Assembly (NCBI GenBank): GCA_029224965.1
Contig: JAQXVO010000023.1
Coordinates: 1-64,000, forward strand
Direction of reading: 5' to 3'
From: Lachnospiraceae bacterium
GTDB taxonomy: Bacteria > Bacillota > Clostridia > Lachnospirales > Lachnospiraceae
Length of the DNA: 64,000 nucleotides
In this document: one piece after another, positions 1 to 64,000 of the stretch
Layout of the letters: each line of letters begins with the position of its first letter
Numbering within the stretch: the stretch's first letter is position 1
The notes under the pieces: model-generated
The model's input: only the letters and a program-made list of their open reading frames with translations
Databases searched by the model: none
What the model was told of the DNA's origin: nothing
Position numbers and translations under genes: made by a program

Positions 1-137
1 CCCGCTGTACTATCTCCAGAATTCCGGATTTGATACAACGATTTCAATAGATATTTCAAATCCCGCTGTACTATCTCCAGAATTCCGGATTTGATACAAC
101 GATTTCAATAGATATTTCGAATCCCGAGGTATCCCTG
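1..137. repeat. Two tandem copies (61-bp period) of an intergenic palindrome-like repeat, downstream of gltD
   Basis: cccgctgtactatctccagaattccggatttgatacaacgatttcaatagatatttc starts at 1 and again at 62; core TACAACGATTT...AATCCCG is shared with the arrays near 18.0-18.4 kb and 42.2 kb. Confidence 0.85.
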
Positions 138-143
138 GAAAAT

Positions 144-1655
144 TCAGGCCAGTCCGGTGTAGCCCATCAGATACTCATCGACTTCTCGTGCGCACTGTCT
201 GCCTTCCACAATGCCCCAGACAACCAGAGACTGTCCTCTGTGCATATCGCCTGCGGTAAAGACGCCGGACACGCTGGTTGCATATTTGCCTTCCTCAGTC
301 TCAACCACATTCCTGGCGGTCATCTTGGTTCCGAAAGCCTTGGGAGCCAGTTCCTCTGCGCCGACGAAGCCGGCTGCAATGAGAAGCAAATCACAGGGAT
401 AGGTCTTCTCCGTACCTTCGACCTCAACCATCTTCCGGTTCTCGAAGCGGACCTTTACAGTAGTAACGGATTTCAGGTCGCCGTTCTTCTTGGTCTCGAC
501 CGACTTTACTGTGGTCTCGTAAATCCGGGGATCCTTGCCGAAGAGGTAGATGGCCTCTTCCTGGCCATAGTCGGTTTTCAAGGTCTTGGGCCACTCCGGC
601 CAGGGGTTGTCTTCGGTTCTCTCAACCGGCGGCTCGGGCATCATCTCAAGCTGGATCACACTCTTTGCGCCCTGACGGATAGAGGTTGCCACGCAGTCAT
701 TTCCGGTATCGCCGCCGCCGACGATAATGACGTTCTTACCATAGGCAAATTTCTTACCCGCATCTCCGGTCGGTTTACATTTGCCTGCATTGGCTCTGCC
801 GCCGGAAACCTTGCCGTCTAAGAGATCCCGGGTGGCCTGGGTCAGGAAATCCACGGCATAGTAGACACCGCCGACTTTTTCCGGATCTGCAGCTGGAAGG
901 CTTCTGGCCTTCTTGGCACCGCAGGCCAGGATCACCGCATCGAATTCCTTCTTCAGATCCTCGGCCTTGATATCCACACCGACATTGACACCGGTCTTAA
1001 AGGTCACGCCCTCTTCCTCCATGAGCTTCTTCCGGCGCTCGATCACGTCCTTGGGAAGCTTCATATTGGGAATGCCGTACATGAGAAGGCCGCCGATCCG
1101 GTCCTCCCGCTCGAATACAGTCACATTGTGGCCTCTCCGGTTCAGACGGTCTGCTGCGGCAAGGCCGGCAGGACCGGCACCGACAACTGCGATCTTCTTG
1201 TCCGAACGGATGGCCGGAATCCGGGGCTTCAGATAACCCTTGTCGAAGGCTGTTTCGATAACATAGAGCTCATCATCGCGGATGGTAACCGGATCTCCGT
1301 GCTCGCCCTCGGTACAGGCTTTCTCGCAGAGAGCCGGACAGACACGTCCGGTAAATTCCGGAAAGCTGTTGGTCTTCTGCAGACGGGAGTAGGCATAAGC
1401 CGGCTGCCCCTGATAGATTCCGTCATTCCACTCTGGGATCAGATTGTGCAGGGGACAGCCGGTCACCATGCCGTGCAGCTTCATTGCCGACTGGCAGAGG
1501 GGAACGCCGCAGTTCATGCAGCGTGCGCCCTGCTCTCTCCTTTCGTTCTCACTGATTGCCTCGTGGAAAAATTCATAGTTTTCAATCCGCTTCTTCGGCG
1601 GAATGTCTTTATTTGCTTCTCTCTGATATTCCAGAAAACCCGTTGGCTTGCCCAT
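144..1655 (-). CDS. gltD: Glutamate synthase, small (beta) subunit
   Basis: 503 aa; N-terminal Cys motifs ([18 protein letters not shown]), [10 protein letters not shown] and GGGDTGND dinucleotide-binding motifs; downstream of gltB. Confidence 0.95.
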
Positions 1656-1836
1656 ACGCCCTCCTGTATTTTTTCTAAATATTCATTTCTGAATATACAT
1701 TCCTGATTCCAAGCATCTCAGCAGCTTCGGATCCGATGAAAACCTTTCCAAAAAAGTTTTTCCTGAATCGTTTGTTCTTGAAAAACTCTTCCTGGAGATC
1801 GTTTACACTTTCCTGTCTGCTGTCTTTATGAATTCA

Positions 1837-4800
1837 TCACCCCTGCGCCTGCATGGCTGCAAAGGCTTCCTTGACGGCATTCTCATGAGAAATGCCCTGC
1901 TCCTCAAAGTGGGAAATCGACACAACCATTTTATGATAATCATTCGGAATAATCTTCTTAAAGTAAGGAAGATAGTCCTCAAATTCGTCCATGATCTTCT
2001 GTGCCAGTGCAGAACCGGTTGCCTTGATGTAGTCGCCGATGATGGTCCGGAGTTCGGCCACATCATACTTCTCGGTGACCTCGGTCATAAAGACCATATC
2101 CTTGTTGAGCTTCCGGTAGACATCGTGGTTCATATCCAGGACGTAGGCAACACCGCCGGACATACCGGCTGCCAGGTTCTTTCCGGTCGGTCCCAAGATA
2201 ACAGCACGACCGCCGGTCATATATTCAAGACCGTGGTCGCCGCAGCCCTCGGCAACAGCAGTGGCACCGGAATTTCTTACCAGGAAACGCTCACCTGCGA
2301 TACCGTTGAAATAAGCAGTTCCGCCGGTTGCCCCGTAGAGGGCTACATTTCCGACGATGATATTCTTCGAAGGATCAAAGCCGGCATGGTCCGGAGGCGT
2401 GATGATGATCTTGCCGCCGGACAGACCCTTGCCGACACCGTCGTTGGCATCGCCCTTTAAGGTCAATGTCACGCCGTGAGGCAGAAAGGCGCCGAAGGAT
2501 TGGCCGCCTGCACCCGTGCAGTGGATGGTGAAGGTATCGTCAGCAAGCTCCTGCTCGCCGAAGCGGCGGGTGACCTCGGAACCGAAGATGGTACCGACGG
2601 TCCGGTCGGTTCCCTTGACATTGATTGAGATCTCCTTCTTCTCACCGTTCTTCAGATTGTCCTTGAAGGCAGGTAGGATCTGGCTCTCGTCGACGGTCTT
2701 CTCCAGATGGAAATCGTAGACCTTGTCCGGATTGAAATGAGATTCCTCCCGGCCTGCATAGGTCTGATCCAGGATACCCTCGAGCTTTACGGTCTCGGCA
2801 CGGCGTGTGATCTGGTGAGGCTTGGTTACCAGGCAGTCGGTCCGGCCGACCATCTCGGCAACGGTACGGAAGCCAAGCATGGCCATAATCTCACGAAGCT
2901 CCTGGGCAACGAAGCACATGTAGTTGATGACATGCTCGGGCTTGCCCTTGAAGCGCTTGCGAAGCTCCGGATTCTGGGTGGCGATACCCTGAGGACAGGT
3001 GTCCTTGGAGCAGACACGCATCATAGAGCATCCCAGGGAAACCAGAGGTGCGGTTGCAAAGCCGAATTCCTCGGCACCTAAGAGAGCTGCGATAGCGACA
3101 TCCCGGCCGGTCATCAGTTTCGAGTCGGTCTCCAGAACGACACGGTCACGGAGTCCGTTCTCCATCAGGGCCTGCTGGGCCTCTGCCACACCAAGCTCCC
3201 AGGGAAGTCCGGCATGGTGGATGGAGGAATAGGGAGCCGCACCGGTACCACCGTCATAACCGGAAATCAGGATGACCTGGGCACCGGCCTTGGCAACGCC
3301 GCAGGCGATGGTTCCGACACCGGCCTCAGAAACCAGCTTTACGGAAATCCGGGCCTTGGGATTGGCATTCTTTAAATCATAGATGAGCTCTGCCAGATCC
3401 TCGATGGAATAGATATCGTGATGAGGCGGAGGAGAAACCAGGGAGACACCGGGCGTTGAGAAGCGGGCCTTGGCGACATCCAGGTTGACCTTACGTCCGG
3501 GCAGGTTTCCGCCTTCACCGGGCTTGGCACCCTGAGCCATCTTGATCTGGATCTCATCACCGGAAACCAGGTAGGCTTCGGTGACACCGAAACGTCCGGA
3601 TGCCACCTGCTTAATCCTGGAATTGGTCGGCGTTCCGAAGCGGGCGGAATCCTCACCGCCTTCACCGGTATTGGACCGGCCGCCCAGGGTATTCATAGCC
3701 AGGGCCAGGGTCTGATGGGCCTCCGGAGAGATGGCGCCGTAGGACATGGCTGCGACCTGGAAACGCTTGACAATAGATTCAATGGGCTCGACCTCATCGA
3801 TGGAAACCGGCTTCCGGACCGGATGGAAGGCCATGAGGCCTCTCAAGGTATGAGGCTTGTCGTCATCCACCAGATTCGAGTAATCCTTGAATTCCTTATA
3901 ATCTCTCTTACGGACGGCCTGCTGGAGGGTCACGATGGTCTCGGGACGATACATATGATCCTCTGCTCCGGCACCGGAACGAAGCCGGTGGAAGCCGACC
4001 GAATCCAGGGTCGTGTCCTCGGACAGACCCATGGGATCGAAAGCATGATTGTGGCGGTAGGTAACCGATGCGGCGATGTCTTCGAGTCCGATGCCGCCGA
4101 CCCGGCTGACCGTTCCGGTAAAGTACTTGTCGATGATCTCCTTGGAAAGGCCGATGGCCTCGAAGATCCTTGCCGACTGATAAGACTGAAGGGTCGAGAT
4201 ACCCATCTTGGCAGCGGTCTTTACAATACCCTTGAGGATGGCCATGTTGTAATCTTCAATGGCGGTATGGTAATCCTTGTCGAGGATGCCGAGATCAATG
4301 AGCTCGGAAATGCATTCCTGAGCCAGATAAGGATAGATAGCCCGGGCACCGAAGCCTAAGAGACATGCGAACTGGTGGACATCCCTCGGCTCGCCGCTTT
4401 CGAGAATCAGGGAAACCTGGGTTCTCTTCCTTGTGGATACCAGATGCTGCTCGACTGAGGATACAGCCAGAAGCGATGGAATGGGCACATGGTTTTCATC
4501 GATGGCCCGGTCGGACAGGATGATGATGTTATAGCCCCGCTCGAAGGCCCGGTCGACCGATACATTCAGCTGATCCAGGGCTCTCTCCAGAGACGTATTC
4601 TTATAGTAGACAATGGGCAGGGTTGTGGTCTTGAAGCCCGGCTGATCCAGGGACCGGATCTTCATGATGTCGACACCGGACAGGATGGGGTTGTTGACCT
4701 CAAGTACCCGGCAGTTCTGGCCCTTCTCCTGAAGGAGGTTACCGTCGGATCCAATGTAGACCGTCGTGTCAGTTACGATCTTCTCACGAAGGGAATCGAT

Positions 4801-6360
4801 GGGAGGGTTGGTAACCTGGGCAAAAAGCTGCTTGAAATAATTAAAGAGCGGCTGGTGCTTTTCCGAAAGGACAGCCAGAGGTACATCATGGCCCATGGAC
4901 ATGGTCGGCTCGACACCAGTCTTTGCCATGGTCAGGATCTCGTCATTGACCTCCTCATAGGTATAGCCGAAGACCTTGTAGAGGCGGTCCCGCATGGCCT
5001 GATCGTAGGTCGGGATCTTCTTGTTGGGGATCTTCAGATTTTCCAGATGAAGAAGGTTCATATCCAGCCACTCGCCGTAGGGCTTTCTTTCGGAATAGTA
5101 AGCCTTGACCTCTTCATCGGGGATCATCCTCTGCTTCTTGGTATCAATGAGAAGAATACGGCCCGGCATGAGACGGGACTTCTGGACGATGTGTTCGGCC
5201 GGAATATCGAGAACGCCGACCTCGGATGCCAGGATCAGGCGCTTGTCATCAGTGACATAATAACGGGAAGGACGAAGGCCATTCCGGTCCAGGGATGCAC
5301 CGACGATATCGCCGTCCGAGAAGAGGATGGCTGCCGGTCCGTCCCAGGGCTCCATCATGGTTGCATAATAATGGTAGAAATCCTTCCGCTCCTGGGTCAT
5401 GAAATCATTCTTCTTCCAGGGCTCGGGAATGGTCGACATGACAGCCAGAGGCAGGTCCATGCCGTTCATGTAAAGGAATTCCAGAGTGTTATCGAGCATG
5501 GCCGAATCGGAGCCGTTCCGGTTGACAACCGGGCAGATCTTATCCATCTCATCCTCGAGAACCGGAGACTCCATGGTCTCTTCACGAGCCAGCATACGGT
5601 CTATATTTCCTCGGATGGTATTGATCTCGCCATTGTGGGCGATCAGACGGTAAGGATGGGCTTTCTCCCAGCTGGGTGTGGTGTTGGTCGAGAAACGGGA
5701 ATGGACGATGGCGATGGCACTCTCATAATCCTTGTCGTCGAGGTCCGGATAGAAGAGACGGAGCTGGCCAACCAGGAACATACCCTTATAGACGATGGTC
5801 CGGGAGGACAGAGAACATACGTAAGTCTCATCGGCGCTCTGCTCGAACTCGCGGCGGGTCACATAGAGCTTGCGGTCGAAGGCGATGCCCCGCTCCACGC
5901 CCTCAGGTCTCCGAACGAAGCCCTGAGAAATATAGGGCATGCTGTCAAGTGCTACCTGGCCGAGGATACCGGGATTCGTGGGTACATCACGCCAGCCTAA
6001 GAATTCCATGCCGTTCTTTTCTGCGATGACCTGGAACATACGCTGCATCATCTGCCGCTTCATCCGGTCCTGGGGGAAGAAGAACATGCCGATACCGTAA
6101 TCCCTGGCCTCGCCGAGATCAATATCACGTTCTTTCATGATTTTACTGAAGAACTTGTGGGAGATCTGGAGAAGAATTCCGACACCGTCACCGACCTTGC
6201 CGCTGGCGTCCTTGCCGGCACGGTGCTCCAGCCGTTCCACGATGTGAAGCGCGTCGTCCACTGTCCGGTGCTCTACCCGGCCGTCGATATTGACCACTGC
6301 GCCGATACCGCAGGCATCATGTTCTCTCTCATTATAGAGAAGCTCAGGTTTCTGATTCAT
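1837..6360 (-). CDS. gltB: Glutamate synthase, large (alpha) subunit
   Basis: 1507 aa; N-terminal class II amidotransferase (CGIGAVV), FMN-binding central domain, GXGXG C-terminal domain. Confidence 0.96.
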   Translation of the reverse strand: MNQKPELLYNEREHDACGIGAVVNIDGRVEHRTVDDALHIVERLEHRAGKDASGKVGDGVGILLQISHKFFSKIMKERDIDLGEARDYGIGMFFFPQDRMKRQMMQRMFQVIAEKNGMEFLGWRDVPTNPGILGQVALDSMPYISQGFVRRPEGVERGIAFDRKLYVTRREFEQSADETYVCSLSSRTIVYKGMFLVGQLRLFYPDLDDKDYESAIAIVHSRFSTNTTPSWEKAHPYRLIAHNGEINTIRGNIDRMLAREETMESPVLEDEMDKICPVVNRNGSDSAMLDNTLEFLYMNGMDLPLAVMSTIPEPWKKNDFMTQERKDFYHYYATMMEPWDGPAAILFSDGDIVGASLDRNGLRPSRYYVTDDKRLILASEVGVLDIPAEHIVQKSRLMPGRILLIDTKKQRMIPDEEVKAYYSERKPYGEWLDMNLLHLENLKIPNKKIPTYDQAMRDRLYKVFGYTYEEVNDEILTMAKTGVEPTMSMGHDVPLAVLSEKHQPLFNYFKQLFAQVTNPPIDSLREKIVTDTTVYIGSDGNLLQEKGQNCRVLEVNNPILSGVDIMKIRSLDQPGFKTTTLPIVYYKNTSLERALDQLNVSVDRAFERGYNIIILSDRAIDENHVPIPSLLAVSSVEQHLVSTRKRTQVSLILESGEPRDVHQFACLLGFGARAIYPYLAQECISELIDLGILDKDYHTAIEDYNMAILKGIVKTAAKMGISTLQSYQSARIFEAIGLSKEIIDKYFTGTVSRVGGIGLEDIAASVTYRHNHAFDPMGLSEDTTLDSVGFHRLRSGAGAEDHMYRPETIVTLQQAVRKRDYKEFKDYSNLVDDDKPHTLRGLMAFHPVRKPVSIDEVEPIESIVKRFQVAAMSYGAISPEAHQTLALAMNTLGGRSNTGEGGEDSARFGTPTNSRIKQVASGRFGVTEAYLVSGDEIQIKMAQGAKPGEGGNLPGRKVNLDVAKARFSTPGVSLVSPPPHHDIYSIEDLAELIYDLKNANPKARISVKLVSEAGVGTIACGVAKAGAQVILISGYDGGTGAAPYSSIHHAGLPWELGVAEAQQALMENGLRDRVVLETDSKLMTGRDVAIAALLGAEEFGFATAPLVSLGCSMMRVCSKDTCPQGIATQNPELRKRFKGKPEHVINYMCFVAQELREIMAMLGFRTVAEMVGRTDCLVTKPHQITRRAETVKLEGILDQTYAGREESHFNPDKVYDFHLEKTVDESQILPAFKDNLKNGEKKEISINVKGTDRTVGTIFGSEVTRRFGEQELADDTFTIHCTGAGGQSFGAFLPHGVTLTLKGDANDGVGKGLSGGKIIITPPDHAGFDPSKNIIVGNVALYGATGGTAYFNGIAGERFLVRNSGATAVAEGCGDHGLEYMTGGRAVILGPTGKNLAAGMSGGVAYVLDMNHDVYRKLNKDMVFMTEVTEKYDVAELRTIIGDYIKATGSALAQKIMDEFEDYLPYFKKIIPNDYHKMVVSISHFEEQGISHENAVKEAFAAMQAQG

Positions 6361-6376
6361 GGCTTGTCCTTTCTGT

Positions 6377-6486
6377 AAAAAAAGGCGTCTGCCAGCAGAC
6401 CTTCTTACGAAGATCTTCCAGCAGACGCCTTTGTCTGTACTCTATCGTGTTGGATAGAGTTTACATCCATAGAGGACATCTGTCAA
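6377..6486 (-). promoter_or_regulatory. gltB leader: promoter plus intrinsic-terminator attenuator with AAAGGC hexaloop hairpin
   Basis: Minus strand TTGACA-17-TAAACT; CAGAC-AAAGGC-GTCTG hairpin (plus 6422-6437) overlaps the 5' arm of a 12-bp terminator stem AAAGGCGTCTGC/GCAGACGCC followed by a T run, about 17 nt upstream of the start codon. Confidence 0.8.
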
Positions 6487-6679
6487 ACAAAACTTTATTT
6501 AATTAACGTGTAAAAAGCATCTACAAATTAAAATAAAGTTGATTGCCTTGATAGTTAATTTTATTAAGCGTTTTTCTAATTCCCAGATTCCTCTGCGAAT
6601 CCGGTTTCTCAGGACGGGTTTCGGACAACTGCCTGTCTTCGAATCCCTGGTCTATATTTCGCAAAATCTGATCATACAA

Positions 6680-8269
6680 TCACTTACCACTGTCACCATA
6701 GTTGGAAAGCACACGGGCGGACGGATCATTGACGTCCTTTAAGCCATCCCAGGTCTTGTTGGGCATCCAGAAGTCCTTGACCATGGCCGACTGACCCGGA
6801 TAGTACTTCTCGAAGATTTCCCTATAGAGAAGCGATTCCTTGGTGAAAGGACGGGCGTGATCGTACTTCATCCGCTTTTCTTCATATTCCTCGTCGGTAT
6901 AGAAGCCTTCCGCATAATCTGCCAAATCGTCCTTCAGGGAGTGGCCGACGGCATCGGAAAAGGCTGCCTTTTCCCGCATCAGAATATCTTCGGGAATCAG
7001 ATGATCCTCTTCAAAGGCATGACGGAGGAGGTATTTGCCCTTGTTGTAGCGGTTGAGCTTCTTCTCGGGATCAATGGACATGACATAGCGGACGAAGGCC
7101 AGATCACCGAAGGGAACCCGGGCTTCCAGGGAGTTTACGCTGATGCAGCGGTCCGCCCTGAGAACATCATACATATGAAGCTCGCGGATCCGCTTCTCGG
7201 CTTCCTTCTGGAACTCAGCCGCATTGGGAGCAAAGTCCGTATACTTGTAGCCGAAGAGCTCATCCGAAATCTCACCGGTCAGGAGAACCCGGACATCGGT
7301 GTTCTCATGAATCCACTTGCAACAGAGATACATACCGATCGAGGCCCGGATGGTCGTGATGTCGTAGGTTCCCAGCGCCTTGATGACCGGCTCCAGGGCA
7401 TTGATGACATCGTCTCTCGAGATAATGACCTCGTGATGGTTGGATCCGATGTATTCAGCAACCTCTCTTGCATACTTTAAGTCGATGGCATCGATATCCA
7501 TGCCGATGGCGAAGGTTTCCAGAGGCTTCTTGGTCAGCTTGGAGGAAATGCCGCAGACCAGAGAAGAATCCAGTCCTCCGGAAAGGAGGAAGCCAACCGG
7601 GGCGTCGGCGTCCATTCTCTTCTTCACACCGGACACAAGACGGTCATGAATATTTCTTGAAATGGTATCCATGTCGTCATAGGAAACCCGGCGGACCTCC
7701 GCCGGATCATAGTAGGTCACAAAGGCGCCGTCCTTGTAATAGGATCCCGGAGGGAAGGGAAGAATCTCTCCCTGACAAATGGAAACCAGTTCCTTGGGCT
7801 CGGACGCAAAGACAATGCAGCCGTCTGCGTCATAGCCGTAGTAAAGGGGACGGATTCCGATGGGATCCCGGGCAGCCACGTAGCTGCCAGAGGATGCATC
7901 ATATAAAACCAGGGCAAATTCCGCATCCAGTTCGCGGAACATGTCACATCCCAGCTCCCGGTAGAGGGGGAGAAGGATCTCGCAGTCCGAATCGGACGCG
8001 AAACGATATCCCTCACCTTCGAGCTTTTCCTTCATGGGACGGAAGCCATAGATCTCTCCGTTGCAGACCAGCATATCCTGATCCAGGGTAAAGGGCTGCA
8101 TGCCGCTTGCGGTCAGGCCCATGATGGCCAGACGGTTGAAGCCCATGAGTCCTGCCGCATTGGACAGGACCCTGCTGTCATCGGGTCCTCTGGAGGTCGT
8201 GACAGCCAGAGCTTCCTGAAACTTCGCCGGATCCGCCTTGGGGTTGGTCCAGACTAAAATCGAACACAT
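6680..8269 (-). CDS. asnB: Asparagine synthase (glutamine-hydrolysing)
   Basis: MCSILVW class II GATase N-terminus, SGGLDSS PP-loop; 11 nt downstream of glnN. Confidence 0.92.
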   Translation of the reverse strand: MCSILVWTNPKADPAKFQEALAVTTSRGPDDSRVLSNAAGLMGFNRLAIMGLTASGMQPFTLDQDMLVCNGEIYGFRPMKEKLEGEGYRFASDSDCEILLPLYRELGCDMFRELDAEFALVLYDASSGSYVAARDPIGIRPLYYGYDADGCIVFASEPKELVSICQGEILPFPPGSYYKDGAFVTYYDPAEVRRVSYDDMDTISRNIHDRLVSGVKKRMDADAPVGFLLSGGLDSSLVCGISSKLTKKPLETFAIGMDIDAIDLKYAREVAEYIGSNHHEVIISRDDVINALEPVIKALGTYDITTIRASIGMYLCCKWIHENTDVRVLLTGEISDELFGYKYTDFAPNAAEFQKEAEKRIRELHMYDVLRADRCISVNSLEARVPFGDLAFVRYVMSIDPEKKLNRYNKGKYLLRHAFEEDHLIPEDILMREKAAFSDAVGHSLKDDLADYAEGFYTDEEYEEKRMKYDHARPFTKESLLYREIFEKYYPGQSAMVKDFWMPNKTWDGLKDVNDPSARVLSNYGDSGK

Positions 8270-8279
8270 AAGAATCCTC

Positions 8280-10385
8280 CTATCTCAGAGAAAACATCAT
8301 CTCTTCGTAAGTCGGATAATTCAGATAATCGGAAGGAATCTCTGCTTCTGCTGCATCAATATAGCTTCTTACATCTGCCATATCCTGAAGGATCACGTCA
8401 TGATAGTATCTTGCTTTCTTCAGGCTGTCGGTCTCTCCTTCTGCTGTCTTGGTATCCTTGGCAAGCTTCTTTAAGCCGCTTGTGATTCCGCTGCCGTCCT
8501 TGGCAAGCTCATCGACAAGCTCGGTCTCCATATCGGTATCGATATCCTTGGAGAGTTCCTTCTTGGCCAGAGCTTCGTCTGCAAGATCGGAACTGTAGGA
8601 AACCAGAGCCGATCTGACATCCTTCTTGATCATATCCTGCATGGTCAGAGACTCGATGTGGATGGCCTTGGCGTAGTTCTCCAGGTTGATCTCATAACGG
8701 GCTTGAATCTCAGATGCGTTATAGATATGGAACTTCTCGAAGAGGGCTACATTCTTCTCTGCGATAAAGGCAGGCATAGCATCCGGAACACTCTTCAGAT
8801 TGTAAAGGCCTCTTGCCTCTGCCTTCTCAACCCAGTCTTCTGCATAGCCGTTGCCGTTGAAGAGGATCTTGTGATGCTCTTTCAGAAGGGCCTGAAGATG
8901 AGCCATGATGGCGGTCTCCAGCTGATCCTTGGGGGTACCCTCGAGGGACTTGCGGATCTCACGGAGAGAATCTGCAACGGCAGTGTTCAGAATGATGGCC
9001 GGATCTGCTACAGAGACAGAAGAGCCCGGCATACGGAACTCGAACTTGTTGCCGGTGAAGGCAAAAGGTGAGGTCCGGTTACGATCGGTGGTGTCCTTGG
9101 TCAGAGTCGGCAGAACCTTGGCTCCGATATCCATCAGAGTATGCTTTGCATCCTCAGGAGTCTGGCCCTTCTCGATGGCATCGAGGATCTGGGCCAGCTC
9201 ATCGCCGACGAAGATGGATACAACAGCGGGAGGTGCTTCGTTGGCGCCCAGACGATGGTCGTTTCCGGCGGTGGCAACACTTGCACGCATCAGATCTGCA
9301 TATTTATCAACGGCTGCAATAACGGCAACCAGGAATACCAGAAACTGGGTATTCTCAGCCGGTGTCGTGCCCGGCTCCAGAAGGTTTTCACCGGTATCGG
9401 TGCCCATGGACCAGTTGACATGCTTGCCGGAACCGTTGACGCCGTCGAAAGGCTTCTCGTGAAGGAGGCAGGCCATGTTATGACGGTCAGCGACCTTCTT
9501 CATGATCTCCATGGTCAGCTGGTTGTGATCTACAGCGATGTTACTCATCTCAAAGACCGGAGCCAGCTCGTGCTGAGCCGGTGCAACCTCGTTATGCTTG
9601 GTCTTTGCCGGTACGCCCAGCTTCCAGAGCTCCTGATCCAGGTCATGCATAAATTCGGAAACTCTCGGCTTTAAGACGCCGAAGTAATGGTCTTCCATTT
9701 CCTGACCCTTGGGAGCCGGTGCTCCGAAGAGGGTCCGTCCGGTCAGAACCAGATCCTTACGGGACAGGTACATGTCCTTATCAATAAGGAAATATTCCTG
9801 CTCGGAACCGATCGTGGTATCCACGTGCTTGACATCGGGCTTTCCGAGGAAATGAAGCATGTGAACGGCTTCATGATTCAGAGCGTCCATGGAACGAAGC
9901 AGGGGAGTCTTCTTATCCAGAGATTCGCCGGTGTAGGAGCAGAATGCTGTCGGAATATAGAGCGAACCATCCTTAACGAAGGCAGGTGATGAAGGATCCC
10001 ATGCTGTATAGCCGCGGGCTTCGAAGGTGGCACGGATGCCGCCGGAAGGGAAGCTGGATGCGTCCGGCTCGCCCTTGACCAGTTCCTTGCCGGAGAAGTT
10101 CATAATAATATTGCCTTTTTCATCCGGATTGATGAAGCTGTCGTGCTTCTCGGCAGTAAGACCTGTCATGGGCTGGAACCAGTGGGTGAAATGAGTTGCA
10201 CCGCGCTCGATTGCCCATTCCTTCATGGTTGCTGCAACCGTATTGGCCACGGTCAACTCCAGAGTGGTTCCATTATCGATGGTTTTCCGCACCGCTTTGT
10301 AAACATCCTTAGGAAGACGTTCCTTCATGACTTTGTCATTGAAGACCATGCTTCCGTAGATTTCCGGGACATTGATCTGTTCCAT
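8280..10385 (-). CDS. glnN: Glutamine synthetase type III
   Basis: MEQINVPEIYGSMVFND...; about 700 aa GSIII with FTHWFQPMTG and VNGSGKHVNWS motifs; start trimmed from ORF 10541 to the ATG at 10385 after AAGGAGCAGGTT. Confidence 0.93.
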   Translation of the reverse strand: MEQINVPEIYGSMVFNDKVMKERLPKDVYKAVRKTIDNGTTLELTVANTVAATMKEWAIERGATHFTHWFQPMTGLTAEKHDSFINPDEKGNIIMNFSGKELVKGEPDASSFPSGGIRATFEARGYTAWDPSSPAFVKDGSLYIPTAFCSYTGESLDKKTPLLRSMDALNHEAVHMLHFLGKPDVKHVDTTIGSEQEYFLIDKDMYLSRKDLVLTGRTLFGAPAPKGQEMEDHYFGVLKPRVSEFMHDLDQELWKLGVPAKTKHNEVAPAQHELAPVFEMSNIAVDHNQLTMEIMKKVADRHNMACLLHEKPFDGVNGSGKHVNWSMGTDTGENLLEPGTTPAENTQFLVFLVAVIAAVDKYADLMRASVATAGNDHRLGANEAPPAVVSIFVGDELAQILDAIEKGQTPEDAKHTLMDIGAKVLPTLTKDTTDRNRTSPFAFTGNKFEFRMPGSSVSVADPAIILNTAVADSLREIRKSLEGTPKDQLETAIMAHLQALLKEHHKILFNGNGYAEDWVEKAEARGLYNLKSVPDAMPAFIAEKNVALFEKFHIYNASEIQARYEINLENYAKAIHIESLTMQDMIKKDVRSALVSYSSDLADEALAKKELSKDIDTDMETELVDELAKDGSGITSGLKKLAKDTKTAEGETDSLKKARYYHDVILQDMADVRSYIDAAEAEIPSDYLNYPTYEEMMFSLR

Positions 10386-10467
10386 AACCTGCTCCTTCCT
10401 TAAGCTTCCTGCTGCGAATCCCAGCAGCCAGTACCCTGGTACTATTACTTTGTTCAGAATGAAATAC

Positions 10468-10555
10468 AAAAAAGGCGCCTTGGACACGGTATGCGTATCC
10501 AAAGCGCCTTTGCTTTGTTGTGGGAATTGTAGTTCATTCACCCGGCCCTTGTCAA
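10468..10555 (-). promoter_or_regulatory. glnN leader: promoter plus intrinsic-terminator attenuator with AAAGGC hexaloop hairpin
   Basis: Minus strand TTGACA-18-TACAAT; CAAAGC-AAAGGC-GCTTTG hairpin (plus 10500-10517) overlapping a 14-bp terminator stem AAAGGCGCTTTGGA/TCCAAGGCGCCTTTTTT. Confidence 0.83.
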
Positions 10556-10713
10556 TGGTTTTTTCTTTTTTTTACAATTTTTAATAATTTACACGAAATC
10601 CAATCCGGTGTATATTTAGGTATATGTTTATCATTCAAAGAATACTGTCCGCCCGACCGCGAGTGCTGACAGACAGGATGAACTTCAGATCGTCAGAAAG
10701 TGTTGGCAAAGGT

Positions 10714-10762
10714 GTCGTCAGCGTGCAGGGGTTCTTGCCCCTTTTTCGCTGACGGCTTTTTT
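10714..10762 (+). promoter_or_regulatory. pyrG leader intrinsic terminator (attenuator)
   Basis: GTCGTCAGCG/CGCTGACGGC 10-bp stem with inner GGGG/CCCC hairpin, followed by TTTTTT, about 33 nt upstream of the pyrG ATG. Confidence 0.78.
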
Positions 10763-10794
10763 ATTTGTATCTAGGAAAGTAGAAAGGACTAGAA

Positions 10795-12408
10795 ATGATC
10801 AAGTACGTATTCGTAACAGGCGGCGTTGTCTCCGGCCTCGGCAAAGGAATTACAGCAGCCTCTCTGGGACGCCTCTTAAAGGCCCGGGGATACCGTGTCA
10901 CCATGCAGAAATTTGATCCCTACATCAATGTGGATCCCGGCACCATGAACCCCATCCAGCACGGCGAAGTCTTCGTCACAGACGACGGCACGGAGACCGA
11001 CCTGGATCTGGGCCACTATGAGCGTTTCATCGACGAATCCCTTGACCATAACGCCAATGTCACCTCCGGTAAGATCTACTGGTCCGTTCTCAACAAGGAG
11101 CGGCACGGCGACTACGGCGGAGGCACCGTACAGGTCATTCCCCACATCACAAACGAGATCAAGTCCCGCTTCTACCGGAGCGAGGATCCAAAGGAAGACC
11201 GGATCGCCATCATCGAGGTCGGCGGTACGGTCGGTGATATCGAGAGTCAGCCCTTCCTCGAGGCCATTCGTCAGTTCCAGCACGATATCGGAAGAGAGAA
11301 CGCCATCATGATCCATGTGACTCTCATCCCCTATCTCCGCGTCTCTCAGGAAATGAAGACCAAGCCGACGCAGATGTCCGTAAAGAAATGTCTGGAAATC
11401 GGAATTCAGCCGGATATCCTGGTCTGCCGGACCGAATATCCTCTGCCCCAATCCATGAAGGACAAGATTGCCCTCTTCTGTAATGTCCAGAGCGATCACG
11501 TGATTCAGAACCTGGATGCTCCGTCTCTCTACAGCGTTCCTCTTCTTATGGAAAAGGAAAACCTGGCCGGAGCAGTCCTCGAATGCCTGAATCTTCCCAA
11601 CCCGGAGCCGACCGGCTTAAAGGAATGGGAAGAAATGGTAGACCGCGAGCATCATCCCAAGCAGGAAACCGAGATCGCCATTGTCGGTAAGTACATTACC
11701 CTCCATGATGCCTATCTCTCCGTTGTCGAAGCCCTGGCCCACGGCGGCATTGCCACCCAGACCAAGGTTCATATCCGCTGGGTGGATTCGGAAGAGGTTG
11801 AGAAGCAAGGTGCCGATGCCCTCCTGAACGGTGTCTCCGGAATTCTGGTTCCGGGCGGCTTCGGAAACCGCGGTACCGAGGGCATGATCATGGCAGCAAG
11901 CTATGCCAGAGAGAAGAAGATCCCTTACCTCGGCATCTGCCTCGGCATGCAGATGGCAGTCGTTGCCTTCGCCAGAGATATCCTGGGTTATCACGATGCC
12001 AATTCGACCGAATTCGCACCTGATACCCTGCATCCGGTCATCGACCTCATGGCATCCCAGAAGGATATTACCAACCTGGGCGGAACCATGAGACTGGGCG
12101 CTTACCCCTGCGTTCTGGACAAGGATTCTCTTTCCTATAAGCTTTACGGTTCAACGGATATCTCCGAGCGTCACCGTCACAGATATGAGTTTAACAACGA
12201 CTACAGAGACATCATGAATCAGAAGGGCCTCTGCACCGTAGGACTTTCCCCGGATGAACGAATTGTGGAAATGGTCGAATACAAGGATCATCCTTTCTAC
12301 ATCGGCACCCAGGCCCATCCGGAATTCAAGTCACGGCCCAACAAGGCCCATCCGCTCTTCCGCGGACTGGTTCAGGCTGCTGTAGATTATCAGAATCAGA
12401 AGGACTGA
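10795..12408 (+). CDS. pyrG: CTP synthase
   Basis: [20 protein letters not shown]-terminus, GATase motif GICLGMQ. Confidence 0.97.
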
Positions 12409-12481
12409 TTCTGACCATGCGATCCTCTGGTTCATATTGAATCAGAGGATCATTATATATAATCACAAGATGGAGGCTGTC

Positions 12482-13771
12482 ATGGGTTACTACACAAAAG
12501 AAGACATTTTAAAAACAATTGAGGATGAGGACGTCAAATTTATCCGTCTGCAGTTTGCAGACTTCTTCGGCGTTCTTCGGAATATTGCCGTTACCGGAGG
12601 CCAGATTGAGAAGGCCTTGAACGGCAGATGCTCCATTGACGGTTTCCATATCCGCGGAGCCAGGGCCCTTGGCTACCGTCAGATCTATCTGAAACCGGAT
12701 CTTGATACCTTTGCCATCCTGCCCTGGAGACCCCAGCACGGAAAGGTAGCCCGTTTCCTTTGTGACCTCACCGACCGGGAAGGAAATCTCCTGCCGGAAA
12801 GTCCCCGGACCATTCTTCGCCAGCAGCTGAAACGTGCCGAGGATAAGGGCCTCTTCATTGAACTGAATCCGGAATGCGAGTTCTTCCTCTTTGATACCGA
12901 TGAAAACGGACTTCCGACCAACCAGACCAATGAGCAGGCCAAGTACCTTGATATGGCACCTCTGGACTCCGGAGAAAATGCCCGCCGGGACATCATCTTT
13001 GCCCTGGAGGATCTGGGCTTTGAGGTCGAGTCCTCCCATCATGAGGATGCCCCTGCCCAGCATGCGATTTCCTTTAAGAAGGCAACCGGCATCCGTATGG
13101 CAGACCGAATTCTGACCCTTCGGAACACCGTCCGGACCATCGCTGTCCGCCACGGCTTCTATGCCACCTTCATGCCAAAGCCCCGGGCAGACCTGTCCGG
13201 CTCCGCCATGGCTCTGAATGCCTCCTGCCAGATGATCGCAAAGGACTGGTTTACCGATCCTTCCGATCCCAATGGCTTAAGCGAAGACGGCAAGCACTTT
13301 ATCGCCGGCCTTCTGGCCCATATGCGGGGTGCCTGCGCCATCGCCAATCCTATCGTAAATTCCTACAAGCGGTCTATCTTCCGCTTCAGCGATCCCCGGG
13401 GAATCTTCTGGTCTCCCAGCGATTACCGGGCTTCGGTAACCGTATCAAGAAACGAGGATGACCGGACCGTCATCGAATGGGAGCTTCCGGACGGCGCCAC
13501 CAATCCTTATCTCAACATTGCCTACCTTCTGGCCGCAGGCCTGGAAGGCATTGAAAAGAAACTGCCTCTGCCCCAAGCAGACTCTCAGGGCGAGCCCCTT
13601 CCCGAAACCCTGAATGACGCCCTGAAAGCCTTTTCCGAAGACGATTTCTTCCGACAGCTTTACGGTGACAATTACGCATCGGTCTACATTTCCGAAAAGA
13701 AAGCGGAATGGGAGTCCTATGCCAAGGAAGTTACCGACTGGGAGATCCGGGAGTATTTAGGCCGGATCTGA
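12482..13771 (+). CDS. Glutamine synthetase family protein, type I fold, active-site residues degenerate
   Basis: MGYYTKEDILKTIEDEDVKFIRLQFADFFG resembles GSI N-termini; ATG at 12482 after GGAGG; several GSI catalytic motifs altered (see findings). Confidence 0.88.
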   Translation: MGYYTKEDILKTIEDEDVKFIRLQFADFFGVLRNIAVTGGQIEKALNGRCSIDGFHIRGARALGYRQIYLKPDLDTFAILPWRPQHGKVARFLCDLTDREGNLLPESPRTILRQQLKRAEDKGLFIELNPECEFFLFDTDENGLPTNQTNEQAKYLDMAPLDSGENARRDIIFALEDLGFEVESSHHEDAPAQHAISFKKATGIRMADRILTLRNTVRTIAVRHGFYATFMPKPRADLSGSAMALNASCQMIAKDWFTDPSDPNGLSEDGKHFIAGLLAHMRGACAIANPIVNSYKRSIFRFSDPRGIFWSPSDYRASVTVSRNEDDRTVIEWELPDGATNPYLNIAYLLAAGLEGIEKKLPLPQADSQGEPLPETLNDALKAFSEDDFFRQLYGDNYASVYISEKKAEWESYAKEVTDWEIREYLGRI

Positions 13772-13792
13772 CAAAGGCAAAGGAGAGCCACA

Positions 13793-14353
13793 TTGAGTTT
13801 TATTTTGTTGGCTTTTCCGAACGAAACGACATCCGAAAAGATTCGTACTCTTCTCCTTCGCCACGGCTTTGATGACGTCCGGATCGTATCCGGCGGCGGC
13901 GAGGCCCTCCGGGAGATGTCCGAGGACAATACCGGACTCCTGGTCTGTCCGGTCCGCATGAAGGACACCGACTATGTCCACGTTCTTCACCGGATGAGCC
14001 CTTTCTACGAGATACTCCTTCTGGATTCGCCCCGGCACATTTCAGAACGTAAGGAAGAGGATGTCATGGCCCTGTCGGCCCCCATTCATTCCGCTGATCT
14101 CATCGAGACCGTGGACATGATGCTGGGCGGACTGGAATATGTCTATCGTCAGGAAAAGAAGAAAGAAAAGAAAAACAAGAAGCCCAAGCCCCGGTCCGCC
14201 GAAGATCAGAAGCTTCTGGACGAGGCCAAGCTTCTTATAATGGAACGAAACCACATGTCGGAGGCCGAAGCCTTCCGCTTTATGCAGAAGAATTCCATGG
14301 ATATGGGCCGGAGCATGGTGGAAACCGCGCAGATGATACTGGCCTTCCGCTGA
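13793..14353 (+). CDS. ANTAR-domain RNA-binding antiterminator with degenerate receiver domain
   Basis: C-terminal AKLLIMERNHMSEAEAFRFMQKNSMDMGRSMVETAQMIL matches the ANTAR pattern; N-terminal receiver-like region has no phospho-acceptor Asp; TTG start after AAAGGAGAG. Confidence 0.9.
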   Translation: MSFILLAFPNETTSEKIRTLLLRHGFDDVRIVSGGGEALREMSEDNTGLLVCPVRMKDTDYVHVLHRMSPFYEILLLDSPRHISERKEEDVMALSAPIHSADLIETVDMMLGGLEYVYRQEKKKEKKNKKPKPRSAEDQKLLDEAKLLIMERNHMSEAEAFRFMQKNSMDMGRSMVETAQMILAFR

Positions 14354-14549
14354 TGGCTGGTATGTATGTCGATACAAGCCAGTCTGCCTGAGACAGCTGG
14401 TCTGCTGATTCCAGCCAATTCAACAGACCGGTCAGGTAAATATAGACCGATCCCGTCGAAGCAGACCTGTCCGTCGGGGCTTGTCCTGTGATAAAGACTG
14501 GCCTTCCGATAATAAAAGGTATATAACAGAACAAGAAGGAGGAACCTCA

Positions 14550-15389
14550 ATGAAATTTACGAAAATGCATGGCTGCGGCAATGACTATGTCTATGTCGAC
14601 GTCACCAAAAATATGATTCCCCATCCCGAAGAAACTGCCCGCTTTGTCAGCGACCGTCATTTCGGAATCGGCTCCGACGGCCTGATTCTGATTGCAAAGA
14701 GCGACGTGGCTGATTTCCAGATGATTATGTACAATGCCGACGGTTCCCGCGGAAAGATGTGCGGAAACGGCATCCGCTGCGTCGGAAAATATGTCTACGA
14801 CCACGGCATGACCGATAAAACCACGATTAAAGTAGAGACTCTGGCAGGTATCAAGACACTGGTTATGACGCCCGGCCCCGATGGAAAAATCGAGAAGGTC
14901 CGCGTCAATATGGGCGCCCCGATCTTTGAACCCAGACTTGTTCCGGTCAAGTTCGACGGCCCGGAGATGATCAATCAGCCTCTGACCGTTTTAGGAAAAG
15001 AATATTACGGCACTGCCGTTTCCATGGGAAATCCTCACTTTGTCATCTTCTGCGACGAAGATGTAAAGGATCTGGATCTCGAAAAGATCGGTCCACATTT
15101 TGAAAAGAATCCCGTCTTCCCGGAAGGCGTCAATACCGAATTCGTCAATGTCCTTGACCGGACTCATCTTCGTATGAGGGTCTGGGAGCGCGGCTCGGGC
15201 GAGACCCTGGCCTGCGGAACCGGCTCCTGCGCTATCCTTGCCGCTGCCGTAAAGAACGGCCTGAGCGAGCGGACCTGCGACATCGAGCTTGTCGGCGGCC
15301 ATCTCAAGAACACCTGGGACGAAGCCGAGAACACCATCTATATGGAAGGCCCGGCTACGACAGTGTTCTCCGGGACCATTTCCTGTTGA
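14550..15389 (+). CDS. dapF: Diaminopimelate epimerase
   Basis: MKFTKMHGCGNDYVYVD; NADGSRGKMCGNGIRC and ACGTGSCA active-site cysteines; ATG at 14550. Confidence 0.96.
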   Translation: MKFTKMHGCGNDYVYVDVTKNMIPHPEETARFVSDRHFGIGSDGLILIAKSDVADFQMIMYNADGSRGKMCGNGIRCVGKYVYDHGMTDKTTIKVETLAGIKTLVMTPGPDGKIEKVRVNMGAPIFEPRLVPVKFDGPEMINQPLTVLGKEYYGTAVSMGNPHFVIFCDEDVKDLDLEKIGPHFEKNPVFPEGVNTEFVNVLDRTHLRMRVWERGSGETLACGTGSCAILAAAVKNGLSERTCDIELVGGHLKNTWDEAENTIYMEGPATTVFSGTISC

Positions 15390-15658
15390 ATCATTCCGAA
15401 AATACGAAGTCTGAAATCTGAAAAAAATACAGAAAATCCAAAAATCATATGTGAAAAAACAGGTAGCAGAAATTTATATCTGACATAAAGATTGCAGAAA
15501 TTCAGGATCTGAAATTGATCAGCAGGAACTGATCCATTGGAATCTCAGAAATTCGGAAGCAAAATTTAATTGAAACATCAAATGCCAGGGGTCCAGTAAT
15601 GGATTTCTGGCATATAATAACACTATCTGAAAAACCGCCATAAGGAGGAATAAGAATC

Positions 15659-16873
15659 ATGTATAAAATTAACACCAACTACCAGAAGCTGCCCGGCAAC
15701 TATCTCTTCAGCACCGTTGCCAAGAAGGTTGCTGCCTACAAGGAAGCCCATCCCGAAGCTGACCTGATTCGGCTCGGCATCGGCGATGTCACTCTGCCCC
15801 TGGTACCCACCGTCATTGACGCCCTTCATAAGTCCGTCGATGAAATGGGCCACGCCGAGACCTTCCACGGCTATTCTCCGGACCTTGGCTATGCCTTCTT
15901 AAGAGACACCCTGGTAGAAAAGGTCTACAAGCCCCTTCATGCAGAGGTTGCTTCCGATGAGATCTTCATTTCCGATGGTGCCAAGTCCGATTCCGGCAAC
16001 ATCCAGGAGCTCTTCAGCGAAGACAATATCATCGCTGTCACAGATCCTGTCTATCCGGTCTACATTGATTCCAATGTCATGGCAGGCCGCTGCGGAACCT
16101 ATGACAATGCCACCGGCAAGTGGTCCGATGTCGTCTACATGCCCTGCGTAAGAGAGAACAACTTCGTTCCGGACTTCCCCAAGCGGACACCGGACATCAT
16201 CTATCTCTGCAACCCCAACAACCCGACTGGAACCACACTGAACAAGAGCGTCCTTCAGGACTGGGTTGACTATGCAAACCGCGAGCATGCCCTGATCATC
16301 TATGATGCCGCTTACGAATCCTATATCACAGAGGACGACGTTCCTCACTCCATCTACGAGTGCGAGGGAGCACGGACCTGTGCCATCGAGATCCGGTCCT
16401 TCTCCAAGAACGCCGGTTTCACCGGTGTCCGTCTGGGCTTCACCGTCGTTCCCAAGGATCTGGTTCAGAACGGCGCCAGCCTCCACGATATGTGGGCAAG
16501 ACGGCACGGAACCAAGTTCAACGGAGCGCCCTACATTGTTCAGAGAGCCGGCGAAGCCGTCTACTCCGACCAGGGTCAGAAGGAAGTCAAGGAAGAGGTT
16601 GCCTACTACATGAGAAATGCCCATACCATCAAGGCCGGCCTTGCAGATGCAGGCTTTGAGGTCTACGGCGGCATCAACGCTCCATACATCTGGCTGAAGA
16701 CACCGGAAAAAATGACTTCCTGGGAATTCTTCGACTACCTTCTCGACAAGGCTCACGTTGTCGGCACTCCGGGCGCAGGCTTCGGACCGAGCGGTGAAGG
16801 CTACTTCCGGCTGACTGCATTCGGCTCCTACGAGAACACTCTGGCAGCTCTGGAGAGGATCAAGAAGCTCTGA
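15659..16873 (+). CDS. dapL: LL-diaminopimelate aminotransferase
   Basis: MYKINTNYQKLPGNYLFSTVAKKV...; YLCNPNNPTGT and SFSKNAGFTGVRLG PLP motifs. Confidence 0.95.
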   Translation: MYKINTNYQKLPGNYLFSTVAKKVAAYKEAHPEADLIRLGIGDVTLPLVPTVIDALHKSVDEMGHAETFHGYSPDLGYAFLRDTLVEKVYKPLHAEVASDEIFISDGAKSDSGNIQELFSEDNIIAVTDPVYPVYIDSNVMAGRCGTYDNATGKWSDVVYMPCVRENNFVPDFPKRTPDIIYLCNPNNPTGTTLNKSVLQDWVDYANREHALIIYDAAYESYITEDDVPHSIYECEGARTCAIEIRSFSKNAGFTGVRLGFTVVPKDLVQNGASLHDMWARRHGTKFNGAPYIVQRAGEAVYSDQGQKEVKEEVAYYMRNAHTIKAGLADAGFEVYGGINAPYIWLKTPEKMTSWEFFDYLLDKAHVVGTPGAGFGPSGEGYFRLTAFGSYENTLAALERIKKL

Positions 16874-17067
16874 TGTCTGCAAACGCTGAAAGGGAAGATT
16901 ACGAGAATCAGATGTCTGCAAAGGCCGAAGGCGAAGCTTTTGAGGCTCAGATATCTGCAAAGGCCGAAGGCGAAGCTTTTGAGGCTCAGGTATCTGCAAA
17001 GGCCGAAGGCGAAGATCATGAGGCTCGGATATCTGCAAAGGCCGAAGGCGAAGATCATGAGGCTCGG
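16873..17067 (+). repeat. Five tandem 39-bp in-frame units encoding xSAKAEGExxEAx
   Basis: Read directly: atgtctgcaaa..., atgtctgcaaaggccgaaggcgaa..., atatctgc..., gtatctgc..., atatctgc... each 39 bp. Confidence 0.95.
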
Positions 17068-17958
17068 TTGTCTGATAGAACAAGAGGAGCAATCCTTACG
17101 ATCTTCGGCGGCATCTGCTGGGGTCTGTCCGGGTCCATGGGCCAGTATCTCTTCACAAGAGAAGGCATGGATGCCCGCTGGCTGACCCCCATCCGCCTTT
17201 TTATCGCAGGCCTGATTCTCTTTGTCTACTGCCTGATTCGTGAGAAAGAACTGCTCTTTGATATCGTAAAACACAAGCGGACTCTGATTCTCCTCTTCGT
17301 TTATGGAATCCTGGGCGTGTCCTTCTGTCAGCTCACTTATTTCATGACGATCCAGTACTCCTCTGCCGGAGTCGGAACCATCATGCAGGACCTGTCCCCG
17401 GTCATGATCCTTGTCATGACCTGCATCTTTAATAAAAGGCGGCCGCGGTTTCTGGAAATTGCCAGCATCTGCCTGGCCTTTGTCGGGGTCCTTCTGATCA
17501 TCACCCACGGCAACCTGAAGCAGCTGGCCTTTCCGCCCATCGCCATTGTGACCGGTGTCCTCTGCGCCATGGGGGTCTGCGTCTATAACCTGATCGCGCC
17601 GTATCTTACCAACCACTATCCAGTTACGGTCCTCCAGGCCTGGTCCTTTCTGGCCGGCGGCGTCATTGTCGGTCTGGTCACTGGCGGCTTCCGGATTCAC
17701 TACAGCCCTTCACCAGTGGGAATCTTCGGCATCTTCTTTGTCGTTGTGGTCGGAAATATCCTGGCCTTCACTTCTTACATCAAGGGCGTCAGCCTGATCG
17801 GGCCCAGCCGCGGCATCCTCTACGGATTCTCCGAACCCGTAACCGCTGCCCTGATCTCGACCCTGGCCTTCGGATCCGCCTTCGGCTTCTGGGATCTGGT
17901 CGGCTTTGCCTGCATCTTCCTCATGCTCTTTCTGATTTCGAAGAAGAAGACGGTGTGA
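16873..17958 (+). CDS. DMT/EamA-family transporter with N-terminal tandem 13-aa repeats
   Basis: Hydrophobic multi-TM protein from about residue 70 (GAILTIFGGICWGLSGSMGQYLF); start overlaps the dapL stop (TGATG). Confidence 0.85.
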   Translation: MSANAEREDYENQMSAKAEGEAFEAQISAKAEGEAFEAQVSAKAEGEDHEARISAKAEGEDHEARLSDRTRGAILTIFGGICWGLSGSMGQYLFTREGMDARWLTPIRLFIAGLILFVYCLIREKELLFDIVKHKRTLILLFVYGILGVSFCQLTYFMTIQYSSAGVGTIMQDLSPVMILVMTCIFNKRRPRFLEIASICLAFVGVLLIITHGNLKQLAFPPIAIVTGVLCAMGVCVYNLIAPYLTNHYPVTVLQAWSFLAGGVIVGLVTGGFRIHYSPSPVGIFGIFFVVVVGNILAFTSYIKGVSLIGPSRGILYGFSEPVTAALISTLAFGSAFGFWDLVGFACIFLMLFLISKKKTV

Positions 17959-18030
17959 AATATAAGGCATTGCATAAGAATTCCAAAGCCGTTGAAAGGG
18001 ATTTACTTGATTTGGGTAGTTTAAGGGAAT

Positions 18031-18385
18031 CTGGACAACGATTTTGAAGGAAATTTCTATTTCCGTTGTGTTTTAAAATGGCTTAGTGAATCTGGACAAC
18101 GATTTTAAAGGAAATTTCTATTTCCGTTGTGTTTTTACAGCGGCTTATGGATTTAATACAGCGATTTCGAAGGAAATCTTGAATCCCGTTGTATAATTTC
18201 CGAGTTTTCTCAGATTTGTACAGCGATTTTGAAGAAAATCTCCAATCCCGTTGTATGACTACCCGATTCTCCTGGTTTTATACAGCGATTTTGAAAGAAA
18301 TTTTAAATCCCGTTGTATGACAGCCGATTTCCTGGTTTCATGGATCGATTTTGAAGGGAAATCCAAATCCCGATCCATATTCCCT
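18031..18385. repeat. Array of six imperfect palindromic repeat units
   Basis: Units ACAACG/ACAGCG/GGATCG-ATTTTGAAGGAAAT...-CCGTTGT/CGATCC recur about every 61-66 bp. Confidence 0.88.
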
Positions 18386-18410
18386 CCGGATCCCCGGTTG
18401 GGTTCGATAT

Positions 18411-18571
18411 AAGCAATTATTTCAAAAAATGCGCTTTCCATACCTTGGAAAAGGCTGCTTTGGAAGTGAAAGTTCGATATAGAAAAAAGTTTTCAAAAAA
18501 TGCTATAAAACCAGTTTTAAAACACGCATTATTTGAGAAAAGATTGTATATATCGAATTTTCGCCACTTCC
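18411..18571. repeat. 110-bp imperfect inverted repeat (18462-18571) plus partial half-copy (18411-18432)
   Basis: GGAAGTGaaaGTTCGATATA...TTTCAAAAAATGC versus the reverse complement of CGCATTATTTGAGAAAA...TATATCGAATTTTCGCCACTTCC. Confidence 0.8.
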
Positions 18572-18587
18572 GGAGATTTTTTAAGAA

Positions 18588-18637
18588 ACAGGGCACTCCT
18601 CTCCTGCAATTGCAACTGAGAAATGCCCTGTTTTTTA
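18588..18637 (+). terminator. Rho-independent terminator-like hairpin
   Basis: ACAGGGCA...TGCCCTGT followed by TTTTTT. Confidence 0.65.
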
Positions 18638-18642
18638 TGGGA

Positions 18643-18779
18643 AGCTATGTTATTTATTGGAACTATGATCCATTAAAGCTATGCTCTATTAGTACTTTGG
18701 TCTATTAGTACTATGATCTATTGGAACTATGCTCTATCAGTACTATGGTCTATTAGAACTATGGTTTATTAGAACTATT
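18643..18779. repeat. 16-bp minisatellite, about eight units, consensus GWACTATGRTCTATTA
   Basis: gaactatgatccatta / aagctatgctctatta / gtactttggtctatta / gtactatgatctattg / gaactatgctctatca / gtactatggtctatta / gaactatggtttatta. Confidence 0.93.
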
Positions 18780-19704
18780 CGAGTCCTCTTGGCACAGTCA
18801 ATGTCATCGGCTCCAGAAGATAGGGCGACAGCCAGTCTACCCGGAAGGCCTGAAGCTGGAGGGGCATGGATTGTCTGTCCTCTTCCATATAATCCGGATG
18901 ATAGAGCGGATCGCCCAGAATCGGATGCCCAATGGAAGCCAGATGCACCCGGATCTGGTGGGTCCGGCCCTGGTCAATCTGAATAGAAAGCAGGGTCCGA
19001 TTCTTCTCCCGGTCCCGTTCCAGGACCTTGCAATGGGTCACTGCCTCCTGGCCGTCTTCCCCGACCTCCCGAAGCATCAGCGAACCTTCTTTTCTTCGAA
19101 GCGCCTTGTCGATGGTAAAGGCATCCTCCTCGATCAGGCCGTCCGCCCAGGCCCGATAGGTTTTCTTGTAATTCCCGGAAGCCCGCTCCCAGGTCATAAT
19201 GCCCGCTGCATCCGAATTTTTGGCAAAAAGCACAATGCCGGAAGTGTCCCGGTCCAATCGTCCGACCGGATAGATTCGTCCCCGGATCAGGCCCAGATGC
19301 TCGGCCACCTGATTGGCCAGGGTATCCGCATAATGACCGGGCGAGGGATGGCAGACGACATGGTCCTTCTTATTAAGAAAAATCAGATCGTCATCCTCAT
19401 AGAGGATGTCCAGCGGCGGCATTCCTTCCGGCGGCCGCATCCAGACCGACTCGCCGGTCCGGTCATAGTCACCCGGATCCGTCAGGCGGATGCAAAGCTG
19501 ATCTCCCGCCTGGAGTCTCTCCGTCACAAAGGCAAAGCGTCCATTCAGCAGCACACCCATAGGTCTTCTTTTGATTCTACGAACAATTCTTTCCGACAAA
19601 TGTAGACCGGCGCGAAGGAACCAATGGATGGTCAGCCCCTCCTCACCGATCTCAATTTCCGTCTCCAGATAGCGGTGCCCCTCGATCTCACGAAACTGTC
19701 TCAT
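18775..19704 (-). CDS. RluA-family pseudouridine synthase
   Basis: VGRLDRDTSGIVLFAKN motif; GRTHQIRVHLASIGHPILGDPLY. Confidence 0.93.
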   Translation of the reverse strand: MRQFREIEGHRYLETEIEIGEEGLTIHWFLRAGLHLSERIVRRIKRRPMGVLLNGRFAFVTERLQAGDQLCIRLTDPGDYDRTGESVWMRPPEGMPPLDILYEDDDLIFLNKKDHVVCHPSPGHYADTLANQVAEHLGLIRGRIYPVGRLDRDTSGIVLFAKNSDAAGIMTWERASGNYKKTYRAWADGLIEEDAFTIDKALRRKEGSLMLREVGEDGQEAVTHCKVLERDREKNRTLLSIQIDQGRTHQIRVHLASIGHPILGDPLYHPDYMEEDRQSMPLQLQAFRVDWLSPYLLEPMTLTVPRGLE

Positions 19705-19803
19705 GTCTAATCCTGTCTCTGTTCATCTGTACTTCCGTCAAATCGTCCTCTGGCTTTCCAAACAGACATCCTTCACCAGAAACAGCTCAATAATCTGAGC
19801 CCG

Positions 19804-20769
19804 TCACTCTTCCTTCATCTCATCCGCCGTCGGATAGCTGGGGATGGCCCCGGCCCTGGTCACACTCTTTCCGGCATAGCGGCCCGAGAAATGCAGCATA
19901 GCCTCCAGCGTCTCTTCCGAAAGCCCGGCCAGGTCATCCCGGCCCAGGCCCTTCTCGCTGATCTGATAGAGGAAAGAACCGATAAAAGCATCGCCGGCGC
20001 CGGTCGTGTCGACCGCATGCTTCTCGGTATAGGTGTCCCGCGCGCTGACCTTTCGGGTGAAAGCTCTCTGCCCGTTCTTCCCCTCGGTGTAGACAACCAG
20101 CTTCAGATTGGTATACCTTTCAAAAAGCCGGTCCATAGCAGCCGGCACATCCTCGTGGCCGGTGATAAAAGCCAGCTCCTCGTCCGAGATCTTGACCAGA
20201 TCGGCGTAGGACAGGAAGGCCAGGACCGCCTCATGGAGATCCTCGGCACTCTTCCACAGATTGAAGCGGAGGTTGGGGTCGAAGGAGATCAGAAGGCCCT
20301 TCTTCTGGGCGATCTCGATGGCCTTCCGGGTCGCCTCCCGCATGGGGAATTCGCCCAGGTCTACCGAGCAGAAATGTAGAGCGAAGCCGTCATCGAACCA
20401 GTCCTCCTTGACATTGGAAGGATCGTAGAGCATGTCAGCGCCGGGCTTCCGATAGAAGCTGAACTCCCGTCCGCCGTCTTCCTTCAAGGCAACGAAGGCC
20501 AGGGCCGTGTTCGCCGCATCGGTCCGAAGGACCTTGGAATGGTCAATCGCATATTCCTCCAGGAGATTGACGATCTTGTCGCCGAAGGGATCATCCCCTA
20601 CCTGGGTAATCAGACTGGCATCACCGCCCAGCCGCCGGTAAGCACCCAGGACATTTGCCGGTGCACCGCCCACATGGGGACTGAAGGCACTGACCTCGGC
20701 AATGCCCTTGCCGGTCTCCGTCGGAGTCATATCAATCAGAGCTTCTCCAATCGCATACAAACGCTTCAT
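19804..20769 (-). CDS. scrK: PfkB-family fructokinase
   Basis: MKRLYAIGEALIDMTP; VDTTGAGDAFIGSFL; downstream of GH32 and sucrose PTS genes. Confidence 0.88.
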   Translation of the reverse strand: MKRLYAIGEALIDMTPTETGKGIAEVSAFSPHVGGAPANVLGAYRRLGGDASLITQVGDDPFGDKIVNLLEEYAIDHSKVLRTDAANTALAFVALKEDGGREFSFYRKPGADMLYDPSNVKEDWFDDGFALHFCSVDLGEFPMREATRKAIEIAQKKGLLISFDPNLRFNLWKSAEDLHEAVLAFLSYADLVKISDEELAFITGHEDVPAAMDRLFERYTNLKLVVYTEGKNGQRAFTRKVSARDTYTEKHAVDTTGAGDAFIGSFLYQISEKGLGRDDLAGLSEETLEAMLHFSGRYAGKSVTRAGAIPSYPTADEMKEE

Positions 20770-20856
20770 CTTGGCCTCCTTCACATGCAAAGTAATTGTT
20801 TTCTCACAGTATGTAATTCTATGAAGCAAAACATCTCTTTCATCCAAATCTTCTTA

Positions 20857-22341
20857 TCAGGAAATCGTTATTGTATCTCCTACCTCATAACATTCTACCG
20901 CATAGGGCTCTTCGATAGAAAGAGAAAGTCCCGTTTTGTCAGCCGGATAATAGCGGCTGGTGAAAACCAGTTCTCCGTCATTAAGGAAGATTTCGATCAT
21001 GCAGCGGTCGATCAGAATCCGGACATTACGGAAGCCGTCGGAGGCTTCGAGCTTTGCCTTCCGGCTGCTTCTTCCGGCACCGCTGTCATTAAGAAATGTA
21101 AGGCTTGCCATCTTGCTCTCACCATCTACCGTGAGGGTCAGATCATCATTCATCTGAAGGTGAAGTGATGCTCCTGCAGAGCCGTCTGCTTTGAATGCAC
21201 CAGATTCGGTTGCACCTGCAGATTCAGATACTCCGGGAGCACCATTTTCCGCTGTCGCGCCGGCCGAAACCACAATATCCAGACAGGTCGAATCCAGTCT
21301 CTTATGCTCCTGATCCCAGGAAAGTTTTCTTCCGCGGGCCTGGTCCAGCTCGCGGACCGGCAGTGAATAAAGCCTGCCATTCCGAAGGGAGAGCTCCCGC
21401 GGCAGTGTCATGGTATGCTGCCAGCCCTCCTCAACCGAAGGCCCGTTTCCGTAAGGCACATCCGGCACGCCGGCCCAGCCGATCAGGATCCGCCGGCCAT
21501 CCGGCGTCTCGAAGGTCTGCGGCGCGTAGAAATCAAAACCGTAGTCCCATTCCCGGAAATCCCTTGTATTGATTTCCTTTCGAAGAGTCTCATCGCTTGC
21601 AGCAGAAATATTCTGACTCAGGAAAAGATAACCCGAATTGTAGATATTCTGATAATGCCATTCGTCCGTGTCCACGCCCTGAGGGCAGAAGGCCACAACT
21701 CTCTGGCCGTCAATGGTAAAGTAATCCGGGCACTCCAGCATGAAGCCGAAGTCATCCGGGAAGAATTCCCGCTCGATTTCCCAGTGGTCCCGGTCCTTTG
21801 ACTTCATCAGAAGAAGACCGCCGTGGGAATCACGACTCCGGGCGCCCAGGAGCATGTGGATCCAGCCGTCTTCCTTAAAAATCTTTGGATCCCGGACATG
21901 GCAGGACAGGTCGCTCGGATAGTCCTTGTTCTCGAGAAGAACTTCCTTATCGGAAAGCTTGTAACCGTCCTCGGTCTTTACCCGAAGCACGTTATGACCC
22001 CGGCCTTCGTTGATATAATCATAATTTCCCGGATGCTTTACATTTCCCGTGTAATAAAGCTCCAGACCTTCGTCGGTAACCCAGGCGGTTCCGGAATAGA
22101 CCCCGTTCTGGTCCAAGGGATGGTCCGGGTAAATGGAAATGCCTTCAAAGGTAAAATGCACGAGGTCCGGCGAGGTGTAATGACCCCAGCACTTTCTTCC
22201 GCTTCCGAGCGGGCTGTCCGGCGAATACTGAAAAAAGATATGATAGCGGTCCCTGAACCAGACGGATCCATTGGGATCGTTCAGCCAGCCCTGGGGCGGC
22301 TCTATATGAAAACGGGGACGATAGCTTTGATCCTTCTCCAT
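20857..22341 (-). CDS. scrB: Sucrose-6-phosphate hydrolase (GH32)
   Basis: HIEPPQGWLNDPNG and CHVRDPKIF GH32 motifs. Confidence 0.93.
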   Translation of the reverse strand: MEKDQSYRPRFHIEPPQGWLNDPNGSVWFRDRYHIFFQYSPDSPLGSGRKCWGHYTSPDLVHFTFEGISIYPDHPLDQNGVYSGTAWVTDEGLELYYTGNVKHPGNYDYINEGRGHNVLRVKTEDGYKLSDKEVLLENKDYPSDLSCHVRDPKIFKEDGWIHMLLGARSRDSHGGLLLMKSKDRDHWEIEREFFPDDFGFMLECPDYFTIDGQRVVAFCPQGVDTDEWHYQNIYNSGYLFLSQNISAASDETLRKEINTRDFREWDYGFDFYAPQTFETPDGRRILIGWAGVPDVPYGNGPSVEEGWQHTMTLPRELSLRNGRLYSLPVRELDQARGRKLSWDQEHKRLDSTCLDIVVSAGATAENGAPGVSESAGATESGAFKADGSAGASLHLQMNDDLTLTVDGESKMASLTFLNDSGAGRSSRKAKLEASDGFRNVRILIDRCMIEIFLNDGELVFTSRYYPADKTGLSLSIEEPYAVECYEVGDTITIS

Positions 22342-22360
22342 TTGAACTCCTTCCTTTTAG

Positions 22361-22389
22361 AAAAACGGCGGCAGCATCCGCTGCCGCCG
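22361..22389 (-). terminator. Intra-operonic terminator-like hairpin between scrA and scrB
   Basis: Minus strand CGGCGGCAGC-GGAT-GCTGCCGCCG followed by TTTTT. Confidence 0.75.
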
Positions 22390-22411
22390 AATTGGCTTTG
22401 GTCTATATTTC

Positions 22412-24289
22412 TCAGCGAAGCACAGCCAGCAGCTTGTCGCCAGGCTTGACTTCTGCCACATCCTCAACCAGGATTTCCGAGAAGTCATCCGGGTTGGAAA
22501 TCAGGATCGGGGTCACAGTCTTGTAGTTCTTTGCGATGGCTTCGAGATCGAACTCGAGCAGGAGATCGCCCTTCTTGACCCTCTGGCCCTCTGTGATATG
22601 GCTGGTGAAATGCTCACCGTTCAGTTCAACCGTATTCAATCCGACATGGATCAAAAGTTCTGCGCCGTTGTCACCGGTGATGCCGATGGCATGCTTTGTT
22701 TCATAAGCCACGGAAATCACACCGTCTACCGGAGCGTAAACCTTTCCTTCATCCGGCTCGATGGCGCATCCCTTGCCAAGGACGCCGCTTGCAAAGGTCT
22801 CATCCGGAACTTCGCGAAGAGGCACAACCTTTCCGGACAGAGGAGCCAGGACTTCCTTGTCATCGATCAGAGTCTTAACTTCCTTCTCTTCTTCCTTCTC
22901 GACCGGATCCTCTTCCTTCTCATCCTTGTAGATAATGAAGGAGATAACGAAAGCGACGACGAAGGCAACCAGCATGGTCAGAGCGTAGGTAGCCAGAGTC
23001 TTGGTCGTGATCAGGAAACCGAAGAGACCGGTGATACCATAAGCAGTTGCATAAGTTCCGGTGATAGCTGCGACGAATCCGCCGGCAGCACCGCCGATCA
23101 GACCTGCGATGAAAGGCTTCATGAAACGGACGTTAACACCGAAGATGGCCGGCTCAGTAATACCGAGGAAAGCAGACATGGAAGCCGGAGCCGCCATGGA
23201 CTTGATCTTCTTGTTCTTGGTCTTTACGGAAACTGCAAGGGCTGCAGCACCCTGTGCCACGTTGGCTGCGGTTGCGATCGGCATCCAGGTATTCATGGGA
23301 GGATTCAGAGAAACCATCTGAGCCTCGATCATGTTATACATATGATGGAGTCCGGCAACAACGGTAATGGCATAGAGACCGCCGACCAGGATACCGCCGA
23401 TACCGAAAGGCAGACGGATCAGAGCCTGGGCACCGTTTACAACCCATCCTTCGACGACGGAGAAGACCGGTCCGATAATGGTCATGGTCAGATATCCGGT
23501 AACGAGAACGGTAACCAGCGGTGTTACGAAGAGATCAAACATGGCCGGTACATGCTTGTGCAGCCATTTCTCCAGCTTGCTCATCAGAAAGATGGCAATG
23601 ATGACCGGAATGACATGGCCCTGATAGCCGACCTGTTCGATCTTGTAGAGGCCGAACCAGACGCTCCACTTACCAATCTCGGAAGCCTTCATGCCGGCAA
23701 CCGACCAAGCATTGATCAGGTTGGGATGAATCATAACGAAACCGATAACGGCTGCCAGATAGGGATTTCCGCCGAACTTCTTGGCCGCGGAAATGGCGAT
23801 CAGAATCGGCAGCATGGAAAGAGCCGCACCTGCGAAGAGGTTGATGATCTGGAAGGTATCCGAGTTGGCCAGAGACGGAATGGCGCTGGACAGACCGCCC
23901 AGGACACCGTTTAAGAGACCGGATGCTACGATGGCCGGAATGATCGGAATGAAAATATCGCCCAGGGTCTTGACTGCCCGAAGGAACCAGTTCTGCTTGT
24001 TTGCAGCAGCTTCCTTGACATCATCCTTGGTACCGGCCTCGACACCGGACTGTGCGATGAACTCGTCGAAGACCTTGTTTACGGTACCCGTTCCGTAGAT
24101 AATCTGAAGCTGGCCGGATGCCTCGAAGACACCCTTGACTCCCTCATCATTCTCCAGTTTTTTCTTGTTGACCTTGGAATTATCTGCAATGACGAGCCGA
24201 AGTCTCGTTGCGCAGTGTGCTGCGGATACGACGTTGTCCTTGCCGCCGATATCGCGGAGCGCTTCCTCTGCCGCTTTTCTGTAATCCAT
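22412..24289 (-). CDS. scrA: Sucrose-type PTS EIIBCA component
   Basis: MDYRKAAEEALRDIGGKDNVVSAAHCATRLRL (EIIB), EIIC membrane region, C-terminal EIIA (LLIHVGLNTVELNGEHF); start trimmed to ATG at 24289. Confidence 0.9.
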   Translation of the reverse strand: MDYRKAAEEALRDIGGKDNVVSAAHCATRLRLVIADNSKVNKKKLENDEGVKGVFEASGQLQIIYGTGTVNKVFDEFIAQSGVEAGTKDDVKEAAANKQNWFLRAVKTLGDIFIPIIPAIVASGLLNGVLGGLSSAIPSLANSDTFQIINLFAGAALSMLPILIAISAAKKFGGNPYLAAVIGFVMIHPNLINAWSVAGMKASEIGKWSVWFGLYKIEQVGYQGHVIPVIIAIFLMSKLEKWLHKHVPAMFDLFVTPLVTVLVTGYLTMTIIGPVFSVVEGWVVNGAQALIRLPFGIGGILVGGLYAITVVAGLHHMYNMIEAQMVSLNPPMNTWMPIATAANVAQGAAALAVSVKTKNKKIKSMAAPASMSAFLGITEPAIFGVNVRFMKPFIAGLIGGAAGGFVAAITGTYATAYGITGLFGFLITTKTLATYALTMLVAFVVAFVISFIIYKDEKEEDPVEKEEEKEVKTLIDDKEVLAPLSGKVVPLREVPDETFASGVLGKGCAIEPDEGKVYAPVDGVISVAYETKHAIGITGDNGAELLIHVGLNTVELNGEHFTSHITEGQRVKKGDLLLEFDLEAIAKNYKTVTPILISNPDDFSEILVEDVAEVKPGDKLLAVLR

Positions 24290-24445
24290 ATATCCCTCCT
24301 TAGACTGTACTGTTATGAGAACATTCATATATGTCTTTTGTGAAATCGTTCTCATGTTTTATAATCAAATTATATGATCTGAGCCCAATTTCGTAAATAG
24401 AACAAAACTAACGAAAATGAGACTTCATTTTTGGAGGATTTGCTG

Positions 24446-25441
24446 ATGACCATCAATGAAATCGCCGAAATGGCCGGCGTTTCCCGGGCAACCGTCTCCC
24501 GCTATTTAAATGACGGCTATGTGAGTGAGGAAAAGAAAGAGCGGATCCGTAAGGTGATCGCTGAGACCGGTTACACACCTTCCGCATCCGCCAAGCTCCT
24601 CCGCGCCAATAGGACCAGCCTGATCGGCGTCATCATCCCGAAGATCAACTCCGACTCCATCAGCCGCATGGTCTCCGGCATCTCACGGTCTCTGAAGGAG
24701 CACAACTATCAGATGCTTCTGGCCGTGACCGAGAACAATGAATTAGAGGAAATCCGCTATCTGAAGACCTTAAGCCAGAACCGGGTCGACGGCATTATCC
24801 TCTTCGGCACCATCTTTACGCCCGAGCACCTCAAGGTCCTGAAGGAGATCTCTACGCCTGTAATCGTTCTCACACAGAAGCTGGACGGCTACACCTGTAT
24901 CTACTCCGATGACTACCACGCCGCCCTGTCCCTGGGCTGCCTGATGGGAAAGACCGCCAGGAATCCTGCCCTGATCACTGTTACGGAAAGGGATCTGGCC
25001 GTCGGCCACAACCGAAGGACCGGACTTCTGGACGGACTGAAGGAAAACGGCCTGACCCTAAAGGAAGACCATATCGCGGAATCCGCCTTCAACATGGATT
25101 CCGGCTATACCGCAGCAGCCGCCCTCATGGAGCGGGATCCTGAAATTGATACCATCCTCTGCGCGACCGATACCATCGCATCCGGTGCGGTCCGCTATCT
25201 CCACGAGCACGGGATCGATATCCCGTCTCAGGTTCAGGTGACCGGATTCGGAGACAGCTCCATCTCCAGAGCCATCACGCCAACCCTGACCACGGTTCAC
25301 TTCTATTATGAAGAGGCCGGCGAGCGGGCCTCGGACCTTCTCCTCGAAGAGATCAATTCCAGCGGGCCAACGGTCATCCGGGAGATCCAGCTGGCCTTTG
25401 ACATTGTGCAGAGGCAGTCGACGAGGGATGCGAAAAAATAG
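24446..25441 (+). CDS. scrR: LacI-family transcriptional regulator, divergent from the sucrose operon
   Basis: MTINEIAEMAGVSRATVSRYLNDGYVSEEKKERI helix-turn-helix. Confidence 0.92.
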   Translation: MTINEIAEMAGVSRATVSRYLNDGYVSEEKKERIRKVIAETGYTPSASAKLLRANRTSLIGVIIPKINSDSISRMVSGISRSLKEHNYQMLLAVTENNELEEIRYLKTLSQNRVDGIILFGTIFTPEHLKVLKEISTPVIVLTQKLDGYTCIYSDDYHAALSLGCLMGKTARNPALITVTERDLAVGHNRRTGLLDGLKENGLTLKEDHIAESAFNMDSGYTAAAALMERDPEIDTILCATDTIASGAVRYLHEHGIDIPSQVQVTGFGDSSISRAITPTLTTVHFYYEEAGERASDLLLEEINSSGPTVIREIQLAFDIVQRQSTRDAKK

Positions 25442-25479
25442 ACCAAATGGAAAATACATTGTAAAAAACAAACCTGAAA

Positions 25480-26865
25480 ATGAATAAAACAAACGAAACA
25501 ACGGAATCTAAGAAACGTGAAATTAACATGCTCGAGGGCGGCATTGTAAAGAAGCTCTGTATGATTGCCCTCCCCATCTGCCTTTCCAGCATTCTCCAGC
25601 AATTATTCAACGCTTCAGATACAGCAGTTGTCGGAAACTTCTCCTCCAGTCAGGCCATGGCCGCCGTCGGCTCCAATGCGCCTGTCATCAATGTCATTGT
25701 CACCTTTTTCAGCGGACTTTCCATCGGCTCCAATGTCATGCTCTCCCATTTCATTGGAAAAGAAGCCAGGGACGAAGTCAACAAGGCCCTTCATACCAGC
25801 TTCACCATAGCCCTGATCTCCGGCCTGATTATGCTCTGCCTGGGACATCTGATCGCCCAGCCGGTCTTGAATCTGCTCGGCACCCCGTCTGATGTCATGG
25901 GAATGGCCGTGACCTATCTTAGGATCTACTTCCTCGGCATGCCATTCCTCATGATCTACGACTTCGGAAGTTCCATCCTCCGGTCCATCGGAGACACCCG
26001 CCGGCCCCTATTCTATCTGACCTGCTCCGGCATCGTAAATGTCTTCCTGAATCTCTTCTTCGTCATCGTCCTCCATCGAAATGCAGATGGCGTAGCTATT
26101 GCTACCACCATCAGTAACGGACTCAGCGCCTTTCTGATCGTCCGGGCCCTGACCCGGGAAGAAGGCATGCTCCATCTGGATCTCCACCGTCTCACCCTCC
26201 GCTGGGTCTATCTCAAGCGGATCCTCTGGATCGGCGGTCCAGCCGGCCTTCAGGGCATGATATTCTCCATCTCGAACGTTGTCATCCAGGCTGCGATCAA
26301 CAGCTTCGGCTCCGCCTGTGTGGCAGGCAACGCGGCCGCTTTAAATTTCGAATACATCAGCTACTTCATGGTCAACGGCTTTGCTCAGGCCGTCATGACC
26401 TTCATCAGTCAGAACTATGCGGCCGGAAATTACGACCGCTGCCGGAAAACTACGCGAAATGCCATGGTCTGTGCCGTCGTATCCTGTGCTATCGTGGCTT
26501 CGACCTTCTTTCTCTTCCGCTATCCGCTGCTCAGCATCTTTTCGCATGACCCGGAAGTGGTCCGCTTCGCCGTCATCCGTATGACCTTCATTACGGTTCT
26601 CGAGCCCCTGACTGCAACCTATGAGATCACAGGATCCAGTCTCCGCGGCATCGGCCACTCCCTGATTCCGGCACTGCTGACCCTCTTCGGCAGCTGCATC
26701 CTCCGGATCATCTATATCCATGCCATGTTCGGCCACTTCAAAAGCTTCAGCCAGGTTGCCGTCATCTACCCGATTTCCTGGATTCTGACAGGCACCATGG
26801 TGACGGTGCTTTATTTTCTGGTGACGGCCAGAGAATACAGGAAGAACAAGACTGTTTCCATTTAA
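25480..26865 (+). CDS. MATE-family efflux transporter
   Basis: 461 aa, 12-TM pattern; LQQLFNASDTAVVGNF, GNAAALNFEYISYFMVNGFAQA. Confidence 0.9.
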   Translation: MNKTNETTESKKREINMLEGGIVKKLCMIALPICLSSILQQLFNASDTAVVGNFSSSQAMAAVGSNAPVINVIVTFFSGLSIGSNVMLSHFIGKEARDEVNKALHTSFTIALISGLIMLCLGHLIAQPVLNLLGTPSDVMGMAVTYLRIYFLGMPFLMIYDFGSSILRSIGDTRRPLFYLTCSGIVNVFLNLFFVIVLHRNADGVAIATTISNGLSAFLIVRALTREEGMLHLDLHRLTLRWVYLKRILWIGGPAGLQGMIFSISNVVIQAAINSFGSACVAGNAAALNFEYISYFMVNGFAQAVMTFISQNYAAGNYDRCRKTTRNAMVCAVVSCAIVASTFFLFRYPLLSIFSHDPEVVRFAVIRMTFITVLEPLTATYEITGSSLRGIGHSLIPALLTLFGSCILRIIYIHAMFGHFKSFSQVAVIYPISWILTGTMVTVLYFLVTAREYRKNKTVSI

Positions 26866-26897
26866 AAAGGACCGGGGCAAGCCCCGATCCTTTTTTT
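26866..26897 (+). terminator. Rho-independent terminator
   Basis: AAAAGGACCGGGGCAAGCCCCGATCCTTTTTTT. Confidence 0.85.
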
Positions 26898-26928
26898 ATT
26901 CAGTCAATTCAAAAAATCAGACTCTGTG

Positions 26929-28989
26929 TCAGTCTTCCTCCAACAGCACCAGCACATCCCAGTCCTTCATATCCACCAGGTCATTTCCCTTATAGACCTG
27001 ATCATTGAGTAGGTCTCTGGCGATCCGGTAAGGGCAGCGGATCTTGAACTTTCTCTGGCTGTAGTTCATGAGGAAATGAACCTTCTGACCACTTTCATTG
27101 ATGACAGTCCGAAGGATCAGAGGGAAGTCCAGGGTCTCCTCTTCCTCATGCCTTGCATCGATATCCTCGACCAGATCCACGTCCGCCTTTTCACAGGCAT
27201 TAAGAATGACATCCTCCAGAAGATTCTCATCACAATTGCAGCCGATGTAGACGGCGCGTCCCATACCGAAGTAATTCCGTACGATGCCGGCATACTGGCC
27301 CCAGTAAGGGTGCTGGTAGTAGATGGCCTTGACTATTTCGCTGTCATCGGGAATCAGAAGCTCCTGCCAGATCGTGATCGGGAGTCCCTTGATTTTTGTG
27401 GTTCCGGGTCTGGTGAATTCCTGATAGTAGCAGCCGAAGACATCGGTCATGCCATAGGGCTGGAGGCCGGTCCGGACCTTCACATTCTCATCGGTAAAGA
27501 AGGACTTAAAGGAGGAAATCAGGGTTCCGCCGTGATCCACGAATTCCCGCAAAAGCCGGATGGTTTCATCGGATGCACAGTAGAGGGCCGGTGTCACAAT
27601 GACCTTGTATTGGTCTATATTTCCCGGGAGGGCATGGACATCGATGACATCGCACTCGATATTCTGCCGGTAGAGGGCCTGGTAGTAGGTCATGACCAGG
27701 TCGTTATAGGAAATGAACTGGGCCCCGGGCTGGCTCCTGTCATCCCCGATCGGGAAATATTTGAGGGCGGTCTGGCTGTCGTTGTCGACGATCAGGGCCA
27801 CCTGGTTTTCCTTGTGGGCGCCCTTCAGCCAGGGCGAAAGCCGCTTCATATCCTGGCCGATTTCCTTACACTCCTTGTAGATCCGGTTCTCCCGCATATC
27901 GTGGGAAAGCACGCCCTTCCAGTAGGTCTCGTAGCTGTTGTGGATGCTGTGCCAGTGCCAGTACTCGACTCCGCAGGCCCCGCTGGCCAGATGGGACATG
28001 GCCTGAAGCCGGAGCTGGCCCGGGAATGGCGTCCAGTAGCGGAAGGCCTGGGCCTCAGTCTCGAGACAAATATAGGGCGCCTGTTTTAAGCACCTTGTGC
28101 TGTCGCCGCCGAAGGCGATCTCGGCGCCGGTCAGATCATCCTGGGTCGGATGATAAATGTCGACCCCGGCAACCGTCAGTGCCTTCGAAGCTTCCAGGTG
28201 ATTCATGCCCGGCTGAACGCCCCAGGAATGTCCGCCCGGCGCCTTTTCGTCCTGCTTCCAGTCGAAATCCAGATTGTGGGTCACAAACTGGCTGGGTTTC
28301 CGGTATTCATCAATAATATGCCTCTGCCAGAGGAGGAAATCCGCGGCCAGCTTTCTCTGGAAACGCTCAAATTCCGCTGCCAGGGATCCGTTGATGGTTC
28401 CGCGGACATCCGGCATGTCATCCCAGGATCCGATGGAATTGCTCCAGTAGGCCAGGCCAAAGGCCTTGTTCATGGCTTGGACCGTGCCGAATTTTTCCTT
28501 CAGATAGTTCACAAAAAGCTTCTGCACATTGGCACCGGCTGTTCCATAATGCTTGGTCTCATTGTCAAGCTGGAAACCGATCACGCAGTCGTGACTCTCA
28601 ACCACCGGCATCATATGTCGGATCAGAGCCTCCGCTGCATTCCGGTAGGTTGGATTCATAATATCCATGATCTGCCGGCGTCCATAGAGTCCCCGCCCCT
28701 CGGCCGTTGTCGCCAGGACATCCGGATCCTTCTTCACAAGCCAGGCCGGAACTGCATAGGTCGGAGTCCCGACGATGACCTTCATTTCATACTGGTCTGC
28801 CTTTTCCAGGGTATCCTCCAAAATGGAGAAATCATACTCTCCCTCGCGCGGTTCCCAGGTGGACCAGGTGCTCTCCGCGATCCGGATGACATTCATTCCG
28901 GCTTCCTTCATCATGGAAAGATCCTGATCGGTCCGGTATTCCGGCTCATACTCGGGATAATATGCTGCTCCATACAACAATTCGTCCAT
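26929..28989 (-). CDS. Beta-galactosidase, GH42
   Basis: LLYGAAYYPEYEPE N-terminus, IGFQLDNETKHYG acid/base region, 686 aa. Confidence 0.92.
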   Translation of the reverse strand: MDELLYGAAYYPEYEPEYRTDQDLSMMKEAGMNVIRIAESTWSTWEPREGEYDFSILEDTLEKADQYEMKVIVGTPTYAVPAWLVKKDPDVLATTAEGRGLYGRRQIMDIMNPTYRNAAEALIRHMMPVVESHDCVIGFQLDNETKHYGTAGANVQKLFVNYLKEKFGTVQAMNKAFGLAYWSNSIGSWDDMPDVRGTINGSLAAEFERFQRKLAADFLLWQRHIIDEYRKPSQFVTHNLDFDWKQDEKAPGGHSWGVQPGMNHLEASKALTVAGVDIYHPTQDDLTGAEIAFGGDSTRCLKQAPYICLETEAQAFRYWTPFPGQLRLQAMSHLASGACGVEYWHWHSIHNSYETYWKGVLSHDMRENRIYKECKEIGQDMKRLSPWLKGAHKENQVALIVDNDSQTALKYFPIGDDRSQPGAQFISYNDLVMTYYQALYRQNIECDVIDVHALPGNIDQYKVIVTPALYCASDETIRLLREFVDHGGTLISSFKSFFTDENVKVRTGLQPYGMTDVFGCYYQEFTRPGTTKIKGLPITIWQELLIPDDSEIVKAIYYQHPYWGQYAGIVRNYFGMGRAVYIGCNCDENLLEDVILNACEKADVDLVEDIDARHEEEETLDFPLILRTVINESGQKVHFLMNYSQRKFKIRCPYRIARDLLNDQVYKGNDLVDMKDWDVLVLLEED

Positions 28990-29252
28990 GCTATCCTCCT
29001 AAAAGACATCTGCCTTCTGTATCAGGTTAAATACATTATAGCACCTGATGGTGGGGATACTACCCCATGTCTTGCTGCTGGGGTATAATAAGCTGGAATT
29101 TCCGAATAAGGATTCCTGTCTCAGGGGAAGCGGGCCGATCAGAAACTGCAGGACTTGGCAGATCTGCGTCGGGTGAACGTGCAGCAACAGAGTCTGACAT
29201 AGGCAAACGATCCATAGCCGGCTATCCCAAGACAGACAGAAAGGACATAAAA

Positions 29253-30014
29253 ATGCAGGACAAACATTTTGACATTAACGAAGAAGGCTACAGCATCCGC
29301 TGCCTGGCCTATTTTAACAAGGATCTCCGCCAGGCGAAAAAGGTCGTCATCGCGACCTACGGCTTCGGCGGCAATAAGGAAAACCACGCGATCTCAACTT
29401 TTGCGGACCGCCTGATCGGCAAATATAAATCCTTCGCAGTCGTCACCTTCGACTGGCCCTGCCACGGCCAGGATGCGCGGAAGAAGCTTCTCCTCTCGGA
29501 GTGCCTGGAATATCTGGACCTGGTGATCAAATATGTAAAGGATGAGATGGGCGCGGAGGAAATCGACAACTATTCCTCCAGCTTCGGGGCCTTCATCACC
29601 CTCGACTATCTGGCCAGGAAGGGCAATCCATTTCACCGGATCGGTCTCCGCTGCCCTGCCATCAAGATGTACGAAGCCCTGACCCAAAATCTTACCGAAG
29701 ATGACTGGAACAAGCTCCATAAAGGCAAAGAAATCCTCCAGGGCTTTGAACGGAAGATGAAGATCAGCAATGAATTTCTGGAAGAAATGCAGACCGATGA
29801 TGTCACAAAGCAGGATTATCTGGACTATGCCGACTCCATTCTGATGATTCACGGCACCAAGGACGAGATGGTGCCCATCGAAGTCACCCGCCAGTTCTCG
29901 GAGGACAACGTCATCGAACTCATCGAGGTCGAGGGTGCCGACCATCCTTTCTCCAATCCCAAGCATATGGACCTGGCCATTCAGAAGATTATCTCCTTCT
30001 TTAAGCCGGAGTGA
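29253..30014 (+). CDS. Alpha/beta hydrolase
   Basis: ATYGFGGNKENHA, YSSSFGAFITLDYLA nucleophile-elbow-like, HGTKDEMVP, DHPFSNP. Confidence 0.82.
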   Translation: MQDKHFDINEEGYSIRCLAYFNKDLRQAKKVVIATYGFGGNKENHAISTFADRLIGKYKSFAVVTFDWPCHGQDARKKLLLSECLEYLDLVIKYVKDEMGAEEIDNYSSSFGAFITLDYLARKGNPFHRIGLRCPAIKMYEALTQNLTEDDWNKLHKGKEILQGFERKMKISNEFLEEMQTDDVTKQDYLDYADSILMIHGTKDEMVPIEVTRQFSEDNVIELIEVEGADHPFSNPKHMDLAIQKIISFFKPE

Positions 30015-30050
30015 GGGGGTATTCATTCGTTTCAAACAGCAAATTTCCGT

Positions 30051-30083
30051 AAAAAATCACCGGCGTTTCCGTCGGTGATTTTT
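30051..30083. terminator. Bidirectional terminator
   Basis: AAAAAATCACCGGCGTTTCCGTCGGTGATTTTT between convergent genes. Confidence 0.8.
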
Positions 30084-30115
30084 GCTTGTCTATAGATTTT
30101 CATGCAAAGCGATTA

Positions 30116-30976
30116 TTACTTATCTTCTGCTTTCTCAGCGGCTCCCTCAGCCTTATCTTCCGCATCCTTCTTCTCGTGCTCACGATCGTAGGCGATCAGC
30201 TTGGCGATGATCTCATCACAGATTTCATCGGTCGACTTATGATCGGTAGAGACAATGACATCAGCGACCGCCAAATATTTCTCCCGTCTCTGATTCATCA
30301 GGTCCTCGATGAAGTCCACATTCATATGATTGTTGAGGATCGGCCGGGTATCGGAACCCTTGACACGATCCAGGATGGTCATAGGCTCTGCAGTCAGGAG
30401 AACGATTCGTCCGTTCTTCTTCATGTGTTCCGCATTATCGGGACGAAGGACGACTCCGCCGCCGCAGGAAACGATGGCCTGTTTGATCTTCTGAAGCTCG
30501 ATCAGACAGTTGGATTCCAGATTCCGGAAATAGATTTCTCCATATTCCGAGAAAATCTGGGCGATGGTCATGCCCTGCTTTTTCTCAATCAGCTCATCCA
30601 TTTCAATCCGCTGCATCTCAAGCTTCCGCTCCAGCTCCTTGGCGATGGTCGATTTGCCGGCGCCCATGAAGCCGATCAGGAAGACATTGTAGTCGAAAAG
30701 TGCCTTGGCCTGAACGCGACGGGAATTCTTCATGATATATTTGAAAACATCCAGAATCTCCTCTTCGAAAGGATTATCCTTCAGCTGCTCCTGGAGCTCC
30801 CTGGTCTGCTTGGCTTCCTGCTCCGGCTGCAGAATCGGAATTCCGGTCTCCTTCTTATAGGCGATAATGTCCTGAATGAGCTCCATTCGATCTGCCAGAG
30901 CATCAATCAGACGGGTATCGACATCCCGGATCTTAGCACGGGTTTCTTCCAGCTGATTTGTCTTTTCTTCTTCCAT
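30116..30976 (-). CDS. Chorismate mutase-shikimate kinase fusion protein
   Basis: N-terminal AroQ-like helix (RDVDTRLIDALADRMELIQDIIAYKKETGIPI) followed by FLIGFMGAGKSTIAKEL P-loop and VSCGGGVVLR of shikimate kinase. Confidence 0.88.
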   Translation of the reverse strand: MEEEKTNQLEETRAKIRDVDTRLIDALADRMELIQDIIAYKKETGIPILQPEQEAKQTRELQEQLKDNPFEEEILDVFKYIMKNSRRVQAKALFDYNVFLIGFMGAGKSTIAKELERKLEMQRIEMDELIEKKQGMTIAQIFSEYGEIYFRNLESNCLIELQKIKQAIVSCGGGVVLRPDNAEHMKKNGRIVLLTAEPMTILDRVKGSDTRPILNNHMNVDFIEDLMNQRREKYLAVADVIVSTDHKSTDEICDEIIAKLIAYDREHEKKDAEDKAEGAAEKAEDK

Positions 30977-31121
30977 CGCTACGACTTTCCCTTTCCTTTT
31001 CCCGGATCTGATTACGAAATTTAGACCGCTTTCAGATTTTCCTTCAAAACTGTATGTCCTACATTATAGAGGATAAACTTCCCATCTGCAACGCTTTATT
31101 GCTTTTACGTGTAAAAGTTTT

Positions 31122-31190
31122 TCACTCCGCACTCTTCAGAGCCGTGACCGGATCGATGTCATCGAGCGACCAATAAGAACCTGTCAGAGA
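31122..31190 (-). pseudogene. Possible C-terminal remnant of a FtsX/MacB-type ABC permease
   Basis: Minus-strand frame reads ...LTGSYWSLDDIDPVTALKSAE-stop, resembling FtsX-family DPxxALRxE C-termini; no upstream ORF. Confidence 0.45.
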
Positions 31191-31252
31191 AGCTTCCAAC
31201 AGATATTTCACTAAGAAATTCCTGAGGGCAGTCCTCTGACAGGTTCATCATA

Positions 31253-32341
31253 TCACTGATTTGCCCCGGCCATATAGGCTTCTACGAGATCCGGGTCTAC
31301 CTTTTTCTCAATGGCGCTATAGACCTTTTCAGCCGCCTGGTCCATGGCATCCTGAGTGGCCTGGTCGAGCTCTATGATCTGGGTTCCGCTGTCCTCAATG
31401 GTCTTGATCCGGGAAGCGATTCGCTTGTCCGACTGCTCTCTTGCATAGGCTTTCGCAGTCTCCGCTGCCTGGCGGATGATCTCCTGCTGGTTCTCGGGAA
31501 GGCTCTTCATGAATTTCTCGGAAACCGTAAGGGAAATCAGGTGAGGCAGGTGGTTGGTCTCAACCACGTATTTCTGCTGCTCGTAGAGACGGTTGGAAAC
31601 GATAACCTCATAGGGATTTTCCTGGGCATCGATAGTTCCCTGCTGGAGTCCGATGTAGACCTCGGAGAAGGTCATGGGAGTCGGGCTGGCGCCCAGGGCC
31701 TTCCAGAACATCATGTGATAAGTATTCTCCATGGTCCGGATCTTCTGCCCCTTGAAATTGCTGATGCTCTTGACTTCCTTATTGGTTGACATAACCCGGA
31801 AGCCCTGATCGGCAAAACCGAGAAGCTCGTAGCCACCCTTGTTGTAGACCTTTTGAATCTTGTCCAGGAAATCCGGATCATCGACCGCCTCTCTTAAGGA
31901 AGCGATATCGGAATAGACGCGCGGCATATCGAAAACAGCAATGTCCGGCATGAAGGTCACCTGAGGCGCCGTATTCTGCACAACAAAGGGGATGTCTCCG
32001 TCCTTCTGGCTTTCCAGAAGCTCCCGGTCGCCGCCAAGGACACTGTTGGGATAGACCTGAATCTTCATCTTGCCGTCGGAAAGCTTTGAGACTTCCTCAG
32101 CAAATTTCTCGGCATAGATCTGAGTAACCGTATCCTCGGGGCTCGAGGTTCCGAGCGGCCAGGCGTAACGCTGGGTTCCGGAGGAATCGGTCTTTCCGCA
32201 GGCCATGAGGCCAAAGACGATCAGAGTCGAAAGAGCCAGGGCTGCAAAGCGCTTGATTCTTCTTTTGGTTTTTTTCTTCGATATGAGGTGGATCCGGAGG
32301 GAGCCGGCTGCTCTAGCGTTTGGTTTACGTTTCTTCATCAT
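31253..32341 (-). CDS. dctP: TRAP transporter substrate-binding protein
   Basis: Signal-peptide/lipobox-like N-terminus (LIVFGLMACG), KIRTMENTYHMMFWKALGASPTPMTFSEVYIGLQQGTIDAQENP. Confidence 0.92.
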   Translation of the reverse strand: MMKKRKPNARAAGSLRIHLISKKKTKRRIKRFAALALSTLIVFGLMACGKTDSSGTQRYAWPLGTSSPEDTVTQIYAEKFAEEVSKLSDGKMKIQVYPNSVLGGDRELLESQKDGDIPFVVQNTAPQVTFMPDIAVFDMPRVYSDIASLREAVDDPDFLDKIQKVYNKGGYELLGFADQGFRVMSTNKEVKSISNFKGQKIRTMENTYHMMFWKALGASPTPMTFSEVYIGLQQGTIDAQENPYEVIVSNRLYEQQKYVVETNHLPHLISLTVSEKFMKSLPENQQEIIRQAAETAKAYAREQSDKRIASRIKTIEDSGTQIIELDQATQDAMDQAAEKVYSAIEKKVDPDLVEAYMAGANQ

Positions 32342-32418
32342 TCTTCCTCCACGTGAGGGTTTTGTATTCTGTCCATCTGAATCCTGTCATGGGATCAGGA
32401 TTTCAGCATAATCTGCCG

Positions 32419-33714
32419 TCATCCTCCGATCAGACAGGTGCTGATTCCCGGGATATAGGTAATCAGAAGCAGGGCCACCAGGAAAAGCAGAATCATGGGG
32501 ACGGCTTTCTTGGCGATATCCATAACCGGCACCTTGGTGAGACTGGATGCCACGAAGAGGTTGACGCCGATCGGCGGGGTAACAAAGCCGATCGCAAGGT
32601 TTACGACCATCATGATACCGAAGTGGATCGGATTCATTCCGACCGATGTAACGATCGGCAGGAGGATGGGCGTCAGAATCAGGATGGCCGGCGTCGTATC
32701 CATGACCATGCCGACGATCAGAAGGAAGACATTGATCACAAGGAGTAGGACGATCTTATTGGTGAAGTGGCCAAGGATCCAGCTGCTGACGGTCTGCGGA
32801 ACCTGCATGAGAGTCAGAACTCTCGAGAAGGCCACGGCCGCTGCCAGGATAAAGAGGATGGGTCCGTAGGTGTGAACCGCCTCCACGCAGATTCTCCAGA
32901 TGTCCTTGAACTTCAGGGTCTTGTAGACGAAGATGCTGACGATCAGGGAGTAGAAGACGGAAATCACCGCGGCTTCGGTCGGCGATGCCACGCCGGAATA
33001 AATGCAGCCCAGGATGATGACCGGACTTAAGAGGGCCCAGAAACCTTCCCGGAGGACTCTGCCGAAACCCTTGCTGTGAAGCTCGTTGACCTTGGCATTG
33101 ATCTTGTCCCGGTCCTCGCCGTTTTTCTTGCAGTAGACGATGGCATAGACCATGAGAAGTCCGCCGATCAGAAGTCCCGGAATGATGCCGGACAGGAAGA
33201 GGTCGCTGACCGACTGGCCCGAAGACGTCGCATAGATAATGAAAGGAATGCTCGGCGGAATGATAACGCCGAGACCTCCGGCGACAGCCACCAGGGCCGT
33301 GGAAAATTTCTTGTCGTAGCCGAGCTCGATCAGGAAGGGGATGGACATGGAGCCGACCGCCGCAACAGTTGCCGGCGCCGAGCCGGAAATCGCCCCGTAG
33401 AAGAGGCAGGTAACAATGACCGCGCAGGGAATACCTGCTGTCCGCTTTCCCAGGAAATAGGCGAAGACGTCGAAAATCTTCTGGGAGATCTGGCCGTGAG
33501 CCATGATGATGCCGGCCAAGACGAACATGGGAACCGCCAGAAGCGGGAAGCTGTCGATGCCGCCCAGCATGGACCGGATGACATAGGAGCCGCTGGCCGT
33601 AAAGCTCGGGTCAAAGAGTCCCGGAAGCACTGCAACGATTCCAAGAGAGATGGAAACCGGAATCGCAATCAAAAGACAGATGATGAAGATGAGAAATATA
33701 AACCCTACTGACAT
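32419..33714 (-). CDS. dctM: TRAP transporter large permease
   Basis: 431 aa, multi-TM, GATSGSAPATVAAVGSMSIPFL-like motif, SIPFIIYATSSGQSV. Confidence 0.93.
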   Translation of the reverse strand: MSVGFIFLIFIICLLIAIPVSISLGIVAVLPGLFDPSFTASGSYVIRSMLGGIDSFPLLAVPMFVLAGIIMAHGQISQKIFDVFAYFLGKRTAGIPCAVIVTCLFYGAISGSAPATVAAVGSMSIPFLIELGYDKKFSTALVAVAGGLGVIIPPSIPFIIYATSSGQSVSDLFLSGIIPGLLIGGLLMVYAIVYCKKNGEDRDKINAKVNELHSKGFGRVLREGFWALLSPVIILGCIYSGVASPTEAAVISVFYSLIVSIFVYKTLKFKDIWRICVEAVHTYGPILFILAAAVAFSRVLTLMQVPQTVSSWILGHFTNKIVLLLVINVFLLIVGMVMDTTPAILILTPILLPIVTSVGMNPIHFGIMMVVNLAIGFVTPPIGVNLFVASSLTKVPVMDIAKKAVPMILLFLVALLLITYIPGISTCLIGG

Positions 33715-34380
33715 TTATCTGCCCTCCTTTACATTCGGATCCCAAGCAGGATCATGGTCCTTCTTCGCTGCAGGCTGGTCTGCATTTTCGAAAGATTTTA
33801 TTTCGGCAGGCTGGTCTGCATTTGCCGCTTCCTGGTCTTCTTCCGCGATCTCTGCCAGGGATTCGGCCAGGTTGCCTTCCTCGGGCTTCTTGACGTCCTT
33901 ATTGAGAACGATCATCAGATTGATGACCCAGCGCTGAATGATGCGGGCTCCGCAGAGACAGAAGCAGACAAAAGGTGCCGACTGGACCCAGTACATAGGA
34001 ATGCCGCAGGCCGGTGAGGTCTGGCCGGATTCGATCGTGGTCTGCAGATAGCGCCAGGAATATGGAATCAGAACTGCAAAGAAGAGAAAGGAAATGGTCA
34101 GATTCAGAAGCTTGAAGGCTGCTTCTCCACGCCGGGGAAAGATTTTGATGAAGTTATCCACCTTGATGGAAATGCACTTTCTGGTACAGAGGCTGACACT
34201 GATGAAGGCCGACCAGATAAAGAGATATCGGGTGATCTCCTCTGACCAGGACAGGGAATAGCCGAAGACATAACGGGCTATAACCTGAATAATCATGATC
34301 ACGGCCATGGCCATGAGAAGAAGAACCATGAGGATCTCCTCCAGATTTTCCTCCAGATACTTTAAAACTTTCATAGGCAT
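33715..34380 (-). CDS. dctQ: TRAP transporter small permease with acidic C-terminal extension
   Basis: ARYVFGYSLSWSEEITRYLFIWSAFISVS; adjacent to dctM. Confidence 0.9.
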   Translation of the reverse strand: MPMKVLKYLEENLEEILMVLLLMAMAVIMIIQVIARYVFGYSLSWSEEITRYLFIWSAFISVSLCTRKCISIKVDNFIKIFPRRGEAAFKLLNLTISFLFFAVLIPYSWRYLQTTIESGQTSPACGIPMYWVQSAPFVCFCLCGARIIQRWVINLMIVLNKDVKKPEEGNLAESLAEIAEEDQEAANADQPAEIKSFENADQPAAKKDHDPAWDPNVKEGR

Positions 34381-34473
34381 TACTACTCTCTACTACCCTA
34401 TCTTTAAGTGACCCTTTTGCTTTATTATACTAAAGTATTTCACAAGAAAAAAGCCAATATTGATAATAAGAAA

Positions 34474-34499
34474 GGGCACAAGTCCAAAGACATGTGCCC
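34474..34499 (-). terminator. Probable terminator downstream of aroD
   Basis: Minus strand GGGGCACATGTCTTTGGACTTGTGCCCTTTCTTATT. Confidence 0.65.
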
Positions 34500-34537
34500 C
34501 GCTATTTAGCTTTTGTCAGACTGATAAAGAAAACGGA

Positions 34538-35320
34538 TCAGCTGGCATTGTGGATCAGGTTCAGGATGGTATCCAGATCCTTGACATTCATCTGTCCGGG
34601 TGCGGAAACCTTGCCGACTGCACCGAAGGTTGCAGCGGAACCGAAGACTTCGCCCGAGAGGCGGGAGATCAGGCCGGTGCCTGCCATGGACATGGTGATG
34701 ATCGGGCGGTCTGCATAATCGTTTGCCATAGCCTCGGTTGCCTCAAGAAGAGTCAGAACATCCTTCTTGTTCTTCGGCATAACTGCGATCTTCGGAATAT
34801 CAGCGCCCAGATCCTGCATCTTTCTGAGACGGTAAACCAGATCTTCCTTGGCCGGAGTCTTGTCGAAGTCATGATTGGATGCAACGACCTTGACACCGCA
34901 CTTGTGAGCGGTCTCGATGATATCACGGACATAGGAATCACCGGTAAATGCCTCGATATCCACCAGGTCAACCAGACCGGTCATGGCGATCCGCTTGTTC
35001 AGCTCTACATAAGCATCCGGCTCGATTGCCTTCTCGCCGCCCTCCTTGGAGGTACGGAAAGTGAAAAGGATGGGCTTGTCATCGCCAAGAGTATCACGAA
35101 GAGCCTTTGCAGTATCCTCGACTTCAGCGAAATTGAAAACGCCGTCGAACCAGTCGACACGCCACTCAACGATATCATAACGATATTCGGAGAAGGACTC
35201 GGCTGCCTTTACGATTTCTTCCTTGGTCTTTGCAACGATCGGAACAATGATCTTGGGAAGACCTTCACCAATGACTACGTTTCTTACTTTAACAGTATTC
35301 ATATTTTTCCTCGTATTCAT
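34538..35320 (-). CDS. aroD: Type I 3-dehydroquinate dehydratase
   Basis: DIVEWRVDWFDG, VVASNHDFDKTP, KIAVMPKN (Schiff-base Lys region). Confidence 0.94.
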   Translation of the reverse strand: MNTRKNMNTVKVRNVVIGEGLPKIIVPIVAKTKEEIVKAAESFSEYRYDIVEWRVDWFDGVFNFAEVEDTAKALRDTLGDDKPILFTFRTSKEGGEKAIEPDAYVELNKRIAMTGLVDLVDIEAFTGDSYVRDIIETAHKCGVKVVASNHDFDKTPAKEDLVYRLRKMQDLGADIPKIAVMPKNKKDVLTLLEATEAMANDYADRPIITMSMAGTGLISRLSGEVFGSAATFGAVGKVSAPGQMNVKDLDTILNLIHNAS

Positions 35321-35326
35321 TTCTAT

Positions 35327-36538
35327 TTAGGCCTCGGCGTTAGCCTCAACCATCTTGGTGTATCTCAGGTTTACGAATACACCGAGAGCAACACCGATTG
35401 CGGTAAGAACAATGTTCATTACCATAACACCGGACGGGCTCATCTTTGCAGCTGCGGTAAGAAGGGTGTAGTTGCAGAGAGAGGATGCGATCATAACGAG
35501 TGCTGTAACGGTTCCCTTGATCTTAGGGAAGAGCATATTGCAGACAGAGGTTGCGATCTGAAGCAGTCCGCCTGCGCCAGCCCAGCCAATAACGAAAGCG
35601 CCGGCCTTCATCATGGTCTGTGTCGGAGCGATCATAACAAGGATCAGCATAAGCAGGCAGATGACCGGATAAATGACGATGAAACGGACATCCTTGATCT
35701 TTCTGGTCAGAAGTGCGGTTACGATCAGAGCCAGGATGGTTCCCAGGGAGTAGAAGGTCTGCATGATGGAAGGATCAGCCCAGCCGACATTGGTCTTGGC
35801 ATAGTTCTGTGCACAGTTGAGCCAGAGCTGGAAGGTACCGGTACAGGTAAATCCGATCAGGATCATGGCAACACTCTCGAAGGAGAAGTGGGTATGCTTG
35901 AGACTTGCAATCAGGCCTTCCTTCTTCTCAGCCTTCTCATCGGAATCGGGAAGGGGTACAAAGAGGATCAGAACCAGAAGTACGATGTAGGCAATACCGC
36001 ATACATAGAAGAGAGAGTTGTAGGTAACAAGACCTGCTGCAGTCTTTCCTACGGCTGCGCCGAGGAAGAAAGGCAGAAGCATCTGGGAGATTGCAATGAA
36101 GAACTTGATGCCCATGGTTGCAACACCGGGAGCCTTGTCGAAGATCTCTGCAACTGCCGGATAGATACCGGTATCCAGGAAGGAGTTTGCGATACCGCCG
36201 ATGATAGCGCAGATGTAGGCGATCTGATAGCCGCCGTGGGTTCCTGCATTGAAGGCCAGAGCCAGGCCGATCAGGTAGATGGCATAGGAAGCGCCGCCGA
36301 TCACAACGGAGATACGGCGTCCCAGCTTATCGGAAAGAGGACCTGCGAAAGGAAGGGCAACCAGACGTCCAAGTCCAAGGGCTGCAGAGATTGCTGTGAT
36401 GGACATAGCTTCTACGCCCCAGCTTGCTGCAAGTGCTTCCTTGATCACGGACTGTCCGAGGATGGAACATCCTACGCCGTGAATGAAATAGTTAAGGTAG
36501 AGAATAAGTGCCGCGGGCAGATATTTTTTCTTTTCCAT
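35327..36538 (-). CDS. MFS transporter (putative shikimate/quinate-associated)
   Basis: 12-TM pattern, GPLSDKLGRRISVVIG; sits between aroD and aroE as in the E. coli ydiN-ydiB-aroD arrangement. Confidence 0.85.
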   Translation of the reverse strand: MEKKKYLPAALILYLNYFIHGVGCSILGQSVIKEALAASWGVEAMSITAISAALGLGRLVALPFAGPLSDKLGRRISVVIGGASYAIYLIGLALAFNAGTHGGYQIAYICAIIGGIANSFLDTGIYPAVAEIFDKAPGVATMGIKFFIAISQMLLPFFLGAAVGKTAAGLVTYNSLFYVCGIAYIVLLVLILFVPLPDSDEKAEKKEGLIASLKHTHFSFESVAMILIGFTCTGTFQLWLNCAQNYAKTNVGWADPSIMQTFYSLGTILALIVTALLTRKIKDVRFIVIYPVICLLMLILVMIAPTQTMMKAGAFVIGWAGAGGLLQIATSVCNMLFPKIKGTVTALVMIASSLCNYTLLTAAAKMSPSGVMVMNIVLTAIGVALGVFVNLRYTKMVEANAEA

Positions 36539-36627
36539 GAGTTTTTCTCCAATTTAATAAACTTTTCTTCGTTGGGGATTTCTCCGGCCGGAAGATCGCT
36601 TCTGACCGGAGGGTCTATATTTGATAA

Positions 36628-37530
36628 TTACTCGCCGTACTTGATGCCAAGGACTTCCTTCATGTGCTCAATCGGCATATCATGACCGGTCCAGAGCTTA
36701 AATGCTGCAGCACCCTGGAAGAGCATCATGCCGTCGCCGTTCATCCACTTGCATCCGACTTCATCAGCCATTTCCAGGAAACGTGTCTTCTTCGGAGCAT
36801 ATACGGTATCGGTAACGATCAGGTCCGGACGGAGATAGGAAGTATCCGGAAGCCAGGTCTCACCGACATGAGGCTTCATGCCAAGGCCGGTTGCGTTTGC
36901 AAGGAGGTAGGAGCTGTCGATCTCTTTTCTCAGCTGATCCAGATCTGCCAGATCATAAAGGTGAGCCTTGCAGTTGGTCTGCTCGTTGATCTTCTTTACG
37001 GTCTCTTCAGCCGGTGCCCAGAACTCATCCTTACGGTTGAAGATGGAGAGCTCGGCAACGCCGTCCAGGGCTGCCTGAATCTGAATAGCGGTACCTGCGC
37101 CGCCGCAGCCGACGATGGTCATCTTCTTTCCGATGACATCGATGCCGTAGTCCTTCAGGGACTGCATGTAGCCGATACCGTCTGTGGTGTAACCCTTGAG
37201 ATGGCCGTTCTTGTTAACGATGGTATTGACTGCGCCGGACATCTCGGAAGCCTTGTCCAGCTCATCCAGATACTTGCCGACTCTGGTCTTGTTCGGCATG
37301 GAAATGTTGGAGCCGACAAACTTCATGGCACGAAGTCCGGTGATGGCGTCCTTCAGTTCCTTCTCCTGCTCTTCCTCGGTGTCACCCATACCAACCTCGA
37401 AAGCCAGGTATGCATAGTCCAGCCCCTCGTAGGCAAATGCCTCGTTCTGCATTGCCGGGGAATTGGAATGACGAATCGGGTAAGCCAGAAGGCTTACAAG
37501 CTCTGTGTGTCCGGTAATTCTCTCACTCAT
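36628..37530 (-). CDS. aroE: Shikimate/quinate dehydrogenase
   Basis: LLAYPIRHSNSPAMQNEAF; NISMPNKTRVGKYLDEL; VGCGGAGTAIQIQ. Confidence 0.93.
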   Translation of the reverse strand: MSERITGHTELVSLLAYPIRHSNSPAMQNEAFAYEGLDYAYLAFEVGMGDTEEEQEKELKDAITGLRAMKFVGSNISMPNKTRVGKYLDELDKASEMSGAVNTIVNKNGHLKGYTTDGIGYMQSLKDYGIDVIGKKMTIVGCGGAGTAIQIQAALDGVAELSIFNRKDEFWAPAEETVKKINEQTNCKAHLYDLADLDQLRKEIDSSYLLANATGLGMKPHVGETWLPDTSYLRPDLIVTDTVYAPKKTRFLEMADEVGCKWMNGDGMMLFQGAAAFKLWTGHDMPIEHMKEVLGIKYGE

Positions 37531-37602
37531 ACTAATCTCCTTTGAATTCCGCTTTTTGAATTCATCCTGTTTTAAGCTGTCAATTTTTATGTGATTTGTG
37601 AT

Positions 37603-37620
37603 TTGTTAAAAATTTAACAA
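37603..37620. promoter_or_regulatory. Palindromic candidate LysR operator, aroE side
   Basis: GTGATTTGTTAAAAATTTAACAA; similar copy at 38827-38850. Confidence 0.55.
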
Positions 37621-37817
37621 CTTTTGATGATTCAATTATACCTTCTATAAAGCCGCTTGACTAATACCAGTTTTGTCTCGAATCAATAGGCTTTTGCTAT
37701 TGATGGAGCATATGATTCTTTCGTTTTTTGCATCAATTCGAAAGGAATCGAAAGAAAAAGTGGGCGGATTTTATGATATATTTAAGGAAAGGAAATCATG
37801 ACAGGGGGGCAGTTATC

Positions 37818-38723
37818 ATGACCTTAAATCAGCTTTTATATTTCCATCGGGCCGCAAGTCTCGAGCACTTCAATCTGGCGGCGGAAAGCCTGCATATTTC
37901 GGAGCCCTCGCTCAGCCGCTCCATCAATTCCCTGGAACAGGAGCTTGGGGTCTCCCTTTTTGAAAAGACAGGGCGTAACGTCGTTCTCACCAAGGCCGGA
38001 AGACTCTTCCTCGAGCAGACCGATAAGATCCTGCAGGACGTCTCAGAGGCCAAGGTCCGGATGAATGAATACACGACGCTGGGCGGTCACATCGACATCG
38101 CCTATGTCGCTCCCCTGGCCCATCACCTGCTTCCCTCTGTTGTCCGTGCCTTCCGGGAAAAGCCTGGCAATGAGAAGATTACCTTCAATTTCTTCGAGGG
38201 CTATACCGATCAGAATATCAAGGGTCTGAAGGAACGCCACTATGACCTGATCTTCGGCTCGGGCATCAAAAGCACGGAAGAGATCACATCCATTCCCTTC
38301 CTCCATCAGGAAATGGTCGTCCTGGTTCCGGCGGACAGCCCGCTGGCCCGGGAAGATGGCGATCTGGACGCCTCGGTCTTCTCGGCCTATCCCAATCTCC
38401 GCTATGATTCGAGAACCGGCCTTGGAAAAATCACCAACCGCTTCTTAGAAGCTCATAATATCATCCGAAAAGACGAGAACTTCTTCCCCGATGAGGCCAG
38501 TCTGGCTGCCTTCGTGGCCGGCGGTTTCGGCATCGCTCTGGCTGCCGATTCCGCTCCGGTTCACCGGGACGGCGTTGTCATCCGTCATCTGGCTGCGGAG
38601 GAACGCTTCTACAATACCGTCTACATGGCCTATCTTTCCCAGATCACTCTGATGCCGGCCGTTCGGAAGATGGTTGACTTCATCGAAAGCGACTGGCAAG
38701 TATCTTCTCCGGAGCAGGTCTGA
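37818..38723 (+). CDS. LysR-family transcriptional regulator
   Basis: MTLNQLLYFHRAASLEHFNLAAESLHISEPSLSRSINSLEQELGV. Confidence 0.93.
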   Translation: MTLNQLLYFHRAASLEHFNLAAESLHISEPSLSRSINSLEQELGVSLFEKTGRNVVLTKAGRLFLEQTDKILQDVSEAKVRMNEYTTLGGHIDIAYVAPLAHHLLPSVVRAFREKPGNEKITFNFFEGYTDQNIKGLKERHYDLIFGSGIKSTEEITSIPFLHQEMVVLVPADSPLAREDGDLDASVFSAYPNLRYDSRTGLGKITNRFLEAHNIIRKDENFFPDEASLAAFVAGGFGIALAADSAPVHRDGVVIRHLAAEERFYNTVYMAYLSQITLMPAVRKMVDFIESDWQVSSPEQV

Positions 38724-38826
38724 TTCAGGCTCCTTTTCGATTGGTCTGTATTTAATACAAAAAAAGCATTGATCCCTTTCAAAATAACAATTAGACAATT
38801 TCCTTTGCGGCATCTAAACTGGTATT

Positions 38827-38850
38827 GTGATTTGTTAGATTTTTAACAAA
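38827..38850. promoter_or_regulatory. Palindromic candidate LysR operator, flavin oxidoreductase side
   Basis: GTGATTTGTTAGATTTTTAACAAA. Confidence 0.55.
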
Positions 38851-38870
38851 GCCAAGCAAAGGAGATTCGA

Positions 38871-40874
38871 ATGAAAAGTAAATATCCTCATATTTTTTCG
38901 CCATTCACTGTTCAGAGAATGACCTTAAAAAACCGCATCTGCATGACCCCCATGGGCACCAACTTCGGTGAGCAGAGCGGCCAGATGAGTTTTCTTCATA
39001 TCAACTATTATGAGCAGCGCGCCAAGGGCGGCGTCGGCCTGATCACCGTCGAGAATGTCAGCGTTTACTCCCCTCAGGGCTCCAACGGAACCACCCAGCT
39101 CCGTCTGGACCGGGACGACTTCATTCCCCGTCTCTTCAACCTCTGCGAGCGCGTTCATAAGCACGGCACCTGCATTTCCGTACAGCTGAACCATGCCGGA
39201 GCATCCGCCATGTCCTCCCGTACCGGCGAGCAGCCCGTCTCCGCTTCCAACATCCCCAGCAAAGACGGCGGCGAGGTTCCGCGTCCCCTGGAGAAGGAAG
39301 AAATATATACCATCGTCAAGAAATTCGGCGAAGCTGCCAAGCGTGCTCAGATCGCAGGTTTCGATGCCGTTGAGATCCATGCCGGCCACTCCTATCTCCT
39401 GAGTCAGTTCCTTTCCCCGATCTACAACAAGCGTACCGATGAATTCGGCGGCTCCGCAGAGAACCGTGCCCGCTTCACCCGCCTGGTTATCGATGAAGTA
39501 AGAAAACAGGTCGGACCTTTCTTCCCGATCTTCGTCCGTATCAGTGCTGACGAATTCATGGAAGGCGGCAATACTCTGGACAACTGCATCGATTACCTCC
39601 AGTATTTCGGAGACAATGTCGATGTCTATGACGTCTCCGCAGGTCTGAACGGATCCATCCAGTATCAGCTGGATGCCAACTACATGCCGGACGGCTGGAG
39701 ATCCTACATGGCAAAGCGCGTGAAGGAAGCCTATAACAAGCCCGTCATCACCGTTGGTAATATCCGTGATCCCAAGGTTGCCGAAGATATCCTGGCTCGC
39801 GGCGATGCAGATCTGATCGGTATGGGCCGTGGCCTGATCGCTGATCCGGACTGGGTCAACAAGGTAGAGCTTGGTCATGAGGATGATATCCGGAAATGTA
39901 TTTCCTGTAACGTCGGATGTGCCGGCCACCGGATCGGTCTCAATCAGCCCATCCGCTGCACTGTTAACCCTGCTGTTAACCACGGCGCAGACTACTACAA
40001 GGAAAAGGTAAAGAAGCCCTGCAACGTTGTCGTTATCGGCGGCGGTACCGCAGGTCTTGAGGCAGCATGTACTGCAGCAGAAGTTGGATGTACCACCTTC
40101 CTTCTCGAGAAGAAGGATCATCTCGGAGGACTTGCTGTTGAGATCTCCAAGATTCCGGACAAGACCCGTCTCAAGGACTTTCCGACCTACCTCGAGCACA
40201 GAGCTAGTAAGCTTCATAACCTCTTTATCATGACCAATACTCCTGCTACCCTGGACCTGGTTCAGAGATTCCAGCCGGATGTCATTGTAAATGCAACAGG
40301 TTCCAACCCGACCCTTCCTCCGATCAAGGGACTCCTGGATCGCGTCGATAAGGAGGGCACAAGAGTTGCTACTGTTCTGAAGATGATCGAGCGCATGGAC
40401 TCCTATCCCAAGGAAATGAAGGGTCAGAAGGTTGCCATCGTCGGCGGCGGCGCTGTCGGCCTGGACGTCATGGAATTCTTCACCGAGCGCGGTGCAGATG
40501 TCTCCATTATCGAGATGCTTCCCATCATCGGTAACGGCCTGGATCCTGTCACCAAGTGCGACACCAAGACCAAGATGGAGAAGTACCACGTCCGTCAGAT
40601 GACCAAGACCGCTCTGCAGGAAGTCTGCGACGACAAGTTCATCGTCAAGAATCCGGAAGGCGAAATCGAAGAGATTCCTTTCGACTACGGCTTCATCTGC
40701 CTCGGCATGCGTGCCAATGCTCCGGTTCTTCAGGAGCTTGAGGATGCTTACGCAGACACCAATGTCGAGATCTACAACATCGGTGACAGCCGCAGAGCCC
40801 GCCGTATCATCGAAGGAACTGAAGAAGGAAGAAATGTCCTCGAGGTTCTGAAGCGGCATGAGTTCCTGGACTGA
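38871..40874 (+). CDS. NADH:flavin oxidoreductase/2,4-dienoyl-CoA reductase-like (OYE + Fe-S + FAD/NAD domains)
   Basis: OYE N-terminus, CISCNVGCAGHRIGLNQPIRCTVNP Fe-S cysteines, VIGGGTAGLEAA and VGGGAVGLDV. Confidence 0.93.
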   Translation: MKSKYPHIFSPFTVQRMTLKNRICMTPMGTNFGEQSGQMSFLHINYYEQRAKGGVGLITVENVSVYSPQGSNGTTQLRLDRDDFIPRLFNLCERVHKHGTCISVQLNHAGASAMSSRTGEQPVSASNIPSKDGGEVPRPLEKEEIYTIVKKFGEAAKRAQIAGFDAVEIHAGHSYLLSQFLSPIYNKRTDEFGGSAENRARFTRLVIDEVRKQVGPFFPIFVRISADEFMEGGNTLDNCIDYLQYFGDNVDVYDVSAGLNGSIQYQLDANYMPDGWRSYMAKRVKEAYNKPVITVGNIRDPKVAEDILARGDADLIGMGRGLIADPDWVNKVELGHEDDIRKCISCNVGCAGHRIGLNQPIRCTVNPAVNHGADYYKEKVKKPCNVVVIGGGTAGLEAACTAAEVGCTTFLLEKKDHLGGLAVEISKIPDKTRLKDFPTYLEHRASKLHNLFIMTNTPATLDLVQRFQPDVIVNATGSNPTLPPIKGLLDRVDKEGTRVATVLKMIERMDSYPKEMKGQKVAIVGGGAVGLDVMEFFTERGADVSIIEMLPIIGNGLDPVTKCDTKTKMEKYHVRQMTKTALQEVCDDKFIVKNPEGEIEEIPFDYGFICLGMRANAPVLQELEDAYADTNVEIYNIGDSRRARRIIEGTEEGRNVLEVLKRHEFLD

Positions 40875-40926
40875 GCTGTTGACTGAATTTACGTAATAAG
40901 TTCCCGGACTACCCTTCTGGGCGGAT

Positions 40927-40997
40927 CTCTGAAGGATAGTTCTGAAGAGAAACTTTTGAGGGATAGCTTTGAAAGATAGCTCTGAAGAGCAGTTCTG
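40927..40997. repeat. Degenerate 13-14 bp tandem repeat
   Basis: tctgaaggatagt / tctgaagagaaact / tttgagggatagct / ttgaaagatagc / tctgaagagcagt. Confidence 0.6.
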
Positions 40998-41017
40998 TTA
41001 AAAACTCTAAAAAAGGA

Positions 41018-41058
41018 AAACCGGTTTCTGAAGCAATTCAGAAGCCGGTCTTTTTTTT
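41018..41058. terminator. Rho-independent terminator between convergent genes
   Basis: ACCGGTTTCTGAAGCAATTCAGAAGCCGGTCTTTTTTTT. Confidence 0.85.
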
Positions 41059-41080
41059 CATGATGGTCTATATTTCGCGC

Positions 41081-41959
41081 TTACTCTTCCTTGAAATACA
41101 GCTGCTTCAGCTCCTCGACCGGCATATCCTTTCCGGTGTAGAGACGGAAAGCGGCCTCGCCCTGCCAGAGCAGCATGCCTCTGCCGTTTACGACCTTGCA
41201 GCCGTGAGCCTTGGCATCTCTTAAGAGCTTGGTTTCCAGAGGATTGTAAACCGTATCGGCAACAACCAGGCCCTCGTGGAAGACAGACATATCATTGACG
41301 ATGGATTTATCATCCATAGGCTTCATGCCGAGAACCGTGGCATTGATCAGGATCTCACTTTCCAGGATTTCCTTCTTGAAGGCATCCTGATCGGCCAGAT
41401 CGACAACCTTGACCTCGCAGGAAGGAACCTCTGCCATGATCTTCTTTGCGGTCTCTTCGATCCGCGGGAAGAACTTATCCTTGATATTGAAGATAGAGAT
41501 GGCTCTTGCCCCGTCTAAAGCCGACTGAACCTCGATGGCCGTTGCAGCTCCGCCGCCTCCGACAATGGTGAGCTTCTTTCCCTTGACCTCGACACCGTGG
41601 TCCCGGAGATTGTTGTTGAAGCCGATGCCGTCTGTCATATGGCCGATCAGGCGTCCGTCCTCATTTACAATGGTATTGGCAGCGCCGATGATCCGGGCAG
41701 CCGGCGACAGCTCATCACAGCCCTTGGCTGCGGCAATCTTGTCCGGCATAGTGACATTCATGCCGCGCATCTTAAAGGTCCGCATAGCCTGCAGAGCCTC
41801 CGGCACCTGATCCTCCTTGATATCAAAGGCGACATAGACATAATCCAGTGCCAGCCGGTCAAATGCGTAGTTATACATAACCGGTGATAAGGAATGTTTG
41901 ATCGGCGAACCAATCACACAAAGCACGCCAGTTGCAGCTGAAATTCGTTCTGTACCCAT
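41081..41959 (-). CDS. aroE: Shikimate dehydrogenase (second paralogue)
   Basis: VIGSPIKHSLSPVMYNYAFDRL; VTMPDKIAAAKGCDEL; VGGGGAATAIEVQ. Confidence 0.92.
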   Translation of the reverse strand: MGTERISAATGVLCVIGSPIKHSLSPVMYNYAFDRLALDYVYVAFDIKEDQVPEALQAMRTFKMRGMNVTMPDKIAAAKGCDELSPAARIIGAANTIVNEDGRLIGHMTDGIGFNNNLRDHGVEVKGKKLTIVGGGGAATAIEVQSALDGARAISIFNIKDKFFPRIEETAKKIMAEVPSCEVKVVDLADQDAFKKEILESEILINATVLGMKPMDDKSIVNDMSVFHEGLVVADTVYNPLETKLLRDAKAHGCKVVNGRGMLLWQGEAAFRLYTGKDMPVEELKQLYFKEE

Positions 41960-42199
41960 GTCTGCCTCCAGATTCTAATACTTTTCCTGTTCTGCTTCTT
42001 CTGCATTTTTTCTGGTTCTGGTATGCTTCTACTAGATTTTCGACCAGTTCCAATGCATTTCTTTCAGTTATTCCTTATACTATTCCTATTTGATTTACTT
42101 TTCCACACTTTTTCACTTCTACTCGTAAAAGTTTTATGCTATATCAAAGCTTTCCAATGCTTTTTTGTCCTGAAATGTTGAATCCAGATACCGAAATAG

Positions 42200-42280
42200 C
42201 CGGTTCCATACATCGAATTCAAAGGTAATTTCCAATCCCGTTGTATGATTACCGGGCAGACTTTATACAACGATTTTGGA
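42200..42280. repeat. Isolated copy of the palindromic intergenic repeat plus an extra left half
   Basis: ATACATCGAATTCAAAGGTAATTTCCAATCCCGTTGTATGA followed by TTATACAACGATTTTGGAAGA. Confidence 0.75.
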
Positions 42281-42394
42281 AGACAGGCAGAGAAATGTAG
42301 ACCATGCCCTCGAGGCGCATTCCTTGCCTTATAAGGAGACAAGTATGGTATAATTTTCTCAACTGAATTCTTAGGGATATGGAGATGAAAATTT

Positions 42395-43912
42395 ATGGCT
42401 CAAGATAACAATCGATCCCGGAAAAACAACTTCCAGAACAGCGATGAATTCTTTTCTTCAGCCGGTCAGCAGATGTTAGATGAGGTCACAAGAGCTGTCC
42501 AGGGCGGAAATTATTCCGGACTTGCGGAGTCCCTGTCGGACCAGATCAACAGCGCCTTAAACGGTGCCCAGCGGGGCCTGTCCGGAAGAATGGCGCAGAG
42601 AGCCTGGCAGGTCTATCGGAATAAGCAGCAGAGCCAGGGTTATAACTCCTGGAACGGCCAGGGCTACGGCTCCTACAATGGCCAGTCCTATCAGCAGGGT
42701 GGCCAGGCCGATCAGCAATATAACAATCAGGCCTACAACCAGGCCCAGTCCAGCAGCCAGTCATACCATCAAACCTACCGCCAGACCGGCGCAGGCAGCC
42801 GGAGCTACAATCAGAATTACAGTCCCTACGGGAACCCGTCCAGCCAGGGCTCGCATTCCTATTTTCTCGCAAGACGTGTAACCAACGGCTTCGGAAATCA
42901 GAAGCGGATCCTCGGCACCATCGGAGAGGTCGTCTTCGGTATACTGGCTTTCTTCTTCGGAATCGGCACGCTGGCTTATATTTCCCTCAAAGATCTTGGA
43001 ACTTTCATTTTTTCAGCGATTTTCCTGGTCGGAAACCTCTATGTCTTCAGCCGCTTTAAAAAGCTGAAGACAGACGGGCAGCACTATAACGATCTGGTCA
43101 GCGAGTACCATCGTTATGGCAATGCCATCGGTAACCGGGAGTATTTCCTGATCAAGGATCTGGCCCAGTGGATGCACGAAGATCCCTACCAGACCATGCA
43201 GAACCTGGTCGACATGAAGAAGTATGACATGCTTCCCCAGGCCTCTTTCGACGTCCACTATACGACCCTGCTCCTGACCGACCATGCCCGGATGCTCTAC
43301 CAGAACGCCCTCAATGCCGAGCGCCAGCGGAAGAGCCAGAACAGTCAGAATCCGGGAAATGAAGACCAGGTCTACGAGAACATGGAACAGGCTTCCCAGT
43401 CCTCCGCCAAATCCGGTGATCGGACCGGTCCCAATGCTGCCTGGGATGGCAATGCCTCCGCTCCCCTCTCCGATCTTCAGAAAATTCTCAATGACGGCGA
43501 CCGCTATTTAAAGAAAATCCGCGCCGCCAACGATGAGATTCCCGATACCGAAGCCATGTCGGATAAGCTTTACCGGCTGGAAAATATAACCCGGTCTATA
43601 TTTGCCGCTGTGAAGAAGGATCCCGACAAGGCGAAGGATCTCAGGCGGATCATGAGCTATTATCTCCCGACCACAGAAAAGCTTCTGGATGCCTATCTGG
43701 AATTCTACCGAAACCCGGCCCAGTCGGATCAGAAGAAGCAGTCCATGGCCGAGATTGAGCAGGCCATTGATGCGGTCTGCGACGGCTTCGAGCGCTTCCT
43801 GGCCAAGATGACCGAACCCGATATGATGGACATTTCCTCGGATATCACCGTCATGAAGCACATGATGGAGCAGGACGGCATGACCGATTCCGATATGAAG
43901 GCGAAGTCGTGA
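42395..43912 (+). CDS. XpaC-like protein with Q/N/Y/S/G-rich N-terminal low-complexity region
   Basis: Directly upstream of telA; membrane segment then soluble C-terminal domain; residues about 75-155 are Q/Y/N/S/G rich. Confidence 0.7.
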   Translation: MAQDNNRSRKNNFQNSDEFFSSAGQQMLDEVTRAVQGGNYSGLAESLSDQINSALNGAQRGLSGRMAQRAWQVYRNKQQSQGYNSWNGQGYGSYNGQSYQQGGQADQQYNNQAYNQAQSSSQSYHQTYRQTGAGSRSYNQNYSPYGNPSSQGSHSYFLARRVTNGFGNQKRILGTIGEVVFGILAFFFGIGTLAYISLKDLGTFIFSAIFLVGNLYVFSRFKKLKTDGQHYNDLVSEYHRYGNAIGNREYFLIKDLAQWMHEDPYQTMQNLVDMKKYDMLPQASFDVHYTTLLLTDHARMLYQNALNAERQRKSQNSQNPGNEDQVYENMEQASQSSAKSGDRTGPNAAWDGNASAPLSDLQKILNDGDRYLKKIRAANDEIPDTEAMSDKLYRLENITRSIFAAVKKDPDKAKDLRRIMSYYLPTTEKLLDAYLEFYRNPAQSDQKKQSMAEIEQAIDAVCDGFERFLAKMTEPDMMDISSDITVMKHMMEQDGMTDSDMKAKS

Positions 43913-43953
43913 GAGATATACAAATATAGACCAAAACAAAAAAGGAGGACCCA

Positions 43954-45108
43954 ATGAGCGAAGAATTTACAGAAGAGACCAAAACCGCTCCGACCCTGAC
44001 CTTCGGCGATGCGCCAAAGGCCGAGCCGGACCTTCCCGCTGCACAGGAGCAGGCCCCGGTTTCGGAGGCTTTTAAGAAGGAAGCCGCTCTGACCGATGAA
44101 GAGCAGGCCCAGGTGGATGCCTTTGTCGAGAAAATCGATCTGGCCGATTCGGCAGCCATCATGACCTATGGCGTCAGCACCCAGAAGAATCTGGCCGATT
44201 TCTCGGAGAAAGCCATCGAGGATGTCAGGACCAAGGACATGGGAGAAGTCGGAGACCTTCTGACCGGTCTTGTAACAGAGCTTAAAAATTTCGACGTCGA
44301 TGAGAAGGAAAAGGGCATCGCCGCCTGGTTCAAGAAAAAGAAGAACTCACTCGACGAACTGAAGGCCAGATACAGTAAGGTCGAGACCAATGTCGATACC
44401 GTTACGGCCCAGCTCGAGGATCATGAGCAGAAGCTTTTGAAGGATTCCGCCATTCTCGACAAGATGTATGATCTGAATCTGACCTACTATAAGGAACTCA
44501 CCATGTACATCCTGGCCGGAAAGAAAAAGCTCGAGGATGTCCGTGCAACCGAACTTCCTTCCCTCCAGGCCAAGGCCACAGAAACCGGACTTCCCGAGGA
44601 TGCCCAGAAGGCCAAGGATCTGGCCGCCCAATGCGAGCGCTTTGACAAGAAGCTATATGATCTCGAGCTGACCAGGACCGTTGCCATGCAGACCGCGCCT
44701 CAGATCCGTCTCATCCAGAATTCCGACATGCAGATGGCCGAGAAGATCCAGTCGACCATCGTCAACACCATCCCGCTCTGGAAGAACCAGATGGTTATCG
44801 CCATCGGCATGGAGCACGCATCCGAGGCTGCCCGCGCAGAGCGTGAGGTCAACGATATGACCAACGAACTCCTGAAGAAGAACGCCGACAAGCTCCATCA
44901 GGTCACTGTCGCAACCGCCAAGGAGAACGAACGTGGCATCGTCGATATCGAGACTCTGAAGCATACCAATGAGACTCTGATCAGTGCCATGGATGAGATC
45001 ATGACCATCCAGAAGGACGGCCGAGAGAAGAGACAGGCTGCAGAGAAGGAACTGACCGGCATTGAACAGCAGCTGCACGACAAGCTTCTGGAGATGTCGA
45101 AATCCTGA
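43954..45108 (+). CDS. TelA-family toxic anion resistance protein
   Basis: QKNLADFSEKAIEDVRTKDMGEVGDLLTGLVTELKNFD; VNTIPLWKNQMVIAIGMEHASEAARAEREVNDMTNELLKKNADKLHQVTVATAKENERGIVDIETLKHTNETLISAMDE. Confidence 0.9.
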   Translation: MSEEFTEETKTAPTLTFGDAPKAEPDLPAAQEQAPVSEAFKKEAALTDEEQAQVDAFVEKIDLADSAAIMTYGVSTQKNLADFSEKAIEDVRTKDMGEVGDLLTGLVTELKNFDVDEKEKGIAAWFKKKKNSLDELKARYSKVETNVDTVTAQLEDHEQKLLKDSAILDKMYDLNLTYYKELTMYILAGKKKLEDVRATELPSLQAKATETGLPEDAQKAKDLAAQCERFDKKLYDLELTRTVAMQTAPQIRLIQNSDMQMAEKIQSTIVNTIPLWKNQMVIAIGMEHASEAARAEREVNDMTNELLKKNADKLHQVTVATAKENERGIVDIETLKHTNETLISAMDEIMTIQKDGREKRQAAEKELTGIEQQLHDKLLEMSKS

Positions 45109-45141
45109 CAGAAATTTGATGCTTAAAGGGGGTTATTTACA

Positions 45142-46389
45142 ATGGATTTCACAAACTATTTTCTGATGATTAACGAGGACGATCCGGCCGGGACCGAGAA
45201 GGCCGTCATCGCCTACACCCTGGAGAAGACCCGGGGTATGATCGACTGGGACCAGGCCACCATGACCGCCAAGATTCCCGCCGAGCATGGAAATATCAAC
45301 CATGTCTGCCATGTGGAGGACAAAAAGGGGCATTCCCTCTACATTAAGCAGGCCGGCCTGGAGACCCGGATCTCCAAGGATATGACCGCATCCGTCGACC
45401 GGAACCGCCAGGAATCCGAGATTCTTCAGATCGAAGAGAAGCTGGCCCCGGGCATGGTTCCCCATATCTATTTCTATGACACGGTCATGCACGCCTGCGG
45501 CATGGAAGACTGCTCTGACTTCGAAGTCATGCGGGATGCCATGTTAAAGCATGAGACCTTCCCGCTCTTTGCCGACCAGATCTCAACCTTCATGGTCAAC
45601 ACCCTGCTCTACACTTCGGATGTGGTCATGGATCATAAGGAAAAGAAAGAGCTGACCCGGAAATTCATCACGCCGGATCTCGATGACATCACAGAGAAGC
45701 TTGTTCTCATGGAACCCTATCTTGGCGCCGACCGGAACAATGTCTACGAGCCCAACCGGACCTTCGTCGAAAAAGAGCTTTACCATGACGACGGTTTACA
45801 TTTGGCTGTCGCCAAGCTCAAATTCAACTTCATGACCAACGCCCAGGCCCTGCTCCACGGCGACCTCCACACCGGATCCATCTTCATCAAGCCCGATGCC
45901 ATGAAGGTCTTCGACTGCGAATTCGGCACCTTCGCGCCGATCGGCTACGATGTCGGAAATATCATCGCCAACCTGATCTTTGCCTATGATAACGGCCTGG
46001 CTTCCGGCGACGATGCCTTCTGTGACTGGTGCCTGGACAGCATCGAGGAACTAACCGATCAGTTTATTGACAAATATAGGGCGGCCTATGACGAAGCTGT
46101 CACAGAGCCCATGGCAAAGGTGCCCGGCTTCAAGGAATATTACCTCGAGAGCATCCTGAAGGATACGGCCGGCTACGCCGGAACCGAGCTGCACCGGCGG
46201 ACCGTCGGCATGGCCAATGTCGTCGACGTCACAAGCATTGAAGACCAGGAAGCCCGTCTCCTTGCCGAGCGGATCAACATCCTGGCCGGAAAGGAATTCA
46301 TCCTGAAGGCTGAGAACTTCACCAGTGGTCCCGCCTTTGTCGATGCCGTTCTTCGGGCAAAGGATGCAGCAGAAAAGACTCTGCAGTAA
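45142..46389 (+). CDS. mtnK: S-methyl-5-thioribose kinase
   Basis: LLHGDLHTGSIFI, VFDCEFGTFAPIGYDVGNIIANL; adjacent to mtnA. Confidence 0.9.
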   Translation: MDFTNYFLMINEDDPAGTEKAVIAYTLEKTRGMIDWDQATMTAKIPAEHGNINHVCHVEDKKGHSLYIKQAGLETRISKDMTASVDRNRQESEILQIEEKLAPGMVPHIYFYDTVMHACGMEDCSDFEVMRDAMLKHETFPLFADQISTFMVNTLLYTSDVVMDHKEKKELTRKFITPDLDDITEKLVLMEPYLGADRNNVYEPNRTFVEKELYHDDGLHLAVAKLKFNFMTNAQALLHGDLHTGSIFIKPDAMKVFDCEFGTFAPIGYDVGNIIANLIFAYDNGLASGDDAFCDWCLDSIEELTDQFIDKYRAAYDEAVTEPMAKVPGFKEYYLESILKDTAGYAGTELHRRTVGMANVVDVTSIEDQEARLLAERINILAGKEFILKAENFTSGPAFVDAVLRAKDAAEKTLQ

Positions 46390-46427
46390 GACCATTATCA
46401 ACATAGAGAAAGAAATCAGGAATACTT

Positions 46428-47537
46428 ATGAACACACAGCTGGATGATTTTTTTGAAAAAGTAATAACTGTAAAATGGGGACCGGAAAAGAAGTCGGTCG
46501 ACATCATCGACCAGACCCTTCTGCCCGGAACCATCAAGAGAATTCAGATTGCCAACAAGGAAGACCTCTGGGAAGCCATTAAGAAGCTCCGGGTTCGGGG
46601 CGCTCCCGCTATCGGCGTTGCAGCCGCCTACGGAATGGCCGTCCTTTCTAATGCCATGCCGGAAGATGATTATGATGGCTTCTATCAAGACTTCAAGTCT
46701 GTCAAAGACTATCTCGCCACCTCCCGTCCGACCGCAGTCAACCTCTTCTGGGCCCTGAACCGGATGGAGAAGAAGGTTCTCTCCATGAAGGACAGCACGG
46801 TTTCTGAAATCAAGGCCGCCCTCTACGAGGAAGCCCAGGCCATTCGTGATGAGGACGTCGCCATCAGCCGCAATATCGGCGAGATTGGCTTCAGTCTCCT
46901 CAAGGATCTGAAGACCGATGGCGAAGAGCTTGGCATCATGACCCATTGCAATGCCGGAACCCTTGCCACCGCCAAATACGGCACAGCAACCGCTCCCATG
47001 TACATCGCACTCGAGCACGGCTGGGAAGGAAGGGATATGCATGTCTACTGCGACGAGACCCGTCCTCTTCTTCAGGGTGCCCGTCTGACCTCCTTTGAGC
47101 TGGTCAACTCCGGAATCACAACCTCCGTCCAGTGTGACAACATGGCTTCTCTTTTACTGAAGTCCGGCCGCGTCAAAATCATCTTCGTCGGCTGCGACCG
47201 CGTTGCCAGAAACGGCGATGCCGCCAACAAGATCGGAACCAGCGGCCTGGCCATCATTGCCAAGCACTACGGCGTTCCCTTCTATGTCTGTGCACCCTCT
47301 TCCACCATTGATCCCAACACGGTCGATGGCGACCACATCCCGATTGAGATGCGGGATCCGGAAGAAATCAAGTCCATGTGGTATGAGACACCCATGGTTC
47401 CATCCGCTGTCGATACCTCCTTCAATCCGGCCTTCGATGTAACCGATCATAATCTGATCACCGGAATCATCACCGAGAAAGGCCTCTGCCAGGGCCCGGA
47501 TTACGAAAAAAGCTTTAGGGAGCTTGGGATTTTCTGA
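46428..47537 (+). CDS. mtnA: S-methyl-5-thioribose-1-phosphate isomerase
   Basis: VRGAPAIGVAAAYG, THCNAGTLATAKYGTA, DNMASLLLKSG, VGCDRVARNGDAANKIGT. Confidence 0.93.
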   Translation: MNTQLDDFFEKVITVKWGPEKKSVDIIDQTLLPGTIKRIQIANKEDLWEAIKKLRVRGAPAIGVAAAYGMAVLSNAMPEDDYDGFYQDFKSVKDYLATSRPTAVNLFWALNRMEKKVLSMKDSTVSEIKAALYEEAQAIRDEDVAISRNIGEIGFSLLKDLKTDGEELGIMTHCNAGTLATAKYGTATAPMYIALEHGWEGRDMHVYCDETRPLLQGARLTSFELVNSGITTSVQCDNMASLLLKSGRVKIIFVGCDRVARNGDAANKIGTSGLAIIAKHYGVPFYVCAPSSTIDPNTVDGDHIPIEMRDPEEIKSMWYETPMVPSAVDTSFNPAFDVTDHNLITGIITEKGLCQGPDYEKSFRELGIF

Positions 47538-47547
47538 TAAGCCAAGC

Positions 47548-47585
47548 AAAAAAGATCCGCCAGCCGCGGCTGACGGATCTTTTTT
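47548..47585. terminator. Bidirectional terminator
   Basis: AAAAGATCCGCCAGCCGCGGCTGACGGATCTTTTTT between convergent genes. Confidence 0.87.
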
Positions 47586-47599
47586 ATTGCCTGCTGTTA

Positions 47600-49411
47600 T
47601 TATGCTTCAACCGCTCTCGTAGCCTTTCTCAGCCACTCCAGCTCATCACCCTCGAGGTAAGGAGAAACTTTCTCCCATACCTTCTTGTGATAGTCATTGA
47701 GTTTCTCGATATCGGACTTCTCCATTAGAGACGGATCGATGGCCTCAAGATCGATCGGCGCATAGGTCAGAGGATCGAAACGTAAGAAACGTCCGAATTC
47801 GTTCGTTTCATCTTCCACACACTCGACAATGCTTTCGATCCGGATGCCGTAGGCATTTTCGATATAGATGCCCGGCTCGTCCGATGTGATCATGCCCGGC
47901 TCGAAGACAACATTGGCATTCCGCCAGCGGATGCTCTGGGGTCCCTCATGCACATTTAAAATATAGCCCACGCCGTGGCCGGTTCCATGATTGAAGTTCT
48001 GTCTCTTGTCCCAGAAGGGTGCCCGCGCATAGGTATCCAGTGCAATACCATTGGCTCCGTAAGGGAACCTGGCATAGAGAAGCCTGAGGTTCGAAACAGC
48101 TACGGTCGTATAGTCCTCGATCATCTGCCGGCTCAGCTTGCCAAGCACGATGGTTCTGGTCACATCGGTGGTTCCGTTCATATAGGTTCCGCCGGAATCC
48201 ACCAGAAGAAAGCCCTCCGGCTTCAGCTCTGCGCAGCTTTCCTCGGTCGGTGCATAATGAGCCATGGCCGCATTGGCATTGTAGGCAGAAATCGTATCGA
48301 AGGAGAGCTCGATATAGCCCGGAATCTCGGAACGGAGATGATCCAGATGGTCGGCCGCAGAGATCTCCGTGATCTTCTGCTTTCCGATCTCCTTCTGAAG
48401 CCAGTACATGAACTTGCAGAGAGCGACCGAATCATCCAGATAGCACTTTCTGGAATTCTTAAGCTCGACCTCATTCTTGACCGCTTTCATGGCCGTGGTC
48501 GGATTGGCGCCATTCACCAGGTTTTCAGCACCTGCTGCTTTGGCGCAGGCCTCCTTCAGAGCGAAGGAAGAAGCATCCGGATCCAGGAAGACCTTACCCT
48601 CGAACTTCCAGTCAGAAAGCTCCTGGAAGAATTTCTCATAAGGATGAAGGGCAATCTCATGCTGAATAGCATAGGCCCGGAAATCCTCCGTGATCTCAGA
48701 TTCCTGGATAAAGAGATCGATGGTATCCTGGCCCAGAATCAGGTAGGACAGAGCCACCGGATTGCAATGGACATCGTCGCCCCTCATATTCAGAAGCCAC
48801 ATGATATCGTCGAGCTTTGCCATGACGAGAGCCTGGCAGCCCCGGGTTTTCAGGACATCCCGGACACGGTCTACCTTTGACTCCATGTCCTCGCCGACGG
48901 TCTCCACCGGTAAAATATAGACCGAATGCGAAGGCATGGCCGGCCTGTCGGTCCAGATCTCGTCGGCCGGAGCGAAGCTTCCGTTGACCTTGGCGCCGCA
49001 GGACTCAGCCAGCTTCTTGTAACTCTCGCCCTCGGTCACGGTAACGGCACGGCCGTCAAATCCAAGGGTCTGACCGGATTTCAGATGGTCAGTCAGGAAT
49101 TTCTCGATGGTCGGAACACCCGGCTCGCCCATTTTCATAAGCTGCCACTCGGTCCCGGCAAGCTCGCCGGCAGCGGAAATAAAGAAACGGCCATCAGTCC
49201 AGAGCCAAGCACCTTCTTTTGAAACCAGAAGATGGACATTATCGCTGGTGCAGCCGCTCAGATATTCGGTCACTTTGAAGAAATCGCTGACATATTCCGA
49301 TGCGTGATAATCCGAAGATGTGGCAAGGAAATAGTCAACCCCTGCCTTTGCCATGACCTGGCGAAGAGCGGTCAGCCGATCCTTGATATAAGACTTGTTC
49401 TCAGATGACAT
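47600..49411 (-). CDS. Xaa-Pro aminopeptidase (M24 family)
   Basis: FLLVDSGGTYMNGTTDVTRT, NHGTGHGVGYILNVHEGPQ, MITSDEPGIYIE; start trimmed to ATG at 49411 after AGAGG. Confidence 0.92.
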   Translation of the reverse strand: MSSENKSYIKDRLTALRQVMAKAGVDYFLATSSDYHASEYVSDFFKVTEYLSGCTSDNVHLLVSKEGAWLWTDGRFFISAAGELAGTEWQLMKMGEPGVPTIEKFLTDHLKSGQTLGFDGRAVTVTEGESYKKLAESCGAKVNGSFAPADEIWTDRPAMPSHSVYILPVETVGEDMESKVDRVRDVLKTRGCQALVMAKLDDIMWLLNMRGDDVHCNPVALSYLILGQDTIDLFIQESEITEDFRAYAIQHEIALHPYEKFFQELSDWKFEGKVFLDPDASSFALKEACAKAAGAENLVNGANPTTAMKAVKNEVELKNSRKCYLDDSVALCKFMYWLQKEIGKQKITEISAADHLDHLRSEIPGYIELSFDTISAYNANAAMAHYAPTEESCAELKPEGFLLVDSGGTYMNGTTDVTRTIVLGKLSRQMIEDYTTVAVSNLRLLYARFPYGANGIALDTYARAPFWDKRQNFNHGTGHGVGYILNVHEGPQSIRWRNANVVFEPGMITSDEPGIYIENAYGIRIESIVECVEDETNEFGRFLRFDPLTYAPIDLEAIDPSLMEKSDIEKLNDYHKKVWEKVSPYLEGDELEWLRKATRAVEA

Positions 49412-49522
49412 GTTGTAACCTCTTTTCTGTAAGATATTTTGAGTCAAAGCAGGAGCTGAAATCCCGGCTCTGCAGGCCGACTGGCTGATCGGTCTGTAAG
49501 CTTAAGGTTTTTCGATTCCCGC

Positions 49523-49563
49523 AAAAACAGCCTGTCTGACTGCCCTGCAGTCAAACAGGCTGT
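49523..49563 (-). terminator. Rho-independent terminator downstream of GH120
   Basis: Minus strand ACAGCCTGTTTGACTGCAGGGCAGTCAGACAGGCTGTTTTTG. Confidence 0.82.
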
Positions 49564-49615
49564 CCTGTTCAAGTATAGCACATGAAGAGGAGGACTTCAC
49601 ATGCCGTCTCAATGA

Positions 49616-51808
49616 TTATCCCAATCTGTTAAAGGGTCCCGGAAGAACGGGCTGGCTTCTCTTCTCCATCCGAAGATCCTGATCCAGAGTCAGGGGACTT
49701 CCGTCCGGCGCCTCATACTTTTCTTCCGGCTCAAAGGCCATACCAAGCTTGTCGGTATCGATCATGGGGAACTTTTCTTCCCCGGCCCAGGCCAGAATCC
49801 GATCCTTTATCTCGGCCGGAATCTGAAGATGAATCTCCTTCAGGGCCTCGTCCACCGGACTTACATTCGGATCAGCCGCAGCTTCCTCTGCCTGACCTGC
49901 CTTGAGCCCGTCTCTTTCTCCGGCATTTTCATCTTCTGCCGGATCCCTGAGATCATGATCGAGTCTGTCGTCTGTTTCCACCCGGATGGTCTCATCCGGA
50001 AGAATCAGATTCTTCTTCTCCTTCTCCCAGGCCCTGGCACCGGCCAGATAAACATTGCCCTCGGCCCAGACCGGAAGCGGACTGTAATAGCGGTCGCTGG
50101 GAGCGGATCCCATGCCGCAGTATTCATCGAATTCCTTCTTCCAGCTGTCAAGGTCCGGATAGCCGTCAAAGGGGAAGGTTCCGACAGCGATATTTCCATC
50201 GTCCCATCCGTCTTCTGCCGCAAGCTGCATTTCCCGATAGGCCGCCATGATCGGGCGGACCGGCTTCTGGACGAAGATATTGTCATAGAAACGGTCATCT
50301 CCGTGCAGACAGGTCATAAAGCCGAAAATCTCTGTCCTGTGAGGGAAATGATAGGGGGTAAACCGGGGCGAAGGCAGAGTCTTTGCCCCGTTGTCAGTTC
50401 CGATTCCGATGGAAACCAGGCTTCCTGCAATCAGATTGTGGCAGACTGCCACGCCCTGGCAGGCCAGCTTCAGAGAACGGTCCGAAAGAAGGAGATTATT
50501 GTCGATCAAAGTCGGTCCATGCGAGATCTCGACAAAGAGATCCTCACCCATACCTGCGAAGATCGCTCTTCGTTTTGCAAGAGCCTCTTTCTTCTCCTCT
50601 TCTGTCAGACCCTTTTCGGCACAGGGATCCTCATAGAAGCCGGCCAGGGTATTGTCATGGAAGACGTTCTGCGTCACCCGTGTACCCTGGGCCTGCCAGT
50701 CCAGCCAGATGCCCCGGGTGCAGTGATGAATATGATTTCTTCGGTAGATACAGTCGATGGCGGCATGCATCTTGATTCCGCCGATCTCCGCTCCTGCCAG
50801 ATTCTGCTTGTTATTAATGTGATGAATGTGGCAGTCCTCGATGATGGAAAAGGCTCCGCCCATATGGCCGACGATACCGGTCTGTCCGCAGTCGTGAATC
50901 TCACAGCGGCGGATGATATGGGATCCGACCCGGTCCCTGGACCAGCCTTCCGCCTGAGCCTGGCAGACACATTCCCTCTGGGTCTGCGTTCCGTCCTTGT
51001 ACTTCCATTTCAGCCACTTGTTGTCATTGCCTTCCTGCTGGTACTTGCCGAGCGAGATACCGGAGCACTTGGATTCGTAGATATCGCAGTCCTCGATGAT
51101 CCAGCCTTTGGACCAGTGGGGTGCAATCATACCTTCCTGATAGGCCGTCGGCGGTGCCCACTGGGTTGCAGCCTCTCGGACCGTAAAACCCGACAGGGAA
51201 ATATAGTCCAGCCCCGTAATCTCCGGTGCAAAGCAGGCGGGCCGGACGCTGATCTCAACCTCATTCCGATTGGGATCCTGGTCCCGGAAATTACAATAGA
51301 AGACGGTCTTTTCCTGGCCGACCTCGCTGTACCACTTGTAGAGAGATCCCTCCGGATCCCAGGATGCAGGGGAAACCTTTGGATGACGAACCTCATCCAG
51401 AGACTGTACTTCGTAGAGAGATTTATGATTCAGATAGACATCACCCCGGTGGGCAATGAAGCCGCCCATGAACCAGTCGCCGGAGACCAGCTCCCGGTAG
51501 GGATGAAAATCTCCAAAGATGGCATTGTCGACCTCTGCCCGCCAGACACCGTCTCCGAGAGACTCCCAGCCGGTCAGCTCTTCCGCACCGGTGATAACCG
51601 CTTTCTTGGGTTCGGCCGAACGGTAGGCAATGCGCTTTTCTTTCAGTCCTCCCCGCCTCGGACGGACATATTCCCGGTAGATACCGGGCGAAACCAGGAC
51701 TTCATCTCCCGGCTCCGCAAGATCTGCAGCCGCCTGGATGGTCCGGAAGGGTCTGCCCTTGGACCCGTCTCCCCAGGCATCTGCTTTTTGATTTACATAG
51801 ATTGTCAT
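49616..51808 (-). CDS. Beta-xylosidase, GH120-like right-handed beta-helix
   Basis: MTIYVNQKADAWGDGSKGRPFRTIQAAAD; WAPPTAYQEGMIAPHWSKGWIIEDCDIYESKCSGISLGK; EIGGIKMHAAIDCIYRRNHIHHCTRGIWLDWQAQGTRV resemble characterised GH120 enzymes (from memory). Confidence 0.82.
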   Translation of the reverse strand: MTIYVNQKADAWGDGSKGRPFRTIQAAADLAEPGDEVLVSPGIYREYVRPRRGGLKEKRIAYRSAEPKKAVITGAEELTGWESLGDGVWRAEVDNAIFGDFHPYRELVSGDWFMGGFIAHRGDVYLNHKSLYEVQSLDEVRHPKVSPASWDPEGSLYKWYSEVGQEKTVFYCNFRDQDPNRNEVEISVRPACFAPEITGLDYISLSGFTVREAATQWAPPTAYQEGMIAPHWSKGWIIEDCDIYESKCSGISLGKYQQEGNDNKWLKWKYKDGTQTQRECVCQAQAEGWSRDRVGSHIIRRCEIHDCGQTGIVGHMGGAFSIIEDCHIHHINNKQNLAGAEIGGIKMHAAIDCIYRRNHIHHCTRGIWLDWQAQGTRVTQNVFHDNTLAGFYEDPCAEKGLTEEEKKEALAKRRAIFAGMGEDLFVEISHGPTLIDNNLLLSDRSLKLACQGVAVCHNLIAGSLVSIGIGTDNGAKTLPSPRFTPYHFPHRTEIFGFMTCLHGDDRFYDNIFVQKPVRPIMAAYREMQLAAEDGWDDGNIAVGTFPFDGYPDLDSWKKEFDEYCGMGSAPSDRYYSPLPVWAEGNVYLAGARAWEKEKKNLILPDETIRVETDDRLDHDLRDPAEDENAGERDGLKAGQAEEAAADPNVSPVDEALKEIHLQIPAEIKDRILAWAGEEKFPMIDTDKLGMAFEPEEKYEAPDGSPLTLDQDLRMEKRSQPVLPGPFNRLG

Positions 51809-51981
51809 TTTCTACTCCAATCAGCTTCGATGAAAAATGAACGACAGGATACTACAGCATAAAGTAAAAAGACAAAAAATTTCAAAGCTTTTGCATATAT
51901 GCCTTGCAATAGTGATAATTCCCTTCCATTATGATTTATAATAGTTGTACATGACAAATCGTGTTTAAAGGGAGAGAAATC

Positions 51982-52902
51982 ATGAAAGCAGAAGAAACAA
52001 CTCCGGTAAGATACGTCCAGCCCGACGACTGGGACGGCTCGGACCGCCGGGTCAACGGAGACCAGGAAACGGTGAATTACCTGGGCAATTCCCATATCCG
52101 TCTCTGGTACAACAATCAGACCGAGGGCTATCCGACCCATCACCATGGCGCAGTGGAGATCATTGCCTGCCTCAAGGGCGACTATACGGTCTCCTGCCAG
52201 AATCAGGTCTATCATCTTAAGGAAAAGGATCTTCTCTTCATTCCTCCTCATATGCTCCACTGGCTCATGGGAAGCACTTCCGGAGCCCGGCTGATCATGC
52301 TTTTTGACAATACTCCTGTGACTGCCTTCGCAGATTACAAGCTGATTTCCGCACGTTTTATCAGGCCGCTCCATTTTTCTGCCAGTAAGGATCCCGTCCT
52401 TCACAACGAGATCTGGGAGGATATGAACCGGATCACAGATATCTACTTCCGCCATGAAAGCATGTGGGAGCTCAATCTCTATGCCCGGATTCTCCATATC
52501 TTCGCATCCTTCGGCCGTCAGACTCTTGCTCAGAGCAACCCCTTCCCCGGCCAGGGCAGAACCGCTGTCCAGAAAGGCTATGATCACTTCACCAAGCTTC
52601 TGACCTATCTGGAAAACAATATCCAACACTGCCTGTCTCTGGAGGAGGCCGCCGAATTTACCGGCTATTCCAAATTTCACTTCTCCCGCTTATTCAAGGA
52701 ATATATTGGCTCTACCTATTACGAGTATATCCAAAGCCTCCGCATCCGGACGGCCAAGGAACTTCTGGCAACCGATATCTCTGTGACGGAGGTTGCCTAT
52801 CAGACCGGCTTCAACGATCTCGCTTCTTTCAGCAGAGCCTTTAAGAACAACACCGGGATCACACCCACCAAATACCGGTCCCTGACCATCCGTGAGCGCT
52901 GA
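51982..52902 (+). CDS. AraC-family transcriptional regulator
   Basis: Cupin N-terminus; C-terminal HTH TGYSKFHFSRLFKEYIGSTYYEYIQSLRIRTAKELL...VAYQTGFNDLASFSRAFKNNTGITPTKYR. Confidence 0.93.
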   Translation: MKAEETTPVRYVQPDDWDGSDRRVNGDQETVNYLGNSHIRLWYNNQTEGYPTHHHGAVEIIACLKGDYTVSCQNQVYHLKEKDLLFIPPHMLHWLMGSTSGARLIMLFDNTPVTAFADYKLISARFIRPLHFSASKDPVLHNEIWEDMNRITDIYFRHESMWELNLYARILHIFASFGRQTLAQSNPFPGQGRTAVQKGYDHFTKLLTYLENNIQHCLSLEEAAEFTGYSKFHFSRLFKEYIGSTYYEYIQSLRIRTAKELLATDISVTEVAYQTGFNDLASFSRAFKNNTGITPTKYRSLTIRER

Positions 52903-52912
52903 TCCCTGTGAT

Positions 52913-53749
52913 TTATCCCTTGACAGAACCCAGGGCAACACCTGCCACGATGTACTTGGACAGGCAGAGATAGGCAATGATCAGAGGCAGAGCCGTCAGG
53001 GTCAAGCCCAGATAGACAGCTCCGTATTCCGTCTTGTAAATATCACCCCGAAGGAGAGATACCATGATCGGGAGTGTATATTTTCTCTGATCCGTCAGAA
53101 GAACCAGCGGTGTAAAAAGGTTGTTCCAGCTGGATACAAAGCTGAAGATGGCCTGGGTTGCAATGGCCGGCTTCATGATCGGCAGAACGATCCGGTTGAA
53201 GATGTAGAACTCTCTTGCACCGTCGATCCGGGCCGACTGGACGATTTCCTTACTCAGAGAGGGAACCATATACTGACGCATGTAGAAAACCATGGCCGGT
53301 GAAGCGATGGCCGGAAGGATCAGCATGGACAGATGGTTTGTCATATGGACCTTATAGACCATCTGATAGAAACCAATCATGGTGATCTGGGCCGGAATCA
53401 TCATAACCGCCAGAATAAAGCGGTAGAAAGAATCCCGGAGCTTCCAGTCATAGATCACAAGTCCGTATGCCGTCAGTGTTGAGAAATAGGTTGCCAGTGC
53501 CGTTGACAGGACAGAGATGATCAGAGAATTCATAAAGCCGACGGCCGGATTAAAGCTCTTTCCCAGAAGAACCCTGAGGTTGCTGAAGAAGTAGGTGGAA
53601 GGAACCAGGGACAGGGCATGCTGCTGAATCTGCACCGTAGACCGGGTGGAATTCACAATCATGATGACAAATGGCAGAACCGAAAGGATTGCCAGAATGA
53701 TACAGATAATGAAGATGATGGTCTTCTTCAGAGTATGTGATTTCTTCAT
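52913..53749 (-). CDS. Carbohydrate ABC transporter permease (MalG type)
   Basis: EAA-like region VQSARIDGAREFYIFNRIVLPIMKPAIAT. Confidence 0.92.
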   Translation of the reverse strand: MKKSHTLKKTIIFIICIILAILSVLPFVIMIVNSTRSTVQIQQHALSLVPSTYFFSNLRVLLGKSFNPAVGFMNSLIISVLSTALATYFSTLTAYGLVIYDWKLRDSFYRFILAVMMIPAQITMIGFYQMVYKVHMTNHLSMLILPAIASPAMVFYMRQYMVPSLSKEIVQSARIDGAREFYIFNRIVLPIMKPAIATQAIFSFVSSWNNLFTPLVLLTDQRKYTLPIMVSLLRGDIYKTEYGAVYLGLTLTALPLIIAYLCLSKYIVAGVALGSVKG

Positions 53750-54732
53750 TTCTCTGCCCCCTTTGCCTTCAGCTCGGCCTTATAGGCACGTCTCATTTCC
53801 TTTTCCATCTTCTTTTTCTGCTTTTCCATAGCTGCCTCATCACGGTCTCTTAAGAGCCAGAAGAGAACGACAGATGCCAGAACGATGATGACAAACATAA
53901 TCATCGAAGCTGCTGCAGCCCGGTTATACATATAGGCACCGGAGAAAGCCTGGTTGTAAATAAATACACCGGTCGTAAGCGTTGCATTGTCCGGTCCGCC
54001 CATCAGAAAGAGCTTTGGAATATCGAACATATTCAGTCCGCCGATCAGGCTGGTAACCAGTGTATAGAGAAGAATGGTCTTGATATTGGGCAAAGTAATC
54101 ATCCAGAAGGTCTGCCAGCCATTGGCTCCGTCGACTTCTGCTGCCTCGAAGATCTCCGGATTGATACCCAGAACGCCGGAAATCAGGATAATCATGGTAT
54201 AGCCGTACCACATCCAGGTCTGTATAAAGATGACAATGCCCTGGGCTACATTCTTGCTTACCAGGAAATTGTGGGGTTTGGCGAAAATGCCGATCCGGGT
54301 CAGGATATCATTGACCGGGCCCATGGGATAGCCAAACAGAGCATTGAACAGAATGGCAATGGTTGCTGCCGTAATAATATTGGGCATATAGAAGAGGACC
54401 TTGAATACGCCCTCCCCGGGGACCTTGAACCTGCGGTCGGTAAACCAGGATGCCAGAAGAAGCGCCAGGGTCAGCTGGGGAATAAAGTTCAGCACCCACA
54501 TCTTGATGGTGTTTTTGAAGGCCGTCTGAAATGTAGGGCTGGCCAGAATCGTCTTGAAATTAAGAAAAGGATCCTTCAGAAAGTGGATCTCAGTGGTTCC
54601 GATTCCCTTCAGATCCGTAAATCCGATGACCGCTGTATAAAGGGTCGGATATAAGGAAAAGATTAAGAATGCTATGGTAAAGGGAATGCAGAAGATATAT
54701 CCATATTTTGCATAGCGGTTATGGTGTGTCAT
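53746..54732 (-). CDS. Carbohydrate ABC transporter permease (MalF type)
   Basis: EAAEVDGANGWQTFWMITLPNIKTILLY. Confidence 0.92.
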   Translation of the reverse strand: MTHHNRYAKYGYIFCIPFTIAFLIFSLYPTLYTAVIGFTDLKGIGTTEIHFLKDPFLNFKTILASPTFQTAFKNTIKMWVLNFIPQLTLALLLASWFTDRRFKVPGEGVFKVLFYMPNIITAATIAILFNALFGYPMGPVNDILTRIGIFAKPHNFLVSKNVAQGIVIFIQTWMWYGYTMIILISGVLGINPEIFEAAEVDGANGWQTFWMITLPNIKTILLYTLVTSLIGGLNMFDIPKLFLMGGPDNATLTTGVFIYNQAFSGAYMYNRAAAASMIMFVIIVLASVVLFWLLRDRDEAAMEKQKKKMEKEMRRAYKAELKAKGAEK

Positions 54733-54764
54733 GTTTTACCTCCCCTTGAAATCTTTAGAGGGCT

Positions 54765-54789
54765 GCAGGGCAGCCAAGAGCTGCCCTGC
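54765..54789 (-). promoter_or_regulatory. Intercistronic hairpin between SBP and first permease gene
   Basis: GCAGGGCAGC-CAAGA-GCTGCCCTGC, perfect 10-bp stem. Confidence 0.75.
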
Positions 54790-54822
54790 AAAGTATGAAA
54801 AAGAAAGGGTGTAAAGTTATCT

Positions 54823-56253
54823 TTATTTTGCAGACTCAATACCCAGGTTGTCATTTACGGTCTGCTTGAAGTCCTTGATGGCCTGATCCCTGCTCTTCTG
54901 TCCGGAAGCATAGGCACGAACCTGATCTCTCCAGATCTGATTGATGGACTCATCATACTGGGTCAGATTCTTACCATTTGCATACTTGTTGGCCGGTACG
55001 AAGTAGTCGAACATGTTCTCTCCGCCAAGGAAGTCCATGGATCCGTCAGACTTGGTCATAACGGTTCCGGATGCAACGGCATCCTTGGTTCCGCCTGCGC
55101 CGTTCAGAGTTCCGTTTGCCCACTTGTACTGAAGAGAATTCTCATCGGTCTGAAGAGTGATCCAGTCGATGATATCCTTGACAGCATCCTTCTTGGCCTT
55201 GTCCATTTCCTTGTTGGCCAGGATCCATGTGCCGCCCCAGAAGAAGCCGACCGGAGAATCGCAGACAGCCCAGTCACCATAGGTGCCTTCGCCGACCTTG
55301 TCACCGCCGCAGTTCTTTGCGATCGTATAGTTGATGAGCCATGCCGGTCCGAAGAAACCGAATACAGGCTTGGGACCTGTGCCCTTCATATCTGCGAACC
55401 ATGCATCCTGCCAGTCCTGGGTTACATTGGACCAGCCCTTATCGGTCAGGTTCTTCGAGATATCCAGGAATGCCTCTCTCTTGGGATCGATCTGCAGCTT
55501 GCCGTCCTTGGTCAGCCAGCCCTCTTCAGAGCTGTTCTCAACGGCGTGCCAGATATCACCGTCGCCGGAAACAATGGCATCGCCCTTGGCTGCCAGCTTG
55601 TCTGCCGCATCCCAGAACTTGTCGAAGCTTCCGCTACCGCCGCCGATGATCTGGGAAATCTGTGCAGGGTCATCTGTTCCGAAGACATCCTTTGCGATGG
55701 ATCTCCGATAGATGAAGCAGCCGCCGGTTGCCTGATATCCCAGAGCATCCAGTTTGCCATCCGTATTGGTTCCAATATCTATGGTGTACTGAGCAATATC
55801 GGCATCTTTTGTTTCCTTGTCCACATCAATGCCCAGGTCTTCATAAGGCATTGCATATTTTTCCATATCTCCCTGTGTATACTTCAAAACAAAGGCAGCT
55901 TCTGCACAGTAGATATCCGGGCTTTCTTTTCCTCCTGCCTTCAGAGCCGAATCCAGTGCCGGCTGATAGGCACCGTCGGTTGTGGCAATAATGGTTGAAT
56001 TAACTTTATAAGGGAAATCCGGATGATCGCCGATATATTTCTTGACCATGCCGGGAACTTCATCTGTGAAAGCCCAGAGATTTAAGGTTCCCTTCTTGCC
56101 GCCGTTCTTCGGTGTAATGGTCTGACTGGTCTTCTGATCGTCCTTCTTACTGCCTGAATCCTTAGCACTGCCTCCGGATGAGCCCCCGCAGCCGACAAAC
56201 ATCGAACAGGTCATCGCCGCTGTCAAAAGCAGCGCAAGTATTTTTCTTTTCAT
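54823..56253 (-). CDS. Carbohydrate ABC transporter substrate-binding lipoprotein
   Basis: Lipobox LLTAAMTCSMFVGCGG; SBP architecture, 476 aa. Confidence 0.9.
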   Translation of the reverse strand: MKRKILALLLTAAMTCSMFVGCGGSSGGSAKDSGSKKDDQKTSQTITPKNGGKKGTLNLWAFTDEVPGMVKKYIGDHPDFPYKVNSTIIATTDGAYQPALDSALKAGGKESPDIYCAEAAFVLKYTQGDMEKYAMPYEDLGIDVDKETKDADIAQYTIDIGTNTDGKLDALGYQATGGCFIYRRSIAKDVFGTDDPAQISQIIGGGSGSFDKFWDAADKLAAKGDAIVSGDGDIWHAVENSSEEGWLTKDGKLQIDPKREAFLDISKNLTDKGWSNVTQDWQDAWFADMKGTGPKPVFGFFGPAWLINYTIAKNCGGDKVGEGTYGDWAVCDSPVGFFWGGTWILANKEMDKAKKDAVKDIIDWITLQTDENSLQYKWANGTLNGAGGTKDAVASGTVMTKSDGSMDFLGGENMFDYFVPANKYANGKNLTQYDESINQIWRDQVRAYASGQKSRDQAIKDFKQTVNDNLGIESAK

Positions 56254-56477
56254 TTGTTTCCTCCTTTTTGAACACTCCCAAATTCCCTTTCGGAGTTTCC
56301 ATATCCATACAATAACTTTCGAAAACCAGGCCTGATTCTCTCTTATTGCCTCGATATAGTCGTTATAGCATCCGACCCGTCTCTGCGTTTGACGATACTT
56401 GCGGTCAATTTAGCAAATCTTTCCATTTTGACCAATAAAGTGCCAAACTCACTTCTAATTTTGTATAATATAGACAA

Positions 56478-57179
56478 ATGAAAGCGAGATTTATTATGAA
56501 AAAGTACTTTAATCCGGACAATCCCATCCAGCGTGCCCTGGGCAGACTCCTGGATCTCATCTGTCTGAATGCTGTTTTTCTTCTGACCTGTCTCCCCATC
56601 ATTACGATCGGGGCAGCACTGACTGCCCTCTACAGTCAGACCTTAAAGATGGTAAGAAAAGAGGATACCTATCCGGTCCGAAGCTATTTCCGGGAATTTA
56701 AGGAAGACTTCTCCCGGTCCACCCTTCTCTGGCTGCCGGGCCTGGGCCTGCTTCTCTTCTTAAGTGCAGATCTCTATCTGATCTACCGGGTTCTGGATTC
56801 ATCCTGGCGGATTCTCCAGTATCCCATCTGGCTTATGATCTTTGCCGTGACCGCCATCCTTCTCTATGCCTTTCCCCTGACCGCCCGCTATCGGGAAAGC
56901 TATGGACAGACCATTCGAAATGCCCTCCGCCTGGCCTTCGGCAATCTCTTCCTCTCGATCTTCTTTGTGATCGTCCTCTTCCTGCCCCTGGATCTGGCCT
57001 TTCATAACGGAGTCGCAGCTGTATTCTTCTTCAGCCTTCTCCTCTTCTGCGGAGCTGCGGCCATTGCCTATTTCTTCTCCATATTTCTCAATCAGGTATT
57101 CGAGAAGGCCTCCCGGCCGGCGGATTCTCCTGCCAAAGCAGACAAGCGTAAATCGAAGAGCCTTAAGGAAAGTCACTGA
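56478..57179 (+). CDS. YesL-family (DUF624) membrane protein
   Basis: FNPDNPIQRALGRLLDLICLNAVFLLTCLPIITIGAALTALYSQTLKMVRKED. Confidence 0.85.
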   Translation: MKARFIMKKYFNPDNPIQRALGRLLDLICLNAVFLLTCLPIITIGAALTALYSQTLKMVRKEDTYPVRSYFREFKEDFSRSTLLWLPGLGLLLFLSADLYLIYRVLDSSWRILQYPIWLMIFAVTAILLYAFPLTARYRESYGQTIRNALRLAFGNLFLSIFFVIVLFLPLDLAFHNGVAAVFFFSLLLFCGAAAIAYFFSIFLNQVFEKASRPADSPAKADKRKSKSLKESH

Positions 57180-57268
57180 AAGAACGGATTGCAAAATATA
57201 GACCAGCCTGGCTGAAGGCCGATCCAGAACAGCTGCACAGAAACCAAAGAACCTGTTCATTTATGCGT

Positions 57269-57316
57269 AAAAAAGGACCGCTCCCTCCATGTAAATAAAT
57301 CATGGAGAGAACGGTC
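57269..57316 (-). terminator. Terminator of EF-G-like gene
   Basis: Minus strand GACCGTTCTCTCCATG-ATTTATTTA-CATGGAGGGAGCGGTCCTTTTTT. Confidence 0.82.
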
Positions 57317-57334
57317 TTCTCTTATTCTGCTATT

Positions 57335-59413
57335 TCACACCTTCTTTTTGGCACTCTCTGCATGAGCTGCAACTTCCTTGCTCTGGATGTCCGCCGGAGT
57401 CTTCTCATAACGGACGAAATGATATTCATAGAGCCCGCGGCCGCCGGTCATGGAACGAAGTGCTGTGCAGTAGCCATAGAGCTCCATTTCCGGAACCTCG
57501 GCCTCAATGACCTGCTTTCCGTTCTGCGGAGTCATGCCAAGGACTCTGCCCCGGCGCTTGTTCAGATCGCCCATGATATCTCCTGTATAGGCATCTGGCA
57601 CGGTGACTTTCAAATCCACAATCGGTTCGAGCAGAACAGGCGAAGCTTCCAGGAAGCCCTTCTTAAAGGCCATCTGGGCTGCCGTCATGAATGCCATCTC
57701 AGACGAATCGACCGGATGATAGGAGCCGTCATAAAGCGTTGCCTTGACACCGACAACAGGATATCCGGCCAGAGGACCTGCCTTGCAGCAAGCTGCGATT
57801 CCTTTTTCAACAGCCGGGAAAAAGTTTTTGGGTACAGCACCGCCGACAACCTCTTCTGTAAATACATAAGGATCATTGGTTCCAGAGGGGCCGAAGCGCA
57901 TCTTGACATGTCCGTACTGGCCATGTCCGCCGTTCTGTTTCTTATACTTGGCCTCAACATCTGCGGTCTTCTGGATGGTCTCACGGAAGGCAACCCGCGG
58001 CCGGTCCACCTCAATCGGAGCCTTGTAGTCATGCTCCAGCCGGGACTGAATGGTTTCCAGATGGAGGTCACCCATACCGAAAATCAGAGACTGCTGATTC
58101 TCGGCATCATTGACCGCCTTGAAGGTCGGATCCTCTGCCATAAGCTTGGCCATAGACTGGGCAATCTTATCGACATCACTCTTATGGACGGCCTTCCAGC
58201 GGAGGCTGGTGTAGGGAACCGGCATATCGATCTTGGCATACATGATCGGAGTCGACCTGGTCGACAGAGTATCCGAAGTGGCCAGATCCGGAATCTTGGC
58301 CAGGGCACCCAGATCACCGGCATGGATCTCAGGAACCTCGACGGCCTTATTCCCAGTTAAAATATAGAGCTTCCCGATCTTGAATTCCTTATCGGTCCGG
58401 CTGTCGTACATCAGATCATCGGTCTTGATAACGCCGGACCTTACTTTAATCAGGCTGTAGCGGCCTAAGAACGGATCCACAATGGTTTTAAAGACAAAAG
58501 CCGTCTTCGGCTTTAAAATGTCGAAATCTGCTTCGAAAATCTCGTTGGTCCGGATATTGATGCCGGACATCTTACGGTTGTCAGCCGACGGCATATATTT
58601 CACAATATCATCGAGAAGGGTATAGACACCGCGGGCCAGAAGACCGGAACCGCTGCCGACCGGAACAATGGAACCGTCCTGAATGGTCAGACGGACTGCT
58701 GCACGGATCTCCTGCTCGGAGAAGGTATCGCCGTCCAGATAGCGGTCGAGGAACTCCTCGGATGTCTCTGCGACAGCCTCCATCAGATTGGAATGATACT
58801 GACCCAGATAATCCTCGGAATAATCCGGCATATCGGTCTCAACCGCGTCATGCTTGTCATAGCGGAAGGCCTTCTGCTGAATGACATTGATATAGCCGGT
58901 CAGCTGGCCGTTCTCACGAAGAGGCATGTTAAAGGGTGCGATCTTCTTTCCGAACATGGTGGTCAGATCCTCGATGACCTGACGGTAGGAAACCTTATCG
59001 TCATCCATGTCGGTTACGAAAAAGATCCTGGGCAGATGATACTTCTCACAGAGATCCCAGGCCCGCTCGGTTCCGGCTTCAATGCCGGCCTTGCCGGATA
59101 CGACGATGATGGCGCCGTCGGCCACACTCACGGCCTCTTCCACTTCTCCGGCAAATCCGAAAAAGCCCGGCGTATCGAGGATATTGATCTTATAGTCCTC
59201 CCATTCCAGAGGAATGACCGATGTCGAAATGGAAATCTTTCTCCGGATCTCCTCCTTGGTGTAATCCGAAAGGGTATTTCCGTCTTCGACCTTGCCCTGC
59301 CTGGGCACCAGACCTGCCAGATAGGCCATGGCCTCTGTCAGAGTCGTCTTGCCTGCTCCCCCATGTCCGAGAATTACCACGTTACGAATCTTGTCAGTTG
59401 TGTAAACCTTCAT
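57335..59413 (-). CDS. Elongation factor G-like GTPase (FusA paralogue)
   Basis: ILGHGGAGKTTLTEAMAYLAG, ILDTPGFFGF, domain IV VVGGAVPKNFFPAVEKGI. Confidence 0.9.
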   Translation of the reverse strand: MKVYTTDKIRNVVILGHGGAGKTTLTEAMAYLAGLVPRQGKVEDGNTLSDYTKEEIRRKISISTSVIPLEWEDYKINILDTPGFFGFAGEVEEAVSVADGAIIVVSGKAGIEAGTERAWDLCEKYHLPRIFFVTDMDDDKVSYRQVIEDLTTMFGKKIAPFNMPLRENGQLTGYINVIQQKAFRYDKHDAVETDMPDYSEDYLGQYHSNLMEAVAETSEEFLDRYLDGDTFSEQEIRAAVRLTIQDGSIVPVGSGSGLLARGVYTLLDDIVKYMPSADNRKMSGINIRTNEIFEADFDILKPKTAFVFKTIVDPFLGRYSLIKVRSGVIKTDDLMYDSRTDKEFKIGKLYILTGNKAVEVPEIHAGDLGALAKIPDLATSDTLSTRSTPIMYAKIDMPVPYTSLRWKAVHKSDVDKIAQSMAKLMAEDPTFKAVNDAENQQSLIFGMGDLHLETIQSRLEHDYKAPIEVDRPRVAFRETIQKTADVEAKYKKQNGGHGQYGHVKMRFGPSGTNDPYVFTEEVVGGAVPKNFFPAVEKGIAACCKAGPLAGYPVVGVKATLYDGSYHPVDSSEMAFMTAAQMAFKKGFLEASPVLLEPIVDLKVTVPDAYTGDIMGDLNKRRGRVLGMTPQNGKQVIEAEVPEMELYGYCTALRSMTGGRGLYEYHFVRYEKTPADIQSKEVAAHAESAKKKV

Positions 59414-59472
59414 AGGCATTCCCCCCGATCCGATTGCAATATATTTTGCTATCACCACCATTTTATACAAAA

Positions 59473-59506
59473 AAATTACACAATACAATTACGTATTGTG
59501 TAATTT
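59473..59506. promoter_or_regulatory. Perfect 14-bp inverted repeat upstream of EF-G-like gene (candidate operator)
   Basis: AAATTACACAATAC-AATTAC-GTATTGTGTAATTT. Confidence 0.7.
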
Positions 59507-59567
59507 CACTAATTTCTTATGGAATTATGAGATAGCTTAGAAAAATTGTCTGATCATTTGTTCAAGC

Positions 59568-60218
59568 CTACAGTTCTCCATCCGGCAGCGCCCTTGGGAG
59601 ATTCCAGCGGAAATGGGCTGCCAGATAGCGGATCAGGAGAACCACGACGAATCCGGCGATGATGGACTTGGGCCAGCCGATCCAGGCCGGCAGGACCGCC
59701 GTCACAACCGCACCGGCCACCGAGGCCAGGGCATAGACATGGCGGACGAAAATGTAGGGCTTCTGTGCGGCAAAGAGATCGCGGAGGATTCCGCCGCCGA
59801 CACCGGTGATGACACCGAGAAAGATCATGAGAAAGGCATTGGTCTTCGTCACGGTCCGGCCGGCATAAACCCCGTCCACGGTAAAGGCCGCCAGACCCAG
59901 GGAATCGGTGATCAGAAGAAGCTTCTCATAGACCCGGATCAGGCCCAGAAGCCGGTCGCCCTTTCGGACATAGCGGATGACGAAGAAGACGACCAGAGCG
60001 GTCAGAAAGGACAGAATAATATAGACCGGGTTCTGGAAAACTGCCGGCGGGATATTTCCTATGGTCAGGTCGCGGATAAAACCGCCGCCCGTCGCCGTCG
60101 CCAGAGCCAGAATCATGATTCCGAAGATATCCATGTCCTTTTTTACAGCCAGCATGGCGCCGGAAATGGCGAAGGCGATCGTCCCGATCAGGTCCATAAT
60201 ATAAATAAATTCCGGCAT
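59568..60218 (-). CDS. Trimeric intracellular cation channel/UPF0126-family membrane protein
   Basis: DLIGTIAFAISGAMLAVKKDMDIFGIMILALATATGGGFIRDLTIG; internal duplication ITGVGGGILRDLF. Confidence 0.9.
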   Translation of the reverse strand: MPEFIYIMDLIGTIAFAISGAMLAVKKDMDIFGIMILALATATGGGFIRDLTIGNIPPAVFQNPVYIILSFLTALVVFFVIRYVRKGDRLLGLIRVYEKLLLITDSLGLAAFTVDGVYAGRTVTKTNAFLMIFLGVITGVGGGILRDLFAAQKPYIFVRHVYALASVAGAVVTAVLPAWIGWPKSIIAGFVVVLLIRYLAAHFRWNLPRALPDGEL

Positions 60219-60319
60219 GTCTTTCCTTTAACTCCCTCTTCCAGTAAATCCCCTGATATCTTTTTCCAGAACGATCTGGTTTTATTTCCAGTATCTCGAT
60301 GGATTCGCTTCCATGCAAT

Positions 60320-61738
60320 CTACTTCCAGTACTCCAGCGTATCCGGGTCCATTCCGATATCCTTGGCATGGAAGACCGGATCCTTTCCTTCCTTCTTCTG
60401 CTTTTCATAGTCCTTTGTCGCCTTGAAGGCAGCTCCGCCGAGACGGACACAGCAGGGAATATTGATCAGTGCCATACCTCCCATGGTGATATCGGCCAGA
60501 GCCCAGGCGGCATCCATAGGAATCAGTGCACCTGCAAAGATAATGATGGCGCAGATGATCCGGAAAACGATGAGGAAGCGTTTACCTGGCATCTTATTGT
60601 TATGCAGGTATTTGAGGCCGTTGTCTACATAATAGAGATTTCCGATCAGTGTGGTAAAGGCGAAAAGCACCAGGGATATCGTCAGGAAGGCCGGTCCAAA
60701 GCCCTTTAAGAAACTGGACAGAGCTGCCTGCACATAAGGCGCACCGGCGGTCTTTGCATTGCGCGGAGCATTGGTTACCAGGCAGAGAAGTCCGGTTGCT
60801 GTGCAGAGGAAAAGAGTATCAATGGAAACAGAGATAACTGCTGCCAGGCCCTGCTTGACCGGATGGGTAGTATCTGCGGATGCGGCAGCATGAGGAGCCG
60901 AACCGACACCAGCCTCGTTGGAATAAAGGCCTCTCTTGATACCGTAGACCATGCAGGATCCGGTAATGCCGCTTCCAATAGCCCGGAAATTAAAGGCATC
61001 CTTGAAGATCATAGCGAACATGGACGGAATATGACGGTAATTGACAATGCAGATGAGAACTGCCACACCGATATAGATAAAGCCCATGAAAGGCACGATA
61101 ACCTCGGTCAGCCTGACGATCCGCTTGCCGCCGCCCAGAATACAGATCAGAACGATGATGGCAATAATGGCACCGACAATGGCCGGAGTGATCTTGGCAT
61201 GATAAAAGGAATAGACGGCAAAGGAAGACTGCAGGTTATAGGAGCAGAGCAGGTTGAAGCCGAATCCGTAGGTCAGGATCAGGAAGATGGTGAAGACAAC
61301 AGCCAGCTTCTTACTGTGGATGGCATCCTCGATATAATGCTCGGGACCGCCGTAGCAACCGACCCCGTCGGGTTCACGTTTCTTATAAATCTGGGCCAGA
61401 ACCGTCTCGACATAGGCAGAGGCACTGCCGAGAATGGCCAGAAGCCACATCCAGAACATGGCGCCGGTGCCGCCCAGACAGATGGCCGTGGAGACACCGA
61501 TGATATTTCCGGTGCCGACCCGGGATGCCGTGGAAACCATGAGCGCCTGGAATGAGGAAACCGCTCCGTCCTCCTTGGGCTTCTCCCAGAGAACCTTCCA
61601 GGCTTCGCCGTACATCCGCACCTGAACGCCTCTTGTCCGAATCGTGAAATAGATACCGGCTGCCGCCAGTAGAATTACCAGAACCGGAAAATACAGATAG
61701 GTATCAATTGCAGAGAGTATTTGTGTCATCCGCCCCAC
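60320..61738 (-). CDS. Alanine/glycine:cation symporter (AGCS family)
   Basis: TASRVGTGNIIGVSTAICLGGTGAMFWMW; SNEAGVGSAPHAAASADTTHPVKQG. Confidence 0.93.
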   Translation of the reverse strand: MGRMTQILSAIDTYLYFPVLVILLAAAGIYFTIRTRGVQVRMYGEAWKVLWEKPKEDGAVSSFQALMVSTASRVGTGNIIGVSTAICLGGTGAMFWMWLLAILGSASAYVETVLAQIYKKREPDGVGCYGGPEHYIEDAIHSKKLAVVFTIFLILTYGFGFNLLCSYNLQSSFAVYSFYHAKITPAIVGAIIAIIVLICILGGGKRIVRLTEVIVPFMGFIYIGVAVLICIVNYRHIPSMFAMIFKDAFNFRAIGSGITGSCMVYGIKRGLYSNEAGVGSAPHAAASADTTHPVKQGLAAVISVSIDTLFLCTATGLLCLVTNAPRNAKTAGAPYVQAALSSFLKGFGPAFLTISLVLFAFTTLIGNLYYVDNGLKYLHNNKMPGKRFLIVFRIICAIIIFAGALIPMDAAWALADITMGGMALINIPCCVRLGGAAFKATKDYEKQKKEGKDPVFHAKDIGMDPDTLEYWK

Positions 61739-61910
61739 CTTTCATTGCCTCGTTTGATATTGAATCAGATTTGCTGTCCTGCCGGATCTGTTTTCTTATC
61801 CGACAGATTTTCCTCTTTGAACTGAATTTTTATTAAAACATTGTTAATATTATACCAAAAGAAAGGGCCGGAAAAAGATGATCTTTATAGATTTTCGGAC
61901 TCCTCCTGCC

Positions 61911-62909
61911 TCAGAGAAAGCGTGTCATGATATAGGTCAGAAGACTGTCCGGAATCAGGCCGCAGAAGATCCGGTCTACTGTGGCAACAAGGCTGGGTGT
62001 AGACACGGCATGGCGCTTTCGTACGGCAGAAAGAGATAAGGAGACCACCTTCTTTGTAGTCGATGTAAAAAGAAGATGATGTTTTTTCCCATCTGCAGCA
62101 GTTTCGATAAATCCCGTATCTCTGACCCAGTATGGACAGATGGCTGTAACAGAAACTTTTTTCTTCAGGAGCTCTACCCGAAGACTCCTGCTGTAGCTGT
62201 AGAGAAAAGCCTTGGATGCCGCATAGGCATTGAGAAAAGGAATCGGCTGAAAACCAGCTACGGAGCAGACTTCTCCGATTCGGCCGCCGGTACTCAGATA
62301 GGGAATTACGATATTCGTGAGTTGTGCGGCAGCCCGGTCATTGAGATCGATCATCTTTCCTTCCTTGACGTAACCGACTTCTTCCGAAGAGCCGAAGGCA
62401 CCAAAGCCAGCGCAGTTTAAGAGAAGGCTGACCGTATACGAAGCTTGGGGGTTCCCTTCCAGTCTTCTCTTCAACTCTTCCAGAGATTCCTCTCGGATCA
62501 GATCCAGAGGCAGTACCTGAACGGGCAGATGAAGCTCAGAAGCCAGCTGGTCGAGACGGTCTTTTCTTCTGGCGACAAGCCAGATCTCATCCACCTGATA
62601 GGCTTTGGGATCCTGATCCACGGCTTTAGCATAGGCCATGCCCAGACCGCTGGATGCTCCGGTAATAATGGCCAGACGAATGGCCGGGGTCGAGGTTTCC
62701 TGTTCTTTTTCCTCTCCATCTCCAGTCTTATTTCCTGTCAAACTTTTCCTGAAATCCTGCTTATTTTCGGCACTTGTTTCCTTTGTCTTTCTGAGTCGAT
62801 AAATCAGTCTCTCAATCAGGCCTATGGCCAGTCCGATGATGCCTGCAATAAGAACCAGATTTCCGAAGAAGCCGGCCAGATGATTCCAGATACTCGATAT
62901 AATCTGCAT
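61911..62909 (-). CDS. Short-chain dehydrogenase/reductase with N-terminal TM anchor
   Basis: ITGASSGLGMAYAKAV, LLLNCAGFGAFG, YAASKAFLYSYS. Confidence 0.9.
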   Translation of the reverse strand: MQIISSIWNHLAGFFGNLVLIAGIIGLAIGLIERLIYRLRKTKETSAENKQDFRKSLTGNKTGDGEEKEQETSTPAIRLAIITGASSGLGMAYAKAVDQDPKAYQVDEIWLVARRKDRLDQLASELHLPVQVLPLDLIREESLEELKRRLEGNPQASYTVSLLLNCAGFGAFGSSEEVGYVKEGKMIDLNDRAAAQLTNIVIPYLSTGGRIGEVCSVAGFQPIPFLNAYAASKAFLYSYSRSLRVELLKKKVSVTAICPYWVRDTGFIETAADGKKHHLLFTSTTKKVVSLSLSAVRKRHAVSTPSLVATVDRIFCGLIPDSLLTYIMTRFL

Positions 62910-63222
62910 ATTTCACACACTTTCCTTGAAATTGCATCTCTTTACTACACTGCTGTCTCAGAATGTATTTTCATCATTATATAATAATTATGACAGATCG
63001 AATGAAATATCATCCTGTACCTTCTGCTTTCTTTATAGCTGTAGAAAACATTGAATGCAATAAGACAGCAAAGTATGTTTTCTTTACACATTGCAATTTT
63101 TCAATACTGTGGTAACATATATCTAATTAAGATTTAAAATTTTGGAAGTATAAAACCTTATTCAGAATATTGACATATAAACCTTTAGAATATGAACTTT
63201 TCATAAGAAACGGAGTACGACC

Positions 63223-63630
63223 ATGAGAAGAACAGAAGAAAATAACGGAACACAGAAGACCACAGAGGATTATCTGGAAGCAATTCTGGAGATTTTTCAG
63301 GAGCAGGGCTATGTCCGTTCCATTGATGTAGCCGAGCATCTTGAAGTTTCCAAGCCCAGCGTCACCTATACAACAAAGCGTCTCAAGGAAAAAAACTACA
63401 TCACAACGGATCATGCAGGCATGCTGGTCCTTACTGATGAGGGCAAAGCTATTGCAGAACGTACCCTGGACCGCCATCATACTCTGACAAAACTTCTGGA
63501 ATCGGTAGGTGTTGACCATGACCAGGCTCAGATCGATGCCTGCAAGGTTGAGCATGATCTCTCTGAAGAGTCCTTCCAGGCTTTAAAAAAGCTTGTTGTA
63601 AAAGGCCAGCCCAAGACAGCCCAGGCCTGA
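63223..63630 (+). CDS. DtxR/MntR-family metalloregulator
   Basis: TTEDYLEAILEIFQEQGYVRSIDVAEHLEVSKPSVTYTTKRLKEKNYI. Confidence 0.92.
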   Translation: MRRTEENNGTQKTTEDYLEAILEIFQEQGYVRSIDVAEHLEVSKPSVTYTTKRLKEKNYITTDHAGMLVLTDEGKAIAERTLDRHHTLTKLLESVGVDHDQAQIDACKVEHDLSEESFQALKKLVVKGQPKTAQA

Positions 63631-63667
63631 ATCTTTTCTTGAGGAAATAATAAATTCTGTTATTCTT

Positions 63668-63696
63668 GCCCGCTGGAATCATTCCGGCGGGCTTTT
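63668..63696 (+). terminator. Rho-independent terminator of DtxR gene
   Basis: GCCCGCTGGAATCATTCCGGCGGGCTTTT. Confidence 0.85.
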
Positions 63697-63789
63697 CATA
63701 TTTTCTTAAGTCCGTACAGAGCATTCCGGTCTGAACCAAGACCCATAACAGGCAGTGAAATATTTTAGACATGAATAAAAGTCTGATCG

Positions 63790-63832
63790 AAAAAAGGATT
63801 GCTGTCCTATCTTTTGAATTGGACAGCAATCC
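63790..63832 (-). terminator. Rho-independent terminator for the leftward gene at the window end
   Basis: Minus strand GGATTGCTGTCCAATTCAAAAGATAGGACAGCAATCCTTTTTT. Confidence 0.85.
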
Positions 63833-63887
63833 TTCTTATTCATTCAAGTCACTTTCCAGTGATCCGATGCTCTACAGGCGTCCAGCC

Positions 63888-64000
63888 TTATCTTCCGAAA
63901 AGTCCCTTCTTCACATAAGGTTCACAGGTGATTCCCTGAAAATGATAGCCGGTTTCTTCAATGGCTTTTTCCAGTCTGTCATCATTGACTTCCTCATCGG
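63888..64000 (-). CDS. Partial CDS, C-terminus of a heavy-metal-associated (HMA/CopZ-like) domain protein
   Basis: Minus frame ends ...DEEVNDDRLEKAIEETGYHFQGITCEPYVKKGLFGR-stop; absent from the supplied ORF track; truncated at the window edge. Confidence 0.6.
   Translation of the reverse strand, partial: DEEVNDDRLEKAIEETGYHFQGITCEPYVKKGLFGR

Follow-up and report, generated by a model that had tools for sequence, protein, structure and literature searches.

The locus considered here raises the question of what a glutamine synthetase (GS) that has lost much of its active site is kept for when its gene lies directly in front of that of an ANTAR antiterminator. The gene occupies positions 12482..13771 on the forward strand of the window (the whole stretch of DNA that was analysed, 64,000 nucleotides in length), starts with an ATG that has GGAGG on its 5' side and encodes 429 amino acids with a type I GS fold that is catalytically degenerate (hereafter pseudo-GS). 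The gene of the ANTAR antiterminator, which carries a pseudo-receiver, begins with a TTG start 21 nt 3' of it on the same strand (13793..14353). With a probability of roughly two in three, we hold that the pseudo-GS is a GS-derived sensor controlling the adjacent ANTAR protein, which in turn would set a nitrogen regulon by antitermination.

The pseudo-GS matched the type I GS of PDB entry 7tdp over its whole length (HMMER, E = 3.4e-104) and contains the Pfam domains PF03951 and PF00120. Its AlphaFold2 model (pLDDT 84, pTM 0.87) was superposed on B. subtilis GS (4lnn) with a TM score of 0.92; in the model, the GS fold, composed of the beta-grasp and catalytic domains, is intact. Residues were assigned in Salmonella GS numbering from the HMMER alignment to 7tdp and from a MAFFT alignment, and seven catalytic replacements were found: E220A, N264S, H269A, E327S, R339Y, R344T and R359E. 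The metal ligands E129, E131, E212 and E357 are present, whereas E220 and H269 are replaced; D50, G265 and R321 are likewise retained. Hence, each metal site lacks one of its ligands, and the flap base and three Arg residues of the active site are gone. In addition, Arg62 of feedback inhibition has become Ala, and DGSS reads DGFH. The score against the GlnA equivalog of NCBIfam (TIGR00653) was 296.9 bits, below the cut-off of 429.15. Judged by its metal ligands, flap Glu, R339/R344/R359 and equivalog score, the pseudo-GS would not be placed among active type I GlnA enzymes. The first-pass annotation had described intact GSI motifs next to altered catalytic sites in a probable pseudoenzyme, and this description holds: every motif that it quoted was found in the 12482-13771 reading frame, each change stands in register with 7tdp in both alignments, and none of the lost residues was present elsewhere in these alignments. 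Its list of changes was correct but incomplete, as R339Y, R344T, Arg62Ala and the retained residues were missing from it. An intact type I GS was not found in the 80%-complete assembly of the source genome.

The protein could still be a GS-related ligase acting on another substrate, the ANTAR gene merely sharing its operon. Ligases of this kind with altered substrate pockets exist (GlnA3/GlnA4, GGputSyn, GmaS), and sub-threshold NCBIfam matches to gamma-glutamylputrescine synthetase were obtained. However, ATP-dependent gamma-glutamyl ligases need most of E220, H269, E327, R339, R344 and R359, all of which are lost here, with both metal sites and the active-site Arg residues affected. Among the ANTAR-linked GS of relatives, moreover, the residues found at the catalytic positions are many and varied, a pattern unlike that of a switch to a single new substrate. 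Another ligase activity was, therefore, judged quite improbable.

The selection acting on the gene bears on whether it is retained for any function. Between the window and its nearest distinct relative (L006, 90% identity), a dN/dS of 0.066 was obtained for the pseudo-GS, and the same pairing gave 0.033 for glnN and 0.030 for pyrG. The reading frames are full-length in all members, and within the window's clade the altered sites have invariant residues of their own (DGxH, GSAM, the W of IxWE and Y at R339), W333 and H56 being among them. Because purifying selection is strong, the pseudo-GS is, as far as sequences can tell, a maintained pseudoenzyme selected for something besides catalysis. A decaying glnA relic retained merely through its position in the operon would fit the loss of catalysis, as well as the presence of type III GS (GSIII) in every checked genome with a degenerate type I GS; the omega of 0.066, the full-length frames and the clade-specific residues in the altered site (GSAM, W333, H56) largely refute it already, so that it is considered highly improbable. 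Neutral decay as such was ruled out by the selection test.

The gene neighbourhood is rich in nitrogen functions. The earlier statement that a type III GS gene lies 2 kb away was found to be right: glnN is located at 8280..10385 on the minus strand (PF12437/PF18318/PF00120; start chosen by inspection). It is directly followed, after a 10-nt gap, by what is, judged by homology, presumably asnB, for a glutamine-hydrolysing asparagine synthetase (6680..8269, minus strand), and the same strand carries gltB, presumably for the large subunit of glutamate synthase (1837..6360). On the plus strand, the presumed CTP synthase gene pyrG (10795..12408) lies upstream of the pseudo-GS, and the stem-loop between the two (12421..12451, plus strand) is probably the pyrG terminator. 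A second GSIII gene in the source genome (L070, C12:37065-38081) has no leader hairpin of the type described below. Further downstream in the window, a DMT-type transporter (16873-17958, plus strand) begins with an N-terminal extension made up of about five near-identical repeats of 13 residues (xSAKAEGEAFEAQ, at 16873-17100), which is unusual for the family; 3' of its gene, at about 18020-18160 on the plus strand, a 45-nt stretch is present in two near-identical tandem copies (gaatctggacaacgatttt..aaggaaatttctatttccgttgtg), each of which can be folded.

The product of 13793-14353 contains a C-terminal ANTAR domain (PF03861, 4.4e-16, 58.8 bits), and the residue equivalent to EutV Lys149 is invariant in the ANTAR proteins compared. 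Its AlphaFold2 model (pLDDT 92.6) had RNA-bound EutV, Rv1626 and AmiR as best matches. No further ANTAR protein was found in the 80%-complete source assembly. At the position of the receiver phospho-Asp, the window protein has Pro and most relatives have Gly or another residue; Asp was seen in a single case (L033). It differs in this from EutV, the receiver of which can be phosphorylated, and resembles AmiR, which has a pseudo-receiver and is not phosphorylated (PMC3369936, PMC3795266). Since the phospho-acceptor is absent, the input to the ANTAR protein must arrive by another route, as in the pairs AmiR/AmiC and NasT/NasS.

The adjacent GS is the favoured candidate for this input when relatives are compared. 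In a survey of relatives from the genus up to the order, together with 80 loci of named genomes, the GS gene was followed directly by the ANTAR gene almost without exception. ANTAR adjoins GS in 29 of the 30 relatives that have it, the majority of which contain just one ANTAR gene. A phylogenetic test for a clade of pseudo-GS tied to ANTAR genes had been suggested by the first-pass annotation. In the relatives compared, adjacency is near-invariant and catalytic loss is concentrated in the linked GS. When 123 ANTAR-linked GS were scored at 11 core catalytic or ligand positions, at least one change was found in 80, versus 1 of 37 GS without ANTAR directly downstream, nearly all of the latter being from elsewhere in the phylum (Fisher p = 1e-12, with sequences treated as independent, so that the count on the tree is the better guide). 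The flap Glu is altered in 44 of the 123 linked GS and in 0 of the 37 others; on a tree built without the catalytic columns, its state changed at least 17 times. E131 and G265 are retained in all 123 linked GS and R321 in 122 of them. The most degenerate clade, with 100% support, is that of the window itself, comprising Lachnospiraceae rumen genomes, Drancourtella and Sellimonas, and milder changes were seen in Blautia, Fusicatenibacter, Lacrimispora, Eisenbergiella and others. Five loci from other classes of the phylum (L240, L241, L244, L253, L254) combine an intact GS with an ANTAR-linked paralogue that has E327V, L or T. The active site is intact in all genomes that have a type I GS and no GSIII (G040, G045, G046, G050). 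Many ANTAR-linked GS of relatives are, from their residues, apparently fully catalytic; a sensor role thus does not require catalytic loss.

Some variants of the arrangement were also recorded. In the five clusters from other classes, two ANTAR genes are accompanied by two or three paralogous GS genes, of which one is degenerate at the position of the flap Glu, and asnB or gltB lies alongside in some. A second, more diverged family of ANTAR-linked GS-like proteins (L042-L048) has a shortened flap region and a variable E327, and in two genomes of the window's genus (G004, G008) it replaces the pseudo-GS.

A sensor or scaffold need not have ANTAR as its partner; the pseudo-GS could instead regulate, for example, GSIII or PII. 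GSIII is adjacent in the window, and binding of GS to PII/GlnK is reported from other organisms (PMC10651883). Against this, the linkage seen across families is with ANTAR, even where GSIII is distant, and an ANTAR protein with a pseudo-receiver has to get its input from some protein. Such a partner is, therefore, regarded as unlikely, and control of the ANTAR protein is preferred.

If the ANTAR protein acts by antitermination, its targets should be recognizable in RNA leaders. ANTAR sites require the first loop position to be A and the fourth to be G (PMC3369931, PMC3369936). In the glnN leader, the putative antiterminator hairpin CAAAGC[AAAGGC]GCTTTG, with a hexaloop having A1 and G4, is located at 10500..10517 on the minus strand and overlaps an intrinsic terminator at 10468..10511 of the same strand (stem 10511-10471, followed by a T run). 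A predicted promoter, TTGACA-18-TACAAT (10526..10555, minus strand; 11 of 12 matches to the consensus), ends 8 nt before the hairpin. The gltB leader has the corresponding hairpin CAGAC[AAAGGC]GTCTG (6422..6437, minus strand), which overlaps an intrinsic terminator at 6378..6430 on that strand. In both leaders, a strong terminator uses the hairpin loop together with the 3' strand of the stem as its own 5' strand, and the two leaders would thus qualify by sequence as ANTAR targets with an A1/G4 hexaloop overlapping a terminator. These two sites (10517-10468 and 6437-6378) had escaped the first-pass annotation. The classical two-hairpin ANTAR motif (P1 + P2) was also searched for; few pairs occur in the window, they lie outside these leaders and their number is near chance. 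The leaders have one hairpin, which in glnN starts 8 nt after the predicted -10 element, in keeping with one hexaloop as the minimal ANTAR site, as has been proposed (PMC8934654). EutV-type systems are alike in the ANTAR domain, the A1/G4 hexaloop, the 3' strand overlapping the terminator and the nitrogen targets (PMC3369931). However, the EutV leader has two hairpins, P1 and P2, as do the eut, nas and ami leaders in general, whereas those of the glnN/gltB type have one, right behind the promoter. No family for the glnN/gltB leader was found in Rfam.

A strict search gave 51 leader hairpins in 1.88 Mb, compared with a mean of 0.9 in locally shuffled sequence. When sites were chosen by loop, terminator and promoter only, with the 5' stem ignored, at least four consecutive pairs flanked the loop in 25 of the 38 distinct sites. 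All five stem pairs covary; 75% were paired, compared with 59% for shuffled sequence and 28-50% after sliding, and the covariation score was reached by 0 of 500 shuffles. In relatives, the element was found 5' of glnA-ANTAR, glnN, gltB, pyrG and asnB.

A covariance model of the leader (R1) gave four matches above noise in the source genome. The first two are the glnN leader (E = 6e-9), the sequence of which was in the training set, and the gltB leader (E = 1.6e-6); both are in or near that set. The third (E = 2.4e-5) is independent of training and precedes a PII-like gene with an amino-acid permease; the fourth (E = 0.003) has two elements in tandem and belongs to an APH-like kinase, these gene names being assigned by inspection. 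The tandem units of hairpin and terminator before the kinase (L156, about 1460-1560; C13:13740 in the source genome) look as if two antiterminations were needed. Before pyrG in the window, a weak candidate, TGGC[AAAGGT]GTCG with a terminator (10704..10762, plus strand), was matched with E = 2.2 and is not claimed as a target; a strong version precedes pyrG in many relatives. In other genomes, the best matches lie 5' of amtB, purF, glnA, gltB, glnN and pyrG. Matches with E < 1e-3 were obtained in 17 of 30 genomes with ANTAR and in 0 of 7 without it (p = 0.009); in the R1 search, some ANTAR-GS genomes (G009, G012, G018, G021) gave no match.

The position of the leaders bears on whether the linked GS, intact or degenerate, are simply ordinary ANTAR-regulated products, in which case the linkage would reflect autoregulation of a target and the pseudo-GS would have some other role. 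Many of the relatives whose GS is catalytic indeed have the element in front of the glnA-ANTAR operon itself. In the window's clade, however, no element was found directly before the pseudo-GS, and the pair stays together with the elements at glnN and gltB, a layout shared by five further genomes of the genus (L052-L056). Unlinked GS, moreover, do not lose catalysis, and autoregulation alone is given a low probability. The shift of targets to glnN and gltB is what would be expected if the old enzyme became a sensor and GSIII took over the chemistry.

The sensor that we favour may work as follows. The pseudo-GS retains the GS fold and E131, G265 and R321 near the end of the pocket for the alpha-amino acid, and would no longer synthesize glutamine. 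In Salmonella GS, these three residues hold the alpha-amino and alpha-carboxylate groups. They are among the listed glutamate-binding residues (PMC10799026). Their retention, with H269, E327 and R359 lost at the other end, suggests that an amino acid is still held and no longer converted. The ligand would most likely be glutamine, with glutamate and 2-oxoglutarate as other candidates, and the liganded pseudo-GS would keep the ANTAR protein off RNA by contact. At low glutamine, the ANTAR protein would be free, nitrogen scarcity being assumed to mean readthrough, and could bind nascent leaders at their 5' end, where the single hairpin with the AAAGGC hexaloop lies. The stabilized hairpin would block the overlapping terminator, and glnN-asnB, gltB and the PII/permease operon would be expressed, with GSIII supplying the GS activity. 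The opposite sign may also apply, with the ANTAR protein held by the apo form and set free by a signal of scarcity, for example 2-oxoglutarate. The joint action with the ANTAR protein suggested by the first-pass annotation is well backed by comparative data on linkage, repeated loss, selection, the pseudo-receiver and the leaders, but the ATP sensing that it also named looks unlikely because R339, R344 and one ligand of each metal site are gone. In Bacillus GS, Arg62 and the flap Glu couple glutamine to the binding of GlnR/TnrA (PMC9249791, PMC10799026). These glutamine contacts (Arg62 and flap Glu304 in Bacillus numbering) are A and S in the pseudo-GS, so that glutamine sensing and the contact would need a different geometry.

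Beyond the window, it is about an even bet that GS-ANTAR pairs across the Clostridia have repeatedly shed catalysis to give dedicated GS-derived sensors of a single-hexaloop glutamine regulon. Even the seemingly intact GS in such pairs may be mainly sensors, since the majority of the genomes concerned have GSIII. To our knowledge, nitrogen sensing in many gut and rumen Clostridia is poorly understood, and a concrete circuit is offered here that consists of a sensor, an RNA-binding effector, an RNA switch and a list of targets. It is present in cultivable genera (Blautia, Fusicatenibacter, Anaerobutyricum, Drancourtella). If the proposal is true, an enzyme has turned stepwise into a pure sensor, and intact, half-eroded and dead versions are all available.

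Parts of this arrangement have been described before. Already in 2012, nitrogen genes, those of GS and GOGAT included, were predicted to be under ANTAR control (PMC3369931, PMC3369936). In the glnA-nitR locus of solventogenic clostridia and the GS-ANTAR locus of C. thermocellum, GS lies beside an ANTAR/NitR gene with GOGAT nearby, as stated in a passage of PMC4676874 that cites Fierro-Monti 1992. There, the GS is taken as active, and neither a pseudoenzyme nor a single-hexaloop regulon was reported in the papers found. A search of the open-licence literature turned up no catalytically dead GS with such a role, and a dead GS as an enzyme-derived sensor for an ANTAR antiterminator, thus, appears to be unreported. 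Lengsin and other non-catalytic proteins likewise have the GS fold without GS catalysis; however, lengsin (2j9i, matched at 6.6e-9) is a eukaryotic lens protein without a regulator partner and is remote in sequence from the pseudo-GS.

In Bacillus, Paenibacillus and Staphylococcus, the feedback-inhibited type I GS senses glutamine and holds GlnR/TnrA (PMC9249791). As in the window, the regulator is encoded in or near the GS operon, and the logic proposed here for the pseudo-GS matches that of the glutamine-bound GS of Bacillus. However, the GS of that system is active and is partnered by a DNA-binding repressor of the MerR type, whereas the window has a dead GS that has lost Arg62 and the flap Glu, and an RNA antiterminator.

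The sensors AmiC and NasS derive from solute-binding proteins, whereas the pseudo-GS is of enzyme origin. In the AmiC-AmiR and NasS-NasT pairs, the ligand-binding protein is encoded beside the ANTAR regulator and sequesters it (PMC3369936, PMC3795266). A conserved adjacent partner gene is likewise found in the GS-ANTAR pairs, for which we infer both the binding of a ligand by the partner and the complex between the two proteins.
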